Part shown: positions 1-64,000 of the stretch, piece after piece
Numbering within the stretch: the first letter of the stretch is position 1
Layout of the letters: every line of letters begins with the position of its first letter
From: Stappia taiwanensis
GTDB lineage: Bacteria; Pseudomonadota; Alphaproteobacteria; Rhizobiales; Stappiaceae
DNA: 64,000 nucleotides
Assembly (NCBI RefSeq): GCF_014635285.1
Contig: NZ_BMCR01000003.1
Location: 62,001 to 126,000 of the forward strand
Direction: 5' to 3'
Translations under genes and position numbers: made by a program
Notes under the pieces: generated by a model
Databases searched by the model: none
What the model saw: only the letters and a program-made list of their open reading frames with translations
Told to the model about the DNA's origin: nothing

Positions 1-3000
1 TTACCACTGGCCCCCAGCGTGACCACATTGTCGCCCGCGCTGGTGGTCAGCGTCGCCGCGCCGTTGCCGGTCGGGTCGTTGAGGGTCAGGTTCGGGGCGA
101 AGAGCTGGATGGTCGGTGGCACGGTCAGATTGACGACAATGGCCTGGCTGCCGCCGGCCCCGTCGCCGAAACTCAGAAGTTGCTGCGTGTCTTTCAGATT
201 GAGGGTGTTGTCGCCATTGGTGCCCACGGCTGTGATCGCACTGCCGTTGTTGATCAGAATGATGATGTCGCCGGCCGCCGCCGCAAGCTCCGCAGCGGCA
301 AGCGTCATGGGGTTCGCCGCATCCGATCCCGACCCGTCGCCGCCGCCGGCGGCGCCATCGGCATCGACGAAATAGATCCGGCCAATGCCGAAGCCCTTGC
401 CCGGGCTGCCCGCGAAGGCCACGTCCTGGAAATTGTAGGTTCCGGCGACCGGAGCGGAACTGGCGTCGATGCCAGTGGTCGCGTCGATGGTCGATCCGGT
501 GTCGATGCCGCTTTCGCCGTCACCAAAGGTGAAGGTCAGGTCAGTCGCGGCGCCGAGCAGCACGCCGGTGTCGACGCCCGAAATGCTGGCATTCTCGCCG
601 GCAACCGTTGTATCGCCCACCTGGACCGTGCCGCCGCCGGTGGCGGTTTGCAGATCGATGCCGATGGTGCCGGTGGTCGAGGAACTGGTGACGTCGAAGT
701 CGCCGAAGGTCATTGTGCCCGAGTAGGCGCCATCGATATCCAGCGCCGTCTGGCCCTGCAGCAGGTTGGTGTCGAAATCGGCGATCGTGATGGTGTTTGA
801 GACGGTTCCAGACACCGAAATGGCGTTGGTCCCGTTGGCGGTGCCGTTGATGTCGACATCGCCGAGCACGATGTCTCCACCGGTTGTCGCTCCGCTGAGC
901 GAGATGCCGTTTCCGCTCGTTGCGATATTCACGGTGTCGAAATGCAGTCCGGCCGATCCGATGGTGGAATTGAAGAGCAGGAGGCCGGTGCCGGTTCCCG
1001 AAGCGGTCAGCGTGTTGAGGCCGGGCGCGCTTGCGACGCTGGCCCGCGCGCTCGAAATGCTCAAGGCGGTGCCGCCGGTCGTCGAGACGGCGAGGCCGCC
1101 CTCGAAGCGTGTTTCGCCATCACCATCGTTGTCGGCGATCGTCACAGCCGTGCTGGTCTGGGATGAGGTGCGCACGTTCGTAAGGGTCGTCGTCGCGTCC
1201 GCGTCATGCGATCTTATGCCGTTGAAGACGGCGTCCAACCGCGCTTGGTTGGTCGTGTTGCCGAGGTTGATCGTGCCGCCGGCATCCGAGCCGATGGACA
1301 GCGCAGAGGAGCTGGGAGCTGAGGTTGAACCGATCTGTACGGTGCCGCTGGAGGTGGTGCCGAGATTCAGCGTTCCGCTCGTTTGCGCAATAACGATACC
1401 GCTGGTCCCGCCGTCGATGTTCAGGCCGGTGATGCCATTGGCGGTTCCCGTGCCGATCGAGACCGTGCCGTTCGCGCCGGAAACGGTAACGCCCGCGCCA
1501 CCGGCGCCCAGGTCGATATCCGCCGCGGTCAGCGAGAAGCCGTTCGCACCGCCGACGCCCTGGATTTCGATGGCCGCGCCGGTATGACCGTCGAGGTCGG
1601 CGGAGCCGAGCGCGATCCCGCCGAGTGTCGTGTCCAGGTTGGCGGCCCGGATGCCGGGCAACACTCCGCTCGAAGAGCCGGTGACGGAATCGAAGGTCAC
1701 CCCACCGGAGCCGATCGCCGTGCCGTAGACATTGAAGGCGGTGCCGCCCGATGTGGAGATGCTCCGCGTCCCGGCCGCCGCCACGCTGATGCTGCCGCCG
1801 TTGGTGGCAAGAAACCCGTCGGAGCCGGTGGTCGCGATCTCCAGACCGCCAGTGAAGGCGTTCGCCGATGATTGGCCGTTGTTGTCGATACCGACGCCCA
1901 CGCCGCCACCGAGCGCTGTTGTGGTGCCCAGCGACACCTGACCGCCGAAGGTCACATCGTTCGCAGCCGCAGCGCTGTGAATGACAATGCCGGAGGCGCC
2001 GGCGCCGTTCGACGAAATGGTGCCGAAGTGGCTGAAGCTGCCGCCAATCCGGCCGGTGATTGACACTGCGATCCCGGAGGTGTTGTCGATCGAGCTGGAG
2101 GCGTTGAAGGAAATCGCCGCATCTCCGCCGGCCACGCGCAGCGCCTTGCTGCCGGTGATGTCGACGTTGTTGCCGGTAACGGTCCCCTGGGCATTGATGA
2201 TGGCAACGCCCGTGCCGGAGGTATTGTCGACCGAGACATTGGTCAGGGTCACGGCGCCGGTGGTGTTGGTAAGGGAGATGCCGTTGACGGCGGTTGTTCC
2301 GCCCGAACCGATGGTGACCCCTTCGATGGTCAGACCGGAAATACCCGTGCCCGACAGCGCCGTTCCCGCACTGCTGCCCAGGGTGATGTTGCGCACGGCA
2401 TTGTTGTTGCCCACCTCGATGGTGCTGACCGCGCCCGACGAATTGGTCAGGGTCGCCGCGCCATTGCCGGTCGGGTCGGAAATGACCGTTGAGCCTGTGG
2501 GGATATTGTCGCCGGTGATGCTGGCCGCAACCAGAAGGCCGGCATCGACAAAGGTGCGGCCGTCGCCGAAGGTATCGACGGTCTGGTTGTCGCCAAGGGC
2601 GAAGGTCAGGCCCGCCGTGTCGATTGCCGCGCCATCGTTGATCAGGATGAAATTGACGGTGCCAAGGCCCCCGGCGGCGCCAATCGCGGTGGAGATGGAG
2701 GCCCGATTGTCGACCGAGGAGCCATCCCCGGTGCCGGTTGCCGTAGCGGCGACGAAATAGTTCGGCGTGCCGGCGGTCAGGAAGTTGAACCCGCCGGTAA
2801 AGGTGGTGGTGCCGAAGGAATAGCTGCCGCTTGCGGCGTTGACGCCGATGCCGTCGAGCGCGAAGGCGAGCCCGCCGATGTCTCCGCCACCCCAGGTGAA
2901 CACCGCATCGGGCGCGGCGAAGGCCGCGCCATTGGTGCCAAGCACGATGCCCACGTCCACATTGGTGACGGTGCCGCCATTGGTGATGGTGACACTGCGT

Positions 3001-4964
3001 CCGTTGAGCGTGCCGGAGATGTCAACGCCGCGGCTCCCGGCGACACCGGTACCGGTAACGTCCAGGCTCTGCATTGTGAGCGTGGCGTCGGCGCCCGCCA
3101 TATTGAGACCAGTGCCGCCGCCAAGACCGGTGATGTCTACATCGCCAAAGGTCAGGGTCGCATTGGTGGTGCCGCTGAGGTCGATGCCGTCGCTGGATGC
3201 GGCTGCGCCAAGGCCGTTGATCTCGGTGGTGCCGGAAAAGCCGTAGCTGCCGCCGCCGCTGACCTGGATTCCATCGCCGCCAACCGTGTTGGCGGTGAAA
3301 TCGGTGACATTGATCACGCCGGTGTTGTTGGTGAAGGTCAGCGCGTTGCCGGTGACATTGCTGATGCTGACCGTCGACAGCGTCGTTGTGCCGGTGTTGT
3401 TGGCGATGGTGATGCCGCTGCCGGCGCCGTTGATGGTGATGTTCGACAGGGTGGCGGCGTGGTTGTTCAGGAAGATGGCGCTGCCGCCAATGCCGCTGAA
3501 CGAGAGGCCCGACAGCGTCAGGTTGCTGGCGCCGGTGATGTGAATGCCGTCGCCCGTGGTGTTCTGCAGCGACAGATCCTGCAAGGTGGCATCGGCAACC
3601 GCGTTGCCGCCCACCGCGATGGCTCCGCCCTGGATCGTCAGGTCGCGGATGGTCGCGCCGCTGGCAAGGGTGACGGTGGTGACGCCCGGGTCGCCATCGA
3701 TGGTGCCATTGGTGCCCGAAAGCAGGAAATTGGTGGTGGTTCCGTCGCTGAGCTGTACCGCGACCGTCTCGCCGCCGCCGGTCAGGATCTGCCCCTGCTG
3801 CAGGGTGACGCCGGAGGTGGAAATGGTGCCGTTGTCGCCAAGCGCGATCACCAGCCCGTCGACGCCGGCATTCGCCACCGCCGTTGCCAGGGAGGTCGGG
3901 TCGGCGTAGGAGCCGGTGCCGCCGCCGACGCTGTCGGCATAGTAAACCCCGCCGTAGACCCGGCCGGTCGCCGGGTTGATCACCGCCACGCTGCTTGCGG
4001 CGGAGGTGTTCGTCTTGCTGCCCGCGCGGATGCCCTTGTCACGGCGCACGCCTTCGGTCATGCGCTGTTCCAGCGGCGACAGGGTGCTTGGAGCGGTCGC
4101 CCCCACGGTTTCGCCGAACAGCGGGATTCGCAGCCGGGCCGTTGCCAGCGCGTCCAGATCGTCCTCGCTGTCGAGCACCAGTTCCGCGCCCAGGGTGAAG
4201 CGCGAGCCGGAGAAACCGAGCACGTCGTTGATCCGATACTCCAGACCAACCCGGCCGCCGCTCTGGGTGTCATACCCGTCCCGGTCGTAGACATAACCGC
4301 CCACGTAGGTGCGCAGCTTCTGTTTCTCGCCAAAGGGCGAGGCGAACAACGCGCCGATCTCACCGGTCAGGCCGTAAAGCAGTGCCTCGGAACTGTTGAT
4401 TCGGGAGCGGTTCTCCACCAACTGATTGTTGGTGATGCTGACGCCGTCCGACCGAAGCGCCGATCCGGTCGAGGTGCCCCCGCCGATCGGAATATGCGCA
4501 TTCAGCCGCAGGTCGAAGATCGAGGTGAAGGCTTCAAGGCCGACGGTTGCGCCGCCGAAGTAGTTGCCATTGTCGGTCTTGACCGCATCGGCGAAGACAT
4601 TGGCGCCAAGGATCAGGTCCGGTCCGACGATATGGCGCATACCCAGGCCCACCGATGTGGAGCCGCGTGCGTTTTCGCCCACATCCAGCCGGAGGTCGAG
4701 GAAGACGAGCGATTCGCCGTCCTGGGCCAGGGGCACAAACCCTTCCAGGAAGCCGGCGGCCTCGGACCCGGCCTGTGCGCCCAGTTCACCCCAGGGACCC
4801 CAGACGGGAGCTGCGTCCTGGGCGTTGGCGGAGGCGCTCGCGCCAGCCAGCAGGGCGGCCGCGCAGGAGGAGGAGAGGAGTTCTCGTCCGGCGCCTTTCA
4901 GGAACCGGGAATGGGGGACCGGATAGGAAATGACACTCTCCCAGGAGTTCGGTAGGCAAAACAC
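1..4964 (-). CDS. Inverse autotransporter-like giant surface protein (C-terminus beyond left edge)
   Basis: An open frame of 1654 codons runs without a stop from about 4964 off the left edge. No ATG precedes the signal-like segment in frame. A GTG at 4964 is the best start and gives an extended N-terminus, then a Leu/Ala-rich segment ending near ANAQ, as in long signal peptides of large secreted proteins. The next ~220 residues look like an outer-membrane barrel: amphipathic strands such as SLVFLDLRLDV, LILGANVFAD and TYVGGYVYDRDGYD, close to the inverse-autotransporter (intimin/invasin) beta-domain pattern. After a linker, the rest is Thr/Gly/Asn-rich with endlessly repeated TGxGI and LTxSNVT-like turns, typical of a right-handed beta-helix. 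So the barrel is N-terminal and the passenger C-terminal, the reverse of classical autotransporters. An adhesin role is inference. The start is uncertain and the length beyond the window unknown. Confidence 0.8.
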   Translation of the reverse strand, partial: MFCLPNSWESVISYPVPHSRFLKGAGRELLSSSCAAALLAGASASANAQDAAPVWGPWGELGAQAGSEAAGFLEGFVPLAQDGESLVFLDLRLDVGENARGSTSVGLGMRHIVGPDLILGANVFADAVKTDNGNYFGGATVGLEAFTSIFDLRLNAHIPIGGGTSTGSALRSDGVSITNNQLVENRSRINSSEALLYGLTGEIGALFASPFGEKQKLRTYVGGYVYDRDGYDTQSGGRVGLEYRINDVLGFSGSRFTLGAELVLDSEDDLDALATARLRIPLFGETVGATAPSTLSPLEQRMTEGVRRDKGIRAGSKTNTSAASSVAVINPATGRVYGGVYYADSVGGGTGSYADPTSLATAVANAGVDGLVIALGDNGTISTSGVTLQQGQILTGGGETVAVQLSDGTTTNFLLSGTNGTIDGDPGVTTVTLASGATIRDLTIQGGAIAVGGNAVADATLQDLSLQNTTGDGIHITGASNLTLSGLSFSGIGGSAIFLNNHAATLSNITINGAGSGITIANNTGTTTLSTVSISNVTGNALTFTNNTGVINVTDFTANTVGGDGIQVSGGGSYGFSGTTEINGLGAAASSDGIDLSGTTNATLTFGDVDITGLGGGTGLNMAGADATLTMQSLDVTGTGVAGSRGVDISGTLNGRSVTITNGGTVTNVDVGIVLGTNGAAFAAPDAVFTWGGGDIGGLAFALDGIGVNAASGSYSFGTTTFTGGFNFLTAGTPNYFVAATATGTGDGSSVDNRASISTAIGAAGGLGTVNFILINDGAAIDTAGLTFALGDNQTVDTFGDGRTFVDAGLLVAASITGDNIPTGSTVISDPTGNGAATLTNSSGAVSTIEVGNNNAVRNITLGSSAGTALSGTGISGLTIEGVTIGSGGTTAVNGISLTNTTGAVTLTNVSVDNTSGTGVAIINAQGTVTGNNVDITGSKALRVAGGDAAISFNASSSIDNTSGIAVSITGRIGGSFSHFGTISSNGAGASGIVIHSAAAANDVTFGGQVSLGTTTALGGGVGVGIDNNGQSSANAFTGGLEIATTGSDGFLATNGGSISVAAAGTRSISTSGGTAFNVYGTAIGSGGVTFDSVTGSSSGVLPGIRAANLDTTLGGIALGSADLDGHTGAAIEIQGVGGANGFSLTAADIDLGAGGAGVTVSGANGTVSIGTGTANGITGLNIDGGTSGIVIAQTSGTLNLGTTSSGTVQIGSTSAPSSSALSIGSDAGGTINLGNTTNQARLDAVFNGIRSHDADATTTLTNVRTSSQTSTAVTIADNDGDGETRFEGGLAVSTTGGTALSISSARASVASAPGLNTLTASGTGTGLLLFNSTIGSAGLHFDTVNIATSGNGISLSGATTGGDIVLGDVDINGTANGTNAISVSGTVSNTITIADFDTNLLQGQTALDIDGAYSGTMTFGDFDVTSSSTTGTIGIDLQTATGGGTVQVGDTTVAGENASISGVDTGVLLGAATDLTFTFGDGESGIDTGSTIDATTGIDASSAPVAGTYNFQDVAFAGSPGKGFGIGRIYFVDADGAAGGGDGSGSDAANPMTLAAAELAAAAGDIIILINNGSAITAVGTNGDNTLNLKDTQQLLSFGDGAGGSQAIVVNLTVPPTIQLFAPNLTLNDPTGNGAATLTTSAGDNVVTLGASG
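60..375 (-). repeat. Passenger module copy C (YFVDA...FGDG...DPTGNGAATL)
   Basis: This segment of the giant surface protein encodes, in protein order, YFVDADGAAGGGDGSG, a run ending IIILINNGSAI, then LLSFGDG and finally DPTGNGAATLT. The same order of motifs occurs at 2443-2760. DNA identity is highest around the GNGAATL codons (positions 56-80 against 2457-2477). It marks an internal domain duplication about 2.4 kb apart. Confidence 0.7.
2443..2760 (-). repeat. Passenger module copy B (YFVAA...FGDG...DPTGNGAATL)
   Basis: Second copy of the module seen at 60-375: YFVAATATGTGDGSS, then VNFILINDGAAI, VDTFGDG and DPTGNGAATLT. A third, more diverged copy (VYYADSVGGGTGS...) lies at about 3750-3950, right after the barrel domain. 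The copies probably cap successive beta-helix blocks of the passenger. Confidence 0.7.
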
Positions 4965-5244
4965 GGTCCGAGTGGGGAGGTGGTGCCGAATGGACTAACT
5001 CCACCATCGGTAGAAAGCGTTAATCAGTTACGCTGCGTCAAAATTCCAAGGCAAGACCCGTACCGCAGGTTGTGGTTGGCGGCGGTTGGATTTTGATGTG
5101 GCTGTTGCGAATATGCGACAGATGACGGGTGCTTTTGCTGTGAGGCAACCAGAAGAAGTGGAACTGTGTGCCGTCCGGTGAGCGTCTGCGGGCGGCTGGC
5201 TTGGGGCCGGGCCGGGCGAGAGTTGATCAGGAAAAGGAAGAACC

Positions 5245-5733
5245 GTGTTGGAAGTGATGCCGGAACTGCTAGCCGAGGACGCGTTTGCGCCCTATGGGCG
5301 GGTGATCGATGCGGATTTCGACCGCAGCCATCTGATCAACGATGGCCGGACGCGGAGGTTTCACGCTCTGGCGAGGGCCGAGCCGGGGGAGGGGGGCGAG
5401 GCGATTCTGTCGATCTTCCGCGGCACGCCCTGGCCAGCACCCATCGAGATCCGGATGCTGGAACGTCATCCGCTGGGGGCGCAGGCTTTCGTGCCGATGG
5501 AGCGACACCCCTGGCTTGTGGTCGTGGCCGAACGGCCTGAGGCCGCCGCTTGCCGCTGTTTTCTGGCGCGGGGGGATCAGGGCGTGCAGATCGCCCGTGG
5601 GGTCTGGCACCATCCGCTGCTCGTGCTGCAGCCGATGCAAGACTTCCTGGTTGTCGACCGGGCGGGGCCGGGTAACAATCTGGAGGAAGTGTTTTTCGTC
5701 GACGGAGACTGGGCGCGCATCGCGCCGGTCTGA
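5245..5733 (+). CDS. allA: Ureidoglycolate lyase
   Basis: A 162-residue protein matching the ureidoglycolate lyase family, which splits ureidoglycolate into glyoxylate and urea at the end of allantoin/purine breakdown. Family signatures include an N-terminal FAPYGRVI, the central SIFRGTPWP and ERHPLGAQAFVPM with the conserved His, and GVWHHPLL near the C-terminus. The length fits the ~160-residue family. GTG at 5245 is preferred because an AGGAAAAGGAAG stretch lies 5-8 nt upstream; an in-frame ATG follows at 5257. No other allantoin gene is in the window, so it is an isolated member here. The neighbours are the divergent surface protein on the left and the convergent TRAP genes on the right. 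Confidence 0.9.
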   Translation: MLEVMPELLAEDAFAPYGRVIDADFDRSHLINDGRTRRFHALARAEPGEGGEAILSIFRGTPWPAPIEIRMLERHPLGAQAFVPMERHPWLVVVAERPEAAACRCFLARGDQGVQIARGVWHHPLLVLQPMQDFLVVDRAGPGNNLEEVFFVDGDWARIAPV

Positions 5734-5752
5734 GTGTTCCGCAGTAGGTGAG

Positions 5753-5777
5753 CCCGGGCGCGGACGCCGCGCCCGGG
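5753..5777. terminator. Hairpin between convergent allA and dctM
   Basis: A perfect 11-bp GC stem (CCCGGGCGCGG / CCGCGCCCGGG) with an ACG loop sits in the 65-nt gap between two convergent genes. There is no strong T-run, so it may act as a weak bidirectional terminator or 3'-end stabiliser. Confidence 0.6.
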
Positions 5778-5798
5778 AATGCGATCAGGCCGAAACGA

Positions 5799-7352
5799 TC
5801 AGAAGGCGAGCTTCGGCAGGAAGGTGGCGACCGACGGCCATAGCCAGATCAGGGCCATGCCGAGGATCTGCAGCCCGATGAAGGGGATCACCCCGCGATA
5901 GATCTGACCGGTGGTGATCTCCTTCGGTGCCGCCCCGCGCAGGTAGAACAGGGAGAAGCCGAAGGGCGGGGTCAGGAACGAGGTCTGCAGGTTGATGGCG
6001 ATCAGGATCGACAGCCAGACCGGATCGTGACCCATCATGATCAGCACCGGGGCGACCAATGGCAGCAGGATCACCGAGATTTCCACGAAATCGAGGAAGA
6101 AGCCGAGCACGAAGATCAGCGCCATCACGAACAGAAGCGCCGCTTGCGGTCCGCCGGGCATGTTCGCCAGGAATTCCTCCACCCGCAGATCGCCGCCAAG
6201 GCCCCGGAACACCAGGGAGAACACGCTGGCGGTCAGGATCGTGGCGAAGATCATCGCGGTGACGCTCATGGTCGAGGTCATCACCGGCTTGAGCACCCCA
6301 CCCCGGAAGGTTCGGTGAAGCGCCTGGGCGATGGCGGCGGCGGCAATCAGCACCAGGACGGTGGCCAGCCCGCCGACCAGCCAGTCGACGAGGCCAGCGT
6401 CCGAGCGTTGCAGCCGCACCGGGTGAACGCCGATCAGAACGGCAAGAAGGCCAAGCGCGGCGGCGCCGGCGAACACCAGCCGGTTTTCGCCTTTCGACTG
6501 GCGCGCGCTGGCCATCAGCAGGGCGCCGATGGCGCCGACCGAGGCAGCTTCGCTCGGGGTGGCGATGCCGCCGAGGATCGAGCCGAGCACGGCCACGATC
6601 AGCAGCACCGGCGGCAGGATGGCGGCGGCGATCTCGCGCCGGGCGGGGCGGGTGTCGAGCGCCTTCATCGCCGGTGCGGAAGCGGGGTTCAGCCAGGCCT
6701 TGCCAAGCAGGTAGAGAATGTAGATGCCGACGAGGGTGAGGCCCGGCAGCAGCGCCGCGGCGAAGATCTGCCCCACCGAGATGGTGTCGATGGTGAACTT
6801 GCCCTCCCGGAACTGGGCCTGCTGATAGGCGTTCGACATCACGTCGGAAAGGATGATCAGCAAGGTGGAGGGCGGGATGATCTGCCCGAGCGTGCCGGAG
6901 GTGCAGACGATGCCCGACGCGAGCTTCGGATCGTAGCCGTTGCGCAGCATGGTCGGCAGGGCGATCAGCCCCATGGCGACCACCGTGGCGCCGACGATGC
7001 CGGTGGAGGCGGCCAAGAGCGCGCCGACCAGCACCACCGAGATGCCGAGCCCGCCGCGCAAGGGGCCGAACAGCCGGCCGGCGGTTTCCAACAGGTCCTC
7101 GGCGATGCGGCTTTTCTCCAGGACGATGCCCATGAAGACGAACAGCGGAATGGCGGTCAGCACCTGATTGGTCATCAGGCCAAAGACGCGCTGGCCAAGG
7201 GCGCCGAGCAGGCCCGGGTCGAACTGCCCGGTGGCCCAGCCGGCAAGGGCGAACAGGGTCGCGACGCCGGCGAGGGTGAAGGAAACCGGGTAGCCGATCA
7301 GGATGGCGCCGATCAGCGCCGCGAACATCAAGAGGTCAAGGGGCAGGCTCAT
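5799..7352 (-). CDS. dctM: TRAP transporter large permease (DctM, TakP-associated type)
   Basis: A 517-residue, very hydrophobic protein with the DctM family pattern: IPLFVFMGIVLEKS, GALLAASTGIVGATVVAMGLIALPTMLRNGY and GTLGQIIPPSTLLIILSD in the first half, and NLQTSFLTPPFGFSLFYLRG near the end. It forms the ion-coupled channel of a tripartite (TRAP) importer in the inner membrane. It is longer than the usual ~430 residues because a central stretch (about residues 285-355) adds predicted membrane segments, as in permeases paired with TakP-type binding proteins. Its start overlaps the dctQ stop by 4 nt. It is the last gene of the dctP-dctQ-dctM string lying downstream of hutU on the same strand. 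Confidence 0.93.
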   Translation of the reverse strand: MSLPLDLLMFAALIGAILIGYPVSFTLAGVATLFALAGWATGQFDPGLLGALGQRVFGLMTNQVLTAIPLFVFMGIVLEKSRIAEDLLETAGRLFGPLRGGLGISVVLVGALLAASTGIVGATVVAMGLIALPTMLRNGYDPKLASGIVCTSGTLGQIIPPSTLLIILSDVMSNAYQQAQFREGKFTIDTISVGQIFAAALLPGLTLVGIYILYLLGKAWLNPASAPAMKALDTRPARREIAAAILPPVLLIVAVLGSILGGIATPSEAASVGAIGALLMASARQSKGENRLVFAGAAALGLLAVLIGVHPVRLQRSDAGLVDWLVGGLATVLVLIAAAAIAQALHRTFRGGVLKPVMTSTMSVTAMIFATILTASVFSLVFRGLGGDLRVEEFLANMPGGPQAALLFVMALIFVLGFFLDFVEISVILLPLVAPVLIMMGHDPVWLSILIAINLQTSFLTPPFGFSLFYLRGAAPKEITTGQIYRGVIPFIGLQILGMALIWLWPSVATFLPKLAF

Positions 7353-7861
7353 GCGCCCTCCTTATGGGCGGAAAGACGCGCCAGATCCCGAAACAGGCAG
7401 GCAAGCCCCTGGATGGCGACCAGCAGGCAGAAGGCGGGGATCAGGGATTTCAGCAGGAAGGAGGCGGGGATGCCGCCCACCGAGATCGCCCCTTCCAGAA
7501 CGGACCAGGAATTGCGCACGGACGGGAAGGTGTACCAGGCAAGCACCGCCATCGACGGCAGCAGCAACACGGCGCTTCCGGCCGCGTCGATCATCGCCTG
7601 CCGGCGTCGGGACATCTGGGAATAGAAGATATCGACCCGCACATGCCCATCGACCAGCAGCGTGTAGCCGGCGCCCAGCATGAACAGGGCGGAATGCATG
7701 TAGAGCACGCCTTCGTTCAGGAAGACGAAGCTGACGCCATAGACATAGCGCAGCAGCACGACCGCGAATTGCAGAAGGATCATGGCAAGGGCCAGCCAGC
7801 GCACCAGCGCACCGGTCGCCCGGTTGATGGTGTCCAGCCTGTCGGCGAAGCGGGTGAGCAC
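7349..7861 (-). CDS. dctQ: TRAP transporter small permease (DctQ)
   Basis: About 170 residues with four predicted membrane helices, including LALAMILLQFAVVLLRYVYG and LFMLGAGYTLLVDGHVRVDIFY; the latter is the recognisable DctQ signature around the second and third helices. It is the small membrane subunit that pairs with DctM. The GTG start at 7861 has a GAGGA about 9 nt upstream. A longer reading to an ATG at 7954 would add an Arg/Pro-rich leader that crosses the intergenic hairpin region, so it was not chosen. Confidence 0.9.
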   Translation of the reverse strand: MLTRFADRLDTINRATGALVRWLALAMILLQFAVVLLRYVYGVSFVFLNEGVLYMHSALFMLGAGYTLLVDGHVRVDIFYSQMSRRRQAMIDAAGSAVLLLPSMAVLAWYTFPSVRNSWSVLEGAISVGGIPASFLLKSLIPAFCLLVAIQGLACLFRDLARLSAHKEGA

Positions 7862-7954
7862 GGTGCGGGGTCCTCGTGACCTGGCTATCGCGCTGGCGCC
7901 CGCTTGGGGGTGCCGCGCCCTGCCAGGAAGGTGGCCGAAGGATCGGAACGACAA

Positions 7955-7983
7955 CGGCGGGCCGGCGCGTGGCCGGCCCGCCG
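7955..7983 (-). terminator. Intercistronic hairpin after dctP
   Basis: A perfect 11-bp stem (CGGCGGGCCGG / CCGGCCCGCCG, 7-nt loop) lies just downstream of the dctP stop and before dctQ. Such hairpins after binding-protein genes commonly let the binding protein be made in excess of its permeases. No U-tract is seen, so attenuation or mRNA stabilisation is more likely than full termination. Confidence 0.6.
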
Positions 7984-7993
7984 CAGGAGCGCG

Positions 7994-9091
7994 TTAGTAC
8001 TTGTAATCCATCGCGCGGGCGTTCATCTGCCCGTTGTCCGCGTAGGTCATGTACTTGGCGATCGAGGCGCGATAGGCGAGGAAGCTCTCGGTGATGCGCT
8101 GGACGAGCTCGTCGCTGTCCTCGCGCAGCTCGCCGATGACCTCGCCGGCGGCATTGCCCATGGCCACGATCACGTCGTCCGGCAGCTTCTTCACCTGGAC
8201 GCCCTGCTCGGCGACGAGCTTCTCCAGCGCAAGCGCGTGCTTGGTGGAATACTCGGTCCAGACCGGATTGTAGAGCGACTCGCAGGCCATCGCCACCGCC
8301 TGCTGCAGATCAGCGGGAAGCGCGTCGTAGGCTTCCTTGTTGACGGCGCATTCCTCGGCCGAGGACGGCTCGCCAACACCGGGCCAATAGTAGTTCTTGG
8401 CCACCTGGTAGAAGCCGAGCGCCGAATCGCTCCACGGGCCGATGAACTCGCCGGCGTCGAGCGCGCCGGACTGCAGCGCCTGGAACATGTCGCGGCCGCC
8501 CATGGCCTGCACGGCCATGCCGAGCTTGGCGCACATTTCCGAGGCAAGGCCAGTGGTGCGGAACCGCAGGCCCTTCAGGTCTTCAGCCGAATTGATCTCG
8601 TTGCGGAACCAGCCGGCCCACTGCGGACCGGAGTTGCCGCACAGGAACGGCTTCAGACCGAACCGGCCGTACATTTCGTCATAGAGGGCCTGTCCGCCGC
8701 CATGGGCGAGCCAGCCGAACTGCTCGTCAGCGCGCAGGCCGAAGGGCTGCGATCCGAACAACAGGATGCCCTTGGACTTGGAGCCCCAGTAGGAGGGCAC
8801 CGCGTGGTAGAGCTCGGCGGTGCCTTCGGAAACCGCATCGAAGACGCCGTGGCCGGGCACCAGCTCGCCGGCGGCGAAAAGCTGTACCTCGATCCGCCCG
8901 CCGGACAGGGCGGTGATGCGGTCGGCGAGCATCTGCGCGGCGACGCCCGGGCCGGGCAGGTTCTTCGGCCAGGCGGTGACCATCTTCCAGCGCAGCTTGT
9001 CCTGGGCGATTGCCGGGGCGGCGAGCGTCGCGCCGGCAGCGGTAGCGGCGGCGCCAGCCGCGGCTTTTTTCAGGAAATCACGTCTTTTCAT
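7994..9091 (-). CDS. TRAP substrate-binding protein, TakP-like, Tat signal
   Basis: A 365-residue periplasmic binding protein. The start at 9091 gives a twin-arginine leader (MKRRDFLKKAAAG...APAIAQ) with an AGAGGA upstream. The body resembles TakP, the Rhodobacter 2-oxoacid-binding TRAP protein: WKMVTAWPKNL near the N-terminus, FAAGELVPGHGVFDAVSEGTAE, GPQWAGWFRNEIN and an EFIGPW-like motif in mid-protein. By family knowledge the ligand is a small carboxylate such as a 2-oxoacid. Its place directly behind hutU suggests a link to histidine breakdown products (urocanate, imidazole-pyruvate or -lactate), which is inference. Only 82 nt, with a hairpin, separate it from hutU. Confidence 0.9.
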   Translation of the reverse strand: MKRRDFLKKAAAGAAATAAGATLAAPAIAQDKLRWKMVTAWPKNLPGPGVAAQMLADRITALSGGRIEVQLFAAGELVPGHGVFDAVSEGTAELYHAVPSYWGSKSKGILLFGSQPFGLRADEQFGWLAHGGGQALYDEMYGRFGLKPFLCGNSGPQWAGWFRNEINSAEDLKGLRFRTTGLASEMCAKLGMAVQAMGGRDMFQALQSGALDAGEFIGPWSDSALGFYQVAKNYYWPGVGEPSSAEECAVNKEAYDALPADLQQAVAMACESLYNPVWTEYSTKHALALEKLVAEQGVQVKKLPDDVIVAMGNAAGEVIGELREDSDELVQRITESFLAYRASIAKYMTYADNGQMNARAMDYKY

Positions 9092-9128
9092 CGCACGTAG
9101 GTCCTCTGGTTGTTGTCGTTGCCAGGAG

Positions 9129-9151
9129 CCGGGAGCCCCTGCGGCTCCCGG
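9129..9151 (-). terminator. Hairpin downstream of hutU
   Basis: A perfect 9-bp GC stem (CCGGGAGCC / GGCTCCCGG) with a CCTGC loop lies between the hutU stop and the dctP start. Without a T-run it is more likely a partial terminator or mRNA-processing barrier, which would still allow hut-driven expression of the TRAP genes. Confidence 0.5.
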
Positions 9152-9173
9152 GTGTGCCTGTCCGTCGCTTCCC

Positions 9174-10847
9174 TCAATTGCCGAGAATGGCGGGCAGGCG
9201 CAATCCATTTTCGCGCGCGCAGTCCAGCGCGATGTCATAGCCGGCATCGGCATGGCGCATCACGCCGGTGGCCGGATCGTTCCACAAGACGCGCTCGATC
9301 CGGCGGGCCGCATCGTCGCTGCCGTCGCAGCAGATCACCATGCCAGAATGCTGGGAAAAGCCCATCCCCACGCCGCCGCCATGGTGCAGGCTGACCCAGG
9401 TCGCGCCGGAGGCGCAGTTGAGCAGGGCGTTCAGCAACGGCCAGTCGGACACTGCGTCGGACCCATCCATCATCGCTTCGGTCTCGCGGTTCGGCGAGGC
9501 GACCGAGCCGGAATCGAGATGGTCGCGGCCGATCACGATCGGCGCCTTCAACTCGCCATTGCGGACCATCTCGTTGAACGCAAGGCCCAGCCGGTGACGG
9601 TCGCCGAGGCCGACCCAGCAGATGCGCGCCGGCAGACCCTGGAAGGAGATGCGCTCGCGCGCCATGTCCAGCCAGCGGTGCAGGTGGGTGTTGTCGGGCA
9701 GCAGCTCCCGGACCTTCTGGTCGGTCTTGTAGATGTCCTCCGGATCGCCGGACAGGGCGGCCCAGCGGAACGGGCCGACGCCGCGGCAGAACAGCGGCCG
9801 GATATAGGCCGGCACGAAGCCGGGGAAGGCGAAGGCGTCTTCCAGACCTTCCTCCAGCGCCATCTGGCGGATGTTGTTGCCATAGTCGAGGGTCGGCACA
9901 CCGGCGTTCCAGAAGGCGACCATGGCTTCCACGTGATCGCGCATTGAGGCGCGCGCGGCCTTCTCCACCGCCTTGGGATCGCTCTCGCGCTTGGCTTCCC
10001 ACTCGGCCATGGTCCAGCCTTTGGGCAGGTAGCCGTTGATCGGGTCATGGGCGGAGGTCTGGTCGGTGACGATGTCCGGATGTACGCCGCGCCGCACCAG
10101 CTCAGGGAACACGTCGGCTGCATTGCCCAGGAGGGCCACGGACTTCGCCTCGCCGGCCTTGGTCCAGCGCTCGATCATCTCCAGCGCCTCGTCGAGCGAA
10201 TCGGTCTTTTCGTCGACGTAGCGGGTGCGCAGGCGGAAATCGATGGAATCCGGGTTGCACTCCACCGCCAGACAGCAGGCGCCGGCCATGACGGCGGCCA
10301 GCGGCTGGGCGCCGCCCATGCCGCCGAGGCCACCGGTCAGGATCCACTTGCCCTTGAGATTGCCCTCGTAGTGCTGGCGGCCGGCCTCCACGAAGGTCTC
10401 GTAGGTGCCCTGCACGATGCCCTGGGAGCCGATGTAGATCCACGACCCGGCGGTCATCTGGCCGTACATCATCAGCCCGGCCTTATCGAGCTTGTTGAAA
10501 TGGTCCCAGTTGGCCCAATGCGGCACGATGTTGGAATTGGCGATCAGGACGCGCGGCGCGTCCTTGTGCGTCTTGAACACGCCCACCGGCTTGCCCGACT
10601 GGACCACCAGCGTCTCGTCCGCTTCAAGGTCCTTGAGGGTTGCCGCGATCCGGTCGAAATCGTCCCAGGTGCGGGCCGCCCGGCCGATGCCGCCATAGAC
10701 GACCAGCTCATGCGGCTTTTCCGCGACATCCGGGTCCAGGTTGTTCATCAGCATCCGCAAGGGGGCTTCGGTCAGCCAGGACTTGGCGGTGATTTCGGTG
10801 CCGGTATCAGCCTTGACGATACGGGCATTGTGACGCGGGTTGTTCAT
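9174..10847 (-). CDS. hutU: Urocanate hydratase
   Basis: A 557-residue protein, the standard urocanase length. It hydrates urocanate to 4-imidazolone-5-propionate using tightly bound NAD+ as electrophile (second step of histidine breakdown). Recognisable segments: [37 protein letters not shown], the NAD-binding [13 protein letters not shown], the [17 protein letters not shown] region with the conserved catalytic-region Cys, and [13 protein letters not shown]. The ATG at 10847 overlaps the hutG stop by 4 nt, so the two are translationally coupled. It is the last hut gene of the leftward operon. Confidence 0.97.
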
Positions 10848-11665
10848 CTGGGGTCTCCGGGAGTGACAAGCCGTCCGTCGAGCGCCAGGCGCTCCAGACG
10901 GGCAAGCAGGGTTGCAAGGTGGGGGCGCAGGCGCTTGGCCTTGGCCTCGTCATAGGAAAAGGGCAGGGTTTCCTCGCCTAAGTGAGTGGACTGGGCCAGC
11001 TCCATCTGGATTGCGTGAACGCCGCTGGCCGGCTGGCCGTAGTGACGGGTGGTCCAGCCGCCCTTGAAGCGGCCGTTGAGAACGCTGCTGTAGCCTTCGG
11101 CGCTGGCGCAGGTCTCGACCGTCGCCTGCTCGATCTGCGGATCGCAGGTGGTGCCGCCATTGGTGCCGATGTTGAAATCCGGCAGGGTGCCTTCGAACAG
11201 GAACGGAATATGCGAGCGGATCGAATGGCAATCGTAGAGGATTGCCACGCCATGCTGTGCCTTGACCCGTTCGATCTGCGCGGCCAGCGCGGCGTGATAG
11301 GGCGCATGAAACTGCGCGGCGCGTTCCTCGATCTCCGCCGCATCGGGGGCGGCGCCCTCGCGCCAGATCGGCGCGCCGTCGAAATCGGTCAGCGGCACCA
11401 GCCCGGTGGTGTTCTGGCCCGGATAGAGGCTGACACCGCTCGGGTCGCGGTTGGCATCCACCACATAGCGGTGGAAGGTGGCGCGCACGGTGGTCGCGCC
11501 GGCCAGCAGCCCGTCATAGAGCGTGTGGATATGCCAGTCGGTATCGGCAAGCTCCTGTCCGCGCGGGGAAAGCCGCGCGTGCATCGCCTCGGGAACATGG
11601 GTGCCCGTGTGCGGCAGCCCGAGGATGATGGGGGAGGTGCCTTCGTGAATCTCGACCGGAATCAT
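10844..11665 (-). CDS. hutG: N-formylglutamate deformylase
   Basis: A 273-residue member of the N-formylglutamate amidohydrolase family. It releases formate and glutamate from N-formylglutamate, the last step of the five-enzyme hut route. The pattern [12 protein letters not shown] near the N-terminus, [10 protein letters not shown] in the middle, [10 protein letters not shown] and the Gly/Asn-rich [11 protein letters not shown] fit the family. It overlaps hutH and hutU by 4 nt on either side. Its partner HutF is encoded divergently at 14537, so the set is complete for the formylglutamate branch. Confidence 0.95.
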
Positions 11666-13212
11666 GCGTCTTCTCCTTGCGGTGTTCCAAGGCTGGGCAG
11701 GATACCGGCCGCGATCGCGGCGGCAAGGCGGCCGTCGGCCACAAGCCTGGAGGCCTGTGCAAGATCGCCGGCCATGTAGCGGTCTTCCTCAAGATGTGGC
11801 ACGGCGGCGCGAACGGCGGCCATGGCACCGGCCAGCGCCGGGCTGGTGGTGAGCGGCGCGCGGAACTCCACCCCTTGCGTCGCCGTCAGCGCCTCGATGC
11901 CGATGATTGCATTGAGATTGTCGGTCATGGAGAGGAGCCGGCGGGCGCCGTGGCAGGCCATCGACACGTGGTCCTCCTGATTGGCGGAGGTGGGCGTCGA
12001 ATCGACGCTGGCCGGCATCGCCCGTTGTTTGTTCTCCGACATCAGCGCTGCGGAGGTGACCTCGGCGATCATCAGGCCCGAGTTGAGACCCGGCGCCGGG
12101 GTCAGGAACGCCGGCAGGCCGAAGCTGAGCGCCGGGTCCACCATCAGGGCGATGCGGCGCTGGGCGATCGCGCCGATCTCGCACACGGCGATGGCGATCT
12201 GGTCGGCGGCGAAGGCCACCGGCTCGGCGTGGAAGTTGCCGCCGGAAATCACATCGCCATCGGACAGCACCAGCGGATTGTCGGTGACCGCGTTGGCCTC
12301 GCGCCGCAGGGTCTCGCCGGCAGCGCGCAGAAGGTCGAGACAGGCGCCGGCCACCTGCGGCTGGCAGCGGATGCAATAGGGGTCCTGTACCCGCTCGTCG
12401 CCTTCCCGGTGGCTTTCGCGGATCTGCGAGCCGTCCATCAGTGCGCGCAAGGTCCGAGCTGCCTCGATCTGCCCCGGCTGGCCGCGCAGGGTGTGGATCT
12501 CGGGGCGGAACGGGGCGGCGGAGCCCATCGCCGCGTCGGTCGACAGAGCACCGGTGATCAGCGCCGCGGTGGCCGCACGCCAGGCCTTGAAAAGACCGGC
12601 CAGCGCCAGGGCGGTGGAAACCTGGGTGCCGTTGATCAGCCCCAGCCCCTCTTTCGGGCCGAGCACCACGGGCGTCAGTCCGGCGTCTTTGAGGGCTTCG
12701 GCGGCGGGGCGGCGCGCGCCATCGTGGAACACCTCGCCCTCGCCGATCATCGCCGCGGCGAGATGGGCGAGCGGAGCAAGGTCGCCCGAGGCGCCGACCG
12801 AGCCCTTGGCCGGCACGACCGGGATGATGTCCGCGCCCAGCATGCCGTCGAGCAGGGCAAGCGTTTCCCAGCGCACGCCCGAAGCACCATGGCCGAGCGA
12901 CAGCAGCTTGATCGCCATCACCAGCCGGACGATCTCCGCCGGCAGCGGCTCGCCGACACCGCAGCAATGGGAGAGAATGAGATTGCGCTGCAGCGTCGCC
13001 ACATCGCCCGGGGCGATGCGCACGCTCGCCAGCTTGCCGAAGCCGGTGTTGACGCCGTAGACGGGGGTATCGCCGGCGGCGACGTCGCGGATGCGGGCCG
13101 CGCTTGCTTCCACGGCGGGGCGTACCGCCGGATCGAGCCGGGCAGAGCCGCCGTGATAGATCGCCTCCAGCTCGGCAAGGCCGACCGCGCCCGGGGTGAG
13201 GAGAATGGTCAT
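11662..13212 (-). CDS. hutH: Histidine ammonia-lyase
   Basis: A 516-residue histidase that removes ammonia from histidine to give urocanate, committing it to degradation. The Ala-Ser-Gly triad that cyclises to the MIO electrophile is visible in [14 protein letters not shown], and [12 protein letters not shown] carries the conserved Tyr and the NTGFG loop. [10 protein letters not shown] and QEDHVSM, close to the C-terminal active-site region, are also typical. ATG 13212 overlaps the hutI stop by 4 nt. It is co-transcribed with hutI, hutG and hutU. Confidence 0.97.
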
Positions 13213-14420
13213 GGCTTGCCTCCGATCAGGCGTTGATGCAGCGGGTTGAAGCCGATGCGATAGATCAGCTCCGCCGGCTCGGTCACGTTCCAGATCGCCA
13301 GATCCGCCTGTTTGCCGGCCTCCAGCGTGCCGAGGCTGCCGGCAAGGCCAAGCGCCCGGGCCGCCTCGCGAGTCGCACCCGCCAGCGCTTCCTCCGGCGT
13401 CAGCCGGAACAGGGTCGCGCCCATGTTCATGGTCAGGAGCAGGGACGTCAGCGGCGAGGAGCCGGGATTGCAGTCGGTCGCAAGGGCGATCGGCACGCCG
13501 GCGGCCCGCAGCGCCGCAACCGGCGGGTATTGGGTCTCGCGCAAGGTGTAGAAGGCGCCGGGCAGAAGCACGGCGACGGTGCCGGCCCGCGCCATGGCGT
13601 CGACCCCGTCCTGACCGAGATATTCAAGGTGATCGGCGGATAGCGCCTTGTGCTCGGCGGCCATGCGCGCGCCGCCGAGATCCGACAGCTGTTCGGCGTG
13701 CAGCTTGACCGGCAGACCGAGCGCGGCGGCCCGGTCGAACACCCGCGTCATCTGCTCTGGCGAGAAGGCGATACCCTCGCAGAAGCCGTCGACCGCGTCG
13801 ATCAGCCCTTCCGCATGGCCGGCGTCCAACCCGGGCAGCACCACCTCATCGAGATAGGCATCGTCCCGGCCCTTGTATTCGGCCGGCGTGGCATGGGCGG
13901 CAAGATAGGTGGTGACGACGCGCACCGGCCGGATCTGTCCCAGCCGGCGGGCCACCCGCAGCATCTTCAGCTCATCAGCAATGGTTAGCCCGTAGCCGGA
14001 CTTGACCTCGATGGTGGCAACGCCCTCGGCGATCAGCGTGTCGAGGCGCGGCAGCGCGTCGGCGAGAAGCGCCTCCTCATCGGCCGCGCGGGTGGCGGTG
14101 ACGGTGGAGACGATGCCGCCGCCGGCGCGCGCCACCTCCTCATAGGAGGCGCCTTCCAGCCGCATCTCGAATTCGCGGGCGCGGTTGCCGCCGAAGACGA
14201 TATGGGTGTGGCAGTCGACCAGCGCCGGCGTGATCAGCCGTCCGTCCTGGCCTTGCCGGTCCCAGCCGGCAAAGCGGGCCGGCAGATCGGCGGCGGGGCC
14301 GGCATAGGCGATGGTGCCGTCCTCGGCAATGGCGAGGGCGCCATCATCGACAAGGCCATAGGGCTTGTCGCCCACGCACATGGTGGCGATCCGTGCCTTG
14401 TCCAGAACGATGCCGGTCAT
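13209..14420 (-). CDS. hutI: Imidazolonepropionase
   Basis: A 403-residue amidohydrolase that opens the imidazolone ring to give N-formimino-glutamate (third hut step). The metal-binding HxH is in [18 protein letters not shown], followed by further family segments [10 protein letters not shown]-like [22 protein letters not shown] and [10 protein letters not shown] with the catalytic Asp. It is the first gene of the leftward hut operon. Its promoter region, with a TTGACA hexamer and the HutC-type operator, lies in the 116-nt gap shared with hutF. Confidence 0.96.
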
Positions 14421-14497
14421 GTTCCTCCCCTCATGCTCTAATCTCCCGAGACGGGCTTGTGCGGCACGCCTCTATATGTCTTTCTATATTTACGATA

Positions 14498-14517
14498 TGT
14501 ATGTACATAATTGTCAA
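14498..14517. promoter_or_regulatory. HutC-type operator with -35 hexamer of hutI, divergent hut promoter region
   Basis: Positions 14498-14507 read TGTATGTACA, an exact TGTA-N2-TACA dyad, the core described for HutC (GntR family) operators. On the minus strand a perfect TTGACA (14517 to 14512) lies just upstream of it, so the operator falls in the spacer of the hutI promoter, where HutC would block RNA polymerase. No convincing -10 could be fixed for either direction. The surrounding ~60 nt are AT-rich, as expected for the shared control region of hutI and hutF. Confidence 0.75.
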
Positions 14518-14536
14518 TCGCAAAAATGAGGCGAAC

Positions 14537-15913
14537 ATGACACGGCTTTGGGCGGAAACAGCATTGCTGGCGGATGGCTGGCACCGGAATGTGGCGGTGG
14601 AAATTACGGCGAATGGCCGGATCGCGGCGGTCGAGACCGGCGTGTCCGAGGCGGATTGCCAGGCAGATCAGCGGCTTGGCATCTTGTTGCCGGCGCCGTC
14701 CAATCTGCACTCCCATGCCTTCCAGCGGGCGATGGCCGGTCTCAGCGAGCGGCGCGGGGAAGGGGAAAACGATTCCTTCTGGACCTGGCGCGAGCTGATG
14801 TACCGGTTCCTGGCCAGCTACACACCGGAGCGGGTTGAGGCAGTGGCCGCCTTCGTGCAGATGGAAATGCTGGAGGCGGGCTATGCCGCTTCCGCCGAGT
14901 TTCACTACCTCCACAACCAGCCGGATGGCGCGGCCTATGCCGACCCGGCTGAGCTGTCCCGGCGCATCGTCGCCGCCGCCGGGACGAGCGGCATCGGCCT
15001 GACCCTGCTGCCGGTCTATTACGCCACCGGCGGCATCGACGGCCGGCCGCTGGCGGGCGGCCAGTTGCGCTTCCGCAACGATCTGGACAGTTTTGCCCGC
15101 CTGATCGAAGGCGCCTCCTCGGCGGTGGCCTCCCTTGGGCCCGATGCCCGTCTGGGGCTTGCGCCGCATTCGCTGCGGGCGGTGCCGCGCGATGCGCTGA
15201 CCCATCTGGTGGCGCTGCGGCCCGACGATCCCTTGCACATGCATATCGCCGAACAGACCGCGGAGATCGCCGAGGTCGAGGCCGGCTATGGCGCGCGGCC
15301 GGTGCGCTGGCTGCTCGATGCCCATGATGTCGACGGGCGCTGGTGCCTTATTCACTGCACCCATCTCGACACGGGCGAGCGGCGCGATCTGGCGGCGAGC
15401 GGCGCGGTGGCCGGCCTATGCCCGATCACCGAATCGAGCCTTGGCGACGGCATCTTCGATGGCGCGCGCTATCTCGCCGATGGCGGGGTGATCGGCATCG
15501 GTTCCGATTCGAACATCCGCATTTCGCTCTCCGAGGAGCTGAGGACGCTGGAATACTCCCAGCGGCTGCGCGACCGGCAACGCGCGGTGCTTGCCACCCG
15601 CGATCTCTCCTGTGGCCGGCGGCTCTATGACGCGGTGACCGCCGGCGGGGCACAGGCGCTGGGCCGCGATTGCGGGGCGATTGCCACCGGACGGCTCGCG
15701 GATCTGGTTGCGCTCGATGCCGGCTCGGTGCATCTGGACGGCTGCGCGGGCGATGAGCTGCTCGATGCGTGGATCTTTGCCGGCGATGACCGGCTGGTCC
15801 GCGATGTCTGGGCGGCGGGCCGGCATGTGGTGCGCGAGGGGCGCCACGTGCGCCGTGCGGAAATCGAGAAGGGGTACCGCGACGCGGTGCGCAGCCTGAG
15901 GCAGGGTCTTTGA
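14537..15913 (+). CDS. hutF: Formimidoylglutamate deiminase
   Basis: A 458-residue amidohydrolase that hydrolyses N-formimino-L-glutamate to N-formylglutamate and ammonia (fourth step of the five-step hut route). The metal-binding HxH is in NLHSHAFQRAMAG; the following FWTWRELMY, HMHIAEQTAEI, WCLIHCTHLD and IGSDSNIRIS are hallmarks of HutF and carry further metal and catalytic residues. The ATG at 14537 has a GAGG about 5 nt upstream; an open frame extends further left but runs through the operator region. The stop overlaps the hutC start (TTGA). Confidence 0.95.
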   Translation: MTRLWAETALLADGWHRNVAVEITANGRIAAVETGVSEADCQADQRLGILLPAPSNLHSHAFQRAMAGLSERRGEGENDSFWTWRELMYRFLASYTPERVEAVAAFVQMEMLEAGYAASAEFHYLHNQPDGAAYADPAELSRRIVAAAGTSGIGLTLLPVYYATGGIDGRPLAGGQLRFRNDLDSFARLIEGASSAVASLGPDARLGLAPHSLRAVPRDALTHLVALRPDDPLHMHIAEQTAEIAEVEAGYGARPVRWLLDAHDVDGRWCLIHCTHLDTGERRDLAASGAVAGLCPITESSLGDGIFDGARYLADGGVIGIGSDSNIRISLSEELRTLEYSQRLRDRQRAVLATRDLSCGRRLYDAVTAGGAQALGRDCGAIATGRLADLVALDAGSVHLDGCAGDELLDAWIFAGDDRLVRDVWAAGRHVVREGRHVRRAEIEKGYRDAVRSLRQGL

Positions 15914-16638
15914 GTGATGTGACGCAAACGGGTACTGGTGCGGCGGCGCAGCCCAACTCCTTTCGCACGATCAAGACGGAGATCCTGCGCCGCATTCGCG
16001 ACCGGGTCTGGCAGCCGGGGGAATTGATCCCCGGCGAGGAGGATCTGGCGCGCGAGTTCGGCTGCGCCCGGGTGACCGTCAACCGGGCGCTGCGCGAGCT
16101 TGCCGATATCGGCATTGTCGAGCGCAAGCGCCGGGTGGGAACCCGGATTGCCGAACATCCCTTGCGCGAGGCCCGGCTGGAAATCCCCGTGGTCCGGACC
16201 GAGGTCGAGGCGCGCGGCGCCCAGTACCGGTTCTCCGTACTCAGCCGCGACGAGGTCGAGGTGCCCGAGACCCTGCGCGCCCGGCTGGAATTGCCGCCGG
16301 GGGCGCCGGTGTTGCACGTGCGCTGCCTGCATTTCGCTGACAATCGCCCCTGGCAGTTCGAGGATCGCTGGATCAACCTGGCCGCCGTGCCGGACATCGC
16401 CGGGCAGAGCTTCGAAACCGTCAGTCCCAATGAATGGCTGGTGCGCAACGCGCCGTTCTCGGAAATGGAGAACGACCTCAGCGCCGCCGGAGCGACCACG
16501 GAGGAGGCGGAGATGCTCGGTGTCTCCCGGGGCGATCCGGTCTTCGTGATCGAGCGCGCCACCTGGTTGCTCGACCAGCCGATCACCCTTGTTCGGATGG
16601 TGCACCCCTCCAGTTACCGGATGATTTCGCGGGTCTGA
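15910..16638 (+). CDS. hutC: Histidine-utilisation repressor HutC (GntR/UTRA)
   Basis: A 242-residue GntR-family repressor. Residues ~18-85 form the winged helix (LAREFGCARVTVNRALRELADIGIVERKR) and the remainder is a UTRA effector domain, with the closing PSSYRMISRV-like segment of HutC proteins. Family members bind urocanate and leave the operator, so the substrate induces the genes. The start is a TTG at 15910 overlapping the hutF stop by 4 nt, so repressor and enzyme are coupled and autoregulated. The candidate operator is at 14498-14507. Confidence 0.93.
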   Translation: MSDVTQTGTGAAAQPNSFRTIKTEILRRIRDRVWQPGELIPGEEDLAREFGCARVTVNRALRELADIGIVERKRRVGTRIAEHPLREARLEIPVVRTEVEARGAQYRFSVLSRDEVEVPETLRARLELPPGAPVLHVRCLHFADNRPWQFEDRWINLAAVPDIAGQSFETVSPNEWLVRNAPFSEMENDLSAAGATTEEAEMLGVSRGDPVFVIERATWLLDQPITLVRMVHPSSYRMISRV

Positions 16639-16721
16639 CCTCCGGCGATGGGGCGTTGTGGCCGCGGATCGCGGGCAGGTTGAGACAACCGCGTTGATCC
16701 CTGACCGGATCGGCGGCATAG

Positions 16722-16740
16722 TCGTTTACATTGTAAACGA
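16722..16740. promoter_or_regulatory. 19-bp perfect palindrome, candidate operator
   Basis: TCGTTTACA-T-TGTAAACGA is a perfect 9-bp inverted repeat around one central base, lying 65 nt upstream of the orphan TRAP binding-protein gene at 16805. Such symmetry is typical of a dimeric repressor site. HutC (just upstream) and the MarR-type protein at 19214 are possible binders; the core differs from the HutC TGTA-N2-TACA pattern. Confidence 0.65.
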
Positions 16741-16804
16741 ATTTCCGGCGTCCGTGGCCTTTGGCCCTGTTGCCGGCAAGACCGCATCCTGGGGAGGAAG
16801 CCAC

Positions 16805-17842
16805 ATGTCTCGACTGAAAATGCTGCTGATTGCCGCCACCGCGTCGCTCTGCGCCGGTATTGCGCCGGGCCTTGCGCAGGAAGTGACCCTGCGCGTCCAT
16901 CATTTCCTGCCGGCGCCGGCGCCGGTTCCGAAGAACTTCATCACCCCCTGGGCGGAGAAGGTGATGAAGGAGTCCGATGGCCGGATCAAGGTTGAGGTCT
17001 ATCCGGCGATGCAGCTTGGCGGCAAGCCGCCGGCTCTGTTCGACCAAGCGCGCGACGGGGTGGTCGACATTGTCTGGACGCTGCCGGGTTACACGCCGGG
17101 CCGCTTCCCCGGCACCGAGGCGTTTGAGTTGCCGTTCATGCCGGCCAAGGCCGAGCCCACCAGCCAGGCATTCTGGGACTTTTACGAGAAGTACCTGACG
17201 GACGAGTTCAAGGATGTGCATCCGATCGCCGTGCATGTGCACGGCCCCGGCCTTTTGCACGTCAAGGGCGAGGGCGTGTCGAAGCTGGAGGACATGAAGG
17301 GGCTGAAGCTGCGTGGCCCGACCCGCCAGACCAATGCGCTGCTCGGAGCGCTCGGCGCCACCTCGGTGGGCATGCCGGTGCCGGCCATGCCCGAGGCGCT
17401 GTCCAAGGGCGTGATCGATGGCACGGTGGTGCCCTGGGAAGTGACCACCCCGCTGAAGGTGGCTGAGCTGGTGGACAGCCACACCGATTTCGAGGGTCCG
17501 CGCGGGCTCTACACGGCGGCCTTCCTCTTTGCCATGAACAAGGCGAAATACGACAGCCTGCCCGATGACCTGAAGGCGGTGATCGACGCCAACAGCGGCC
17601 GCGAGATGTCCAAATGGGTCGGCCGGGTGATGGACGAGGGCGATCAGCCGGGCATTGCTGCCGCCGAAAAAGCCGGCAACACCATCCGCAAGCTGCCGCC
17701 GGAGGAAGTCGCGCGCTGGCAGGCAGCGGCCCAGCCGGTGATCGATGCCTGGATCGCCGAGGTGACGGAGAAGGGCTATGACGGCGCGGCGATGGTCGAG
17801 GACGCCAAGGCGATGATCGCCAAATACGCCGACGGCAACTGA
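16805..17842 (+). CDS. TRAP substrate-binding protein (DctP family), orphan
   Basis: A 345-residue DctP-type binding protein with a Sec signal peptide (about 24 residues, ending PGLAQ). It shows VTLRVHHFLPAPAPVPKNFITPWAEKV, the family Arg segment MKGLKLRGPTRQTNALLGALGA that salt-bridges the ligand carboxylate, and VIDGTVVPWEV. The substrate is not predictable. ATG 16805 follows a GGGGAGGAAG. No permease subunits accompany it; it may use a DctQM pair encoded elsewhere. A strong hairpin follows the stop, then a flavin monooxygenase and a MarR regulator, suggesting uptake of a carboxylated compound that these oxidise, which is inference. Confidence 0.9.
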   Translation: MSRLKMLLIAATASLCAGIAPGLAQEVTLRVHHFLPAPAPVPKNFITPWAEKVMKESDGRIKVEVYPAMQLGGKPPALFDQARDGVVDIVWTLPGYTPGRFPGTEAFELPFMPAKAEPTSQAFWDFYEKYLTDEFKDVHPIAVHVHGPGLLHVKGEGVSKLEDMKGLKLRGPTRQTNALLGALGATSVGMPVPAMPEALSKGVIDGTVVPWEVTTPLKVAELVDSHTDFEGPRGLYTAAFLFAMNKAKYDSLPDDLKAVIDANSGREMSKWVGRVMDEGDQPGIAAAEKAGNTIRKLPPEEVARWQAAAQPVIDAWIAEVTEKGYDGAAMVEDAKAMIAKYADGN

Positions 17843-17856
17843 CCCTTAGCGACGCG

Positions 17857-17888
17857 GGCCGGGGCTGCTTGCAAGCGCCCCGGCCTTT
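17857..17888 (+). terminator. Intrinsic terminator after orphan dctP
   Basis: GGCCGGGGC pairs with GCCCCGGCC across an 11-nt loop that itself contains a GCTTGCAAGC palindrome, and TTT follows. It lies 14 nt after the stop. It may fully or partly separate the binding protein from the monooxygenase gene. Confidence 0.7.
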
Positions 17889-17929
17889 CCGTTCAAAGCG
17901 TCCTTCCGCTGACAGAAAAGCGATATGTC

Positions 17930-19204
17930 ATGACAGTCCTGATTGCCGGCGCGGGCATCGCCGGCTTGACCCTGGCGCTCAGCCTGGAACGGATCGGCGT
18001 GCCGGTCCGGATCTTCGAAAGCGTTGCCGAAATCCGCCCCCTTGGCGTCGGCATCAACCTGCAACCCCACGCGGTGCGAGAGCTTGACGAACTGGGGCTG
18101 CTCGACCGGCTCGACGCCATCGGCCTGAGGACGGCGGAGGTCGCCTATTTCTCCAGCCACGGCCAGCCGATCTGGGCGGAGCCGCGTGGCCGCGCGGCCG
18201 GGTATCGGTGGCCGCAATATTCCGTCCATCGCGGCAAGCTGCAGATGATGCTGCTGCAGGCGGTGCGCGAGCGGCTCGGCCCGGATGCTGTACGCTGCGG
18301 CGTTTCCGTCACGGGCTGGCGCGAGAATGGCGAGGGCGTCGAGATCGATCTGTCGGGCCGGGACGGCAGCGGCGCAGGGACCGAGCGCGGGGCGCTGTTC
18401 ATTGCCGCCGATGGCATTCATTCCACCGCCCGCGCCGCGCTCTATCCCGATGAAGGCGCGCCGGCCTGGAGCGGCATCGTCATGTGGCGCGGCGTCACCC
18501 GTGGCCCCCGCTTCCTGACCGGGCGCTCGATGGCGATGGCCGGCTGCAAGCCGCGCAAATTTGTCTGCTATCCGATCGAGGACATCACCCTTGAGGATGG
18601 CTCGGAAGGCGCGTTGATCAACTGGATCGCCGATCTGAAGCTGCCCGACGACTACCTGTGGCGGCGCGAGGACTGGAACCGGCCCGGTGTGCTCGCCGAC
18701 TTCCTGCCGCGCTTTGCCGACTGGCATTTCGACTGGCTGGATGTGCCAGCGGTGATCCGGGCGGCCGAGCATGTGTTCGAGTATCCGATGGTCGACCGCG
18801 ATCCGCTGCCGCGCTGGACCCATGGGCCGATGACCCTGATGGGCGATGCCGCCCATCCCATGTATCCGATTGGTTCCAATGGGGCGAGCCAGGCAATCCT
18901 CGATGCCCGGGTATTGACCCGCGAGATCCTGCGCCAGGGCTGCGTCCCGGCGGCGCTTGAGGCCTATGAAGAGGAGCGGCGGCCGGCGACGGGGCGGATC
19001 GTGCTCGCCAACCGCGCCGATGGGCCGGACAAGGTGCTCGATGTGGTCGAGGAACGGGCGCCGGACGGTTTCGAGCAGATCGACCAGGTGCTGTCGGCGG
19101 AGGAACTGGCCGAAACCGCCGCCGGGTATAAAAAGCTGGCGGGCTTTGATGTGGACGGGCTGAACCAGCGTCCCTCCATCGTGCCCCCGGCCGCCCGGGT
19201 CTGA
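17930..19204 (+). CDS. FAD-dependent monooxygenase (group A, PhzS/salicylate-hydroxylase-like)
   Basis: A 424-residue flavoprotein of the aromatic-ring hydroxylase fold. The N-terminal dinucleotide motif is VLIAGAGIAGLTLALSLERIG (GxGxxG), the mid-protein LFIAADGIHSTAR carries the DG motif, and LMGDAAHPMYPIGSNGASQAI is the FAD-ribose GD motif. The full set means an NAD(P)H- and O2-dependent hydroxylase; the closest subtype by feel is the PhzS-like flavin-dependent oxidoreductases of rhizobia. The substrate is unknown. It lies 9 nt upstream of a MarR regulator, which probably controls it. Confidence 0.85.
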   Translation: MTVLIAGAGIAGLTLALSLERIGVPVRIFESVAEIRPLGVGINLQPHAVRELDELGLLDRLDAIGLRTAEVAYFSSHGQPIWAEPRGRAAGYRWPQYSVHRGKLQMMLLQAVRERLGPDAVRCGVSVTGWRENGEGVEIDLSGRDGSGAGTERGALFIAADGIHSTARAALYPDEGAPAWSGIVMWRGVTRGPRFLTGRSMAMAGCKPRKFVCYPIEDITLEDGSEGALINWIADLKLPDDYLWRREDWNRPGVLADFLPRFADWHFDWLDVPAVIRAAEHVFEYPMVDRDPLPRWTHGPMTLMGDAAHPMYPIGSNGASQAILDARVLTREILRQGCVPAALEAYEEERRPATGRIVLANRADGPDKVLDVVEERAPDGFEQIDQVLSAEELAETAAGYKKLAGFDVDGLNQRPSIVPPAARV

Positions 19205-19213
19205 GGGCGGCCC

Positions 19214-19675
19214 GTGACCGGGGAACTGGACTACGGCTGTCTCAACGATCTCGTCGGGCATCTCTTGCGTCACGCCTTCCTGCGCGGTCATCAGGCCTTC
19301 GCCCGCGCCTTTGCCGATGAGGAGATCACGCCGCTCCAGTTCATGGTGCTGGAGCTGGTCGACCGCAATCCCGGCGTTAGTCATCGGGAGGTGGCCCGCG
19401 CCATGTCCTGCTCGCCTTCGGTGCTGACTACCGCGCTGAAACCGGTGGTCGGATCGGGCGTGCTGTGTCAGGCGCGGGCAGCCGGGGATCGCCGCAAGGT
19501 CGGCTACACCCTGTCGGCGGCGGGCAAGGCGCGTTTTGCGGGCTTGCGCCAGCGGATCGGCGGCGCCGAAGAGATCTTGCTCGACGGCTTGAGCGAGGGG
19601 GCGCGGAACGAGCTTCGCCGGGCTCTCCGGCACATCATCGGTCGGCCTGTTGGGGCGGAGGATGTAAAAACCTGA
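19214..19675 (+). CDS. MarR-family transcriptional regulator
   Basis: A 153-residue winged-helix protein with the MarR layout: ITPLQFMVLELVDRNPGVSHREVARAMSCSPSVLTTALKPVVGSGVL is the helix-turn-helix and AAGDRRKVGYTLSAAGK the wing with the conserved D-R. The GTG start at 19214 is 9 nt after the monooxygenase stop, implying one operon and autoregulation by an aromatic-type ligand. The palindrome at 16722-16740 is a candidate operator. Confidence 0.85.
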   Translation: MTGELDYGCLNDLVGHLLRHAFLRGHQAFARAFADEEITPLQFMVLELVDRNPGVSHREVARAMSCSPSVLTTALKPVVGSGVLCQARAAGDRRKVGYTLSAAGKARFAGLRQRIGGAEEILLDGLSEGARNELRRALRHIIGRPVGAEDVKT

Positions 19676-19689
19676 ATGCAAAATTCCAC

Positions 19690-19706
19690 TTTATAATTAT
19701 TCTAAA
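19690..19706. promoter_or_regulatory. Irr/ICE-type iron control element
   Basis: TTTATAA-TTA-TTCTAAA is a 17-bp dyad differing at one base from a perfect TTTAGAA-N3-TTCTAAA, the pattern of the ICE/Irr box in Rhizobiales. It sits in an AT-rich stretch in front of the imelysin operon. Confidence 0.7.
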
Positions 19707-19731
19707 CTATTGTTTTCTTTTATTTTATTTC

Positions 19732-19747
19732 TTGACACTTAAAGTCA
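19732..19747. promoter_or_regulatory. RirA/IRO-type box overlapping a TTGACA -35
   Basis: Positions 19733-19747 read TGA-N9-TCA, the iron-responsive operator pattern linked to RirA. It overlaps a perfect TTGACA (19732-19737), the likely -35 of the iron operon, so bound RirA would block the promoter when iron is plentiful. A matching -10 was not clear. Confidence 0.7.
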
Positions 19748-19829
19748 TGTATTGTTGGTTCGGTCGCGCGGCGGCACCTGCCGCAGCCTTTGATGCCGGG
19801 ACCTTGACCCCCGGCGATTGGGGGATGTG

Positions 19830-20339
19830 ATGACCGAACCTGTGCACCTGTCGCCCTGCGGCAACATGGGCGGGGCGGCGGCCGAGCAACTCGTAATCGA
19901 GGGGCTGCGTCGCTGGCTCGACGGCTATCGAACCGGCAGCATCGACTGCTGGGAACGGGCCTGGAACCTTTATGCCTGTACGCTCGGGGTCGAACGGGCG
20001 CGCGCCACCGTGACCAGCCTGTCCTGCTATGCCCGGGCGCTCAATGCCTGGACCAAGGGCGGGGTCCACATGCTTCCCTATGATTGCCCGCGCCGCTGTC
20101 CGCAGGAATGCCTCGCCGTTGCGCTGGTTGCCGCTTCTCAGGCCGGCGATCAGATGGCGGCGGGCGAACTGGCCGATGAGCTTGTCCTCGCCCCCGGCCT
20201 GCCGGCGGCGCTTGAGACGGCGGCCGGCTTTGCCGACGCCTTGCGCGGGGCAAGACTTTTCCTGCCACGACGCGATGCGCTGCCCTGCCTGTGGGCCGGG
20301 CTGGCCGGCGCCTGCGGGCCCGGCGCCACACGCCACTGA
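19830..20339 (+). CDS. Conserved small protein with Cys triad, first gene of iron operon
   Basis: A 169-residue soluble protein without signal peptide or membrane segment. I do not recognise a named domain. It is rich in conserved-looking Cys: C10 in SPCGNMGG, and a C-x3-C-x3-C cluster (C86, C90, C94 in DCPRRCPQEC) that could bind metal. The N-terminal part is helical, with WLDGYRTGSIDCWERAWNLY. The ATG at 19830 follows GGGGGATGTG. It sits between the Irr/RirA boxes and the imelysin gene, so an iron-related role is likely. Similar small genes lead imelysin operons in rhizobia to my recollection, which should be checked. Confidence 0.75.
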   Translation: MTEPVHLSPCGNMGGAAAEQLVIEGLRRWLDGYRTGSIDCWERAWNLYACTLGVERARATVTSLSCYARALNAWTKGGVHMLPYDCPRRCPQECLAVALVAASQAGDQMAAGELADELVLAPGLPAALETAAGFADALRGARLFLPRRDALPCLWAGLAGACGPGATRH

Positions 20340-20391
20340 CCTTTATTCACCGTAAACGCGACCCATTCACCAACAGACGGGATAGACCAAC

Positions 20392-21663
20392 ATGCGCAAG
20401 ACCTCTTTGATGCTCGCCCTTCTGGCGAGCGTAGCCGCCACGCCGGCCTTCGCCGCCACCGAAGCAACGCCCCAGACCGTTCTCACCACCTATGGCGACA
20501 TTGCCGAGGCGGCCTATTCGGAGGCCCATGCCACGGCGCTTGACCTTTCCAAGGCGATCGACGCGCTGCTGGCCAACCCGACCGACGAGACGCTGGCCGC
20601 TGCCCGCGATGCCTGGCGCGCGGCGCGCCGCCCCTATCAGCAGACCGAGGTCTATCGCTTCGGCAATGCGCTGGTCGACGATTGGGAAGGCAAGGTCAAC
20701 GCCTGGCCGCTCGATGAGGGGCTGATCGACTATGTGGACGCCAGCTACGGTACGGACTCGCCGGAAAACGCCTTCTACACCGCCAATGTCATCGCCAATG
20801 CCAAGCTGACCGTGAACGGTCAGGAGATCGATGCGACCGAGATCACGGCCGAGCTTTTGGCCGAGACGCTTCAGGAAGCCGGCGAGATCGAGGCCAATGT
20901 TGCCACCGGCTATCATGCCATTGAATTCCTGCTCTGGGGTCAGGATCTGAACGGCACGGAGAAGGGCGCGGGCAATCGTCCGGCCAGCGATTTCGACACC
21001 GCCAACTGCACCGGCGGCAATTGCGACCGGCGGGCGGCCTATCTGAAGGCGGCGACCGCGCTGCTGCTGGCCGATCTCGACGAGATGAAGACCGCCTGGA
21101 GCGCCGACGGTGCGGCCCGCAAGGAGCTGGCGGAGAAGGGCGAGGCCGGCGGCCTTGCCACCATCCTCACCGGCATGGGCTCGCTCTCCTATGGCGAATT
21201 GGCCGGCGAGCGGATGAAGCTCGGCCTGATGCTGCACGACCCGGAGGAGGAGCATGACTGCTTTTCCGACAACACCCACATGTCCCATCTCGATGATGTG
21301 ATCGGCATCCGCAATGTCTGGTTCGGCACCTACAAGGGCTTTGCCGGCGCGGCGGTGGAAGGGGCGTCCCTGCGCGATCTGGTGGCGGCGAAGAACCCGG
21401 AGCTGGCGGCGGAGATGACCGCGAAGCTCGATGCCTCCCTGGCCGCCTTCGAGGCGCTGCGCACCCGCGCCGAGACGGTGGAAGCCTATGACCAGATGAT
21501 TGGCGAGGGCAACGCGGAGGGCAATGCCCTGGTCGAGGCGGCGGTGCAGTCGCTGATCGACCAGACCCGCTCGATCGAGCGCGTGGTGTCCGAACTCGGT
21601 CTTGAGCAGATCGCCTTCGAAGGCTCGGACAGCCTCGATAATCCGAACGCGGTCTTCCACTAA
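20392..21663 (+). CDS. irpA: Imelysin-family iron-regulated periplasmic protein (IrpA-like)
   Basis: A 423-residue secreted protein with a Sec signal peptide (to about residue 22, TPAFAAT). The imelysin (Peptidase_M75-like) fold is all-helical, duplicated, and carries a GxHxxE motif, here GYHAIEFLLWG (H175, E178). ARDAWRAARRPYQQTE is another conserved imelysin segment. These proteins bind iron or haem-related ligands at the cell surface or periplasm; proteolysis is no longer assumed. It is followed by a di-haem oxidoreductase, a second imelysin and a DUF1513 protein, a known operon type in alphaproteobacteria induced by iron shortage. Confidence 0.92.
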   Translation: MRKTSLMLALLASVAATPAFAATEATPQTVLTTYGDIAEAAYSEAHATALDLSKAIDALLANPTDETLAAARDAWRAARRPYQQTEVYRFGNALVDDWEGKVNAWPLDEGLIDYVDASYGTDSPENAFYTANVIANAKLTVNGQEIDATEITAELLAETLQEAGEIEANVATGYHAIEFLLWGQDLNGTEKGAGNRPASDFDTANCTGGNCDRRAAYLKAATALLLADLDEMKTAWSADGAARKELAEKGEAGGLATILTGMGSLSYGELAGERMKLGLMLHDPEEEHDCFSDNTHMSHLDDVIGIRNVWFGTYKGFAGAAVEGASLRDLVAAKNPELAAEMTAKLDASLAAFEALRTRAETVEAYDQMIGEGNAEGNALVEAAVQSLIDQTRSIERVVSELGLEQIAFEGSDSLDNPNAVFH

Positions 21664-21678
21664 GCCGGTTTGAACAAG

Positions 21679-21708
21679 GGGCGGCGGGTGTACGGGCTCC
21701 CGCCGCCC
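21679..21708 (+). terminator. Hairpin after irpA
   Basis: A perfect 10-bp stem (GGGCGGCGGG / CCCGCCGCCC, 10-nt loop) lies directly after the irpA stop inside the operon. No T-run follows. It may reduce read-through so that the abundant imelysin is made in excess of the downstream proteins. Confidence 0.6.
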
Positions 21709-21761
21709 GGTTTGCGCGTTGGGGCTTGGCCCCAGGAGGGACGCGCCACGGGACAGCGAAG

Positions 21762-23285
21762 ATGATGACACTGATGAAGCTCGGGACGGCTGGCTGTGTG
21801 CTGACCGCCTCCCTGACCGCTGCTGCTGCGGCGCCTCTCTCCCTCGATCACCGCGACGACCTGAGCGACGCTGACAAGGCGAAGGTGGAACGGGTGCTGG
21901 CCGACCCGCAAGCCGATGATCTGGCCGAGCGCTTCGAGGAGATGAGCGGCGGTGCCGCCACCTCGCGCAAGAAGCTGAACGCCAATGCGTTCTCGCACCC
22001 TTCGGCCAATCTGTCCTTCGAGGATCAGCAGCGGTTCGCGGTCGGCAATGGCCTGTTTCGCAAGTTCTGGGTTTCCTCGCCGGCCTCCACCCGCGCCTCC
22101 GATGGGCTGGGGCCGCTCTACAATGCCCGCTCCTGTCAGGGCTGCCACCTGAAGGACGGGCGCGGGCATCCGCCGGCGCCGGGCGAAGAGCCGGTTGCCC
22201 TGTTCCTGCGCCTCTCAGTGCCGCCGACCACCGAGGCGGAGAAGGCGGCGCTTGCCAATCGCGACGCGCTGGTCATTCCCGAGCCGGTCTATGGCACCCA
22301 GTTCCAGACCTATGCGGTGCCGGGATTGTCGGCGGAAGGCCGGATGAAGGTCAGCTACACGGACAAGCCGGTCACCCTTGGCGATGGCACGGTGGTGACC
22401 TTGCGGGACCCGGTCTACACCATGACCGATCTCGGCTACGGGCCGATGCGGGACGATGTGCTGATCTCGCCGCGCGTTGCGCCGCAGATGCTCGGCCTGG
22501 GTCTGCTGGAGGCGATCCATCCCGGCGATATTCTGTCTCGGGCCGATCCGGAGGATGTGGATGGCGACGGGATTTCCGGCAAGCCGAGCTGGGTCCGCAA
22601 GGCGCCGGGCGGCGAGCTTGTGCTCGGACGCTTCGGCTGGAAGGCTTCGGAGCCGACGGTTCGGTCGCAATCGGCGGGCGCCTTCGCCGGCGACATCGGC
22701 ATTTCCTCGCCCGATCGTCCGGACCCTTATGGCGACTGTACGGCGCGCCAGACCGACTGTCGGCGGATGCCCACCGGTGAGCAGGCCAATCTCGGTCCCA
22801 CCGAGGCACCCGATCCGGTGATGGAACTGGTGGATTTCTACTCGCGCAATCTGGCGGTGCCGCGCCGGCGCGATGTGGACGATCCGCAGGTGCTGAAGGG
22901 CAAGGCGGTGTTCCGCGCGCTTTCCTGCAACGGCTGCCATGTGCCGAAATACGTCACCTCCCGCAAGGCGGCGATCGCCGCTCATCGGTTCCAGCTGATC
23001 TGGCCCTATACCGATCTTCTGCTGCACGATATGGGCGAGGGTCTGGCCGACAACCGCCCGGCGGGCGATGCCACTGGCCGGGAATGGCGCACCCCGCCGC
23101 TCTGGGGCATCGGCCTCACCGAACTGGTCAGCGGGCAGGAAAGCTACCTGCATGACGGCCGCGCGCGCACGCTGGAGGAAGCGATTCTCTGGCATGGCGG
23201 CGAGGCCGAGACCGCCCGCAACGGCTATGCAGCGCTGGACAAGGCGGACCGGGAGGCGCTCATTCGCTTCCTCAAGTCGCTCTAG
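21762..23285 (+). CDS. Di-haem oxidoreductase (thiol-oxidoreductase-like c-type cytochrome)
   Basis: About 507 residues with a signal peptide and two c-type haem sites: CQGCH near residue 127 and CNGCH near residue 388, with HDGRARTLEEAILWHGGEA close to the C-terminus, a hallmark of the DUF1111/di-haem oxidoreductase family. DVDGDGISGKPSWV resembles a Ca-binding loop. It should act in the periplasm, possibly oxidising or reducing iron presented by the imelysin partners; that is inference. The start is ATG 21762, or the adjacent ATG at 21765-21776; the Shine-Dalgarno is weak, with an AGGAGG 23 nt upstream. Confidence 0.9.
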   Translation: MMTLMKLGTAGCVLTASLTAAAAAPLSLDHRDDLSDADKAKVERVLADPQADDLAERFEEMSGGAATSRKKLNANAFSHPSANLSFEDQQRFAVGNGLFRKFWVSSPASTRASDGLGPLYNARSCQGCHLKDGRGHPPAPGEEPVALFLRLSVPPTTEAEKAALANRDALVIPEPVYGTQFQTYAVPGLSAEGRMKVSYTDKPVTLGDGTVVTLRDPVYTMTDLGYGPMRDDVLISPRVAPQMLGLGLLEAIHPGDILSRADPEDVDGDGISGKPSWVRKAPGGELVLGRFGWKASEPTVRSQSAGAFAGDIGISSPDRPDPYGDCTARQTDCRRMPTGEQANLGPTEAPDPVMELVDFYSRNLAVPRRRDVDDPQVLKGKAVFRALSCNGCHVPKYVTSRKAAIAAHRFQLIWPYTDLLLHDMGEGLADNRPAGDATGREWRTPPLWGIGLTELVSGQESYLHDGRARTLEEAILWHGGEAETARNGYAALDKADREALIRFLKSL

Positions 23286-23328
23286 CGATGCGGTGCGATT
23301 GGATCAGACGGCAGGGAACGGGGCGAAG

Positions 23329-24462
23329 ATGACAGGCGTGATCACGACACTGAGGAACTGGGCGTGGGCGTTCGCGGTGGCGGGGCTTGCCGCCGGGTTT
23401 GGCGCCACGCCCGTCCTGGCGCAGGAGCCGCCCATCGACTACGGCCGGTTCGTTCCGGCGCTTGTTGAGGACTATGCGCTGCCGACGGCGCGGGATCTGC
23501 GCGACCGGCTGCAGGAGCTTGAGGGCGATGTCGCCCGGCTGTGTGCCCGGCCGGAAGAGGTCGGCGATGCGGGCGAGGCGACCAGCGCCTTCGCCGATGG
23601 CTTTGCCGCCGTGGTCGCCGCCCATGGTCGGCTCGCCGTCTCCCGCTTCGGCGCGCTGGCCGATGCCTCGGCGCTGGAGCGGCTTGCCTTCGTTCCCGAT
23701 CCGCGCGGCGTCCTGCGCCGGCAGGTGACCCGGCTTCTGGCGAAGGAAGACCCGAGCGCTCTGACAGCGGCGACGCTGAAGGACAAGAGCGTGGCCCTGC
23801 AAGGGCTCACCGCGCTGGAGTGGATCGCGTTCTCGCCCGATGGCGCGGTGGTGCTCGGTACCGAACAGCCCGACCGCGCCTATCGCTGCGCCTATGCCGG
23901 CGCGCTTGTTGCCGGTCTCATCGCCACGGCAAATGAGGTGGGGCGCGGCTATGCCTCGCCCTCCGGCCAGACCGCGCTGCTGCTGTCGCCGGGGCCGGAT
24001 AACCGGCTCGCGGCCACACCGAAAGAGGCGGCGGAGGTTGCCTTCAAGGCATTGATGACCGGGCTGGCGCTGATGAAGGATCAGGTGCTGGAACGGGTTC
24101 TGGAGCCCGGCCCGGCGAACGGCCGGGCGGCGCGGGCACCGTTTGCGCGATCGCGCAATGCGGTGCGTCATCTGTCCGCCGGGATCGAGGGGCTTGCCTT
24201 GGCCATCACTGCCGCCGGTTATCCGGAAGGGGCGGAAGGCGCCAGATGGATCGGCAACAGCCTGCAGTTTGAGACCGCGAATGCTCGAGCCGCGCTGGCC
24301 GCCGTTCCCGCCGATCTCGGCGCGGGCCTTGCCGACCCTGAGGCACGTGCCCGGCTGGTTTATGTGAACACCATCCTGTCGGGCCTGCGCGGCACGCTCG
24401 CCGGAGAACTGGCGGGGCATCTGGCGCTCAAGGGAGGCTTTAATGCGCTCGACGGTGATTGA
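23329..24462 (+). CDS. Second imelysin-family protein
   Basis: A 377-residue secreted protein with a signal peptide ending near ATPVLAQ. Segments GLTALEWIAFSPD (in the place of the GxHxxE motif, but without the His) and FGALADASALERLAFVPDPRG match the second imelysin-like protein of iron operons. Loss of the motif His suggests it binds a different ligand or acts as an assembly partner of IrpA. ATG 23329 is used. It overlaps the DUF1513 gene by 20 nt, so they are coupled. Confidence 0.85.
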   Translation: MTGVITTLRNWAWAFAVAGLAAGFGATPVLAQEPPIDYGRFVPALVEDYALPTARDLRDRLQELEGDVARLCARPEEVGDAGEATSAFADGFAAVVAAHGRLAVSRFGALADASALERLAFVPDPRGVLRRQVTRLLAKEDPSALTAATLKDKSVALQGLTALEWIAFSPDGAVVLGTEQPDRAYRCAYAGALVAGLIATANEVGRGYASPSGQTALLLSPGPDNRLAATPKEAAEVAFKALMTGLALMKDQVLERVLEPGPANGRAARAPFARSRNAVRHLSAGIEGLALAITAAGYPEGAEGARWIGNSLQFETANARAALAAVPADLGAGLADPEARARLVYVNTILSGLRGTLAGELAGHLALKGGFNALDGD

Positions 24463-25594
24463 CCGGCGGGCCTTCCTGACCGGCTGTGCCGCTGCGCTGG
24501 CCGCCGCCGCACCAAACGTTCCCCGCGCCCGGGCGGAGGATGCGCTGGCCGGTCTTGCCGGGTCGGACGACCCCTTGTTCGTGGCCGCAAGGCGTGGCTC
24601 CGATGGGAGTTACGCGCTTGCGGTGACGAGCCCGGAAGGGATCGACGTGCTTACCATCCCGCTGCCCGGGCGCGGCCATGATGTGGCGCTGTGCCCGGCA
24701 ACCGGGCGCTGTCTCGTCTTTGCCCGGCGTCCGGGCACCTTCGCCGTGCTGTTCGATCCGCTGGGCCGCGCCGGTCCGGTCACGTTCCAGGCGGAAGCGG
24801 GCCGCCACTTCTACGGGCATGGCGCCTTTTCGCCGGATGGCCGTCTGGTCTTTGCCACAGAGAACGATTTCGCCGCCGCGCGCGGCATCATCGGCGTTTA
24901 TGACGTCAGCGGCGCTTTCCCGCAGCGCCTGGGCGAATTCGCCAGCGGCGGGGTCGGCCCGCATGACATCCTGCCGATGCCCGATGGCAAGACGCTGGTG
25001 GTTGCCAATGGCGGCATCGAGACCCATCCGGAGCGCGGGCGAGACAAGCTCAATCTTGCCACCATGCGCCCGAACGTGGCGCTGATCGACCGGGAGGACG
25101 GCGCGCTGCTGGCGCGATTCGAGCTTGATGCGGAGCTGCATCAGCTCTCCCTCCGGCATATGACGGTGAGCGCTGGTGGCACGGTGTGGATTGGCGCCCA
25201 GCATCAGGGCGCGGCAACCGAGACGCCGGCGCTGCTCGCCGCGCTCGACCCCGAAAAGGGCCTGCGCCTGCACGATGTCGCGCCGAGGCTGCGCGGCAAG
25301 CTGGAGAACTATGTCGGGTCGGTGGCACTCAACCGAGAGGAAAGTGTCGTCGCCGCCTCCTGCCCGCGCGCCGGGCGGATGCTGTATTTCGCTACCGCCG
25401 ATGGCCGGTTCCTGGGCAGTCAGACGCGGGCCGATGTCTGCGGCGTGGCGCCGCTCGACGACGCCGGTTTTCTGCTCTCGGACGGGGAGGGCGGGCTGCT
25501 GCAGAGCGATGCGCCGGACACTGCGCCGCTGTTGCTGGCCAGCCGGGCAGGCATCTCCTGGGACAATCACATGATCGCCATTTCCCCGCGCTGA
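24443..25594 (+). CDS. DUF1513 protein, Tat-exported beta-propeller
   Basis: A 383-residue protein with a twin-arginine leader (DRRAFLTG followed by an Ala-rich stretch). The body has the repeated beta-propeller pattern of DUF1513: GRGHDVALCPATGRCLVFARRPG, FYGHGAFSPDGRLVFATEND, GVGPHDILPMPDGKTLVVANGGIETHPERGR and SWDNHMI near the end. Regularly spaced His could hold a metal. Tat export fits folding with a cofactor in the cytoplasm. It is the last gene of the iron operon. The function is unknown; partnership with the imelysins is supported only by conserved context. Confidence 0.88.
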   Translation: MRSTVIDRRAFLTGCAAALAAAAPNVPRARAEDALAGLAGSDDPLFVAARRGSDGSYALAVTSPEGIDVLTIPLPGRGHDVALCPATGRCLVFARRPGTFAVLFDPLGRAGPVTFQAEAGRHFYGHGAFSPDGRLVFATENDFAAARGIIGVYDVSGAFPQRLGEFASGGVGPHDILPMPDGKTLVVANGGIETHPERGRDKLNLATMRPNVALIDREDGALLARFELDAELHQLSLRHMTVSAGGTVWIGAQHQGAATETPALLAALDPEKGLRLHDVAPRLRGKLENYVGSVALNREESVVAASCPRAGRMLYFATADGRFLGSQTRADVCGVAPLDDAGFLLSDGEGGLLQSDAPDTAPLLLASRAGISWDNHMIAISPR

Positions 25595-25694
25595 CTGGCC
25601 CCTTGCGGGCCCTGGGTGGGGAAAACGGAGGGTTGTGGACGACGCGCCTTGATCATTTTGACGAGGCATTGAAAGATACCCCCTTTCCTGCGGA

Positions 25695-25712
25695 CGCGCC
25701 AAATAAGGCGCG
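25695..25712. terminator. Small hairpin before ABC operon
   Basis: CGCGCC-AAATAA-GGCGCG forms a 6-bp stem in the 150-nt gap between the iron operon and the ABC importer. It lies only 33 nt before the next start, so it may equally belong to the leader of that gene. No clear promoter could be fixed in the gap. Confidence 0.35.
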
Positions 25713-25744
25713 CCGTGGGGCAATCCAGAGGGGAGTTCTTCCAG

Positions 25745-27355
25745 ATGCGTTTCCAACGTTCCCTGTTGGCGGCCGCGCTGTCCACAGCGCTTGCCCTGCC
25801 GATGACCATGCCGTTTACCCAGGCCGAAGCGGCGACGCCGCCGAACATGTTGGTGATCGCCAACCGCATCGACGACATCGTGTCGCTCGATCCGCATGAG
25901 ATGTTCGAATTCGCCGGCACCGACTATGCCAACAACGTATACGACACGTTGGTGGTGTTCGACCCGGCGGATCTGTCCTCCGGCTACCAGCCCGGCCTTG
26001 CCGAAAGCTGGTCCGTGTCCGAGGACGGCAAGACCTTCACCTTCAAGATGCGCTCCGGCATTTCGTTCCATTCTGGCAATCCGGTCACGGCGAAGGATGC
26101 GGAGTATTCCCTGCGCCGGGTGGTTGCGCTGGAAAAGACCCCGTCCTTCATTCTCACCCAATTCGGCTTCAACAAGGAAAACATGGCCGAGACGATCCGG
26201 GCGACCGATGACGGGACGCTGGTGATCACCACGGACAAGAAATACGCCCCCTCCTTCGTGCTCAACTGCTTCACCGCAGCGGTTGCCTCCATTGTCGATA
26301 GCAAGACCGTGCAGGAGCATGAAAAGGATGGCGACTGGGGCAATGAATGGCTGCGCACCAACTCGGCCGGCTCCGGCGCCTACAAGCTGATCAACTGGAA
26401 GCCGAACGAGAGCTATTCGCTGCAGGCGGCCGGCGACTACTGGCGCGGCGACGTGGCGATGCAGCGGGTGATCGTGCGCCATATCGCCGAATCCTCGGCT
26501 CAGCGCCTGTTGCTGGAAAAGGGCGATGTCGATGTGGCCCGCAACCTTTCGCCGGAAGATGTCGCGGGACTTTCCTCCGATGAGAACGTGAAGGTCGAGG
26601 ACACCCTGCGCGGCCGGATCATGTACATTTCCATGAACCAGAAGGACCCGGTGCTGTCGAAGCCGAAGGTGGTCGAGGCGCTGAAATACCTCATCGACTA
26701 CAAGGGGATGGAAGGCTCCTTCCTGAAGGGTCAGTACACGGTGCATCAGGCCTTCCTGCCGCTGACCTACATGGGAGAGCTGAAGGATCAGCCCTACAGC
26801 TTCGATGTGGACAAGGCCAAGGCGCTGCTGGCGGAAGCGGGTGAGGGCGACGGCTTCGAGGTCGAACTCATCGTCCGCAATGCGCAGGAGCGGGTGGAGA
26901 TCGCCCAGTCGCTGCAGAACACTTTTGCCCAGGCCGGCATCACCGCGACGATCACCCAAGGAACCGGCAAGCAGATCCTCGGCAAGTATCGTTCGCGCGA
27001 TTTCCAGATCTACGTCGGCGCCTGGGGGCCGGATTATCCCGATCCGCACACCAACGCCGATACATTTGCGAACAACCCGGACAATTCGGATGAAGCCCAA
27101 CTGACCGGCAAGCTGGCCTGGCGCAACGCCTGGGACATTCCGGAGATGACCAGGCGGACCGATGCGGCGGTGCAGGAAACTGATGCCAAGGTCCGGGCGC
27201 AGATGTATGTGGACATCCAGAAGGACTTCCAGAAGGTCGCGCCCTTTGCGCCGATGTTTCAGAAGGTCGAGCAGAACGTGATGCGGGCGAATGTCAACGG
27301 CTTCAATCCGGGCGCCGCGATCACGGCGGTGTTCTACTGGCCGGTGACCAAGTAA
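25745..27355 (+). CDS. dppA: Peptide/nickel-type ABC transporter substrate-binding protein
   Basis: A 536-residue SBP of family 5 (DppA/OppA/NikA-like) with a signal peptide ending near TQAEAA. The family opening IDDIVSLDPHEMFE, DTLVVFDP, PGLAESWSVSEDGKTFTFKMRSG (the SBP_bac_5 signature) and GAYKLINWKPNESY are clear. The ligand (peptide, opine, nickel complex or sugar-like) cannot be told. ATG 25745 has a GAGGGGAG upstream. It heads a five-gene operon with two permeases and two ATPases, the complete importer. Confidence 0.92.
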   Translation: MRFQRSLLAAALSTALALPMTMPFTQAEAATPPNMLVIANRIDDIVSLDPHEMFEFAGTDYANNVYDTLVVFDPADLSSGYQPGLAESWSVSEDGKTFTFKMRSGISFHSGNPVTAKDAEYSLRRVVALEKTPSFILTQFGFNKENMAETIRATDDGTLVITTDKKYAPSFVLNCFTAAVASIVDSKTVQEHEKDGDWGNEWLRTNSAGSGAYKLINWKPNESYSLQAAGDYWRGDVAMQRVIVRHIAESSAQRLLLEKGDVDVARNLSPEDVAGLSSDENVKVEDTLRGRIMYISMNQKDPVLSKPKVVEALKYLIDYKGMEGSFLKGQYTVHQAFLPLTYMGELKDQPYSFDVDKAKALLAEAGEGDGFEVELIVRNAQERVEIAQSLQNTFAQAGITATITQGTGKQILGKYRSRDFQIYVGAWGPDYPDPHTNADTFANNPDNSDEAQLTGKLAWRNAWDIPEMTRRTDAAVQETDAKVRAQMYVDIQKDFQKVAPFAPMFQKVEQNVMRANVNGFNPGAAITAVFYWPVTK

Positions 27356-27367
27356 GCCGCCAGGATC

Positions 27368-28432
27368 ATGACAGACACGCTGGGAACGGCAGGACGGCGG
27401 CGGGGCGCGACCCCGCCGCTGTTCAAGCTGGCACGGGCGCTGGCAGCGACGCTGCTTTCGGTCCTGCTGACGATCATCGGTCTCTTGTTCGTGACCTTCC
27501 TGATCGGCCGGGTCATGCCGGTCGATCCGGTGCTGGCGATCGTCGGCGAACGGGCCAGCCAGGAGATGTACGAGGCCGCCTACCGCTCGCTCGGCCTCGA
27601 CCAGCCGCTCTATGTCCAGTTCTGGATCTTTCTGAAATCCGTCGCCGTCGGCGATTTCGGCATGTCGACGCTGACCGCTCGCCCGGTGGCGGAGGATGTG
27701 CTGCGCGTCTTTCCCGCAACGCTGGAACTGGCGACGCTGGCGACGATCATCGGCGTGTGTTTCGGCGTGCCGATGGGGGTGATCTCCGCCGTGCATGAGG
27801 GCCGCTGGCCGGACCATCTGGTGCGGCTGTTCGGGCTGTTCGGCTATTCCATGCCGGTGTTCTGGATCGGCCTCATGGGCCTTCTCGTCTTTTACGGTAT
27901 TCTCGGCTGGGTCGGCGGGCCGGGCCGGCTCGACATCTATTACGAGGACATCATTCCGCCGGTCACCGGCATGATCCTGATCGACAGCCTGATCGCCGGG
28001 GACATGACCATCTTCTGGAACGCGGTCAGCCACATCATCCTGCCTGCGTCGATCCTCGGCTATTACTCGCTCGCCTATATCTCGCGGATGACCCGCTCCT
28101 TCATGCTGGAGCAGCTCAGCCAGGAATACATCACCACCGCCCGGGTCAAGGGGCTGTCCGAGCGCGCCGTGATCTGGCGCCACGCGCTGGGCAATGTGAT
28201 GATCCCGCTGATCACCGTGGTGGCGCTGTCCTATGCGACCTTGCTGGAAGGATCGGTCTTGACCGAAGTGATCTTCGCCTGGCCGGGCATTGGCCAATAC
28301 ATCACCAACGCGCTGCTCTCCGCCGATCTCAACGCCGTGCTCGGCGGCACGGTGGTGGTGGGGCTGGTGTTCATCCTGCTCAATCTCCTGTCCGATCTTC
28401 TCTACAAGATCGTCGATCCGAGGGCGCGATGA
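27368..28432 (+). CDS. dppB: ABC transporter permease (DppB type)
   Basis: A 354-residue inner-membrane protein with six predicted helices. SLGLDQPLYVQFW with MPVDPV before it is the DppB N-terminal signature, and the coupling-helix (EAA) motif is in YITTARVKGLSERAVIWRHALGN. It pairs with the next gene to form the channel. The ATG at 27368 is 12 nt after dppA; the stop overlaps the dppC start (ATGA). Confidence 0.93.
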   Translation: MTDTLGTAGRRRGATPPLFKLARALAATLLSVLLTIIGLLFVTFLIGRVMPVDPVLAIVGERASQEMYEAAYRSLGLDQPLYVQFWIFLKSVAVGDFGMSTLTARPVAEDVLRVFPATLELATLATIIGVCFGVPMGVISAVHEGRWPDHLVRLFGLFGYSMPVFWIGLMGLLVFYGILGWVGGPGRLDIYYEDIIPPVTGMILIDSLIAGDMTIFWNAVSHIILPASILGYYSLAYISRMTRSFMLEQLSQEYITTARVKGLSERAVIWRHALGNVMIPLITVVALSYATLLEGSVLTEVIFAWPGIGQYITNALLSADLNAVLGGTVVVGLVFILLNLLSDLLYKIVDPRAR

Positions 28433-29364
28433 TGCGGGCGCCGGACACCCAAATCACTCGCCCGGGCCTCAGGGCCTGGCTCAACAGCGATGCTCCTGCC
28501 TCCCGTTTCCAGGCGCGGATGATTCAGCTCTATCTCGGCTGGTTGAAGCTGCGCGGCAATCCGCTGGCGCTGATCGGCTTTCTGATCATCGTCGCGCTGG
28601 TGCTGATGGCGATCTTTGCGCCATGGCTGGCAACAGCGGAGCCCTCGGCCCAGGATCTGGGGCAACGCCTGCTGCCGCCCGGCAGTGCCGGCCATCTGCT
28701 CGGCACGGACGAACTTGGCCGGGACATCTGGAGCCGCATTGTCTACGGCTCGCGCATCACCTTGATGATCGTCACGCTGGTGGCGGTCACCGCGCCGGTC
28801 TTCGGGCTCTTGGTCGGCACACTTGCCGGCTATATCGGCGGCTGGGTGGATGAGGTGCTGATGCGGGTGACCGACATCTTCCTCGCCTTTCCCAAGCTGA
28901 TTCTGGCGTTGGCCTTCGTCGCCGCGCTCGGCGCCGGCATCGAGAACGCCATTCTGGCGATCTCGCTCACCGCCTGGCCACCCTATGCGCGCATCGCCCG
29001 GGCGGAAACCCTGACCATCCGCAATGCGGACTACATCGCCGCCATTAGCCTGCAAGGGGCCGGCGCGCTGCACATCATCACCCGGCATGTGTGGCCCATG
29101 TGCCTGTCCTCGCTGATCGTGCGGGTGACGCTGGACATGGCCGGTATCATCCTGACGGCGGCCGGACTGGGGTTTCTCGGTCTCGGCGCTCAGCCGCCGA
29201 TGCCGGAATGGGGCGCGATGATTTCCGCCGGACGCAAGTTCGTGCTTGACCAGTGGTGGGTCGCCACCATGCCCGGCCTTGCCATCTTCACTGTTTCGCT
29301 CGGGTTCAACCTGCTTGGTGACGGTCTGCGCGACATCCTCGATCCCAAGAAGTCGAAATCGTGA
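28429..29364 (+). CDS. dppC: ABC transporter permease (DppC type)
   Basis: A 311-residue second permease. It has GTDELGRDIWSRIVYGSRITL, the DppC hallmark between the first two helices, and DYIAAISLQGAGALHIITRHVWP as the EAA coupling loop. The N-terminal arm precedes the first helix (ALIGFLIIVALVLMAIFAPW). It overlaps dppB by 4 nt and is 7 nt before dppD. Confidence 0.93.
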   Translation: MMRAPDTQITRPGLRAWLNSDAPASRFQARMIQLYLGWLKLRGNPLALIGFLIIVALVLMAIFAPWLATAEPSAQDLGQRLLPPGSAGHLLGTDELGRDIWSRIVYGSRITLMIVTLVAVTAPVFGLLVGTLAGYIGGWVDEVLMRVTDIFLAFPKLILALAFVAALGAGIENAILAISLTAWPPYARIARAETLTIRNADYIAAISLQGAGALHIITRHVWPMCLSSLIVRVTLDMAGIILTAAGLGFLGLGAQPPMPEWGAMISAGRKFVLDQWWVATMPGLAIFTVSLGFNLLGDGLRDILDPKKSKS

Positions 29365-29371
29365 GGCCGCG

Positions 29372-30238
29372 ATGAACGCCACGGATCCACTTTTGACGGT
29401 GGAAGATCTCAACGTCCGCTTTCCCACCCGCCAAGGGGTGATCGAGGCGGTGCGCGGCACGTCCTTTTCGGTCGGGCGGGAGCGCGTCGGCATCGTCGGG
29501 GAAAGCGGCTCGGGCAAATCCATGACCGGCCGGGCGATCCTGCGGTTGGTGCGTCCGCCCGGCGAGGTTTCGGCGCGGCGCATCGACTTCATGGGCGAGG
29601 ATCTCCTTTCCCTTTCGGAGCGCGAGATGCGGCGCATTCGCGGTCACCGGATCTCCATGGTGATGCAGGACCCGAAATTCTCGCTGAACCCTGTCATCCG
29701 CGTCGGCGAGCAGATCAGTGAAGCCTACCGGCTGCACACCCGCGCCTCGCGCCGGGCGGCGCGTCAGAAGACGCTGGAGATGCTGGAGGCGGTGCAGATC
29801 CGCGATCCGGAGCGGGTGTACCAGACCTTCCCCCATGAGGTGTCCGGTGGCATGGGGCAGCGCATCATGATCGCCATGATGCTGATCCCGGATCCGGACC
29901 TCCTGATCGCCGACGAGCCGACCTCGGCGCTGGACGTGACCGTGCAGATGCGGGTTCTGGCCATCCTCGACAAGCTGGTGCAGGAACGCGGCATGGGGCT
30001 GATCTTCATCAGCCACGATCTCAACCTGGTGTCGTCCTTCTGCGACCGGGTGATCATCATGTATGGCGGGCGAATCGTCGAGACCTGCCGGGCGGCGGAG
30101 CTGGACAAGGCGGAGCACCCTTATACCCGGGGGCTCCTGGCGGCCTTGCCGCGCCTCGATCAGCCGCAAGCCCGGCTCGATGTGCTGGAGCGCGACCCGG
30201 CCTGGCTGAAGGAACAGAGCGTGGTGGCACATGTCTGA
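29372..30238 (+). CDS. dppD: ABC transporter ATP-binding protein (DppD type)
   Basis: A 288-residue ATPase with Walker A GESGSGKS (about residues 45-52), Q-loop VMQDPKFSLNP, signature SGGMGQR (normally SGGMRQR), Walker B LLIADEP and switch His in FISHD. The C-terminal part has only a short form of the oligopeptide-transport tail (EHPYTRGLLAALP), without the Cys cluster of many family members, so the protein is shorter than the usual ~330 residues. ATG 29372 is preceded by GAGG. Confidence 0.93.
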   Translation: MNATDPLLTVEDLNVRFPTRQGVIEAVRGTSFSVGRERVGIVGESGSGKSMTGRAILRLVRPPGEVSARRIDFMGEDLLSLSEREMRRIRGHRISMVMQDPKFSLNPVIRVGEQISEAYRLHTRASRRAARQKTLEMLEAVQIRDPERVYQTFPHEVSGGMGQRIMIAMMLIPDPDLLIADEPTSALDVTVQMRVLAILDKLVQERGMGLIFISHDLNLVSSFCDRVIIMYGGRIVETCRAAELDKAEHPYTRGLLAALPRLDQPQARLDVLERDPAWLKEQSVVAHV

Positions 30239-31034
30239 TGCGGGGAAGGGCAAGGTGCCGGCACTTGAGATATCGAACCTCAACGTGTTCTTTGGCCATG
30301 GCGAAAGCCGGTTCCAGGCGGTGAAGAATGTGAGTTTCGTTCTGCCGGAAGGGGCGAGTTTCGGCCTGGTCGGCGAAAGTGGCTCGGGCAAATCCACGGT
30401 GCTGCGGGCGATCACTGGGCTGGTGCGCGACTGGTCCGGCACCATCAAGGTGGCCGGCAGCACCCTGGGGGAACGGCGCGAGACCGCCTTTTATCGCCAG
30501 GTGCAGATGGTGTTTCAGGACCCCTACGCCTCGCTGCATCCGCGCCATACGGTCGACCGGATCCTGTCCGAGCCGCTGCGCTTGCACCGGATCGGCGACA
30601 TCGACCGGCGGGTGTTGCAGGCGCTGGACGATGTCGGCCTGCCGCGCGCCTTCCGGTTCCGCTATCCGCACCAGTTGTCCGGCGGCCAGCGCCAGCGGGT
30701 CGCGGTGGCCCGGGCGCTGATGCTGGAGCCGCGCATTCTGTTGCTCGATGAGCCGACCTCGGCGCTGGATGTGTCGGTGCAGGCGGAAATCCTCAACCTG
30801 CTGACCGACCTGCGGGCGCGCCGTGGGCTGACCTATCTGATGGTCTCCCATGATCTCGCCGTGGTGGCGCATATGTGCGAGCAGATCGCGGTGATGCGCC
30901 TTGGCGAGGTCGTCGAGGTGATGGGCGTCGAACAGATGCGCCAGGCCACCCCGGAAGATGCCTATACCCAGGAGCTGCTGCGGGCGAGCCTCGGCTATGA
31001 CCGGGACTTCTTCTCCGCGCATATGGAGGAGTGA
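30231..31034 (+). CDS. dppF: ABC transporter ATP-binding protein (DppF type)
   Basis: A 267-residue ATPase with Walker A GESGSGKS, Q-loop MVFQDPYASLHPRHTV (the DppF-type PYASL), signature LSGGQRQRVAVARAL, Walker B ILLLDEPTSALD and switch His in MVSHDLAVV. It overlaps dppD by 8 nt and completes the importer as the second nucleotide-binding subunit. It lacks the ~50-residue C-terminal extension common in DppF. Confidence 0.93.
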   Translation: MSDAGKGKVPALEISNLNVFFGHGESRFQAVKNVSFVLPEGASFGLVGESGSGKSTVLRAITGLVRDWSGTIKVAGSTLGERRETAFYRQVQMVFQDPYASLHPRHTVDRILSEPLRLHRIGDIDRRVLQALDDVGLPRAFRFRYPHQLSGGQRQRVAVARALMLEPRILLLDEPTSALDVSVQAEILNLLTDLRARRGLTYLMVSHDLAVVAHMCEQIAVMRLGEVVEVMGVEQMRQATPEDAYTQELLRASLGYDRDFFSAHMEE

Positions 31035-31059
31035 GATCGGGCTGGCTGGCGGCGAGCGG

Positions 31060-31581
31060 TCAGCTCAGGTCGGTGAAATCGACCTCGGCCATCAGGTCGC
31101 CGGCAAGGTCCTCCAGCGCGGCGGCGAGGGTGGCGGTCTCCAGGTCGACCGGCAGCACCACGTCCATTTCCGCGCGGAACATCCGCTCGCCGCTCATGGA
31201 GCCGGCGAAGGCCTCGCTGGTCAGGTGGGTGATGCTGGCGCCCTTGGCGGCCAGCGCGCCAGCCAGCGAATGGACGATGCCCGGATGGTCCTGGCACAGG
31301 ATGCTGATGCGCGCGGTCTGGCCGTGGGTCTCCCGTGCTCCCGTGCTCTGACGCAGCGTTGTGAGGATGCCTTCCTCCGCGAGGCTCGTCAGCGCGGCTT
31401 CCAGCTCCATCACCCGTTCGCCCGGCGCCTCGATGCGGACAATGCCGGCGAACTCGCCCGCAAGACGCGCCATCGAGCTTTCGATCCAGTTGCCACCATG
31501 GGCGGCGACCACATCGGCAAGGCGGACCACCAGGCCCGGTCGGTCGTCGGCGATCACGGTGAGGACAAGGCTTGTCTGCAT
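31060..31581 (-). CDS. ACT-domain protein (GcvR-like)
   Basis: A 173-residue protein made of two ACT domains: residues ~1-80 (LVLTVIADDRPGLVVRLADVVAAHGGNWIESSMARLAGEF) and ~88-170 (ARISILCQDHPGIVHSLAGALAAKGASITHLTSE). The DDRPGLV and QDHPGIV starts are the ligand-binding turns of amino-acid-sensing ACT domains. GcvR, which modulates the glycine-cleavage regulator, has the same layout; here the target is unknown. ATG 31581 is chosen; an open frame extends to 31659 without supporting signals. Confidence 0.82.
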   Translation of the reverse strand: MQTSLVLTVIADDRPGLVVRLADVVAAHGGNWIESSMARLAGEFAGIVRIEAPGERVMELEAALTSLAEEGILTTLRQSTGARETHGQTARISILCQDHPGIVHSLAGALAAKGASITHLTSEAFAGSMSGERMFRAEMDVVLPVDLETATLAAALEDLAGDLMAEVDFTDLS

Positions 31582-31688
31582 GATAGGGCTCCGGGCAGCG
31601 TCCAGCGGGCTGAAAGGTCTTCGATCACAGTAGGCGCGCGGGCGGTCAAAGAAAACCACCCATGTTGCGGGGCGAAGCTTGGGAGACC

Positions 31689-32216
31689 TCAGGAGGCCTT
31701 GCGGCCTGTGCGCTCCGGTTTGCCGCTCATTACCACGGAAAAGAGGCGCTCGGCGACGCGCGTCATCTTGCCGAGGATCCGCACCGGCAGCCGCGCCATT
31801 ACAGGCAGCACGTCATGGCAGAAGGCGACCTTGCGCACATACTCTTCCACGTGCCACTCAAACCAGGTGTAGGCCGGGAAATAGGCCGTGTCGCCGGCGG
31901 TGAGCTTGCGCACCTCGCCATCCGGCCCGGTCACTGTGACCGATCCTTCAAGGATATAGACCGCCTCGTCACAGCCGAAGTACCAGTTGAACCGCCCGGC
32001 GGTGCAATCCCAGACCGCCATGGTCGCATGGCGGTCGCTGCCTTCGGCAAGCTGGGTGCAGCGGGCCTCCGGGGTTCCGTCCAGAATCCAGTCCGGGTTG
32101 ATTGGCTGCGGCTGCAGGTCCACGGCCCCGAGCTGCGCGGACATCAAGCCGGCGGATGAGCGTTCGATCGGCGTTGCGGTCGCGCTGCTTGACGCGCCTC
32201 CTGTCTGCCTCGGCAT
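31689..32216 (-). CDS. Cupin-domain protein (DUF861/EutQ-like)
   Basis: About 175 residues. The C-terminal half is a small cupin: MAVWDCTAGRFNWYFGCDEAVYILEGSVTVTGPDGEVRKLTAGDTAYFPAYTWFEWHV, with motif-1 residues Glu (DEAVYILEG) and the motif-2 loop GDTAYFP, as in the DUF861 (ureidoglycine aminohydrolase/EutQ-like) group. Motif-1 His residues are replaced, which is common in this group. The N-terminal ~35 residues are low in complexity. ATG 32216 has AGGGAGA 10 nt upstream. It faces away from the cobalamin riboswitch. The function is unknown. Confidence 0.75.
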   Translation of the reverse strand: MPRQTGGASSSATATPIERSSAGLMSAQLGAVDLQPQPINPDWILDGTPEARCTQLAEGSDRHATMAVWDCTAGRFNWYFGCDEAVYILEGSVTVTGPDGEVRKLTAGDTAYFPAYTWFEWHVEEYVRKVAFCHDVLPVMARLPVRILGKMTRVAERLFSVVMSGKPERTGRKAS

Positions 32217-32399
32217 TCCTGTCGGTCTCCCTGATCCTTGTGGTTGTATGTCCGATATCCTGAAACGATGAAAATCCGGTTTCTGCGGCAGGGGCGGGCG
32301 TCTCGCCGGGCCCCGGGCGGGCGGAAAGGTCGCGCAGGGAGTGCGGCCGCGTCGTATTTCGCACTTGATGCCTGCCGCGCGCTCCACTAGCGTTCGCTG

Positions 32400-32612
32400 C
32401 ACTGACGGCGTCCCGGTGATAGGGACTGAAAACGATTCTGGTGGTGGCCGACCCATATCGGGGGTCCAGTCCGGAGCTGTCCGACGGCGAAAGTCCTCAA
32501 GGTGCGGGCCGATTCCCCGCATCTGCTTTTGGCGTTTGACCGGTTTCTTTCCCACCGGCCGCCGTGTGTCGAGGATTTTGGGCGGTGCGTGTCGTGCCGC
32601 GAGACGGCCGAC
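32400..32612 (+). ncRNA. Cobalamin riboswitch
   Basis: About 210 nt of leader before the cobalamin operon contain, in order, a GTCCC-GGTGATA-GGGAC hairpin followed by TGAAAACGATTCTGGTG (the P2/P3 region with the GGTG element), a TCCGGAGCTGTCCGACGGCGA core resembling the conserved CGGxGCTG...ACGG segment, and GTGCCGCGAGACGGCCGACG near 32594-32612, a good match to the B12 box. The box ends at the GAGGGA ribosome-binding site of the next gene (32613-32618), so AdoCbl binding would hide the start site. Boundaries are approximate. Confidence 0.8.
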
Positions 32613-32627
32613 GAGGGAGTTATCTTG

Positions 32628-32888
32628 ATGATCCGTTTGTTTGCACCGGCCATTTGTGCCGGCGCCGTTGCCACGCTGCCAACGCTGGCGCAGGCACATG
32701 TGGGCCATGTCGGCGAACTGGCCGGCCATTCCCATTGGGCCGGCATTGCCGCCCTTGCCGGTGCCGCGCTTCTCGCCGGGGTCGTGGCCGCGGGCCGCGC
32801 GCGAGCGCGGCGCAAGAGCCGTGAGAGCGATGGCGAGCAGAAGGCCGGCGCCGAGGCGCCGCAGGCGGTGCGGGGAAGCGAAGCATGA
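32628..32888 (+). CDS. Small His-containing membrane protein, first gene of cobalamin operon
   Basis: An 86-residue protein with an N-terminal signal-like helix (APAICAGAVATLPTLAQA) and a second hydrophobic helix (WAGIAALAGAALLAGVVAAG), separated by HVGHVGELAGHSH, a His-rich loop that probably faces the periplasm. The C-terminus is charged. Similar short proteins occur at the head of alphaproteobacterial cob operons (I recall a DUF6732-type family, not verified). A role in cobalt handling is plausible but unproven. ATG 32628 follows GAGGGAGTTATCTTG. The stop overlaps the cbiX start by 4 nt. It is directly behind the riboswitch. Confidence 0.78.
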   Translation: MIRLFAPAICAGAVATLPTLAQAHVGHVGELAGHSHWAGIAALAGAALLAGVVAAGRARARRKSRESDGEQKAGAEAPQAVRGSEA

Positions 32889-34024
32889 GCGGCGCGATGA
32901 CGGCCAACGGCGAAAAACTCGGGCTGATGATCTGCGGCCACGGCAGCCGCAACCGGGGCGCGGTACAGGAGTTTGCCCGACTGGCCGAGGGGCTGAAGGC
33001 GCGCTTTCCCGACTGGCCGGTGGAATACGGTTATCTGGAATTCGCCAATCCGGTGATCAAGGACGGGCTCGACCGGCTGCGCGCGGCCGGCTGCACCCGC
33101 ATTCTGGCGGTGCCCGGCATGCTGTTCGCCGCCGGTCATGCCAAGAACGACATCCCCTCCGTGCTTAACACTTATCAGGCGCAGCATGACGGGGTGACCA
33201 TCGATTATGGCCGCGAACTGGCGGTCGATACGCGCATGATCGCCGCCGCCGCCGACCGGATCCGCGAGGCGCTTGCGGCCAGCGACAACGATGTGCCGCT
33301 GCATGAAACCCTGCTGGTGGTGGTCGGGCGCGGTGCCTCCGATCCGGATGCCAATTCCAATGTCTCCAAGATCACCCGGATGCTGTGGGAAGGCTTCGGC
33401 TTCGGCTGGGCGGAGACTGCCTATTCCGGCGTGACCTTCCCGCTCGTCGGGCCGGGGCTGGAACATGCGGCGAAGCTGGGATACCGGCGGATCGTCGTCT
33501 TCCCCTATTTCCTCTTCTCCGGCGTTCTGGTCTCGCGGATCTACAATCAGACCGACGAGGTCGCCGCCCGTCATCCTGAGATCGAATTCCTCAAGGCCGA
33601 TTATCTCAACGATCACCCGCAGGTGATCGACACCATGGCCGACCGGGTGAGCGAGATTCTGCAGGGGGCCAACCTGATGAACTGCCAGATGTGCAAGTAC
33701 CGCGAGCAGGTGCTGGGCTTCGAGGCGGATGTGGGCCGGGCGCAGGAAAGTCATCACCACCATGTGGAAGGGCTGGGCGCGGATGCGGAGTGCCAGCTCT
33801 GCGACGTGACCTGCACCGGCGCCTGCGAGGAGCAGGGGGCCACGGGGCATCACCACCACCATGATCATTCCCATGATCACGATCACGACCACGACCACGA
33901 CCACGACCATGGCCACCACCATCACCACCATCATGGCGATGACCATCACCACGACCATCATCATCCGGTCTATCCCCATGCGGATCATCCGCTCGGGCCG
34001 AAGTCGATGAGGCGGGACGGGTGA
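32885..34024 (+). CDS. cbiX: Sirohydrochlorin cobaltochelatase with His-rich tail
   Basis: A 379-residue long-form CbiX. Two chelatase half-domains are visible: LGLMICGHGSRNRGAVQEF (with the first catalytic-type His) with FAAGHAKNDIP, and LLVVVGRGASDPDAN with the second half. It inserts Co2+ into sirohydrochlorin, the early-cobalt entry to cobalamin. After about residue 275 come a C-x2-C and further Cys (NCQMCKYR, CQLCDVTCTGAC), a likely Fe-S site, and then an extreme His/Asp tail (about 33850-33965, runs of HH and repeated DH). The tail probably stores or delivers cobalt. It overlaps the neighbours on both sides by 4 nt. The tail is encoded by an unstable-looking CACGAC hexamer repeat. Confidence 0.93.
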   Translation: MSGAMTANGEKLGLMICGHGSRNRGAVQEFARLAEGLKARFPDWPVEYGYLEFANPVIKDGLDRLRAAGCTRILAVPGMLFAAGHAKNDIPSVLNTYQAQHDGVTIDYGRELAVDTRMIAAAADRIREALAASDNDVPLHETLLVVVGRGASDPDANSNVSKITRMLWEGFGFGWAETAYSGVTFPLVGPGLEHAAKLGYRRIVVFPYFLFSGVLVSRIYNQTDEVAARHPEIEFLKADYLNDHPQVIDTMADRVSEILQGANLMNCQMCKYREQVLGFEADVGRAQESHHHHVEGLGADAECQLCDVTCTGACEEQGATGHHHHHDHSHDHDHDHDHDHDHGHHHHHHHGDDHHHDHHHPVYPHADHPLGPKSMRRDG

Positions 34025-34683
34025 GCGGCCGGGCTCCGGTCCGCTACGACTACGAAAAGGATCCGGCGGCGATCTATCGCCAGTCGTTTGCGATCGTGCG
34101 GGCGGAGGCCGATCTTGAGCGGATCCCGGCGGAGCTTCATCCGGCGGCGATCCGCCTTATCCACGCTTGCGGGATGCCCGGGGTGATCGCCGATCTGGCC
34201 TGGAGCGACGGCGTCGCGGCCAAGGTCGCGGCGGCGCTTCGGGGAGGCGCGCCGGTCTTCACCGATGTGCGGATGGTGGCCGAGGGTATCATCGCCAGCC
34301 GCTTGCCGGCGCAAAACCCGGTCCGCTGCCTGTTGAACGATCCGCGCACGCCGGATCTTGCTGCCCGGCTTGGAACCACCCGTTCCGCTGCGGCGGTCGA
34401 TCTGTGGCGCGAGGAGCTCGCCGGTGCGGTCGTGGTCATCGGCAATGCCCCGACCGCGCTGTTCCACCTGCTGGAGCGGATCGGCGAGGGATTTCCGCAA
34501 CCTGCGGCGATCCTCGGCTTTCCGGTCGGCTTCGTCGGTGCGGCCGAATCGAAGGAGGCGTTGATCGCCAATCCCTTCGCCATCCCCTATCTCGCCTTGC
34601 GCGGCCGCCACGGCGGCTCGGCCATGGCCGCCGCCGCCCTCAACGCCCTGGCCGGCGGTGTGCCGGAGGAGGCGCCGCGATGA
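34021..34683 (+). CDS. cobH: Precorrin-8X methylmutase (CobH/CbiC)
   Basis: A 220-residue protein that shifts a methyl group from C-11 to C-12 to give (cobalt-)hydrogenobyrinate. Signatures: YEKDPAAIYRQSFAIVRAE at the N-terminus, LIHACGMPGVIADLAWSD containing the catalytic His (HACG), FTDVRMVAEGI and GFPVGFVGAAESKEAL. The GTG start at 34021 overlaps the cbiX stop (GTGA). The stop overlaps the cobL start. The length is normal for the family. Confidence 0.95.
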   Translation: MSGRAPVRYDYEKDPAAIYRQSFAIVRAEADLERIPAELHPAAIRLIHACGMPGVIADLAWSDGVAAKVAAALRGGAPVFTDVRMVAEGIIASRLPAQNPVRCLLNDPRTPDLAARLGTTRSAAAVDLWREELAGAVVVIGNAPTALFHLLERIGEGFPQPAAILGFPVGFVGAAESKEALIANPFAIPYLALRGRHGGSAMAAAALNALAGGVPEEAPR

Positions 34684-35885
34684 GCGCCCCCTGGCTGACT
34701 CTGATCGGCATCGGTGAGGATGGCTGGGACGGTCTCGGCCCGCTCTCCCGTCAGGCTCTTGCCGAGGCCGGCGCGATCTATGGTGCCAAACGCCACGCGG
34801 CGCTGCTGGAGGGCAAGTGCGGACCGGTCATCCCCTGGCCGGCGCCGTTTTCCGCCGGCGTGGAGGCGCTGATGGCTCGGCGCGGCCAGCCGACCGTGGT
34901 GTTGGCGACCGGCGATCCCATGTGGTTCGGTGTAGGCGCGACCCTGGCCCGCCGGCTGCCCGCCGGTGAAATGACCGTGCTGCCGGGCCTTTCGGCCTTT
35001 TCGCTGGCCGCCGCGCGGCTTGGTTGGCCCTTGCAGGAAACGGAGCTTCTGTCGCTGCACGGGCGTCCGGTCGATACCTTGCGGGCGTTTCTCCGGCCCG
35101 GCGCGCGGCTGCTGTGCCTGACCTCCAACGCGGCGACTGCCGCCAGCGTTGCCGATCTTCTGGCCGATGAAGGCTATGGCGACAGCCGGATGATTGCATT
35201 GGAGCATCTCGGCGGTCCGCGCGAGCGCCAGGTTTCCGCCCGCGCCGAGGGCTGGGCGGAGGAGATCACTGATTTCTACGTGCTGGCGATCGAGGCGGAG
35301 GCCGTGCGCGACACCCCCTTGCGCGCGCGGGTTCCGGGGCTTCCCGACGATGCCTTCCGCCATGACGGCAAGATCACCAAACGGGAGATCCGTGCCGCGA
35401 CCCTGGCCCGGCTGGCACCGGTCGCCGATGCGATGCTCTGGGATATCGGTGCAGGTTCCGGCGCCATCGGGATCGAGTGGATGCGCGCCGCGCGCGGGGC
35501 GCGGGCGATCGGCCTGGAGCCCAATGCCGGGCGCCGGGCGACCGCCCGGGCCAATGCGGCGGCGCTGGGCACGCCCGGGCTTGAACTGCTGGATGCCACC
35601 GCGCCGGAGGGGCTCGCCGGCCTGCCGTCACCGGATGCGGTGTTTCTCGGCGGCGGTCTGACCGCGCCGGGCATCCTTGACGCGGTGATGGAGAGTTTGC
35701 GACCCGGCGGCCGCCTGGTCGCCAATGCGGTGACGCTGGAAAGCGAAGCGGTGCTGCTGGCCGCCTACACCCACTTCGGCGGAGACCTGTGCCGGTTGTC
35801 GATTGCCCGGGCCGCGCCGGTGGGTTCCCTGACCGGTTGGCGCCCGCTGATGCCCGTCACCCAATGGAGCCTGATCAAGCCGTGA
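34680..35885 (+). CDS. cobL: Precorrin-6Y C5,15-methyltransferase (decarboxylating), CobL/CbiET
   Basis: A 401-residue bifunctional enzyme. Residues ~1-205 are the CbiE-like tetrapyrrole methylase domain (LIGIGEDGWDGL, VVLATGDPMWFGVG, VLPGLSAFSLAAARLGWP). Residues ~215-401 are the CbiT domain, opening with DDAFRHDGKITKREIRA and the SAM site DIGAGSGAIGIEWMRAA. It methylates C-5 and C-15 and removes the acetate carboxyl at C-12. ATG 34680 overlaps the cobH stop; the stop overlaps the cobI start. Confidence 0.95.
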   Translation: MSAPWLTLIGIGEDGWDGLGPLSRQALAEAGAIYGAKRHAALLEGKCGPVIPWPAPFSAGVEALMARRGQPTVVLATGDPMWFGVGATLARRLPAGEMTVLPGLSAFSLAAARLGWPLQETELLSLHGRPVDTLRAFLRPGARLLCLTSNAATAASVADLLADEGYGDSRMIALEHLGGPRERQVSARAEGWAEEITDFYVLAIEAEAVRDTPLRARVPGLPDDAFRHDGKITKREIRAATLARLAPVADAMLWDIGAGSGAIGIEWMRAARGARAIGLEPNAGRRATARANAAALGTPGLELLDATAPEGLAGLPSPDAVFLGGGLTAPGILDAVMESLRPGGRLVANAVTLESEAVLLAAYTHFGGDLCRLSIARAAPVGSLTGWRPLMPVTQWSLIKP

Positions 35886-36613
35886 CCCGCCCTGGAACCC
35901 TTTATGGCGTCGGTCTTGGACCCGGCGACCCGGACCTGATGACAGTGAAGGCGCATCGGCTGATTGCCGCCGCGCGCGTCATTGCCTATCCGGCGCCGGA
36001 CGATGGCCCGAGCTTTGCCCGTTCCATCGCCGCCGACCTGATCCCCGAGGACGCGCGCGAGATCCCGATCATCGTGCCGATGCGGGTCGAGCGCTTTCCG
36101 GCGCAGGCGGTCTATGACCGGGCAGCGGAGGAGATCGCCGCCGAGCTTGCAGCCGGCGCGAATGTGGTGACCCTGTGTGAGGGGGATCCGTTCTTCTATG
36201 GCTCCTTCATGTATCTGTTCGAGCGGCTGGTCGACCGGTTTGCTTGCGAGATCGTGCCCGGCGTCACCTCGCTGACCGCCTGCGCGGCGCGGCTGCGCCG
36301 GCCGTTGACCGCGCGCACCGACGTCTTGACCGTGATCCCCGGTCCGCTCCCCGATGAGGAGATCCGCGCCCGGATCGAGGCGGCGGGCGCCGTCGCGATC
36401 ATGAAGGTCGGCCGCCATTTGCCCCGCCTGAAACGCCTGCTCGGCGAGATGGGGCTGCTTGACCGCGCCGGTTATGTCGAGCGCGCGACCCTTGCCAGTG
36501 AACGGGTGCTGCCCCTTGCCGAAGCCGGTGAGGCGGGAGCTCCCTATTTTTCCATGATCCTGCTCTACAAGGGAGAAGAAGCGTGGATGCTTCCCCCGCG
36601 ATCCTCGTCCTGA
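35882..36613 (+). CDS. cobI: Precorrin-2 C20-methyltransferase (CobI/CbiL)
   Basis: A 243-residue SAM-dependent methylase of the tetrapyrrole methylase fold: GVGLGPGDPDLMTVKAHRLI at the N-terminus, CEGDPFFYGSFMYLFERL in the middle and EIVPGVTSLTACAARLRRPL. It adds the C-20 methyl to (cobalt-)precorrin-2. The start is GTG at 35882, overlapping the cobL stop (GTGA). The 3' end overlaps cobJ by 31 nt, an unusually long overlap caused by the cobJ GTG start lying behind an AGGGAGAAG within cobI. Confidence 0.94.
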   Translation: MTRPGTLYGVGLGPGDPDLMTVKAHRLIAAARVIAYPAPDDGPSFARSIAADLIPEDAREIPIIVPMRVERFPAQAVYDRAAEEIAAELAAGANVVTLCEGDPFFYGSFMYLFERLVDRFACEIVPGVTSLTACAARLRRPLTARTDVLTVIPGPLPDEEIRARIEAAGAVAIMKVGRHLPRLKRLLGEMGLLDRAGYVERATLASERVLPLAEAGEAGAPYFSMILLYKGEEAWMLPPRSSS

Positions 36614-38403
36614 CGCCGGCCGCCGTGCCGGCGGCTCGGCGGATTGCCGCCGCCTTGCCGGCTGCCAAGTTGCACGGGCTCGCCCGCCGGGTGACAGGTC
36701 TCGATGTGGCCTTTGCCGAAACGCTCAATCACATCCGGGCGCTTTATCAGGCCGGAACGCCGATCATCGGTGTCTGCGCCTCGGGCATTCTGATCCGCGC
36801 GCTGGCGGCGGTGATCGAGGACAAGCGGTCCGAACCACCGGTGCTGGCGGTGTCGGAAGATGGCGCCAGTGTGGTGCCGTTGCTCGGTGGCCATCGCGGT
36901 GCCAATGCGCTGGCGCGGCAGGTCGCCGAAACCCTCGGCGGTCATGCGGCCATCACCACCGCCGGCGATACGGCGCTCGGGCTCGCCCTCGATGCACCGC
37001 CGAAAGGCTGGTGGCTGGCCAATCTGGACGATGCCAAGTCGGTGATGGCGCGGCTTCTGGCCGGGGAACCGGTGCGCATCGAAGGCGGTGCGCCCTGGCT
37101 GAGCCGCGCGCGGCTGCCCGTCGCCGACAAGGCGGAGCTGACCATCGCCGTGACCGAGGAGCGCCGCGTCGGCGGGCCGGATACGCTGGTCTATCATCCC
37201 AAGCGTCTTGCGGTCGGCGTTGGCTGCGCCCGTGGCTGTCCGCCGGAAGAACTGCTGACTCTGGTGCGCGGCGTGCTGGCCGAACAGGATCTGGCCGAAG
37301 GCGCCGTGGCGCTGGTCGCCAGCCTCGATCTCAAGGCCGACGAACCGGCGATGCATGCGCTGGCCGAAGCGTTGGATGTTCCCTTCCGCGTGTTTTCGGC
37401 GGAGCAACTGGAGCAGGAAGCAGGCCGCCTTGCCACGCCCTCGGAGGTGGTCTTCGCCGAGGTCGGCTGCCATGGGGTCAGCGAAGGGGCGGCGCTTGCC
37501 GCCGTCGGTGCGGAAGGGGCTTTGCGGGTCACCAAGCACAAGAGCGCCAATGCCACGGTGGCCGTTGGGGTGGCGCCGGCGCCGATCAACCCGGCCGCCG
37601 TTGGCCGGCCGCGCGGGTCTCTGTCGGTGATCGGCATCGGGCCGGGGCGGGACGCCTGGCGCACGCCGCAGGCTTCGCGGCTGCTGGCCGATGCGGATGA
37701 GGCCGTCGGGTATTCGCTTTATCTCGATCTCGTTGCCCCCTTGGTTCAGGGCAAGCCGCGTCATGCCTTCCCGCTCGGCGCGGAGGAGGAGCGGGTGCGC
37801 TTTGCGCTGGAGCGAGCCGGCGAGGGGCGCTCGGTGGCGCTGGTCTGCTCGGGCGATTCGGGCATCTATGCCATGGGCGCGCTGGTCTATGAGCTGCTCG
37901 ACCGGCCGGTGGCCGAGGGCGGGGTAAGCGATGCAGCCAAGCGGGTTGCGGTCGTCAACGCGCCGGGCATCTCCGCGCTGCAGGCGGTGTCCTCGCTGAT
38001 CGGCGCACCGCTGGGCCATGACTTCTGCACCATCTCCCTGTCCGACCTGCTGACGCCCTGGGAGGCGATCGAGCGTCGGTTGGAGGCGGCCGCGCGCGGC
38101 GATTTCGTCATTGCCTTCTACAATCCGGTGTCAAAGCGGCGGCGCAGCCAGCTTGCCGCCGCCCGCGAGATCCTGCTTGCCCATCGCCCGGCGGATACGC
38201 CGGTGGTTCTTGGCGCCAATCTGGGGCGTGAGGGCGAGAGCGTCAGGGTCACCACCCTGGAAGCCCTGACGGTGGACGAGGTCGACATGCTGACCACGGT
38301 TCTGGTCGGCTCCTCGGCCTCGCGCGCGGTCATGACAGGATCGGGCAAGCCCTTCGTCTACACGCCGCGCGGCTATGCCAAGCGTATCGAGGAAAAGCTC
38401 TAG
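36583..38403 (+). CDS. cobJ: CbiG-CobJ fusion: cobalt-precorrin-5A hydrolase domain plus precorrin-3B C17-methyltransferase
   Basis: A 606-residue fusion. Residues ~1-205 match the CbiG N-terminal and middle parts (GTPIIGVCASGILIRAL, VVPLLGGHRGANALARQ). Residues ~205-335 match the CbiG C-terminal/CobE domain (RLAVGVGCARGCPPEELL, FAEVGCHGVSEGAAL, VTKHKSANATVAV). The rest, from about residue 345, is CobJ/CbiH (SVIGIGPGRDAWRTPQA, LVCSGDSGIYAMG, NAPGISALQAVSSLIGAPLGHDFC, FYNPVSKRRRSQL). One chain would methylate C-17 with ring contraction and then open the lactone and release acetaldehyde. GTG 36583 is supported by AGGGAGAAG. Confidence 0.93.
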   Translation: MDASPAILVLTPAAVPAARRIAAALPAAKLHGLARRVTGLDVAFAETLNHIRALYQAGTPIIGVCASGILIRALAAVIEDKRSEPPVLAVSEDGASVVPLLGGHRGANALARQVAETLGGHAAITTAGDTALGLALDAPPKGWWLANLDDAKSVMARLLAGEPVRIEGGAPWLSRARLPVADKAELTIAVTEERRVGGPDTLVYHPKRLAVGVGCARGCPPEELLTLVRGVLAEQDLAEGAVALVASLDLKADEPAMHALAEALDVPFRVFSAEQLEQEAGRLATPSEVVFAEVGCHGVSEGAALAAVGAEGALRVTKHKSANATVAVGVAPAPINPAAVGRPRGSLSVIGIGPGRDAWRTPQASRLLADADEAVGYSLYLDLVAPLVQGKPRHAFPLGAEEERVRFALERAGEGRSVALVCSGDSGIYAMGALVYELLDRPVAEGGVSDAAKRVAVVNAPGISALQAVSSLIGAPLGHDFCTISLSDLLTPWEAIERRLEAAARGDFVIAFYNPVSKRRRSQLAAAREILLAHRPADTPVVLGANLGREGESVRVTTLEALTVDEVDMLTTVLVGSSASRAVMTGSGKPFVYTPRGYAKRIEEKL

Positions 38404-38419
38404 GTCGGGAAAAGATATT

Positions 38420-38881
38420 ATGTCTGGACTGAGTTGCTTCTGGGAATGGCTGAATGAATCAGCGGCTGGAATCTCAGCTTTTGCAAGTCTATTCGCTGCC
38501 TTCGCCGTGTGGTGCGTGGCATTTATTCAGAATAGAAGCAACGAGAGAGCTCGTATTGATAGTCTTAAGGTTGCAAAAATCGAGAGGATCTCGAGAGATG
38601 TGGGGGATGCCCTGAAAATAGCGCGATCTTGGGAGATGAATATCAGTGCGGAACACTCTCCGTTTGAACTTGACATACAAACTTATTCCGCAATCGAGAG
38701 ATTGGTGGCAACATTAAATAGATCTGATAAAAATCAAAAGGAGTTAATAGATAAATTAGATTCATTCAGGAAATCTAGGGGGAAAGAGAACGTTTGTATT
38801 GCGAGTGAGGAGGTTCGGTTAAAGTGTCAAGATCTTATAGCTGATATTAGATCTGCAAAGAGTGTGAGTGATTTATTATGA
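38420..38881 (+). CDS. AT-rich orphan gene in the cob operon: one-helix membrane protein with coiled coil
   Basis: A 153-residue protein I cannot assign. One predicted membrane helix spans about residues 15-37 (AAGISAFASLFAAFAVWCVAF). The cytoplasmic part is highly charged and helical (NERARIDSLKVAKIERISRD..., then LNRSDKNQKELIDKLDSFRK), consistent with a coiled coil. Base composition (about 40% GC by eye, with AGA, ATA and TTA codons) contrasts sharply with the ~68% GC cob genes on both sides. Yet it is well fitted: 16 nt after cobJ, GGGAAAAG before ATG 38420, and its TGA overlaps the cobM ATG (ATGA). It looks like recently acquired DNA kept in the operon. A link to cobalamin is not shown. 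Confidence 0.75.
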   Translation: MSGLSCFWEWLNESAAGISAFASLFAAFAVWCVAFIQNRSNERARIDSLKVAKIERISRDVGDALKIARSWEMNISAEHSPFELDIQTYSAIERLVATLNRSDKNQKELIDKLDSFRKSRGKENVCIASEEVRLKCQDLIADIRSAKSVSDLL

Positions 38882-39657
38882 CGGTTCATTTCATCGGCGC
38901 CGGCCCCGGCGATCCGGACCTGATCACCGTGCGCGGGCTCAAGCTGATCGAGCGTTGTCCGGTCTGCCTCTACGCCGGCTCGCTGGTGCCCGAGGCGATT
39001 GTCGCGGCTGCGCCGGAGGGGGCGCGGGTGGTCGATACCGCGCCGTTGACCCTCGATGAGATCATGGCGGAGATCGTTGCCGCTCATGAACGCGGCGAGG
39101 AGGTGGCCCGGGTGCATTCCGGCGATCCCTCGCTCTATGGCGCCATTGCCGAGCAGATCCGCCGGCTGCGGGCGCTGGGGATTCCCTTCGACGTGACACC
39201 GGGCGTGCCGGCCTTCGCGGCGGCCGCCGCCGCGCTTGGCCAGGAACTGACCGTGCCGGAGATTGCCCAGACGGTGATTCTCACCCGCACGGCGATGAAA
39301 TCCTCGGCCATGCCCGAAGGCGAGGATCTGGAGACGCTGGGGCGCAGCGGCGCGACGCTGGCGATCCATCTGTCCGTGCGGAACCTGCGCGAGATCGAAC
39401 GTCAGCTTGCCCCGCTTTATGGCGCCGATTGCCCGGTGGTGGTCGCCTATCGGGTCGGTTGGCCGGATCAGTCCTTCATCCATGGCACCTTGGCCGATAT
39501 CCGCGACAAGGTGCGGGCGGCCAAGATCACCCGTACGGCGCTGGTCTTTGTCGGTCGGGCGCTGGAGCCGCAGGCGGATTTCCGCGATTCGGCCCTTTAT
39601 GACGCCGCGCATGTGCATGTGCTGCGGCCGAAGAAGAAAAAACCGGCGGAAGCCTGA
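38878..39657 (+). CDS. cobM: Precorrin-4 C11-methyltransferase (CobM/CbiF)
   Basis: A 259-residue tetrapyrrole methylase: VHFIGAGPGDPDLITVRGLKLI at the N-terminus, VARVHSGDPSLYGAIAEQ and DVTPGVPAFAAAAAALGQELTVPEIAQTVILTR, the last being the CobM/CbiF-specific segment. It adds the C-11 methyl group. It is the last gene of the riboswitch-led operon. It is coupled by a 4-nt overlap to the AT-rich orphan instead of to a cob gene, so its translation probably depends on that gene. A hairpin follows the stop. Confidence 0.95.
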   Translation: MTVHFIGAGPGDPDLITVRGLKLIERCPVCLYAGSLVPEAIVAAAPEGARVVDTAPLTLDEIMAEIVAAHERGEEVARVHSGDPSLYGAIAEQIRRLRALGIPFDVTPGVPAFAAAAAALGQELTVPEIAQTVILTRTAMKSSAMPEGEDLETLGRSGATLAIHLSVRNLREIERQLAPLYGADCPVVVAYRVGWPDQSFIHGTLADIRDKVRAAKITRTALVFVGRALEPQADFRDSALYDAAHVHVLRPKKKKPAEA

Positions 39658-39664
39658 CGGTGGT

Positions 39665-39687
39665 CCGGCGCCCCTACTCGGCGCCGG
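39665..39687. terminator. Hairpin between convergent cobM and MarR gene
   Basis: CCGGCGCC-N7-GGCGCCGG is a perfect 8-bp stem located 8 nt after the cobM stop and overlapping the 3' end of the convergent regulator gene. It is a probable bidirectional end signal for both transcripts, without a T-run. Confidence 0.6.
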
Positions 39688-40237
39688 GCTTGCGCCGGTG
39701 GGTCGCGGCGGTACGCGCGGCCTGCTCGTAAATGCCTGTCATCAGTTCAAGGGTGCGGGTGCTGCCCTGCAATCCCTTGTCCAGCCCGGAGACATGGGAA
39801 ACAGCGGCAACCAAGAGCTCCGAGCGGACATCGGCGAACCGGTCGGTCACCTTGCGGCCAAGGTCGGAGACCGCGTAGGTGACGCCGGAGCGCCCGCTGC
39901 CGGAACTCTCGATCAGCCCAGCCTGCTTCAGTTTCCTGAGGCTGTATTGGATGTTGGGCACATCCACGCGGTTGGTCATGTTGGCCAGATCGTGGATGGT
40001 CTTGGGCCGGTCGTTCATGCGGATGATGTGCAACAGTGCGTTCTCCGGTCCGGTGGCCGAGAACTCGACGCTTGAGGCCAGACACTCGGTCTGCCAGCGG
40101 CCGAAGGCCTCGAAGGCCCGCATCAAGGCATACTCGAATTCGGCGACATCCACTTCCTCCGGCGTGCGCGCCAGATGCCAGGAGCGGTCCAGTGCCTCTC
40201 CGCGTCCGCCGCCGGTGGGCTCATCACGCTTGGTCAC
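39674..40237 (-). CDS. Winged-helix regulator (MarR-like)
   Basis: A 187-residue protein. The central segment RPKTIHDLANMTNRVDVPNIQYSLRKLKQAGLIES is a winged helix-turn-helix, followed by a wing region SGSGRSGVTYAVSDLGRKVTDRF. It resembles the MarR-like winged-helix regulators beside flavin monooxygenases in alphaproteobacteria. GTG 40237 is the chosen start. It is divergent from the RutA-like gene; the dyad at 40358-40382 is the likely operator, controlling the flavin genes and perhaps itself. Confidence 0.82.
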   Translation of the reverse strand: MTKRDEPTGGGRGEALDRSWHLARTPEEVDVAEFEYALMRAFEAFGRWQTECLASSVEFSATGPENALLHIIRMNDRPKTIHDLANMTNRVDVPNIQYSLRKLKQAGLIESSGSGRSGVTYAVSDLGRKVTDRFADVRSELLVAAVSHVSGLDKGLQGSTRTLELMTGIYEQAARTAATHRRKPGAE

Positions 40238-40357
40238 TCAGCTCTCCCTTGAGACATCACCATACCCTCACGGCGCGCGGCGTGCCGGGCGCGCCGGTTG
40301 TCGCGAGGTCGCCGACACAAGCATGGATTCGTGGCTTGCGTCCATTGGGGATTTAAA

Positions 40358-40382
40358 ATAGATTTTTTATTATAAAGTCTAT
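40358..40382. promoter_or_regulatory. 25-bp dyad, candidate operator of the flavin module
   Basis: ATAGATTTT-N7-AAAGTCTAT forms an inverted repeat with one mismatch in 9 bp. It lies in the AT-rich gap between the divergent regulator (start 40237) and the RutA-like gene (start 40408), 13 nt before the GGGAGGAG ribosome-binding site. The neighbouring winged-helix protein is the obvious candidate to bind it. Confidence 0.7.
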
Positions 40383-40407
40383 CGCTTGATTACGAGGGAG
40401 GAGTGTA

Positions 40408-41532
40408 ATGAGCGTGACCGGGAATAGTATGTTCAATCGCGACAGGTTCCTGCTTGGAACCTTCGCATCCAATTGTTCGAGCGGCATGACCGTCACCAAG
40501 GCGGAAGGGCGCTGGGACAATTCCTGGGACAACAACTTGCGGCTTGCCCAAATGCTGGACGCGGCCGGCATTGATTTCATGCTGCCGATCGCGCGCTGGA
40601 TCGGCTATGGCGGCGAGACCAATTTTCATGGCGGTGTCCTGGAAACCATGACCTGGGCGGCCGGGCTTCTGGCGCAGACCACCAACATCAATGTGTTTGC
40701 CACCATCCACACGGTGGCCAATCATCCGGTGGTGGTCGCCAAGCAGCTTGCGACCATCGACCAGATCAGCCGGGGCCGGGTCGGCCTCAACATCGTGGCC
40801 GGCTGGAACAAGCCCGAATACGAGGCGCTCGGCCTCGATCTGCCCACCGATCACGAATCCCGCTACGGCTATGCGCAGGAATGGTTCGACATCGTCAAGG
40901 CGCTGTGGACCCGGACCGAGGCCTTCGATTGGGACGGAACCTATTTCAAGCTGAAGAATGTCCTGGGCGATCCGCGCCCGGCATCGCCCCTGCCGATCCT
41001 CAACGCCGCCGGTTCGGCGCAGGGGCGGGATTTCGCCGTGCGCAACGCCGACTTCCTGTTCACCCCGGCCATCGACCTGGAGCGCTCGCGCGAGGAGGTC
41101 GCCGAGCTCAAGGCCCATGGTGAGACCGTTGGCCGTGACGTCGATGTGCTGACCTTCTCGCATGTGGTCTGCCGGCCGACCGAGAAGGAAGCGCAGGACT
41201 TCCTCAAGCACACCGCCGACACCAATGCGGACTGGGAGGCGGTCGACAATCTGATCCGGCTGCAATTCGCCCACGCGCAGTCGTTCCCGCATGACCTTCT
41301 GGCGCTGATCCGCAGCCGCATGGCCGCCGGCCATGGCGGTTTCCCGCTGACCGGTACCCCGGAACAGGTGGCCGAGGGCCTCATCGCCCTGCACAAGGCC
41401 GGCTTTGGCGGCACGACCCTGTCCTTCGTCGACTATGCCGAAGAGTTCCCCTACTTCCGCGACACGGTGCTGCCGCTTCTTGCCGAACATGGCATTCGGC
41501 CTGCGGTGAAGGCCGCCGAGGCCGCGGAATGA
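40408..41532 (+). CDS. LLM-class flavin-dependent monooxygenase, RutA-like
   Basis: A 374-residue luciferase-like (TIM-barrel, FMN) monooxygenase. GYGGETNFHGGVLETMTWAAGLL, FATIHTVANHPVVVAKQLATIDQISRGRVGLNIVAGWNKPEYE and RYGYAQEWFDIVKALW align by eye with RutA, the pyrimidine monooxygenase. It uses reduced flavin supplied by a partner reductase, here the next gene, which overlaps by 4 nt. No rutB-E genes are nearby, so the substrate need not be uracil; other heterocycles or sulfonates are possible. ATG 40408 is backed by GGGAGGAG. The module splits the cobalamin cluster. Confidence 0.85.
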   Translation: MSVTGNSMFNRDRFLLGTFASNCSSGMTVTKAEGRWDNSWDNNLRLAQMLDAAGIDFMLPIARWIGYGGETNFHGGVLETMTWAAGLLAQTTNINVFATIHTVANHPVVVAKQLATIDQISRGRVGLNIVAGWNKPEYEALGLDLPTDHESRYGYAQEWFDIVKALWTRTEAFDWDGTYFKLKNVLGDPRPASPLPILNAAGSAQGRDFAVRNADFLFTPAIDLERSREEVAELKAHGETVGRDVDVLTFSHVVCRPTEKEAQDFLKHTADTNADWEAVDNLIRLQFAHAQSFPHDLLALIRSRMAAGHGGFPLTGTPEQVAEGLIALHKAGFGGTTLSFVDYAEEFPYFRDTVLPLLAEHGIRPAVKAAEAAE

Positions 41533-42071
41533 GCGCCTCGGCGATGCGTGTTGCCGAGCCGCTGGCCGCCGACGGCGCGCTCCGTGACACCACCGCCCGG
41601 TTCCGCGAGGCCATGCGGCTGATCGTTGGCAACGTCAGCGTGATCACCGCCGGGGTTGGCGAGGACCGGTCCGGTCTCGTCGCCATCTCCATGGTGTCCC
41701 TGTCGGCCGATCCGCCGAAGGTGATTGTCTGCGTCAACCGCAACTCGTCCACCTGGCCGTTGATCGACAGGTACCGGCATTTTGGGGTGAATGCGCTGGC
41801 GGCGCATCATCAGGAGGTGGCCGAGCGCTTTTCCGGCTTTGGCGGGATCAAGGGCGCGGCGCGCTATGACGGGGCGGACTGGGTCAAGGGTGAGACCGGC
41901 GTTTCGCTCCTCGCCGACGCCAGCGTCAGCCTTGATTGCCGGCTGGAGGAGATGATCGACCGGGGGTCCCATTCGATCGTCATCGGCGCGGTTGCCTCCG
42001 TGCGGATCAAGGATGCCGGCACCGCGCTCACCTATTGGCGCGGCGGCTATCGCGGTATCTCCGCCGCCTGA
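41529..42071 (+). CDS. NADH:FMN reductase (flavin reductase, RutF/HpaC-like)
   Basis: A 180-residue flavin-reductase-domain protein: FREAMRLIVGNVSVITAG, LVAISMVSLSADPPKVIVCVNRNSSTWPLI and FGVNALAAHHQEVAERFSG are the family segments that bind FMN. It should make FMNH2 for the RutA-like monooxygenase it overlaps by 4 nt (ATGA). A strong terminator follows at 42082-42115, so the two form a bicistronic unit. Confidence 0.9.
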   Translation: MSASAMRVAEPLAADGALRDTTARFREAMRLIVGNVSVITAGVGEDRSGLVAISMVSLSADPPKVIVCVNRNSSTWPLIDRYRHFGVNALAAHHQEVAERFSGFGGIKGAARYDGADWVKGETGVSLLADASVSLDCRLEEMIDRGSHSIVIGAVASVRIKDAGTALTYWRGGYRGISAA

Positions 42072-42081
42072 CAAGACACGG

Positions 42082-42115
42082 CGACCGGTGCGGGAAACCC
42101 GGACCGGTCGTTTTT
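42082..42115 (+). terminator. Rho-independent terminator after the flavin reductase gene
   Basis: CGACCGGT pairs with ACCGGTCG; the loop contains GGG-AAA-CCC, which extends the stem, and TTTTT follows immediately (42111-42115). It lies 11 nt after the stop and is the clearest intrinsic terminator in the window. Confidence 0.85.
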
Positions 42116-42152
42116 CCCTTGGCCGTGGTGCACCTCAACGCAAGGCGATGGC

Positions 42153-43487
42153 TCACGCCCGGTCGATGACATGGGCAAAGGAGCCCATCACCCGGCCCTG
42201 GCGCAGCCCCATGTCGGGCTGGAGAACGCCGCTGGCGTCGCGGGCCTGAAACAGCCGCTCCGCCGCGCCCTCGCGAACGACCGTCGCATAGTGGAACTCA
42301 TGGCCCGTCAGCGGCCCTTGCCAGGGCAGGCCGGCGAAGGGATGCAGCCGGCGGTAGCCGAGATGGCGTTTTCTCCGGGCAAAGCTCGTTTCCAGCGGCA
42401 ACAGGCCGAGCATCTGGTGACGGGTTCCTTCCGCATCGGTCAGATCGTCGCCAAGGACCATGTACCCGCCGCACTCGCCGTAGATCAGCGCATTGCGCGC
42501 CGCCGCCTGATGCATACCCGCGCGAAAGCGATCCGCCGCTGCCAGCCGTCCGGCATGCAGCTCCGGATAGCCGCCGGGAAGGAACACCGCATCGCACTCG
42601 GGCCCAGGTCCCTCATTGGCCAGCGGCGAGAAGAAGGACAACTCCGCGCCCTGCCGCCGCCAACCATCGAGGAGATGCGGATAGGCGAAGGAAAAGGCAA
42701 GGTCCCGGGCAACCGCGATCCGCTGGCCGAGCGGGGCCAAATCTAACGGGGCCAGGCCTTCCGGCGCGTTGCCCGTGACCGGCGATGCGACGGGGCGGGC
42801 GGCGGCGATGATCCGCGTCAGGTCAGAGTGTTCGGCAATGAGCGCTGCCGCCCGCTCGACGAAGCCTTCGAAATCCGCGTGCTCGCTCGCCTGGTGCAGG
42901 CCGAGATGGCGCTCCGGCAGGGTCAGCGCCGCATCGCGCGGGACGGCGCCGAACACCGGCATGTCGATGGTCGCCAGCGCGGCTTCGAGCATTGCCCGGT
43001 GCCGGTCGCTGCCGCAGCGGTTGAGCAAAACGCCGGCCAGGGTGATGTCCGGCCGGTGATCGCGGAACCCGCGTGCCAGCGCCGCCACCGACTGGGACTG
43101 CCGGCCGGCGTCGATCACCAGAACCACCGGCAGATCCAGCTGTGCGGCGAGGTCGGCGGTCGAGCCGCCGCCGCTGGCGGCCCCGTCGAAAAGGCCCATC
43201 ACCCCTTCGATGATAAGGAGGTCGGCGTCGGCGGCTTGCCGGGCGGCGAGACTGCCGAGCAGGTCGGCGCGCATGGCGTAGGCGTCGAGATTGATGCACG
43301 CCCGCCCGCTCGCCAGGGCGTGAAAGGCCGGGTCGATATAGTCCGGTCCGGTCTTGGCGCTGGCCACCGCGCGGCCGGCCCGCCGCAGCGCCCGGATCAT
43401 GGCAAGGGTGAGCACGGTCTTGCCGGAACCGGAAGACGGGGCGGCGATCACCAGCCCCGATGCCGGGCGAGGGGCGAGGGCACTCAT
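42153..43487 (-). CDS. cobB: Cobyrinate/hydrogenobyrinate a,c-diamide synthase (CobB/CbiA)
   Basis: A 444-residue ATP- and glutamine-dependent amidase that amidates the a and c side chains of the corrin. The N-terminal half is an ATP-binding domain (VIAAPSSGSGKTVLTLAMIRAL, KTGPDYIDPAFH, IIEGVMGLFDG). The C-terminal half is a class-I-type glutamine amidotransferase: FLPGGYPE and YGECGGYMVLG with the nucleophilic Cys, then HEFHYAT. Its start overlaps the cobA stop by 4 nt. It lies apart from the main cob operon, behind the inserted flavin module, on the opposite strand. Confidence 0.94.
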   Translation of the reverse strand: MSALAPRPASGLVIAAPSSGSGKTVLTLAMIRALRRAGRAVASAKTGPDYIDPAFHALASGRACINLDAYAMRADLLGSLAARQAADADLLIIEGVMGLFDGAASGGGSTADLAAQLDLPVVLVIDAGRQSQSVAALARGFRDHRPDITLAGVLLNRCGSDRHRAMLEAALATIDMPVFGAVPRDAALTLPERHLGLHQASEHADFEGFVERAAALIAEHSDLTRIIAAARPVASPVTGNAPEGLAPLDLAPLGQRIAVARDLAFSFAYPHLLDGWRRQGAELSFFSPLANEGPGPECDAVFLPGGYPELHAGRLAAADRFRAGMHQAAARNALIYGECGGYMVLGDDLTDAEGTRHQMLGLLPLETSFARRKRHLGYRRLHPFAGLPWQGPLTGHEFHYATVVREGAAERLFQARDASGVLQPDMGLRQGRVMGSFAHVIDRA

Positions 43488-44356
43488 GCGCTGTCGGAGG
43501 TCCCGCGCAGGCCGAGCGGGTCGGCGGTGAGTATCCGGCCGCCGAGCGCGCCGAGCCAGTCGAGCCCGGCCCGCAGCCGCACCACCTCGCCGACGCAGAC
43601 AATCGCCGGCGGCTGCAGCGGTGAGGCCTCGCAGTCGCGGGCGGCGGTGCCAAGGGTTGTTTCCAGCACGATCTGGTCGGCCAGCGTGGCGTTGCCGACG
43701 ATGGCAACCGGCTCGTCCGCCCGGCGTCCGCCGGCCATCAGCTTCTCGGCGATCTGCCGCAGATGCTTCATCGCCATGTACATGACGATCACCGGCGAGC
43801 CCTTGGCAATGGCGTCCCAGTCGATGGCCGAGGGTGTGAGACCGGTCTGGTCGTGACCGGTGAGAAACGTGACCGCCTGGTTGGTGTCACGGTGGGTCGC
43901 CGGAATGCCGGCATAGGCAAGCCCGCCGATGCCGGCGCTGACACCGGGGATCACCCGGAACGGGACACCTGCCTCGACAAGGGTCAGTGCCTCCTCGCCG
44001 CCGCGCCCGAAGACGAACGGGTCGCCGCCCTTCAGCCGCAGAACCCGCTTGCCCGCCTTGGCATATTCCACCAGCTTCAGCGAGATATCGCGCTGCTTGG
44101 GGCTCGGTTTGCCGCCGCGTTTCCCGGCGTAGTCGATGATCGCGCCCGGCTTCGCCTGATCCAGGATGCGCTGATCGACCAGCGCATCGAAGACGATCAC
44201 ATCCGCCTGCGCCAGCCCGTTGAGCACATGCAGCGTGAGAAGGCCGGGGTCGCCCGGTCCGGCCCCGGCCAGCCACACCCAGCCAGGCTCGAACACCGGC
44301 AGGGAAAAGCGGGAAGGGTCGAAGTCGGCGGGCGGCGGGGATGTCGGATCTGTCAT
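43484..44356 (-). CDS. cobA: Uroporphyrinogen-III C-methyltransferase
   Basis: A 290-residue SUMT that adds methyl groups at C-2 and C-7 of uroporphyrinogen III to give precorrin-2, the entry to cobalamin and sirohaem. Signatures: VWLAGAGPGDPGLLTLHVLNGL, VIVFDALVD, KRGGKPSPKQRDI, VLRLKGGDPFVFGRGGEE and VIPGVSAGIGGLAYAGIPATHRD. There is no CysG-type oxidase/chelatase domain, so sirohydrochlorin for CbiX needs an oxidase encoded elsewhere. It is divergent from cbiD across a 158-nt gap. Confidence 0.95.
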   Translation of the reverse strand: MTDPTSPPPADFDPSRFSLPVFEPGWVWLAGAGPGDPGLLTLHVLNGLAQADVIVFDALVDQRILDQAKPGAIIDYAGKRGGKPSPKQRDISLKLVEYAKAGKRVLRLKGGDPFVFGRGGEEALTLVEAGVPFRVIPGVSAGIGGLAYAGIPATHRDTNQAVTFLTGHDQTGLTPSAIDWDAIAKGSPVIVMYMAMKHLRQIAEKLMAGGRRADEPVAIVGNATLADQIVLETTLGTAARDCEASPLQPPAIVCVGEVVRLRAGLDWLGALGGRILTADPLGLRGTSDSA

Positions 44357-44514
44357 GGTCTTTCGGTTTTACGGTCTTGCGCGGCATTCGCCAAGCCTCG
44401 CGCTGCGGCGCAAGAGGCCCGGATCGCGACATGGCGGAGCGGCCTGCCGGAATCCGCGCCTTGCCGTCTTTAGCGCCGGTGACGCCGGGCCGGACCGGGC
44501 CTATAGTCCGGCCC
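44357..44514. other. Divergent gap cobA/cbiD
   Basis: This 158-nt intergenic stretch must hold both promoters. I see no second cobalamin riboswitch or B12 box. A GC-rich partial dyad (GGGCCGGACC ... GGTCCGGCCC-like, around 44488-44514) abuts the cbiD start, and no clear Shine-Dalgarno precedes that ATG. Confidence 0.5.
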
Positions 44515-45633
44515 ATGAAACCTTCGGATATCTCGACCCTGCGCCGGGGCTGGACCACGGGCGCCTGCGCCACGGCAGCGGCGAAATCCGCCTACATGGC
44601 GCTTTTGAGCGGAGAGTTCGCCGATCCGGTCGAGATCACCCTGCCGAAGGGGGAGCGTCCGGCCTTCGCGCTTGAACGGGAAGACCTTGGCGACGGATTT
44701 GCGCTGGCCGGCATCGTCAAGGATGCGGGCGACGATCCGGACGTGACCCATGGGGCCACGGTGATTGCCCGGGTCAGTCCCGGTCCGCCGGGGTCAGGTG
44801 TTGTCTTTCGTGCTGGGGAAGGCGTCGGCACGGTCACCCGTGCCGGCCTGCCGATCCCGCCGGGCGAACCGGCGATCAACCCGGTCCCGCGCCGGATGAT
44901 TCGGGAGGCGATTGCCGAGGTGGCCGCCGCGCTTGGCGGCAGCGGCGATGTGATCGTCGAGATTTCTATTCCCGGCGGCGATCTTCTGGCCAAAAAGACC
45001 ATGAACCCCCGGCTTGGCATTCTCGGGGGGCTGTCGGTGCTCGGCACCACCGGCATCGTTCGTCCGTTTTCCTGTGCCGCCTGGATCGCCTCGATCCATC
45101 GCGGCATCGATGTCGCCCAGGCCGCCGGTCAGCGGCATGTGGTCGGGGCGACGGGATCGAATTCGGAAGATGCGGTGCGGGCACGCCATGATCTGCCGGA
45201 GATCGCCTTCCTCGATATGGGCGACTTCGCCGGCGGGCTGCTGAAATACCTGCGCGCCCATCCGGTGGAGCGGCTCACCCTGGCCGGCGGCTTCGCCAAG
45301 TTCCTGAAGCTGGCGCAAGGGGCGATGGACCTGCATTCGGCGCGCAGCCAGGTGGATTTCGCAGCACTGGCCGCGCTGCTAGGCGCCGCTGGCGCCTCGT
45401 CCGATCTTGTCGCCCTGGCACAACACGCCAACACCGCCAAGGAGGTGCTCGACAGGGCGGAGGCGGAGGGCATCGACATTGCCGCCCGCGTCGCCGAGGG
45501 CGCCTGGCGCAGCGCCCGCGCCGTGCTGCGCGATGCGCCGGTGGCGCTGGAGGTGCTGGTGGTCAACCGCGCCGGACGTGTCATTGGCGAAACGCGCGGC
45601 CCCGGCCCGGACAGCGAGGCACCGGCGTCATGA
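44515..45633 (+). CDS. cbiD: Cobalt-precorrin-5B C1-methyltransferase
   Basis: A 372-residue CbiD. The opening LRRGWTTGACATAAAKSAY is the family hallmark (TTGtCAtAAakAA), followed by INPVPRRMIREAIAEV, NPRLGILGGLSVLGTTGIVRPFS and LTLAGGFAKFLKLAQG. It methylates C-1 in the anaerobic-type route, in place of CobF. ATG 44515 starts the first supported codons; an open frame extends left to 44341 without signals. The stop overlaps the cobK start by 4 nt. With CbiX and the CbiG domain it argues for a cobalt-early pathway. Confidence 0.94.
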   Translation: MKPSDISTLRRGWTTGACATAAAKSAYMALLSGEFADPVEITLPKGERPAFALEREDLGDGFALAGIVKDAGDDPDVTHGATVIARVSPGPPGSGVVFRAGEGVGTVTRAGLPIPPGEPAINPVPRRMIREAIAEVAAALGGSGDVIVEISIPGGDLLAKKTMNPRLGILGGLSVLGTTGIVRPFSCAAWIASIHRGIDVAQAAGQRHVVGATGSNSEDAVRARHDLPEIAFLDMGDFAGGLLKYLRAHPVERLTLAGGFAKFLKLAQGAMDLHSARSQVDFAALAALLGAAGASSDLVALAQHANTAKEVLDRAEAEGIDIAARVAEGAWRSARAVLRDAPVALEVLVVNRAGRVIGETRGPGPDSEAPAS

Positions 45634-46409
45634 TCCGCCTGCTGATCCTCGGCGGCACGGGGGATGCGCGAAAACTGGCGCAGCATCTGACCGAGGCGCC
45701 GTGTGGGTCGCCATCTCTGGACATCACCCTGTCGCTTGCCGGGGCGGTGACGGCGCCCGGGGCCTATCCCTGCCGCACCCGGATCGGCGGCTTCGGTGGG
45801 ATCGACGGGCTCTGCGCCTATCTGACGGCGGAACGGATCGACGCGGTGGTTGATGCCACCCATCCCTTCGCAGGACTGATCACCGCCAATGCCCATGCCG
45901 CCTGCCGGCAAACCGGCACGCCGCTGCTACGGTTGCTGCGCCCGGCCTGGCAACCGGTCGCCAGTGACCGCTGGATCGAGGTGGGCGATCTTGAGAACGC
46001 GGCGCGGCGGTTGCCAGCAGGCGCCCGTGCCCTTTTGGCGATTGGCCGCAAGGAGATCGGCGTTTTTGCCGGGCGCCGCGACATCTGGTGCCTGATGCGG
46101 ATGATCGATCCGCCATCGCCCGGCCAGGCCTTGCCACCCGGAAAGGTGCTGCTGGCGCGGCCCGACGCACGGGAAGAGGCCGAGGCCGCACTCTGCCGGA
46201 GCCATGGTCTGACCCATGTGGTGGCCAAGAACAGCGGCGGGGGCTGGGGCTATGCCAAGATCGCCGCTGCCCGGGCGCTGGGCCTGCCGGTGGTGATGGT
46301 GTCGCGACCGCCCGAGCCTGATGGGAACCGGGTCTCGCGGGCCGAGGATGTGGCGGAGTGGATTTCGCGCCTTGGAAGCACCACAAGCGCGCGCGGCGCG
46401 GAGAGTTAG
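45630..46409 (+). CDS. cobK: Precorrin-6A reductase (CobK/CbiJ)
   Basis: A 259-residue NAD(P)H-dependent reductase: LLILGGTGDARKLAQHL at the N-terminus, RIGGFGGIDGLCAYL, VVDATHPFAGLITANAHAAC and VAKNSGGGWGYAKIAAARALGLPVVMVSRP at the C-terminus, all typical. It reduces the macrocycle C18-C19 double bond. It is coupled to cbiD, and its stop region overlaps the convergent wecG-like gene by 4 nt, marking the end of the cobalamin region. Confidence 0.94.
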   Translation: MIRLLILGGTGDARKLAQHLTEAPCGSPSLDITLSLAGAVTAPGAYPCRTRIGGFGGIDGLCAYLTAERIDAVVDATHPFAGLITANAHAACRQTGTPLLRLLRPAWQPVASDRWIEVGDLENAARRLPAGARALLAIGRKEIGVFAGRRDIWCLMRMIDPPSPGQALPPGKVLLARPDAREEAEAALCRSHGLTHVVAKNSGGGWGYAKIAAARALGLPVVMVSRPPEPDGNRVSRAEDVAEWISRLGSTTSARGAES

Positions 46410-47185
46410 CTCGCTTGCCGCTTGCTGAAGCGCAGCAGCAGGATTTTCCAGAGGAAACGCACCACGCCGCTGGTGTAGCGCTTGTAGAGCCGCTTCGGCT
46501 CGTGCAGCAGCCGGAATACCCATTCAAGGCCCGCCTGGCGCATCAGTTTCGGCGCGCGTATGACCTCGCCGGCGGTGAAGTCGAACAAGGCGCCCACCCC
46601 GAGAACAACCGGCGGGTCGAGCTCCGCGCGCAGGGCATTCATTAGCAGCTCCTGCTTCGGATTGCCGAGGGCAACCAGCAGGATATCGGCTTTTGCCGCA
46701 TTGATCGCCGCGACGATATCCGCCCGGTCACCGTCCTGGAAATAGCCGTCCCGCCAGCCGCAGATCGTGACATGCGGATGGCTGAGGGCGAAGGCATCGG
46801 CCGCCCGCGCCACCACATCCGGCCGGGCACCGAGCAGATAGACCCGGGTTCCGGCCGGCGCGGCGTTCAGCAGGGCCGGCACGAAATCCGTCCCGTTGAG
46901 GTTCTCTGCAAAGCCCTCGCCAGTGAGCACGCGCGCGCCGATCCTGGCGCCAATTCCGTCGTTGAGCACATGGCAGCGGGTGAGCGTTTCGGCGAACTCC
47001 GGGTCGTCCATCGCCAAGAGCAGCCCATGCGCATTGGCAAAGGCCACGTTGATCTTGGTGCGCGCGGCCATGCAGTCGAGCAGCATGGCAATGGCTTCGG
47101 ACCGGGTCTGCCGCGAGATGGCGACGGGGCCGATCCGGGCGTGGCTCGATGTCGTCATGGGATCGGTAAGCGTGGCGTCGGCCAT
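46406..47185 (-). CDS. WecG/TagA/CpsF-family glycosyltransferase
   Basis: About 259 residues of the GT26 family, which transfers a sugar such as N-acetylmannosaminuronate or glucose to a lipid-linked intermediate of a surface polymer. Signatures: NVAFANAHGLLLAMDDPEF, DGIGARIGARVLTG, RVYLLGARPDVVARAADAF and LLVALGNPKQELLMNALR, then VVLGVGALFDFTAGEV. ATG 47185 is preferred since AGGA lies 8 nt upstream; ATG 47194 is possible. A basic, aromatic C-terminus (RLYKRYTSG...) suggests membrane attachment. It is divergent from the chain-length gene and is the first gene of the polysaccharide locus. Confidence 0.9.
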   Translation of the reverse strand: MADATLTDPMTTSSHARIGPVAISRQTRSEAIAMLLDCMAARTKINVAFANAHGLLLAMDDPEFAETLTRCHVLNDGIGARIGARVLTGEGFAENLNGTDFVPALLNAAPAGTRVYLLGARPDVVARAADAFALSHPHVTICGWRDGYFQDGDRADIVAAINAAKADILLVALGNPKQELLMNALRAELDPPVVLGVGALFDFTAGEVIRAPKLMRQAGLEWVFRLLHEPKRLYKRYTSGVVRFLWKILLLRFSKRQAS

Positions 47186-47488
47186 CGGCGTCATCCTGTG
47201 TGCTGCAACTGGCCGAAGGAGTACGTCATGAAGGGTTAATTGTCGGGAAACCGTCGGGCCAGACTGATCGTAGGTTGAACAAGCCGCTAACGCATCATCA
47301 TTGCCGCAAGCGTGAATGCAGCCCCGCCCCTTGGCGATGGGCATGTCAGATGCCTCTCTTTTGTCAAATATTAACCATGGTTTGCAAGGTTCGGTTGGTA
47401 ATCGGGTCAGGCCGCCACCGATTGGTCTTTACTGGCGCGGCAGCTCCGGGTCCGATCTGATCCCGAAGGAAGCAAGCGGTTCGCTTTG
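47186..47488. other. Divergent control region of the polysaccharide locus
   Basis: 303 nt between divergent glycosyltransferase and co-polymerase genes. It is less GC-rich than its surroundings and holds a TTGTCAAATATTAACC stretch with a 10-bp palindrome AACCATGGTT (47373-47382). It must contain both promoters, but no convincing -35/-10 pair or longer operator stands out. No gene is seen. Confidence 0.5.
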
Positions 47489-49597
47489 ATGGTCGATATC
47501 TACCAGGTTCCAGGCATCTTGAAAAAACGGATCGGCTGGCTGATCGCGTTGCCGGTGCTGTTCGTGGCGCTGGCCTTGGTCTTTCTGATCATGCAGACGC
47601 CGAAATACCGGGCGACCGCCGAATTGCTGATCGACCCGCAGGGGTTGCAGATCGTCGGCAACGACATCGTCGCCCGGGAAAACGGTGAGATGCTGGAACG
47701 GCTGGCGGTCGACAGCCAGGCCTACGTCATTTTGTCGAACACGGTGCTGGGCGACGTCGTCGACAAGCTCGGTCTCGTCAATGATCCGGCGATTGCCGGC
47801 AAGGGCGGAGGGCTTGTCTCCCGGCTGCTGGGGCGGGTGCCGGCGACGCTCACGCCGGAGGAAAAGCGTGGAGTGGCGATCATGGGGCTGCGGGAGCGGC
47901 TTCAGGTGGTCAAGGTCGAGAAATCGTTCGTTTTCAATATCGTGGCGAGCCATCCGGATCGCTTCAAGGCGGCGGCGATCGCCAATGAGGCGGCCCGGGC
48001 CTATCTCGATGAGGCGCGCCGGTCCCGCGCCGATGCTTCCTTGCGGGCCAGCATGGCCTTGCGGGTGCAGGCGGCGGACCTGCGCAAGCGGGTGGAGGCG
48101 GCCGAGGCGGAGGTGGAGAACTTCCGCGCGCAGAACGGCTTGATCAGCACCGGTCAGGCCGGGCTGGTCGCCGACCAGCAGCTTCAGGGGTTCAGCAGTC
48201 AGTTGACACAGGCACGGGTGGAGCTGGAGCGGGCCAAGAGCAACTATGATCTTGTCCGCAACCTGACCGTTGCCGACATCGAGGCGGGGGGTCTGCCGGC
48301 CAACCTTCAGACCACGACCCTTGGGACGCTCAGGGTCCAGTATGCGCGTGCCGCCGAGCAGGTGGCCCAGGCCTCCACCACCCTGGGGGCCAATCATCCG
48401 CAGATGCGCGAGTTGCGGTCGCAGCTTGAAAACGTCCGGCGCCAGATCGGCGAGGAATTGTCCCGAACCCGCCGCTCCATTCGCAGCGACTATCAGCGGG
48501 CGGAGGCGACCGTCGCCGCGCTCGGTGAGGAAGCGAACCGGCTGAAGAACACCAACGTGGATCAGAGCAAGGCGCAGATTCAGTTGCGCCAGCTCACCAG
48601 CGAGGCGGAAACCCTTGGCACGGTGTATCGCTCCTTCCTCAGCCGCGCCAAGGAGTTGGAGGAACAGCAGGATATCGATACCAGCAATTCCCGTGTGATC
48701 TCCCAGGCGGTCGCGCCGCTGAAACCGCTCGGCCCCTCCAAGGTGATGGTGCTTGCGGCCGCGGCGATGTTCGGCTTTGCCCTGGCTGCCAGCGCCAGTA
48801 TCGGCTGGGAAATGCTGGGCGGTCGGCTCGGTTCGGAAGGCGAACTGGTGGACCGGACCGGCGTGCCGCTGATCGCCAGCCTGCGGGCACCTGACGCGGT
48901 GTCTGCAGCCGGCGGCCCCCGGCGCGGTGGAGGGCTCTGGAAGCGGGGCGCTCGGGCCGAAGCGGAGGCAACGGCGCGCCAGATGGCCATCACCCGGATT
49001 GCCTATGCGCTGCGTCATGCCTTTGAGAACGAGCGGCCGGCCAATGTGCTGGTCTTGTCTTGCGGCGAGGAACCGGCCCTGGCCCCGCTCTCCCGAGCCA
49101 TTGCCACCGGCCTTTACGACATGGGTGAGGTTGTCCTCATCGCCCGGGCGGACCCGGGGGCGCCGGCAGGCACCCGGGACGCGGACCCGGACAAGGACGC
49201 GACACAGTCCCAGTCCAGTGGGCGTGAGCTGCGCACCCGCCTGTCCTCGCGCCGGCGCGGCGATCTGCAGACCGGTGAGGATTCGGCCGTTGCAGGCGCG
49301 TCACAGGCCAAGGCAGGGCGCCCACGCACTGCACCGCCCTTCAAGGTTGAACATCTCGATGGGCGCCCCCCCGAGAACGGCGTGCAATCGCTGGCGCGGG
49401 AAGGTCAGGAGTTCCTGGTGATCGATGGCGGGTCGGCTCTGGCCAGCCCTTATCTGCCGGTGCTGCTCGACTATGCCGATGCCATCGTGCTGGTGAGCGG
49501 CATCGGTGAGACCTCGCGGGAAGAGCTTGACCGCACCCTGGCCCTGCTGCAGCCGTGGCGCGACCGGATGATCGGCAATGTCGCCCTCGCGGCCTGA
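47489..49597 (+). CDS. Polysaccharide co-polymerase (Wzz-like) with degenerate BY-kinase domain
   Basis: A 702-residue chain-length determinant protein. Membrane helices lie near residues 17-36 (WLIALPVLFVALALVFLIM) and ~425-448. Between them is a long periplasmic coiled coil with the GNVR-like QTTTLGTLRVQYARAAEQV and a Wzz N-terminal domain (PKYRATAELLIDPQGLQIV). The C-terminal cytoplasmic domain (~residues 490-700) aligns in outline with tyrosine autokinases, but the Walker A (GxxGxGK[ST]) position reads LSCGEEPALAPLSRA and there is no Tyr-rich tail. It therefore probably lacks kinase activity, and length control would differ from Exo/Wzc systems. ATG 47489 is used. Confidence 0.85.
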   Translation: MVDIYQVPGILKKRIGWLIALPVLFVALALVFLIMQTPKYRATAELLIDPQGLQIVGNDIVARENGEMLERLAVDSQAYVILSNTVLGDVVDKLGLVNDPAIAGKGGGLVSRLLGRVPATLTPEEKRGVAIMGLRERLQVVKVEKSFVFNIVASHPDRFKAAAIANEAARAYLDEARRSRADASLRASMALRVQAADLRKRVEAAEAEVENFRAQNGLISTGQAGLVADQQLQGFSSQLTQARVELERAKSNYDLVRNLTVADIEAGGLPANLQTTTLGTLRVQYARAAEQVAQASTTLGANHPQMRELRSQLENVRRQIGEELSRTRRSIRSDYQRAEATVAALGEEANRLKNTNVDQSKAQIQLRQLTSEAETLGTVYRSFLSRAKELEEQQDIDTSNSRVISQAVAPLKPLGPSKVMVLAAAAMFGFALAASASIGWEMLGGRLGSEGELVDRTGVPLIASLRAPDAVSAAGGPRRGGGLWKRGARAEAEATARQMAITRIAYALRHAFENERPANVLVLSCGEEPALAPLSRAIATGLYDMGEVVLIARADPGAPAGTRDADPDKDATQSQSSGRELRTRLSSRRRGDLQTGEDSAVAGASQAKAGRPRTAPPFKVEHLDGRPPENGVQSLAREGQEFLVIDGGSALASPYLPVLLDYADAIVLVSGIGETSREELDRTLALLQPWRDRMIGNVALAA

Positions 49598-50912
49598 CGC
49601 TGTGGCGGTGCCCATGGCGGCGCGGCTTCCGGCCGGGCCGGGAGGCTTCGGTGCCGCCGGGCAGCATGACATTACCGTCCTGTGGCAACGGGCGGTGTTC
49701 GCGGTGGTGATCGCCGCGCTGACGTTCAATTGCTTCCTGGCCTTCGTCAACACGCGGATCACCGGCGTCTCCGCCAGCCATGTCATGCTGGTGGAGGTGG
49801 TGCTGATCGGCATTGCGGCAGTGCTGGCGTTGAACCGGCATGTCGGATTCTATGTGCTGCTGCTGGTCTATCTCGCCTATATGGCGCTGATTCTCGCGCT
49901 CCGGCCGGAGCTGGATCTGAAGGCCATCCGCGACGCGCTGATCCCGATCGTGTTCTATTTCGTCGGCCGTGGCATCACCGATATCAAGGTGGTCGACCGG
50001 CTGGTGATGCTGAGCGCCGGCGTCGTTCTTGCCGTTGGCCTGTTCGAGTATTTCCTGCTCGATACCTTCATCGCCAATATCAACATCCTCGACTATTACA
50101 TCGCGCGCGGCACGGTGGAGGAGGGGGAGAACTTCAACGAAGGATCGAGCCTGTTCATCAGCGGCGTGCGCCCGGAAGGTCGAAACTTTCTGCCCTTCCT
50201 CGGCCTGCACCGGGTGTCGTCGGTGTTCCTCGAACCGGTATCGATGGGCAATTACGGCGCGTTTCTGTTCATGTGGGGGCTGTTTCGCAAGGACATGGCC
50301 CGCCGCAAGCTTCTGTTTGCGGCCTCCGCCGCCGTGATCATCCTCGGCGACGCGCGGTTCGGCATGTTCGTCTGCCTGGCCTTCGTCGGTACCCTCGCGG
50401 TCTACCGCTTTGTTCCGCGCATGGTCTGGTGGCTGGTGCCGGCCATGTTCATCCTGCTGCTGGTGCTTTATGGCACCTCCACCAGCCAGTTGACCTGGGA
50501 AGACAATCTCGCCGGCCGCTGGTTCCAGTCCTCGCGCCTGTTTCTGGAGCTGGACCTTGCCGGTCTGTTCGGGATCTCCGCCGATGAAGTATTTCTCGGC
50601 GACAGCGGCTACGGCTACACCCTACAGCAAATCGGCATGGTTGGCGTGGCCGCGCTTTGGTCGCTGTTCATCTTCGCGAAGGTGCGGTCGTCGGACGCCT
50701 GGCGCCTGCGGGCGATGGTGGTGACCTATATCTGTCTGCTGATGGTGGTCTCAAATTCGCTCTACTCGATCAAGACCGCCGCCCTGCTTTGGGTCTGTGT
50801 CGGCGCCGCCGATGTGTGGCCCGGCTTCGGCTCGAAGGAAACGAGCGCCCCTGATGGCGCTAGGTCCCTGGCCGAGGCAGCGCCGCAGGACCCCGGGCGC
50901 CCGGCGGCCTGA
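49578..50912 (+). CDS. Polytopic membrane protein, probable O-antigen/EPS polymerase
   Basis: A 444-residue protein with about ten predicted helices and a large periplasmic loop (around residues 160-225, with RGTVEEGENFNEGSS and GVRPEGRNFLPFLGLHRVSSVFLEPVSMGNYG), as in Wzy-type polymerases. The RxxSxFxEP-like segment is common to EPS polymerases. It would join repeat units in the periplasm under the control of the preceding co-polymerase. The start at ATG 49578 overlaps that gene by 20 nt; ATG 49614 is an alternative. Wzy proteins have little sequence conservation, so the call rests on topology and context. Confidence 0.75.
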   Translation: MSPSRPDAVAVPMAARLPAGPGGFGAAGQHDITVLWQRAVFAVVIAALTFNCFLAFVNTRITGVSASHVMLVEVVLIGIAAVLALNRHVGFYVLLLVYLAYMALILALRPELDLKAIRDALIPIVFYFVGRGITDIKVVDRLVMLSAGVVLAVGLFEYFLLDTFIANINILDYYIARGTVEEGENFNEGSSLFISGVRPEGRNFLPFLGLHRVSSVFLEPVSMGNYGAFLFMWGLFRKDMARRKLLFAASAAVIILGDARFGMFVCLAFVGTLAVYRFVPRMVWWLVPAMFILLLVLYGTSTSQLTWEDNLAGRWFQSSRLFLELDLAGLFGISADEVFLGDSGYGYTLQQIGMVGVAALWSLFIFAKVRSSDAWRLRAMVVTYICLLMVVSNSLYSIKTAALLWVCVGAADVWPGFGSKETSAPDGARSLAEAAPQDPGRPAA

Positions 50913-50932
50913 TCTGCCGCGACCGCCATCTG

Positions 50933-52117
50933 TCAGCGACCGGTGACCTCCCGGTAAAGCGCCTCGTAGCGCTGCGCGGTGCTGGCCCAAGAGTAGCCGC
51001 CGGCTGTCTCCATCGCTTGCGCGCGCACGGCCGCAGGCGCGGCGCAAAGCCGGGCGAAGGTCTCTTCGATCCGTACCGCCGCGTCGTCCGGATCGGTGAA
51101 ATCGGCAAGCGAGACAAGATCATGCTTGGCCGCGAAGGCGCGGAAAGCGGCGTTTCCTTCGACCACCGGCAGCAAGCCGCCGCTCATCGCCTCGATCAGG
51201 GCAAGGCCGAAGCCTTCATAGGTGGAGGCACTGGCAAACAGCGAGGCGCGGGCGATGATTGCGCGCATCTCTTCATCCGAGGGGCCGACATGCAGGCGAA
51301 CCGAGGCGGACAGGCCGCGGGTGTCGATCATCTGCGTGATATCCGCAGCGCTCCAGTCGAACGGCGTGCCGATGATGTCCAGCGTCCAGGCTTCGTCGCG
51401 GGCGGTCAGCGCCTGCATGGCATCGAGCAGCCGGTCGACTCGTTTGTTTTTCGACAGGCGGCCGATGGTCACCAGACCCTTTGTCGGCGCTTGCGCGCTG
51501 GCATCGGCGAACTTGTCGATATCGACACCGTTTTCGACAAGCCGCACCTTTTGGGGCGCGATGGTCTGGAAGGTGTCGTAGTCGCTCTGGCTGCAACAGG
51601 CGATGGCGCCGTAGCGGTTCGCCGAAAACCGGGTCAGCGACTGGAACCAGACCTTTTTCAAGGCCGAGAAGTCGGCGCTATGGAAAAAGCCGCCATGGGT
51701 GGTGGCAAGCATGGGCTTGCGATGCCAGATGCGGGTCAGGGCCAGGGCGTCGAAGAAGAAGTCGATGGCGTGGACATGGACGAGATCCGCATCCGCGATG
51801 GCACCGAGAATGCCGGGGGTAAGCGGGTAGCGGGTCGATCCGTGGAACGGCAGGCGGAGGACCTCGACGCCGTCGAGCGTCTCATGGGCGGGCAGGGCTT
51901 CGTCACTGGACCGGAAGACGCGATCGAGGGTCACGACCTTGATGCGCGCGAAGCGTCCCCGTTGCCGGGCCACCAGACTGCTGACGAAATCCTCCAGTCC
52001 GCCGACGCTGGGGCGGTATTGGCGCACAACATGCACCAGAACATCGGTCTTGAACACGGATGGTACGGATTCGGGCGCGGCAGATGGGCTCTGTGTGGGA
52101 AAACGCTCAAGTGTCAT
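50933..52117 (-). CDS. Glycosyltransferase family 4
   Basis: A 394-residue GT-B enzyme. The N-terminal domain has the nucleotide-free acceptor side (RQYRPSVGGLEDFVSSL, with the GG motif). The C-terminal domain has GRLSKNKRVDRLLDAM and the EGFGLALIEAMSGGLLPVV E-x7-E motif that binds the sugar nucleotide. It adds a sugar to the lipid-linked repeat unit at the cytoplasmic face. ATG 52117 is separated by only 1 nt from the deacetylase stop; both run leftward, opposite to the rest of the locus. Confidence 0.9.
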   Translation of the reverse strand: MTLERFPTQSPSAAPESVPSVFKTDVLVHVVRQYRPSVGGLEDFVSSLVARQRGRFARIKVVTLDRVFRSSDEALPAHETLDGVEVLRLPFHGSTRYPLTPGILGAIADADLVHVHAIDFFFDALALTRIWHRKPMLATTHGGFFHSADFSALKKVWFQSLTRFSANRYGAIACCSQSDYDTFQTIAPQKVRLVENGVDIDKFADASAQAPTKGLVTIGRLSKNKRVDRLLDAMQALTARDEAWTLDIIGTPFDWSAADITQMIDTRGLSASVRLHVGPSDEEMRAIIARASLFASASTYEGFGLALIEAMSGGLLPVVEGNAAFRAFAAKHDLVSLADFTDPDDAAVRIEETFARLCAAPAAVRAQAMETAGGYSWASTAQRYEALYREVTGR

Positions 52118-52118
52118 G

Positions 52119-53204
52119 TCAGGCCTTCGCCATATGGGCGACAGGGTTGCCGCCTCGGGTTGCCATCGCCCGGAAGACGCCGTGGATGCCGCAAACCGCA
52201 TAACTCGCCCCATCCTCGGCATACTCGGCGTTCTGGCGCGGCAACAAGAACGGCTGGTCAAGATGCTGGGGGAAAAGGCACCCCGGCTCGGTGGTGACTG
52301 CGGAGCGGAAACCGAGGTCCCGGACGATATCCGCCTCGCGGCTCCCGGTCAGGGACGGGGCGCCATAGGGATAGGCGAAATGGGCGACCTCGCGCTGCAA
52401 GGTGCTCTCCAGAAAGCGTTTGTTGGCGGCGATGTCATCATGCACGCCCTCCGCCTCGATCAGCGACAGGGCGCGGTGGGTGGTGCCATGCGCGCCGATC
52501 TCGACGAGCGGATGCCGGTCGATCTCGATCAGTTCCTGCTCGTTGAGGGCGGCGTCATCGAGCAGCGCGGGAAGGGAAATGCCATGGGCGCTGAAGGTGT
52601 CGGCAAGCTGCTCCGTGCGGTGAAAGTCCTGCCAGACCCAGGCGGTGGCCCGGCGCAGCGCCGCCGTCTTGCTGGCAATATCCGGGCAGTGATAGCGCAC
52701 GCCCATCGGCTCGATGGTCACCTCGTCCCGTTCGAGGAACAGGTGACGCAGACCGAGCCACCAGGCATTGACCGTGCGGTTGACCATGTCGGTCGGCACA
52801 TAGATCGTCGCCGGCGCCCCGTGCCGCTCCATCACCGGAAGCGCCAGGTCGCGGTTCGAGCGATAGCCATCGTCGAAGGTAAGCACGGCGAAGGGATGTG
52901 CCTTCGGGTCGGCCAGGCGCTGCAAGGCCTCGTCCAGCGTGACGATGTCCCGGCCACTACGCCTCAGATAACCAAGGGTTGCGTCGAAGTCCTCGATGCG
53001 GCAGCCCTGATCGAGCTGGGCGACCGGATCTTCCGTGAAATCGTGATACATCAGAATGACGCCACGCCCGCCATAGATCGAGCCGACCAGCGACGAGGCA
53101 CCGCTGAAACGCAAGGCGCGCAGCCCGAGGGTCTTGATGCGCCGCTTCACCTTTTCTGCAAGGCTCAGGCTGGGGGTGACGCTGTCTTGCGAAACCGTGT
53201 CCAC
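52119..53204 (-). CDS. Polysaccharide deacetylase (NodB-homology)
   Basis: A 361-residue carbohydrate esterase family 4-like protein. Motif 1 is AVLTFDDGYRSN (catalytic and metal Asp) and motif 2 is EIGAHGTTHRAL (metal His pair), followed by VAHFAYPYG (the Arg/Pro-Tyr motif). It probably removes N- or O-acetyl groups from the exopolysaccharide or its precursors. GTG 53204 is chosen because AGGGAGA lies 5 nt upstream; an in-frame start at 53285 exists but has no such signal. It is followed by the GT4 gene in the same operon. Confidence 0.88.
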   Translation of the reverse strand: MDTVSQDSVTPSLSLAEKVKRRIKTLGLRALRFSGASSLVGSIYGGRGVILMYHDFTEDPVAQLDQGCRIEDFDATLGYLRRSGRDIVTLDEALQRLADPKAHPFAVLTFDDGYRSNRDLALPVMERHGAPATIYVPTDMVNRTVNAWWLGLRHLFLERDEVTIEPMGVRYHCPDIASKTAALRRATAWVWQDFHRTEQLADTFSAHGISLPALLDDAALNEQELIEIDRHPLVEIGAHGTTHRALSLIEAEGVHDDIAANKRFLESTLQREVAHFAYPYGAPSLTGSREADIVRDLGFRSAVTTEPGCLFPQHLDQPFLLPRQNAEYAEDGASYAVCGIHGVFRAMATRGGNPVAHMAKA

Positions 53205-53514
53205 TGCTCTCCCTTTCCGGCTGGCGCCATGCAGCTCGCGGCGAATGGTGCGGGTGTCATACGGGCGAAACGGTAGGCTGTGCACGTGAACAGCAGGTTG
53301 AGGCCGCGCGATCTCGCGGGCAGATCCTTGCGATGGTAAACAAACACTTGCACCGTGGGAGCCCGCTGCCCGCCGCCTGCCCGCCGCACTGAGGGCGGAA
53401 AGGTCTGGTTAATCTCAAATTGGCAAATCGCTCCGCAAGAGAGCTTGCACGTGCCGCAGATACCTCGGCTTAAGGTCTCGCAGCTATCGGTTGGTTCAGT
53501 GTTTGCAAAAAACG
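53205..53514. other. Divergent gap between deacetylase and GT4 genes
   Basis: 310 nt between divergent genes. Contains GC-rich direct repeats (CTGCCCGCCGC twice near 53368-53390) and an AT-richer part from about 53400 with GGTTAATCTCAAATTGGCAAATC, the likely promoter zone for the rightward genes. No RNA, operator dyad or gene is recognised. Confidence 0.5.
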
Positions 53515-54753
53515 ATGGAAAGTCCGGTCTCGATGCGCATCCTCATGCCCTGCGCCGCCTTCCCGCCTTTTGCGGATGGCGGTGGCCCAATCTCTTCGCT
53601 CCTGTTGGCGAAGATGCTGGTCGCGAGCGGTCATGACGTGCGGGTGGTGAATGTCGGCGATGACGACCGGCATGAGGTCTATGAAGGGGTTCCGGTCCAT
53701 CGGATCAAGAGCCCCAACATCTACTGGAACTACTACACGCCGCAGCCGGCGTGGCGGAAGATGGTCTGGCATGCGCTGGAAAACGGCAATCCGCGCGCCT
53801 ATCGCGCCATGCGCCGCGAGATCGCCGATTTCAAACCCGACATCATGCTGACGGTCAGCATCGAGAACATCAACGTTGCCTCCTGGGGCGCGGCGCGGGC
53901 CGCCGGGGTGCCGGTCGCGCATACGGTCTTCAGCGCTTTCATGATGTGCTGGAACGGTATCATGCAGAAGAAGGGGCGCAACTGCGCCGGCCAATGCGCC
54001 TCCTGCTATCTGACTTCGTTCGGGCGGCGCCAGTTCTCCCGGCTGGTCGATGCGGTGATCGGCGAATCGCGAGATATCGTGCAGCGTCATCTGGACGAGG
54101 GCTATTTCCCCAATGCCGCCAGCTATCGCGTGCCGGCGGTGATCGACGCGGTGCATGCGGTCGCGCCGCGCAAGTTTCCTGCGGATCGCCCGTTTCGGGT
54201 CGGTTTCTTTGGTGTGCAGACCCGTTTCAAGGGATTTGCCGTTTTGGCGGAGGCCGCGCGGGCGCTGGCCGGGAATGACAAGGTGGAATTCGTGATCGGA
54301 GGGACCGGTCGGGACGATTTTGCCGAGCAGACGCGGGCGATGTTCCCGCCGGAGAAAACCCGGTTCCTCGGCTGGACGACAGCGGAAGAGTTCTTTCCCG
54401 AGGTCGATGTGCTGGTCTATCCGACTATCGGTCGCGAGGCCTTCGGCCGGGCGACCATCGAGGCGTTTTCCCATGCGGTGCCGGTGATCTCCTCCAGCAT
54501 CGGCGGTGTCGCGGAAAACATCGCGCATGGGGAGAATGGCTTCCATGCCGCGGTGGGCGATCCCGAGGCCCTGAGATCCTGCATCGAACGACTGGTAAGC
54601 GGGCCAGAGCTTTACGAGAGGCTGTCGCGGGGCGCGTTGAAATCGGCTGGTGACTATCTGGAGCCGGTGGTGAGCCGGGCGCTGGAGACCGCCCTGTCGG
54701 AAACGCTGTCGCGCAAGGGGCAGCCGCAGGGCGCTCTGGAGGGAACGTCATGA
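53515..54753 (+). CDS. Glycosyltransferase family 4 with Cys motif
   Basis: A 412-residue GT-B glycosyltransferase: MRILMPCAAFPPFADGGGPISSLLLAKML at the N-terminus and EAFGRATIEAFSHAVPVISSSIGGVAENI as the E-x7-E sugar-nucleotide site. Unusually it holds a Cys cluster, NCAGQCASCYLTSFGR (C-x3-C-x2-C, about residues 162-168), as in GT4 proteins with a small metal or structural Cys site. Start: ATG 53515 or ATG 53533; neither has a strong ribosome site. The stop overlaps the flippase start (ATGA). Confidence 0.87.
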   Translation: MESPVSMRILMPCAAFPPFADGGGPISSLLLAKMLVASGHDVRVVNVGDDDRHEVYEGVPVHRIKSPNIYWNYYTPQPAWRKMVWHALENGNPRAYRAMRREIADFKPDIMLTVSIENINVASWGAARAAGVPVAHTVFSAFMMCWNGIMQKKGRNCAGQCASCYLTSFGRRQFSRLVDAVIGESRDIVQRHLDEGYFPNAASYRVPAVIDAVHAVAPRKFPADRPFRVGFFGVQTRFKGFAVLAEAARALAGNDKVEFVIGGTGRDDFAEQTRAMFPPEKTRFLGWTTAEEFFPEVDVLVYPTIGREAFGRATIEAFSHAVPVISSSIGGVAENIAHGENGFHAAVGDPEALRSCIERLVSGPELYERLSRGALKSAGDYLEPVVSRALETALSETLSRKGQPQGALEGTS

Positions 54754-56135
54754 TCGAGCGCTTGCGCGCGCTGGTGCTGCGGGCCGATGCCAGGCGTCTC
54801 TTCTGGTCGCTGTGCAGCCGCTTCGGCAGCACGGTCCTCAGTTTCGCGGTGCTGTTCGCCGCCAGCCATTCGCTCCAGACCAGCGAATACGGCCTTTACA
54901 TCTTTCTGTTTTCGGTGGGCACCTCGCTGGGGCTGATCTTCACGTTTGGTCAGCATATCCTGCTGGTTAAGCACTTCCGCCTGAAGGATCATCAGCGCGG
55001 CAAGACCAATCAGGCCCTGCTGCGGGTCAATGCCTTCTGGCTGGCAATCGGGTGTGGCGGGCAGTTGCTGGTCGCGCTTCTGTTGTTGCTGTCCCCCTGG
55101 GACCTGCCAAGCCCCTACCGGGAATTGCCGGTGGCGCTCCTGTTCGGCGCCATCTTCACCATGAGCGAGTATTTCCAGAACTACTTCCGCATCCATGGAC
55201 AGATTGTTCTGGCGCTGGTTCCGCGCGAAAACCTGTGGCGGATCGCCTCTGCCGTCTGTCTGCCGGCGGTGGCGTTTGCGGGGCTGCTGTCGAGCGGATC
55301 GGCGGCAACCGAGTTGGTGACCGGCCTTCTGTTTATCGTCACCGGCTATCAGACGGTGCGGTTCGTTCAGCAAGAGGGGCTGTGGTTCCTGCGCGAACCG
55401 CAGGTGGCGGCGGACCGGAAGACGCTGCGCATCTGGCGGCAGGAGAGTGCGAATTTCACCGCCAACGGCTTTTTCAACTCCGCGGCAGCGTATTTCGAAA
55501 CCATCCTGATCGGCGTGGCGATCGGTCTGGAGGCGGCGGCTTTTTATTTCGTCGCCTATCGCATTTCCATGCTTCTGACCCTGCCGGTGCTGGCCATCGA
55601 TACCGTGGGCGTGCCACTGATTTCGGCGCGCTTCCAGGAGGATGACAAGGTCGGCGCGCAGAAGGTGGTGGCGATGTTGTCCGCCGGAAGCTTCGCTCTG
55701 GCGCTGATCGGTGGCGTGTTCCTGTACTTCACCGGCCCGTTCGTGCTGCATCTGTTCGATCCGGCCTTTGTCGAGCATTCCGGTGTCTTGCTCATCCTCT
55801 GCCTGTCGGCGATCACCCATGCCTTCTTCGGGCCGGGCACCTGGGTGATCATGATCGGCGGCGGGGAGCGCTATCTCTTGATCCTGCGCTGCGTGGTGTT
55901 CGGCTTTTATGTGCTGTTGCTGTTCGGCCTCGGCAAATGGCTGGGGCTGACCGGTATCGCCATTGCCGGTTGGGCGCAGCTTCTCGCCGTGCATTTGTTC
56001 AGCCGCCGCTGGGTCATGCGGCGCTGGCAGGTGGACAACATGGCGACGGCGATCCTGGGCCTGCGCCGGCGACAGGCTGCGGAACGCAGCGCGACTGACC
56101 CCGTCGCCGTGGGGGAAGGCGATGCGCCGGTTTGA
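54750..56135 (+). CDS. Lipopolysaccharide/EPS flippase (Wzx-like, MOP superfamily)
   Basis: A 461-residue polytopic protein with about 12 predicted helices and the oligosaccharide-flippase opening (SRFGSTVLSFAVLFAASHSLQTSEYGLYIFLFSVGTSLGLIFTFG pattern). It would turn the lipid-linked repeat unit to the periplasm for polymerisation. The C-terminus is a basic and acidic cytoplasmic tail. It overlaps the GT4 gene by 4 nt and the glycanase gene by 14 nt, so the four genes from 53515 to 59042 are one operon. Confidence 0.85.
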   Translation: MIERLRALVLRADARRLFWSLCSRFGSTVLSFAVLFAASHSLQTSEYGLYIFLFSVGTSLGLIFTFGQHILLVKHFRLKDHQRGKTNQALLRVNAFWLAIGCGGQLLVALLLLLSPWDLPSPYRELPVALLFGAIFTMSEYFQNYFRIHGQIVLALVPRENLWRIASAVCLPAVAFAGLLSSGSAATELVTGLLFIVTGYQTVRFVQQEGLWFLREPQVAADRKTLRIWRQESANFTANGFFNSAAAYFETILIGVAIGLEAAAFYFVAYRISMLLTLPVLAIDTVGVPLISARFQEDDKVGAQKVVAMLSAGSFALALIGGVFLYFTGPFVLHLFDPAFVEHSGVLLILCLSAITHAFFGPGTWVIMIGGGERYLLILRCVVFGFYVLLLFGLGKWLGLTGIAIAGWAQLLAVHLFSRRWVMRRWQVDNMATAILGLRRRQAAERSATDPVAVGEGDAPV

Positions 56136-57234
56136 TACCCGCACCGCTCTCTCGGCGGCTGTCCGGAAAGCTGCGGCGGCTATGAGCACGGGGTTGGCCG
56201 CTGGACTGTCGCTGGCGCTTTCCGTCTTGCCCGTCTCGGCGGAGTGTCTGCGCGGTGCCAATGTCGCTGGGGGAGAGTTTGGCGAGCTGTCCGGGCAATA
56301 CGCGCACAGCTACATCTACCCCTCACGCGCCACCTTCGAATATCTGCGCCGCAAGGGAATGAACGTGGCGCGCTTGCCGTTCCGGTGGGAGCGGCTTCAG
56401 CCCGAACTGAACGCAGCCCTGTCCGAAGAAGAGTTCCAGCGGCTGGACGGAGCGGTGTCCGAGGCAACCGCGCTGGGGCTGACCGTCATTCTCGACCCGC
56501 ATAACTACGCGAAATACCGCGAGGAAATGATCGGCTCGGACAGTGTTCCGGTCTCTGCCTTCGCCGATTTCTGGGCCCGGCTCGCAGCCCGCTATGCGGG
56601 GCGGGAGGAGGTGGTGTTCCTGCTGATGAACGAGCCGGCGAACATCACGGCGGCCGATTGGCTGCCGGCGATCAATGCCGCGCTGGCGGCGATCCGCGGC
56701 AGCGGCGCGGACAATCTGGTGATGGTGCCGGGGACGATCTGGACGGGGGCGTCCCACTGGTTCGACCCTCAGGACGGTGGCTCGAATGCCGAGGTGCTGC
56801 GCAAGGTGGTCGACCCGCAAGAACGCTTCGTCTTCGATGTGCATCAGTATCTCGACGCGGATTTTTCCGGAACGAACGCCGGTTGCGAGCGGGCGGAGGA
56901 CGCGCTCGCGGCCCTGGAGCGCCTGACAGGCTGGCTGGAGGACACCGGCAATGCCGCGTTTCTGGGAGAGTTCGGCGGTCATGCCAGCGTTGAGTGCTAC
57001 AAGGGCTTGATCAGGATGGCCTCTCTGGTCAACAGCCGCCCGGATGTCTGGGCGGGCTGGGCCTATTGGGCCGCCGGCGACTGGTGGGGCGACTATCCGC
57101 TGTCGATCCAGCCGGGCGAAGATGGCGCCGACCGTCCGCAGATGGTGGCGATCGAAGGGTTGATCGAGCGGCGCAGCGCCGGGGAAAAAGCCTGCGCCGC
57201 TCTTGCGCGGCGCCACAGGGAGGGGGAGCGATGA
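56122..57234 (+). CDS. Secreted glycoside hydrolase family 5 (endoglucanase-like)
   Basis: A 370-residue enzyme with a signal peptide (to about residue 40, SVLPVSAEC). The GH5 fold is marked by MNVARLPFRWERLQPE, LDPHNYAKYRE, the acid/base Glu in FLLMNEPAN (E171), FDVHQYLD and the nucleophile Glu in LGEFGGHAS (E283). It hydrolyses beta-1,4- or related glucan links. In EPS loci such enzymes trim or release the polymer during export. Translation starts inside the flippase gene. No carbohydrate-binding module is attached. Confidence 0.92.
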   Translation: MRRFDTRTALSAAVRKAAAAMSTGLAAGLSLALSVLPVSAECLRGANVAGGEFGELSGQYAHSYIYPSRATFEYLRRKGMNVARLPFRWERLQPELNAALSEEEFQRLDGAVSEATALGLTVILDPHNYAKYREEMIGSDSVPVSAFADFWARLAARYAGREEVVFLLMNEPANITAADWLPAINAALAAIRGSGADNLVMVPGTIWTGASHWFDPQDGGSNAEVLRKVVDPQERFVFDVHQYLDADFSGTNAGCERAEDALAALERLTGWLEDTGNAAFLGEFGGHASVECYKGLIRMASLVNSRPDVWAGWAYWAAGDWWGDYPLSIQPGEDGADRPQMVAIEGLIERRSAGEKACAALARRHREGER

Positions 57235-59042
57235 CAAGCAAAGGGGCGCGGCTGGGGCGATTGACGCCGCTTGTCATCGAGGATTGCCCGGGGGTGCTCC
57301 ACGAAGCCGATGGCGATATCGGCGTCGTGGTCTGCGACGGCTGGGGTTATGAGGGGCTGTGCGCACGGCGAAGCTGGCGCATTCTCGCCGACCAGCTCGC
57401 TGAGGCCGGCTATCCGGTGCTGCGGTTCGACTGGCCGGGCATGGGCGATGCGCTTGCCGAGCCTGGGGACGTGACCACCCTTGCCCAACTGGAACGGTCG
57501 CTCGACCGGGCCTGCGCGGTTATGGCTGGGCGGGAAGGGATCCGCGCGGTGGCGCTGATCGGCCTCGGGCTGGGGGCGGCGCTGGCCGCGCGCCGCGCCG
57601 CAGCGCACCCGCAAGAGGTTGCCGGGCTGGTGCTGTTGGCGCCGCTGGTCAAGGGCAAGAGTTTCCTGCGCGAGGTGCAGGCACAGGCGTTGATGATTGG
57701 TCAGGTCACCGGCGTGCCACCGGAAACCGGCCCGGGGGAAGCGTTGTCGATTGCCGGTCTAGGCATGGCACAGGCGCTGGCGGACGAAATCCGCGCGCTC
57801 GATCTCTCCGGGCTCGACTTGCGTGAGGACATGCCCCGGCTGATCCTGGCGCGGGCGGGCAAGGCGGCGGAGGCGAAGCTGGCCGACCGATTGGCGGGTT
57901 CCCCCAGCGGTACGGCCGCGATCTTCGCCGGATACGACGATCTGATGATCGATCCGACCGGCTCGATCCCTCCTTTTCTCGACTTCGAACGGATCCTTGC
58001 CTGGTTCGCCGCGTCTCTGCCGCTCTCTGGCCAAGGAACACCGGCCAGAGGGGCAAAGGGCGCGACCAAGACCCGGCTGGAGACCGAAACCTTCCACGAG
58101 ACGCCTTGCGTTTTCGGGCCGAATGCCGGGCTGGTGGGGGTCTGGTGCGAACCGAGCGCTGGGCAGCATGGCCGGCCTGTGCTGTTTCTCAATGCCGGCG
58201 CGACGCCGCGAGCGGGCTGGGCGCGCGGCACGGCCGAGATCGCGCGGGCGCTGGCCGGGCGGGGGATCGCCTCCTTGCGCTTCGACGGTGCGGATTTCGG
58301 CGACAGCCGGCCGCATCCGCAAGGGCCGGCGATCATGCACTATCATGCGAACCAGCGTGCGGACCTCTCCGCCGCTCTCGATCTTCTGTGCGACCGCTAC
58401 GGATCCGGCGCTGTCGTGGTCGGCGGTTGCGGCGGCGCCTATCTGGCTCTCAATGGCGCGGTGGCCGACGATCGGATCGCCCATGTGATCGCGGTCAACC
58501 TGCAACGGTTTCTCTGGGATCCGCGCGACGATGTGGCTGAGGTGCTGCGCTATGGCCATGCGGCCCCGTCCGGATATGGTCGCAAGCTTCTGAGCCGGGA
58601 TGGCTGGCGAGCGCTGTTGCGTCGGCGGGCCGAGGTGCCGGCGTTGGCGCTTTATCTGACGCGAACGCTGTATCGGCGGGGGGAACGGCGGTTCGCGCCC
58701 TATCTCTTCGGCGTACTGCCCTTTTCCCGCCTCTATCGCCGGGTGCACCGCAATCTGTCGGTCTTACGCGACCGGCCCGTCCGGGTCGAACTGGTCTACA
58801 GCGAGGGCGATTCCGGCCTCGAACAGTTGCGCACCTTCTTCGGCAAGGACAGTCGCCGCCTTGGCGCCTATCCGAATATCGAAATGGTCCTGATTGCCGA
58901 TGCCGACCACAATCTCACGCCCCGGAAGGCTCGAGCCTTCCTGCTGGAGCGGGTTGCGGCAGCGGCGCTGGAGACGGCCGGCGGGGATCGCCGGCCGGCC
59001 CGTGCGAAGGATCGGGATGCGGCGGATCAGCCCGCGGCGTAG
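57231..59042 (+). CDS. Tandem alpha/beta-hydrolase protein
   Basis: A 603-residue protein with two alpha/beta-hydrolase-like domains (about 1-265 and 285-575), joined by a linker. Domain 1 has YPVLRFDWPGMGDALAEPGDV and, at the nucleophile elbow, GLGLGAAL (111-115), where the nucleophile is replaced by Gly. Domain 2 has IASLRFDGADFGDSR and GGCGGAYL (G398-x-C400-x-G), a possible Cys nucleophile, plus DADHNLTP as the His motif. The layout recalls exosortase-associated hydrolases of EPS loci, with one domain apparently inactive. It could acylate, deacylate or transfer a group on the polymer. It overlaps GH5 by 4 nt. Confidence 0.75.
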   Translation: MTSKGARLGRLTPLVIEDCPGVLHEADGDIGVVVCDGWGYEGLCARRSWRILADQLAEAGYPVLRFDWPGMGDALAEPGDVTTLAQLERSLDRACAVMAGREGIRAVALIGLGLGAALAARRAAAHPQEVAGLVLLAPLVKGKSFLREVQAQALMIGQVTGVPPETGPGEALSIAGLGMAQALADEIRALDLSGLDLREDMPRLILARAGKAAEAKLADRLAGSPSGTAAIFAGYDDLMIDPTGSIPPFLDFERILAWFAASLPLSGQGTPARGAKGATKTRLETETFHETPCVFGPNAGLVGVWCEPSAGQHGRPVLFLNAGATPRAGWARGTAEIARALAGRGIASLRFDGADFGDSRPHPQGPAIMHYHANQRADLSAALDLLCDRYGSGAVVVGGCGGAYLALNGAVADDRIAHVIAVNLQRFLWDPRDDVAEVLRYGHAAPSGYGRKLLSRDGWRALLRRRAEVPALALYLTRTLYRRGERRFAPYLFGVLPFSRLYRRVHRNLSVLRDRPVRVELVYSEGDSGLEQLRTFFGKDSRRLGAYPNIEMVLIADADHNLTPRKARAFLLERVAAAALETAGGDRRPARAKDRDAADQPAA

Positions 59043-61522
59043 GGACTGGGTTTCCCGCCAAGGGGCGTGACCGTGCCACGTGGGGCCGGCTTGTCGGGGC
59101 TCTCCGCCGCGCCTTGCCTCGGGGCAAGGGCGATGCTTTTTTCCGCGCCCGGTGCCAGATGGAACCAGTTGTCTTCAGGCAGGTAGTTTGCATCTTCGAT
59201 CGACACCGACGGGGCCAAGCGGTCGGTGGACAGCACCAGCATGAAGCCGCCCTCGTCCGTCTGCTCCACCCTTGCCGTGATCGTTGCGTCCCGGCGCAGG
59301 GCCGAGCGGCCAAGCGGGAAGTGGAAGGCTTCGTCGACTGCCTCGCCGCTCTGCCGGTCGACAAGGCGGACATGCACGGCGTCATGGGACGGCGGGCCGA
59401 AACGGAAGGCATGGGTCACGTCGAAGAACGCGCCCAGCAGGTCCGTTGCCGCGAGGCGCCGGGTGGCTCGCCCCTCTAGGTCGACCTCCAGCGCGCCGCT
59501 GGCCACCGGCAGGACGCCCTCGCCAAGGCAGGTGAGTTCCACCCGCAAGAGCCGTGGGTTCGGCCCGTCATTGACAAGGTGAATGTCGAGACCGTTGGTG
59601 CCCTCATCGGTGACCATCACCGCCAGCGGGCGGAAGGCGCGGCGCAAGGCATACCAGGTGGATTTCGGCAGGCCGGTGGCGTCGATCACCCCCCAGCCGG
59701 CGCCGGGAACAAGATCCTGCAGCGTCCACACCAGCGCGCCGTGGCAGGACGACCCGTGTCGGCGCCATTCCGCGACGGTTGCCTCCATCACCTCGGCGAT
59801 GGCCGCCCGGCCATGGTCGAGATAGGCCGCCGGATCGCCATAGCGCAGGTCGAGCGGCGCGATGTCATAGAGCAGCTCGACGTAGTGGTCGCGAATGTCT
59901 TCAAAGTCCCAGCCGACGGAGCGGTCACGCGGCACGCCGCGTTTCCAGTCCGGGTCATGGCCAGGCCCGCCGGGAAGGTGGGCGGCGACGGTTTCCGCCT
60001 CCGGCACATTGGCGAAGGCCAGGCATTCGGTGGTGAACCGGACGTTGGCCCGGCGCGCATCCTCCAGCGGCCGGCGATAGGCGCCCACGCCGTAGTAATG
60101 GGCGATGCCGGCATTGGGCGAAAACGGCATTGCGCCGCCGCTCGGCGAATTGGGAACATAGATGACGTCGGGCCGGACAGCGTTGACGGCGGCGGGCAGG
60201 ATTTCCTCGGTCAGCGGTCCGCGCCAGCGGCTTTCCGGCAGGCCAAGCATGGCCCCTTGCTGGTACATTTCGCTGCCGCCGCACACCACGACGAGCGAGG
60301 GGGAGGCGGAGACGGCGCCAAGCAGGCTTTCCGTTTCGCGGGTTACCACCTCACGGAAACTGTCATCGGCTGCCGGGTAGTCGAAATTGGCAAAGGGAAG
60401 ATCCTGCCAGACCATCAGGCCAAGTGCGTCGCACAGCTCGAAAAACGCCGGACCTTCCGGGGCCATGGTGCCGCCGATCCGCAGCATGTTCATGTTGCCG
60501 GCAACGGCGCGCTCCAGCCAGGGGCGGTAATCCGCATGGCCGGACGGCAGGCGCAGGATGTCGGCGGTGGTCCAGACCGCGCCGCGGCAGAACACCGGAA
60601 CGCCGTTGACCTTGAGCGCGAAACCCTCCCCATCCGCGCCGTGATCGACTTCGATACGGCGGAAGCCGGTGCGGCCGAGCGGAACCGTGACGTCACCGAT
60701 CCGCAAGGCGATGTCATGCAGATGGGGCGTGCCGTGGGTATGCGGCCACCACGGTTCGATGGCCGGTAGCAGCATCTCGCCCCGGTAGCGCCCCGGCGTG
60801 TCTTCCTCATCGAGCGGCGTTTCCCAGCCGGCACAGGCGAGCAGCGGCGCCTCGTCCATCGGCGGCAGCGTCAGGGCAACTTCCAGCCGGCCGGTTCCAT
60901 CCTCGCCGAGCCGGCTGGCAATGGTAAGATCGCGGACAAGCGGCCCGTCATCGGTCATCAGGCGGATCGGCCGCCACGGACCGACCGCGTGGATTTCGGG
61001 GCACCAGCCGGGCATGTGACCGAACAAGGTGGTGCGCAGCAGGCGCAGGCCCTGGCTGGTCGCCAGCCGGGTGCGCCAGCGCGCGCGCGGGCCACGCTTT
61101 TCCAGATGCGGTGCCAGTGCGCGGAAGCACAGCACCAACTCGGCCGGCTCTTGCAGGTCGAGGGCGATGTCGCGTGGCGCGTACATGGAGTTGGAAATCA
61201 GCACGGGCGTGCCGTCGACCCAGGCTTCGCAGATGGTGGCAAGCCCCTCGAACCGCAACCGATGCCCGCCGGGGCGGATCGGCTGGATCGTGGCCCGGTA
61301 CCAGACGTCCTTGTCATGCAGCGGTTCCGGTGCCTTCGGATCGAAACGGCCGGAGGCGGTCAGCGCCTCGGCGGCTGTGCCGGGCACCGGCGCGGGGCTC
61401 CAACCCGCCGATGGATCAAGGTCCTCCGGTCCGGACCAGGCGCCGGCGGGCGCAAGGGTCATCGACCAGTCGGCGGCAAGCAGGGTGTCCGCCGTCGTTT
61501 CCAGGGAGAGTCCATCCATCAT
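59027..61522 (-). CDS. Glycoside hydrolase family 2 (beta-mannosidase-like)
   Basis: An 831-residue enzyme of GH2 layout: N-terminal sugar-binding domain (WYRATIQPIRPGGHRLRFEGL), immunoglobulin-like domain and TIM barrel. The acid/base Glu is in VVVCGGSEMYQQ (E418), a variant of the usual GNNE, and the nucleophile Glu in VRFTTECLAFANVPE (E499). No signal peptide is seen, so it acts in the cytoplasm or on internal intermediates. The substrate is a beta-mannoside or a related sugar. ATG 61522 (or 61519) lies 45 nt after the DUF1839 gene; the 3' end overlaps the convergent hydrolase gene by 16 nt. It is probably part of the carrier-protein-ligase operon. Confidence 0.85.
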   Translation of the reverse strand: MMDGLSLETTADTLLAADWSMTLAPAGAWSGPEDLDPSAGWSPAPVPGTAAEALTASGRFDPKAPEPLHDKDVWYRATIQPIRPGGHRLRFEGLATICEAWVDGTPVLISNSMYAPRDIALDLQEPAELVLCFRALAPHLEKRGPRARWRTRLATSQGLRLLRTTLFGHMPGWCPEIHAVGPWRPIRLMTDDGPLVRDLTIASRLGEDGTGRLEVALTLPPMDEAPLLACAGWETPLDEEDTPGRYRGEMLLPAIEPWWPHTHGTPHLHDIALRIGDVTVPLGRTGFRRIEVDHGADGEGFALKVNGVPVFCRGAVWTTADILRLPSGHADYRPWLERAVAGNMNMLRIGGTMAPEGPAFFELCDALGLMVWQDLPFANFDYPAADDSFREVVTRETESLLGAVSASPSLVVVCGGSEMYQQGAMLGLPESRWRGPLTEEILPAAVNAVRPDVIYVPNSPSGGAMPFSPNAGIAHYYGVGAYRRPLEDARRANVRFTTECLAFANVPEAETVAAHLPGGPGHDPDWKRGVPRDRSVGWDFEDIRDHYVELLYDIAPLDLRYGDPAAYLDHGRAAIAEVMEATVAEWRRHGSSCHGALVWTLQDLVPGAGWGVIDATGLPKSTWYALRRAFRPLAVMVTDEGTNGLDIHLVNDGPNPRLLRVELTCLGEGVLPVASGALEVDLEGRATRRLAATDLLGAFFDVTHAFRFGPPSHDAVHVRLVDRQSGEAVDEAFHFPLGRSALRRDATITARVEQTDEGGFMLVLSTDRLAPSVSIEDANYLPEDNWFHLAPGAEKSIALAPRQGAAESPDKPAPRGTVTPLGGKPSPYAAG

Positions 61523-61567
61523 GCGGGGCCTGCCTTCAGGGTCCTTGTCGTCATCACATGCCGTGGG

Positions 61568-62569
61568 TCAGGCGGCGCGTCCGGCTGCGTCGGCGGAAAG
61601 CGTGGGAAGTTTTTCTTCCAGCCCCTGCATCAGCCGATCCCAGGCGGCGGCCGGCGGCTGCAGGGCTTCCGTCAGGCCGGCAAAGCGCTTGCGCGCAAGC
61701 GCCCGCGCCAGCAGGAACTGGAGGCTCTTGCAGCTCTCGGCAATGCCGCGCGCCGCCTCCGCTTCAGCGGCAAGCTGCCCGTCCGGGAAAAGCCAGGCAA
61801 GATGCTCGCCCGCCAACTCGAAATTCGCCCCCGCCTGCCGCAAGGTGTTGAAGGCGTATTTGTGGAAGTCTTCGAACGGACGGTCCGCCAATGCCTCGAT
61901 GTCGGCGGCAAAGCGCGCCGCATAGGCGGTGAACGGGTTGGTGTCCGGCCGGCGCCGAAAATGCTCGGTGAGCAGACCCATGGCGAGGGGGCGCAGCTCC
62001 GCAGCCGGGGCTGTCTCCGCCGGCAGCTTGGAGAATTCGGTATAGGGCAGGAAGGGCAGGGGCTGGGCGAAGGCGCCGCGTTGGAACACCCCGTCGAAGT
62101 CGTCCCCCTCAAGCGAGAACAGCCCGCCATTGTGGAAATAGGTCATCCGGCGTTCGGCGGGATCGAGCGCGGTGATCGCCACCGTCGTCTTGCCATGTTC
62201 GCTGCGATAGCCAACCCCATGGGTGTCGGGCAGGAAATAGCTGTCGACCTCGACCAGGCACAGCCGGCCACGGGCGATCTGCTCCGCCACATGGTTCTCG
62301 GTCCGGTCGTAAATCGCCAGTTCCTGTGCCCGGATGCCGTAAAGGGTTTCCAGATCCTCCAGCGGAACCTTGAAGAAGGTGAACTGGTCCCCTTCGAAAT
62401 CCTGCGTCAGGGTGAAGCCGAGCATCGCCTCGGGCGTTTGCCCGAGCGCGTGCAGCACCTCGATCCACAGATCGACATAGCAGTTGGTTTCCGGCCAGAT
62501 GCGTGTCGCCGCATGCAGGGCGTGCGGCTGGTAGCCATCAGGGCGAAGGGCGGCAAGGCGGGTGATCAT
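61568..62569 (-). CDS. DUF1839 family protein
   Basis: About 333 residues with the DUF1839 signature near the N-terminus: TRIWPETNCYVDLWIEVLHALGQTPEAML and LTQDFEGDQFTFFKVPLEDLETLYGI, then LCLVEVDSYFLPDT and KTTVAITALD. The conserved Cys in ETNCYVDLW and the His/Asp residues make an enzyme likely, but no function is known to me. It lies directly after the carrier-protein ligase. ATG 62569 is chosen; a GTG at 62593 that overlaps the ligase stop is equally possible. As aminoacyl transfer from a carrier protein needs an acceptor enzyme, this protein is a candidate for that step (inference). Confidence 0.85.
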   Translation of the reverse strand: MITRLAALRPDGYQPHALHAATRIWPETNCYVDLWIEVLHALGQTPEAMLGFTLTQDFEGDQFTFFKVPLEDLETLYGIRAQELAIYDRTENHVAEQIARGRLCLVEVDSYFLPDTHGVGYRSEHGKTTVAITALDPAERRMTYFHNGGLFSLEGDDFDGVFQRGAFAQPLPFLPYTEFSKLPAETAPAAELRPLAMGLLTEHFRRRPDTNPFTAYAARFAADIEALADRPFEDFHKYAFNTLRQAGANFELAGEHLAWLFPDGQLAAEAEAARGIAESCKSLQFLLARALARKRFAGLTEALQPPAAAWDRLMQGLEEKLPTLSADAAGRAA

Positions 62570-62583
62570 CGCGAGTGTGTCCG

Positions 62584-63507
62584 TTATCCCCACAGCGCCT
62601 TGCGCACCGGCTCGGGCCAGTCGGCGGTGTCGAGCCCATGGCGGGCGAAAAGGGCGAGGGCGATCCGCTCCAGGCCGAAGCCGACACAGGCGGTGTGGGC
62701 GGTCTCGCCGTTGACGGTCTTCAGGCCCCAGGTCTGGCCGAAATGGTCCTGATGGTAGTTGAAGCTGAGGCAGGCGGTCTTGGTGGTGGCCGAGGTCACC
62801 GGGATCAACAGCTCGAACTTCAGCTTCTGTTCGCGCTGGTTGTTGCCGAGCATCTTGCCGGCGCGGCCGAAGAACGGATCATTGGCCGTGTCCAACTCTA
62901 CATCAAGACCAACGGCAGAGACCAGCGTGCTGCCGCGCTCCATCCAGTCGCTGCGGAAGGCCATGACGTCGTCCGGCGTGCCGATGCGCACGAACTCGCG
63001 CATCCGGAACAGCTGCATCCGCGCCGGGTCCTTGGAAGGCTCGTGACGGAAGCAATAGGACTGCAGGTCGAAAAGACCGCCGCCTTCGGGCAGCGGGCCG
63101 CGCTTGGCGATGGTCGGGTAGAGCGGATAGCAGGCCGCCGGCGTCAGCACCACGTCGGTCGCTTCCTGCTTGCCGGTCCAGTCGTCACCTTCCGCCATGC
63201 ACTGCAGCAGGTTGACGTGGTCGAGTTCGCAGCCGCAGAAGCTGTGCACCGTACCGGCGAGCTGCGGGAAGCTCTTCATGTAGCCGGAGCCTTCGAAATG
63301 GGCCCGGTTCATGCCCGGCGGAAAGCGGATCACCTCCGCCGTGGCCTCGGGCGCATGGCGGGCGATCAGGGCTTCAAACCGGGCGATCACGTCTTCGAAG
63401 GCACCGCTGCGGCCATAAAGGCCGTCAACGCCGGTGTCGATCAGCAGGCCGGCGTCGAACAGCCGGTCAAGCAAATTGGTCTGCATGTCCATGTCGGTAC
63501 CCTTCAC
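62584..63507 (-). CDS. Amino acid:[carrier protein] ligase (class II aaRS homologue)
   Basis: A 307-residue truncated seryl-tRNA-synthetase-like catalytic core without a tRNA-binding arm. Motif 2 is YCFRHEPS...RMREFVRIG and motif 3 is [12 protein letters not shown]. Cys126 (TPAACYPLY), Glu171 (RMREFV) and Cys274 ([11 protein letters not shown]) are positioned like the zinc ligands of the archaeal-type SerRS and of the Bradyrhizobium ligase Bll0957 (Cys131/Glu176/Cys279 as I recall), all shifted by five. Known members activate glycine or alanine and load it on the phosphopantetheine of a small carrier protein instead of a tRNA. GTG 63507 overlaps the upstream stop (GTGA); ATG 63492 is an alternative. 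No carrier-protein gene is in the window. Confidence 0.9.
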
Positions 63508-64000
63508 GCCAAAAGGCTGGTGTCTTGCTTGTGGATCAGCAGCATGGTCGACGTATTGCCGAGAATGCGGTCGTTGGAGATCATCAACTGGGCGGAATGG
63601 GCATCGCGCAGATGCCGCCCCAAGCTATAGGGCGTGCCGTTCTTGTAGCCCAGGATGCCGCAGATCAGCATGCAATGGTTGATGATCGTCAGGATGGTCT
63701 GCGAACTGGCGATCTTGAGATTGTTCATCGCCACCGCAAAGCTCATGGCGGACAGCTTGTCCTCGTCGCCCCTCACCGCCTCATATTGCGTGAGGGCGGC
63801 AATGATGCTGGCCTTGACCCCCTGCAAGAGGGATGAGGCCTCGGCAACGCGCAAGGCGCCGGGCGGCATTGCCTCGGGCGAGCGGCGCGCGGCGGCGCGT
63901 ACGAAGGCCTGGGCCCGGGCGAAGGCATCGGCGGCGATGCCGTACCAGACGGCACTCCACAGAATATGCGCATGGGCGAGCATCGACTGGGCGGCGATCT
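63504..64000 (-). CDS. Acyl-CoA-dehydrogenase-like protein (N-terminus beyond right edge)
   Basis: The C-terminal 165 residues of a larger protein; the frame is open to position 64000. The helical pattern [27 protein letters not shown], then [60 protein letters not shown], matches the C-terminal domain of acyl-CoA dehydrogenases ([20 protein letters not shown] being the flavin-adjacent segment). In the ligase context it would oxidise the aminoacyl group on the carrier protein, not a CoA ester (inference). The stop overlaps the ligase start by 4 nt. Confidence 0.8.

Follow-up and report, generated by a model that had tools for sequence, protein, structure and literature searches.

A five-gene cassette around an amino acid:carrier-protein ligase in Stappia taiwanensis includes a candidate DUF1839 aminoacyltransferase

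The window analysed here, a 64,000-nt stretch of the Stappia taiwanensis contig NZ_BMCR01000003.1, ends within a group of five genes that lie on one strand in the order carrier protein–ACAD-like flavoprotein–ligase–DUF1839–GH2 glycosidase (Table 1). Profile scores and linkage confirm the operon of ligase, ACAD-like, DUF1839 and GH2 genes described in the original prediction, with the GH2 gene lying directly downstream of DUF1839 and outside the span 61568-64000 to which that prediction was assigned. The prediction had also placed a carrier protein beside the dehydrogenase gene, past the window, and one is indeed found there: it starts 685 bases past the window end, touches the ACAD-like gene and encodes 85 residues, with Ser37 within the motif GLSSF. 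The genes are closely packed in all 20 cassette loci compared (start codons picked by script), with junction distances of -4 to +83 nt for carrier/ACAD, -4 to +133 for ACAD/ligase, -37 to +38 for ligase/DUF1839 and -4 to +136 for DUF1839/GH2.

Table 1. Cassette genes and nearby polysaccharide genes, in window numbering.
Feature	Position	Strand	Remarks
Carrier protein gene	64685-64942	-	85 aa; G000:C3:126685-126942; L002:8686-8943; wholly past the window
ACAD-like flavoprotein gene, 3' part	63504..64000	-	full frame to 64688, past the window (G000:C3:125504-126688)
Amino acid:carrier-protein ligase	62584..63507	-	307 aa, seryl-tRNA-synthetase-like class II; NF005479, Bll0957 homologue
DUF1839 (PF08893) gene	61568..62593	-	341 aa; proposed Cys38 aminoacyltransferase
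GH2 beta-mannosidase-like glycosidase	59027..61522	-	831 aa; last cassette gene; PF22666 + PF17753
Tandem alpha/beta-hydrolase	57213..59042, frame opens 56994	+	opposite strand, converges with GH2
GH5	56119-57234	+	polysaccharide gene near cassette
Wzx-type flippase	54750-56135	+	polysaccharide gene near cassette
GT4 glycosyltransferase	53491-54753	+	polysaccharide gene near cassette
Polysaccharide deacetylase	52119-53285	-	polysaccharide gene near cassette
Wzz/GNVR chain-length protein	47486-49597	+	polysaccharide gene near cassette

The ligase scored 512.7 against the NCBIfam family NF005479 'amino acid--[acyl-carrier-protein] ligase' (cut-off 357), and its residues 13-304 align with the ligase of 4h2w (E 1.2e-100) and with Bll0957 of 3mey (E 2.5e-96). 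The active site was predicted to be retained, and by sequence alignment (not structural alignment) motif 2 (R154, E156), motif 3 (R281) and C126/E171/C274, which we take to be the zinc ligands by a numbering that fits the alignment to 4h2w/Bll0957, are intact in 40/40 ligases compared. The carrier matches PF00550 (37.4 bits, cut-off 20.8), NF005480 (113, cut-off 72) and the Agrobacterium carrier Atu2571 (2jq4; E 1.2e-24), and its phosphopantetheine serine is kept in 20/20 carriers. Structures and loading activity have been available for ligases of this type since about 2010, and we assume from characterised relatives that the substrate is glycine or alanine. That an amino acid is loaded onto this carrier is, we predict, almost certain. 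At the same time, we found no biological role for such ligases in the literature searched; bll0957 and bll0958 (annotated as an acyl-CoA dehydrogenase) both changed 3.0-fold in a phaR mutant of Bradyrhizobium (PMC10888616), which is at most a hint for the cassette.

Among 397 sampled genomes, each of the 20 that have DUF1839 carries the whole cassette with its genes in this order on a single strand. The same is true of 79 among 80 named contigs, chosen as the best 80 among at least 561 relatives, and the single miss falls at a contig edge, so that the predicted co-occurrence of the genes across genomes holds. The ligase is present in 20/20 DUF1839 genomes as compared with 44/397 overall (Fisher p ~7e-22, uncorrected for shared descent). 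Ligase loci were fetched with wide flanks for 31 of 33 over-cut-off and 9 of 12 below-cut-off cases, and alignment rows picked from the loci numbered 18 for DUF1839, 22 for the ACAD-like protein and 16 for GH2. Among the fetched over-cut-off loci, 11 have neither DUF1839 nor GH2; the ACAD-like gene accompanies the ligase in all 11 and the carrier in nine, and no recurring polysaccharide neighbour was recognised there. A strict link between DUF1839 and the ligase across whole genomes had to be given up: it holds in the phylum sample (20/20) but fails within one genus, in which DUF1839 occurs with no ligase match in 12 of 18 genomes examined.

The ACAD-like protein has ACAD Pfam domains and, in a structure model compared by Foldseek, the ACAD fold. 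Its best NCBIfam match, far under the cut-off, is the dehydrogenase-named FadE16 family (E 2e-28), and it weakly matches the prolyl-PCP dehydrogenase RedW, all of which would suit an alpha,beta-dehydrogenase yielding a dehydroamino-acyl thioester, the classical version of the oxidation originally predicted. Its active site argues otherwise. Isoleucine replaces the C-terminal catalytic glutamate in 31/31 ACAD-like proteins, as compared with glutamate in 6/10 reference ACADs of the same genome; the alternative glutamate on helix G occurs in 0/31 (2/10 references), and so does the aromatic residue preceding the flavin serine (0/31, against 10/10 references). Moreover, glycine has no beta carbon, and alpha,beta-dehydrogenation is impossible on it. 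Because the glutamate is missing at both positions, and because glycine, if it is the substrate, cannot react in this way, we set classical dehydrogenation aside as quite improbable. In a PDB sequence search, two KijD3 entries came top (E 2e-15) with glutaryl-CoA dehydrogenase next (3e-14), and DnmZ and a nitrososynthase (3mxl) were also among the matches; KijD3 and DnmZ are amino-sugar N-oxygenases. By Foldseek the model is equally near ordinary acyl-CoA dehydrogenases and oxygenases. The ACAD-like gene is kept with the ligase even in the DUF1839-less loci, so the protein probably acts on the amino acid bound to the carrier. Monooxygenation or oxidation of the amine fits the protein better than dehydrogenation, a tentative preference that we hold at somewhat less than an even chance.

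The DUF1839 protein (429.9 bits against PF08893, cut-off 22.5), to which the original prediction gave no role, is the best candidate for a transfer enzyme. Its structure model (pLDDT 90.3, pTM 0.89) yielded 19 Foldseek matches in the PDB at E <= 0.001, comprising 8 CtaG, 8 CcbD and 3 AziU3/U2 chains, with 318-365 alignment columns, TM 0.51-0.64 and rmsd 5.5-7.2 A; the next match was at E 0.16. The three AziU3/U2 chains ranked top (E 4.6e-7 to 1.1e-6), with CtaG and CcbD at E 1.6e-6 to 2.1e-4 and probability 1.00. For a model, TM ~0.55 with such rmsd points to a common architecture with CcbD and CtaG and is not proof of the same reaction. A profile search of PDB sequences up to E 10 found no sequence similarity to CcbD, CtaG or AziU3/U2, the sole match being a so-named cysteine protease (E 0.42). 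CcbD works by a Cys ping-pong mechanism, linking proline on its carrier to an amino-octose amine (PMC12945683), and CtaG is a proposed peptidyl transferase between two PCPs (PMC6772006).

DUF1839 might instead act as a thioesterase or a hydrolase, freeing the amino acid once it is oxidised, or serve in editing, and be no transferase. It has been described as papain-like, with C-(T/S)-H as its site, in a superfamily rich in proteases and amidases (PMC10318531), and this order is unlike the Cys-His-Glu of CcbD and the Cys-His-Asp of CtaG (the CtaG triad taken from variant titles). On the other hand, 0/19 of the strong fold matches are described as a peptidase or thioesterase while 16/19 are CcbD or CtaG, and pure hydrolysis would leave GH2 without an evident role; we consider hydrolysis improbable.

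The proposed transfer by DUF1839 also draws support from comparative genetics. Cys38, Thr136/137 and His154 are conserved in 80/80 named copies (again the best 80 among 561 or more relatives), Cys38 is found in 20 of 22 phylum-sample copies, and His154 in all 102 copies of these two sets. Within one genus, the Cys/Thr-Ser/His motif is intact in 43/43 genomes that have the ligase in the stretch read and in 1/13 that do not, so we set aside the idea that DUF1839 is a mere companion. Of 58 DUF1839 genomes, 56 were covered, the two set apart (G437, G447) having fragmented matches, and DUF1839 matches covering fewer than 200 profile positions were dropped before the motif and genus counts. There are exceptions: DUF1839 is intact with no ligase match in G435, while G418 and G429 have the ligase and no intact DUF1839. 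Furthermore, in 30 genomes the ligase-adjacent DUF1839 copy lacks the full motif, and that copy is therefore probably not acting as proposed.

For the GH2 protein, the best PDB relatives are the beta-mannosidases 5n6u, 2vjx and 2je8, so it is beta-mannosidase-like by sequence, with a putative mannoside specificity. E418 and E499 are invariant (16/16 aligned) and are presumably the acid/base and nucleophile glutamates; E499 aligns with a glutamate of 5n6u, and E418 stands opposite a cysteine there, which we take to be an active-site variant. The N terminus is not signal-like, and hydrophobicity of the first 40 residues fell under the set threshold in 20/20 proteins. Without a signal peptide, the enzyme is predicted to be probably cytosolic.

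The surroundings of the cassette bear on the acceptor. It is flanked by polysaccharide genes within the window and also at loci from three families. The commonest accessory neighbour found is the tandem alpha/beta-hydrolase (12/20 loci), which weakly resembles the exosortase-A system hydrolases TIGR03100/TIGR03101, under their cut-offs. Flanking genes vary between families, and a neighbour scan of named loci (59 of 174 flanking frames, downstream side only, from 14 of 16 picked loci) found no family more than 7 times, so the polysaccharide context is not uniform. Agrobacterium rubi/Ochrobactrum frames scanned singly gave an ABC transporter, a beta-lactamase-fold protein, a cyclase-type protein and MutL. 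Genes for EF-P modification, seen in 8 and 7 of the 20 loci and on the upstream side in family f4, were judged a family-specific neighbour and offered no lead. In Agrobacterium, the cassette locus is the Atu2574 neighbourhood (PMC2922099); we equate Atu2574 with the DUF1839 protein. A few tags on from it and from carrier Atu2571 lie Atu2577, 2582, 2583, 2590 and 2592, members of a cluster described as 'likely' making an uncharacterised glycan, seemingly with UDP-GlcNAc (PMC9790009). Atu2573 has been named a co-expression hub gene (PMC11941606), again only a hint.

The same surroundings could be read to mean that the product of the cassette is a small diffusible metabolite; DUF1839 would then join the amino acid, oxidised while on the carrier, to a free amine or second building block, and the polysaccharide genes would be mere neighbours. 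The fold relatives CcbD and CtaG are natural-product enzymes, 7/20 cassette loci have an ABC-transporter gene no more than about 6 kb away, and both the family-dependent flanks and the DUF1839-less loci described above are in keeping with this. It is harder to reconcile with the recurrence of polysaccharide genes beside the cassette and with GH2, which is present in all 20 phylum-sample loci and all 80 named loci (likewise the best 80 among 561 or more relatives), and we regard it as rather unlikely, if the strongest competitor. An envelope lipid or protein amine may be the acceptor instead of a polysaccharide sugar, given that sequence cannot reveal an acceptor and that lipids and EF-P are aminoacylated by systems with synthetase relatives (PMC2922099). 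A glycan is favoured by the conserved GH2 and by how often polysaccharide genes lie nearby, which makes a lipid or protein acceptor unlikely.

From gene content, linkage, conserved residues and fold similarity we infer the chemistry, the acceptor and the role of GH2 as follows. The ligase would adenylate a small amino acid (glycine or alanine) and load it onto the phosphopantetheine of the 85-aa carrier. The ACAD-fold flavoprotein would then oxidise the aminoacyl-S-carrier, possibly by monooxygenation or amine oxidation. Papain-like DUF1839 would accept the carrier's acyl group on Cys38 and hand it to an amine in the fashion of CcbD/LmbD in lincosamide synthesis; we consider this amide-forming transfer fairly probable, with some reserve because the three top fold matches are AziU3/U2 chains. 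The acceptor would most likely be an amino sugar of the exopolysaccharide or other glycan made next door, a choice for which we see the chances as evenly balanced, and GH2 might trim or recycle a sugar substrate or product. Of the original scheme, in which the amino acid is loaded, oxidised and transferred, loading is thus well supported and transfer is backed by fold and comparative genetics, while oxidation to a dehydro-acyl group is unlikely given the loss of the glutamate. Taken as a whole, a stand-alone, NRPS-free cassette that passes a probably oxidised aminoacyl group from carrier to DUF1839 cysteine to amine falls just short of an even chance in our estimation; it is doubtful that it goes as far as a synthetase-driven counterpart of lincosamide synthetase putting oxidised (e.g. 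N-hydroxylated) glycyl or alanyl groups on exopolysaccharide amino sugars.

The cassette offers the remaining parts of a pathway for amino acid:carrier-protein ligases, namely a candidate transfer enzyme and a likely class of acceptor, as well as a reason to doubt classical dehydrogenation by the ACAD-like protein. If the proposal is true, it would represent a compact enzyme set coupling amino acids to amino sugars and a gene-encoded means of aminoacylating surface glycans, explaining the purpose of these ligases and adding oxidised aminoacyl groups to the surface-glycan decorations of rhizobia and relatives.

The pathway had been put forward as undescribed, which is not the case: Aravind, de Souza and Iyer reported this neighbourhood in 2010, in a note added in proof, and predicted both amide ligation to a surface amino sugar and monooxygenation (PMC2922099), which is close to the hypothesis of the original prediction. 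In the case of Atu2574, the passage argues neither from fold nor from active site (PMC2922099). New here are the CcbD/CtaG-like architecture of DUF1839, the covariation of its motif with the ligase, the loss of the ACAD glutamate and the neighbourhood counts. In the literature searched we found no tests of the roles of the ACAD-like, DUF1839 or GH2 genes, and no aminoacylated polysaccharide from cassette-bearing strains. Mocibob et al. reportedly characterised the Bradyrhizobium ligase Bll0957 and the Agrobacterium carrier Atu2571 in 2010, with biochemistry for loading only. The Stappia ligase and carrier are clear homologues that share the active-site residues compared; unlike that biochemistry, the cassette groups candidate oxidation, transfer and glycosidase genes with them. 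Lincosamide synthetase (LmbC/CcbC, the carrier LmbN/CcbZ, LmbD/CcbD) resembles the proposed pathway in coupling a carrier-bound amino acid to an amino sugar through a Cys enzyme whose overall fold is similar, but it differs in its activation by an adenylation domain in place of a synthetase relative, in its antibiotic product and in having no detectable sequence similarity to DUF1839. In butirosin biosynthesis, BtrI serves as the carrier. BtrH, whose N domain is papain-like, moves the acyl group from carrier to aminoglycoside (PMC10318531), and its structure is absent among the 50 DUF1839 fold matches listed; BtrO is a monooxygenase on the same pathway (PMC2922099). Butirosin BtrI/BtrO/BtrH resembles the proposed pathway in combining carrier-to-aminoglycoside acyl transfer with a monooxygenase.

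The window lies inside a 746,525-base contig (as G000:C3:62001-126000), and the operon was completed by reading the sequence to its right. All five cassette genes are on the minus strand, adjacent genes overlapping or almost touching, and the carrier protein that the original prediction placed beside the dehydrogenase-like gene was found there, to the right of the window.

Genes of the cassette in Stappia taiwanensis (window numbering)
Gene	Position	Strand	Remark
Carrier protein	64685-64942	-	wholly beyond window
ACAD-like flavoprotein	63504-64688	-	partly beyond window
Ligase	62584-63507	-	
DUF1839	61568-62593	-	
GH2	59027-61522	-	

In profile searches the carrier protein scores over the cut-offs for PF00550 and NF005480, its closest solved relatives being the aminoacyl carrier protein in the 4h2w structure and Atu2571 (2jq4), and the ligase, over the NF005479 cut-off, is an unmistakable Bll0957 homologue; judged by sequence, neither identity is in doubt. 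All 40 ligases compared keep the residues that we assign as zinc ligands or to the class II motifs, in agreement with the original observation that these are retained, and the carrier Ser is conserved in all 20 cassettes and in 8/8 compared carriers from loci lacking DUF1839. The window's own genome has three ACPS-domain matches, and these proteins could be candidates for priming the carrier. A thiolase gene (L002:9258-10469(+)) lies directly upstream of the carrier gene, divergent from the cassette; a relative is clustered in only one of 20 loci, L055.

Of 397 genomes sampled across the phylum, 20 have DUF1839 (PF08893) and 44 have the ligase, which scores over the cut-off in 33 of these; the complete cassette is present on a single strand in every one of the 20 DUF1839 genomes. 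All five genes were also in order on 79 of the 80 named contigs from a wide scan (the best 80 of at least 561 relatives), the remaining one ending at a contig edge; these contigs are mostly from Rhizobium and relatives and so do not represent 80 independent events. The proposed four-gene association thus recurs in other genomes. Among the same best 80 of at least 561 relatives, the Stappia indica DUF1839 copy is 95% identical to the window's over the best segment. Thirteen genomes have an over-cut-off ligase and no DUF1839; at the 11 such loci fetched, which we take to be Bradyrhizobium-type, an ACAD-like gene adjoins the ligase in all 11 and a divergent carrier is present in nine. Because the ACAD-like gene stays with the ligase there, ligase and ACAD-like protein make up a core, to which DUF1839 and GH2 seem to be an added module. 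At nine fetched ligase loci below the cut-off (L084-L090, L093 and L094), BLAST found no relatives of the carrier, ACAD-like, DUF1839 or GH2 proteins; the distant ligase homologues there retain the compared active-site residues.

The original prediction, in which an amino acid is loaded on a carrier, oxidised and then transferred, had presented the pathway as undescribed. This did not stand: the idea is largely a rediscovery, because the gene linkage was reported in 2010, when a note in proof, the part of PMC2922099 that concerns us, connected a seryl-tRNA-synthetase paralogue with an ACP, a redox enzyme and an uncharacterised conserved protein. The literature searched yielded no study that put the pathway to the test. 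To our knowledge, what is new relative to the literature examined is the fold argument, the covariation of motif and ligase, the loss of the Glu, the counts and the completion of the locus.

We aligned 31 cassette or core ACAD-like proteins with ten acyl-CoA dehydrogenases of the window genome. At the position of the ACAD family's catalytic base, Glu is found in six of the ten references and Ile in all 31 ACAD-like proteins; the helix-G alternative Glu, seen in two of the other four references, occurs in none of the 31, and the aromatic residue preceding the flavin Ser/Thr is found in 10/10 references and 0/31 ACAD-like proteins. KijD3 entries are the top PDB sequence matches, with DnmZ and a nitrososynthase further down and ordinary dehydrogenases scoring nearly as high as KijD3; the modelled fold is equally close to the dehydrogenase and oxygenase groups, and in NCBIfam the protein best matches a dehydrogenase family, with a score far under the cut-off. 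Our preferred reading is that the protein oxygenates or amine-oxidises the carrier-bound amino acid, monooxygenation being likewise suggested by Aravind and colleagues in the relevant part of PMC2922099.

The GH2 protein is similar to beta-mannosidases, with E418 and E499 invariant (16/16 aligned) and both at the expected catalytic places. By our threshold, for which the first 60 residues of the neighbouring GH5, assumed to be secreted, served as control, none of the five cassette proteins at any of 20 loci is strongly hydrophobic over its first 40 residues. In the window, the neighbours of the cassette encode a chain-length protein, a glycosyltransferase, a Wzx-type flippase, a polysaccharide deacetylase and a tandem hydrolase. 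The deacetylase, present in the window locus and in L055, would provide free amines. A relative of the tandem hydrolase is found at 12/20 cassette loci. This tandem alpha/beta-hydrolase (57213-59042 in the window) shares a distant similarity with hydrolases 1 and 2 of the exosortase-A system; it faces GH2 in the window, follows it codirectionally in L056 and L059, and in L057, L062 and L067 matches the C-terminal half of a ~1,100-residue frame, which in L057 opens with a Wzx-type flippase domain.

Across 59 downstream frames at 14 named loci, the commonest families were GT4-type glycosyltransferases (7), alpha/beta-hydrolases (7), GumK (4) and Wzx-type flippases (4), and from these counts the polysaccharide context is frequent, not universal; Agrobacterium rubi (L173) and Ochrobactrum (L098), examined singly, have other genes, and WcaJ-type and Wzc genes flank the cassette in family f69. 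The Agrobacterium tumefaciens locus lies a few locus tags from genes that PMC9790009 assigns to a cluster that likely makes an uncharacterised glycan, seems to use UDP-GlcNAc and is reportedly required for pyocyanin tolerance. Upstream of the cassette in family f4 (e.g. L058:12404-14526(-)) are EpmA (8 loci) and a lysine 2,3-aminomutase-like gene (7 loci), a second amino acid activation system whose adjacency is probably a positional coincidence.

Of the proposed active-site positions of DUF1839, Cys38 is present in 80/80 named and 20/22 phylum-sample copies, and His154 in every copy of both sets. The two copies without Cys38 have Arg or Gln at 38 and Cys replacing Thr137; both are located in a cassette, and their genomes hold a second, intact DUF1839 (Cys38, Thr/Ser at 136 and 137, His154). 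Both come from genus g181, where 58 of 60 genomes have DUF1839; we compared motif and ligase in 56 of these 58, which are related and so are not 56 independent events. An intact DUF1839 was found in 43/43 genomes with a ligase in the stretch read and in 1/13 without. It is single and ligase-adjacent in eight of the 43, a second copy alongside a degenerate ligase-adjacent one in 30, and in five it lies apart from the ligase, accompanied by another, degenerate copy. Position 38 is Arg or Gln in most of the degenerate copies beside the ligase; the one in G451 (L282) retains Cys38 and is changed at 137. This pattern is what one would expect, from sequence, if an active ligase pathway required the Cys/Thr-Ser/His site. 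Three genomes are exceptions: G435 (intact DUF1839, no ligase match at all), G429 (ligase elsewhere, DUF1839 degenerate only) and G418 (two ligases, no DUF1839). Since intact copies occur away from the ligase, DUF1839 seemingly need not be co-transcribed with it. Such copies are seen in L215, L219, L223, L274 and L284, the first three inverted beside GH2. Lone motif-altered copies with no ligase in the stretch (L225, L226, L228, L229, L233-L235, L238, L241, L243) may be read either as relics or as having a second function; near those of L233, L234 and L243, the three inspected for this, frames resemble response regulators and a Wzc-like protein by eye.

PMC10318531 was the sole paper mentioning DUF1839 in the literature searched, and its main text mentions none of CcbD, LmbD, CtaG, celesticetin, azinomycin or closthioamide; a link of DUF1839 to CcbD, CtaG or AziU3/U2 was not found in that literature, which takes in few subscription journals. 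A structure model built from 18 sequences was rated good (pLDDT 90.3, pTM 0.89). It gave 19 Foldseek matches at E <= 0.001 (8 CtaG, 8 CcbD and 3 AziU3/U2 chains, with chains of the AziU3/U2 complex ranking first), the 20th dropping to E 0.16. Because sequence similarity to CcbD, CtaG or AziU3/U2 is undetectable, we liken DUF1839 to these proteins and do not call it a proven member. On the model, DUF1839 is built like CcbD, CtaG and AziU3/U2 and probably works like them: CtaG is a proposed peptidyl transferase between carrier proteins (PMC6772006), and CcbD and LmbD use a Cys thioester to attach an amino acid held on a carrier to the amino group of an amino-octose (PMC12945683).
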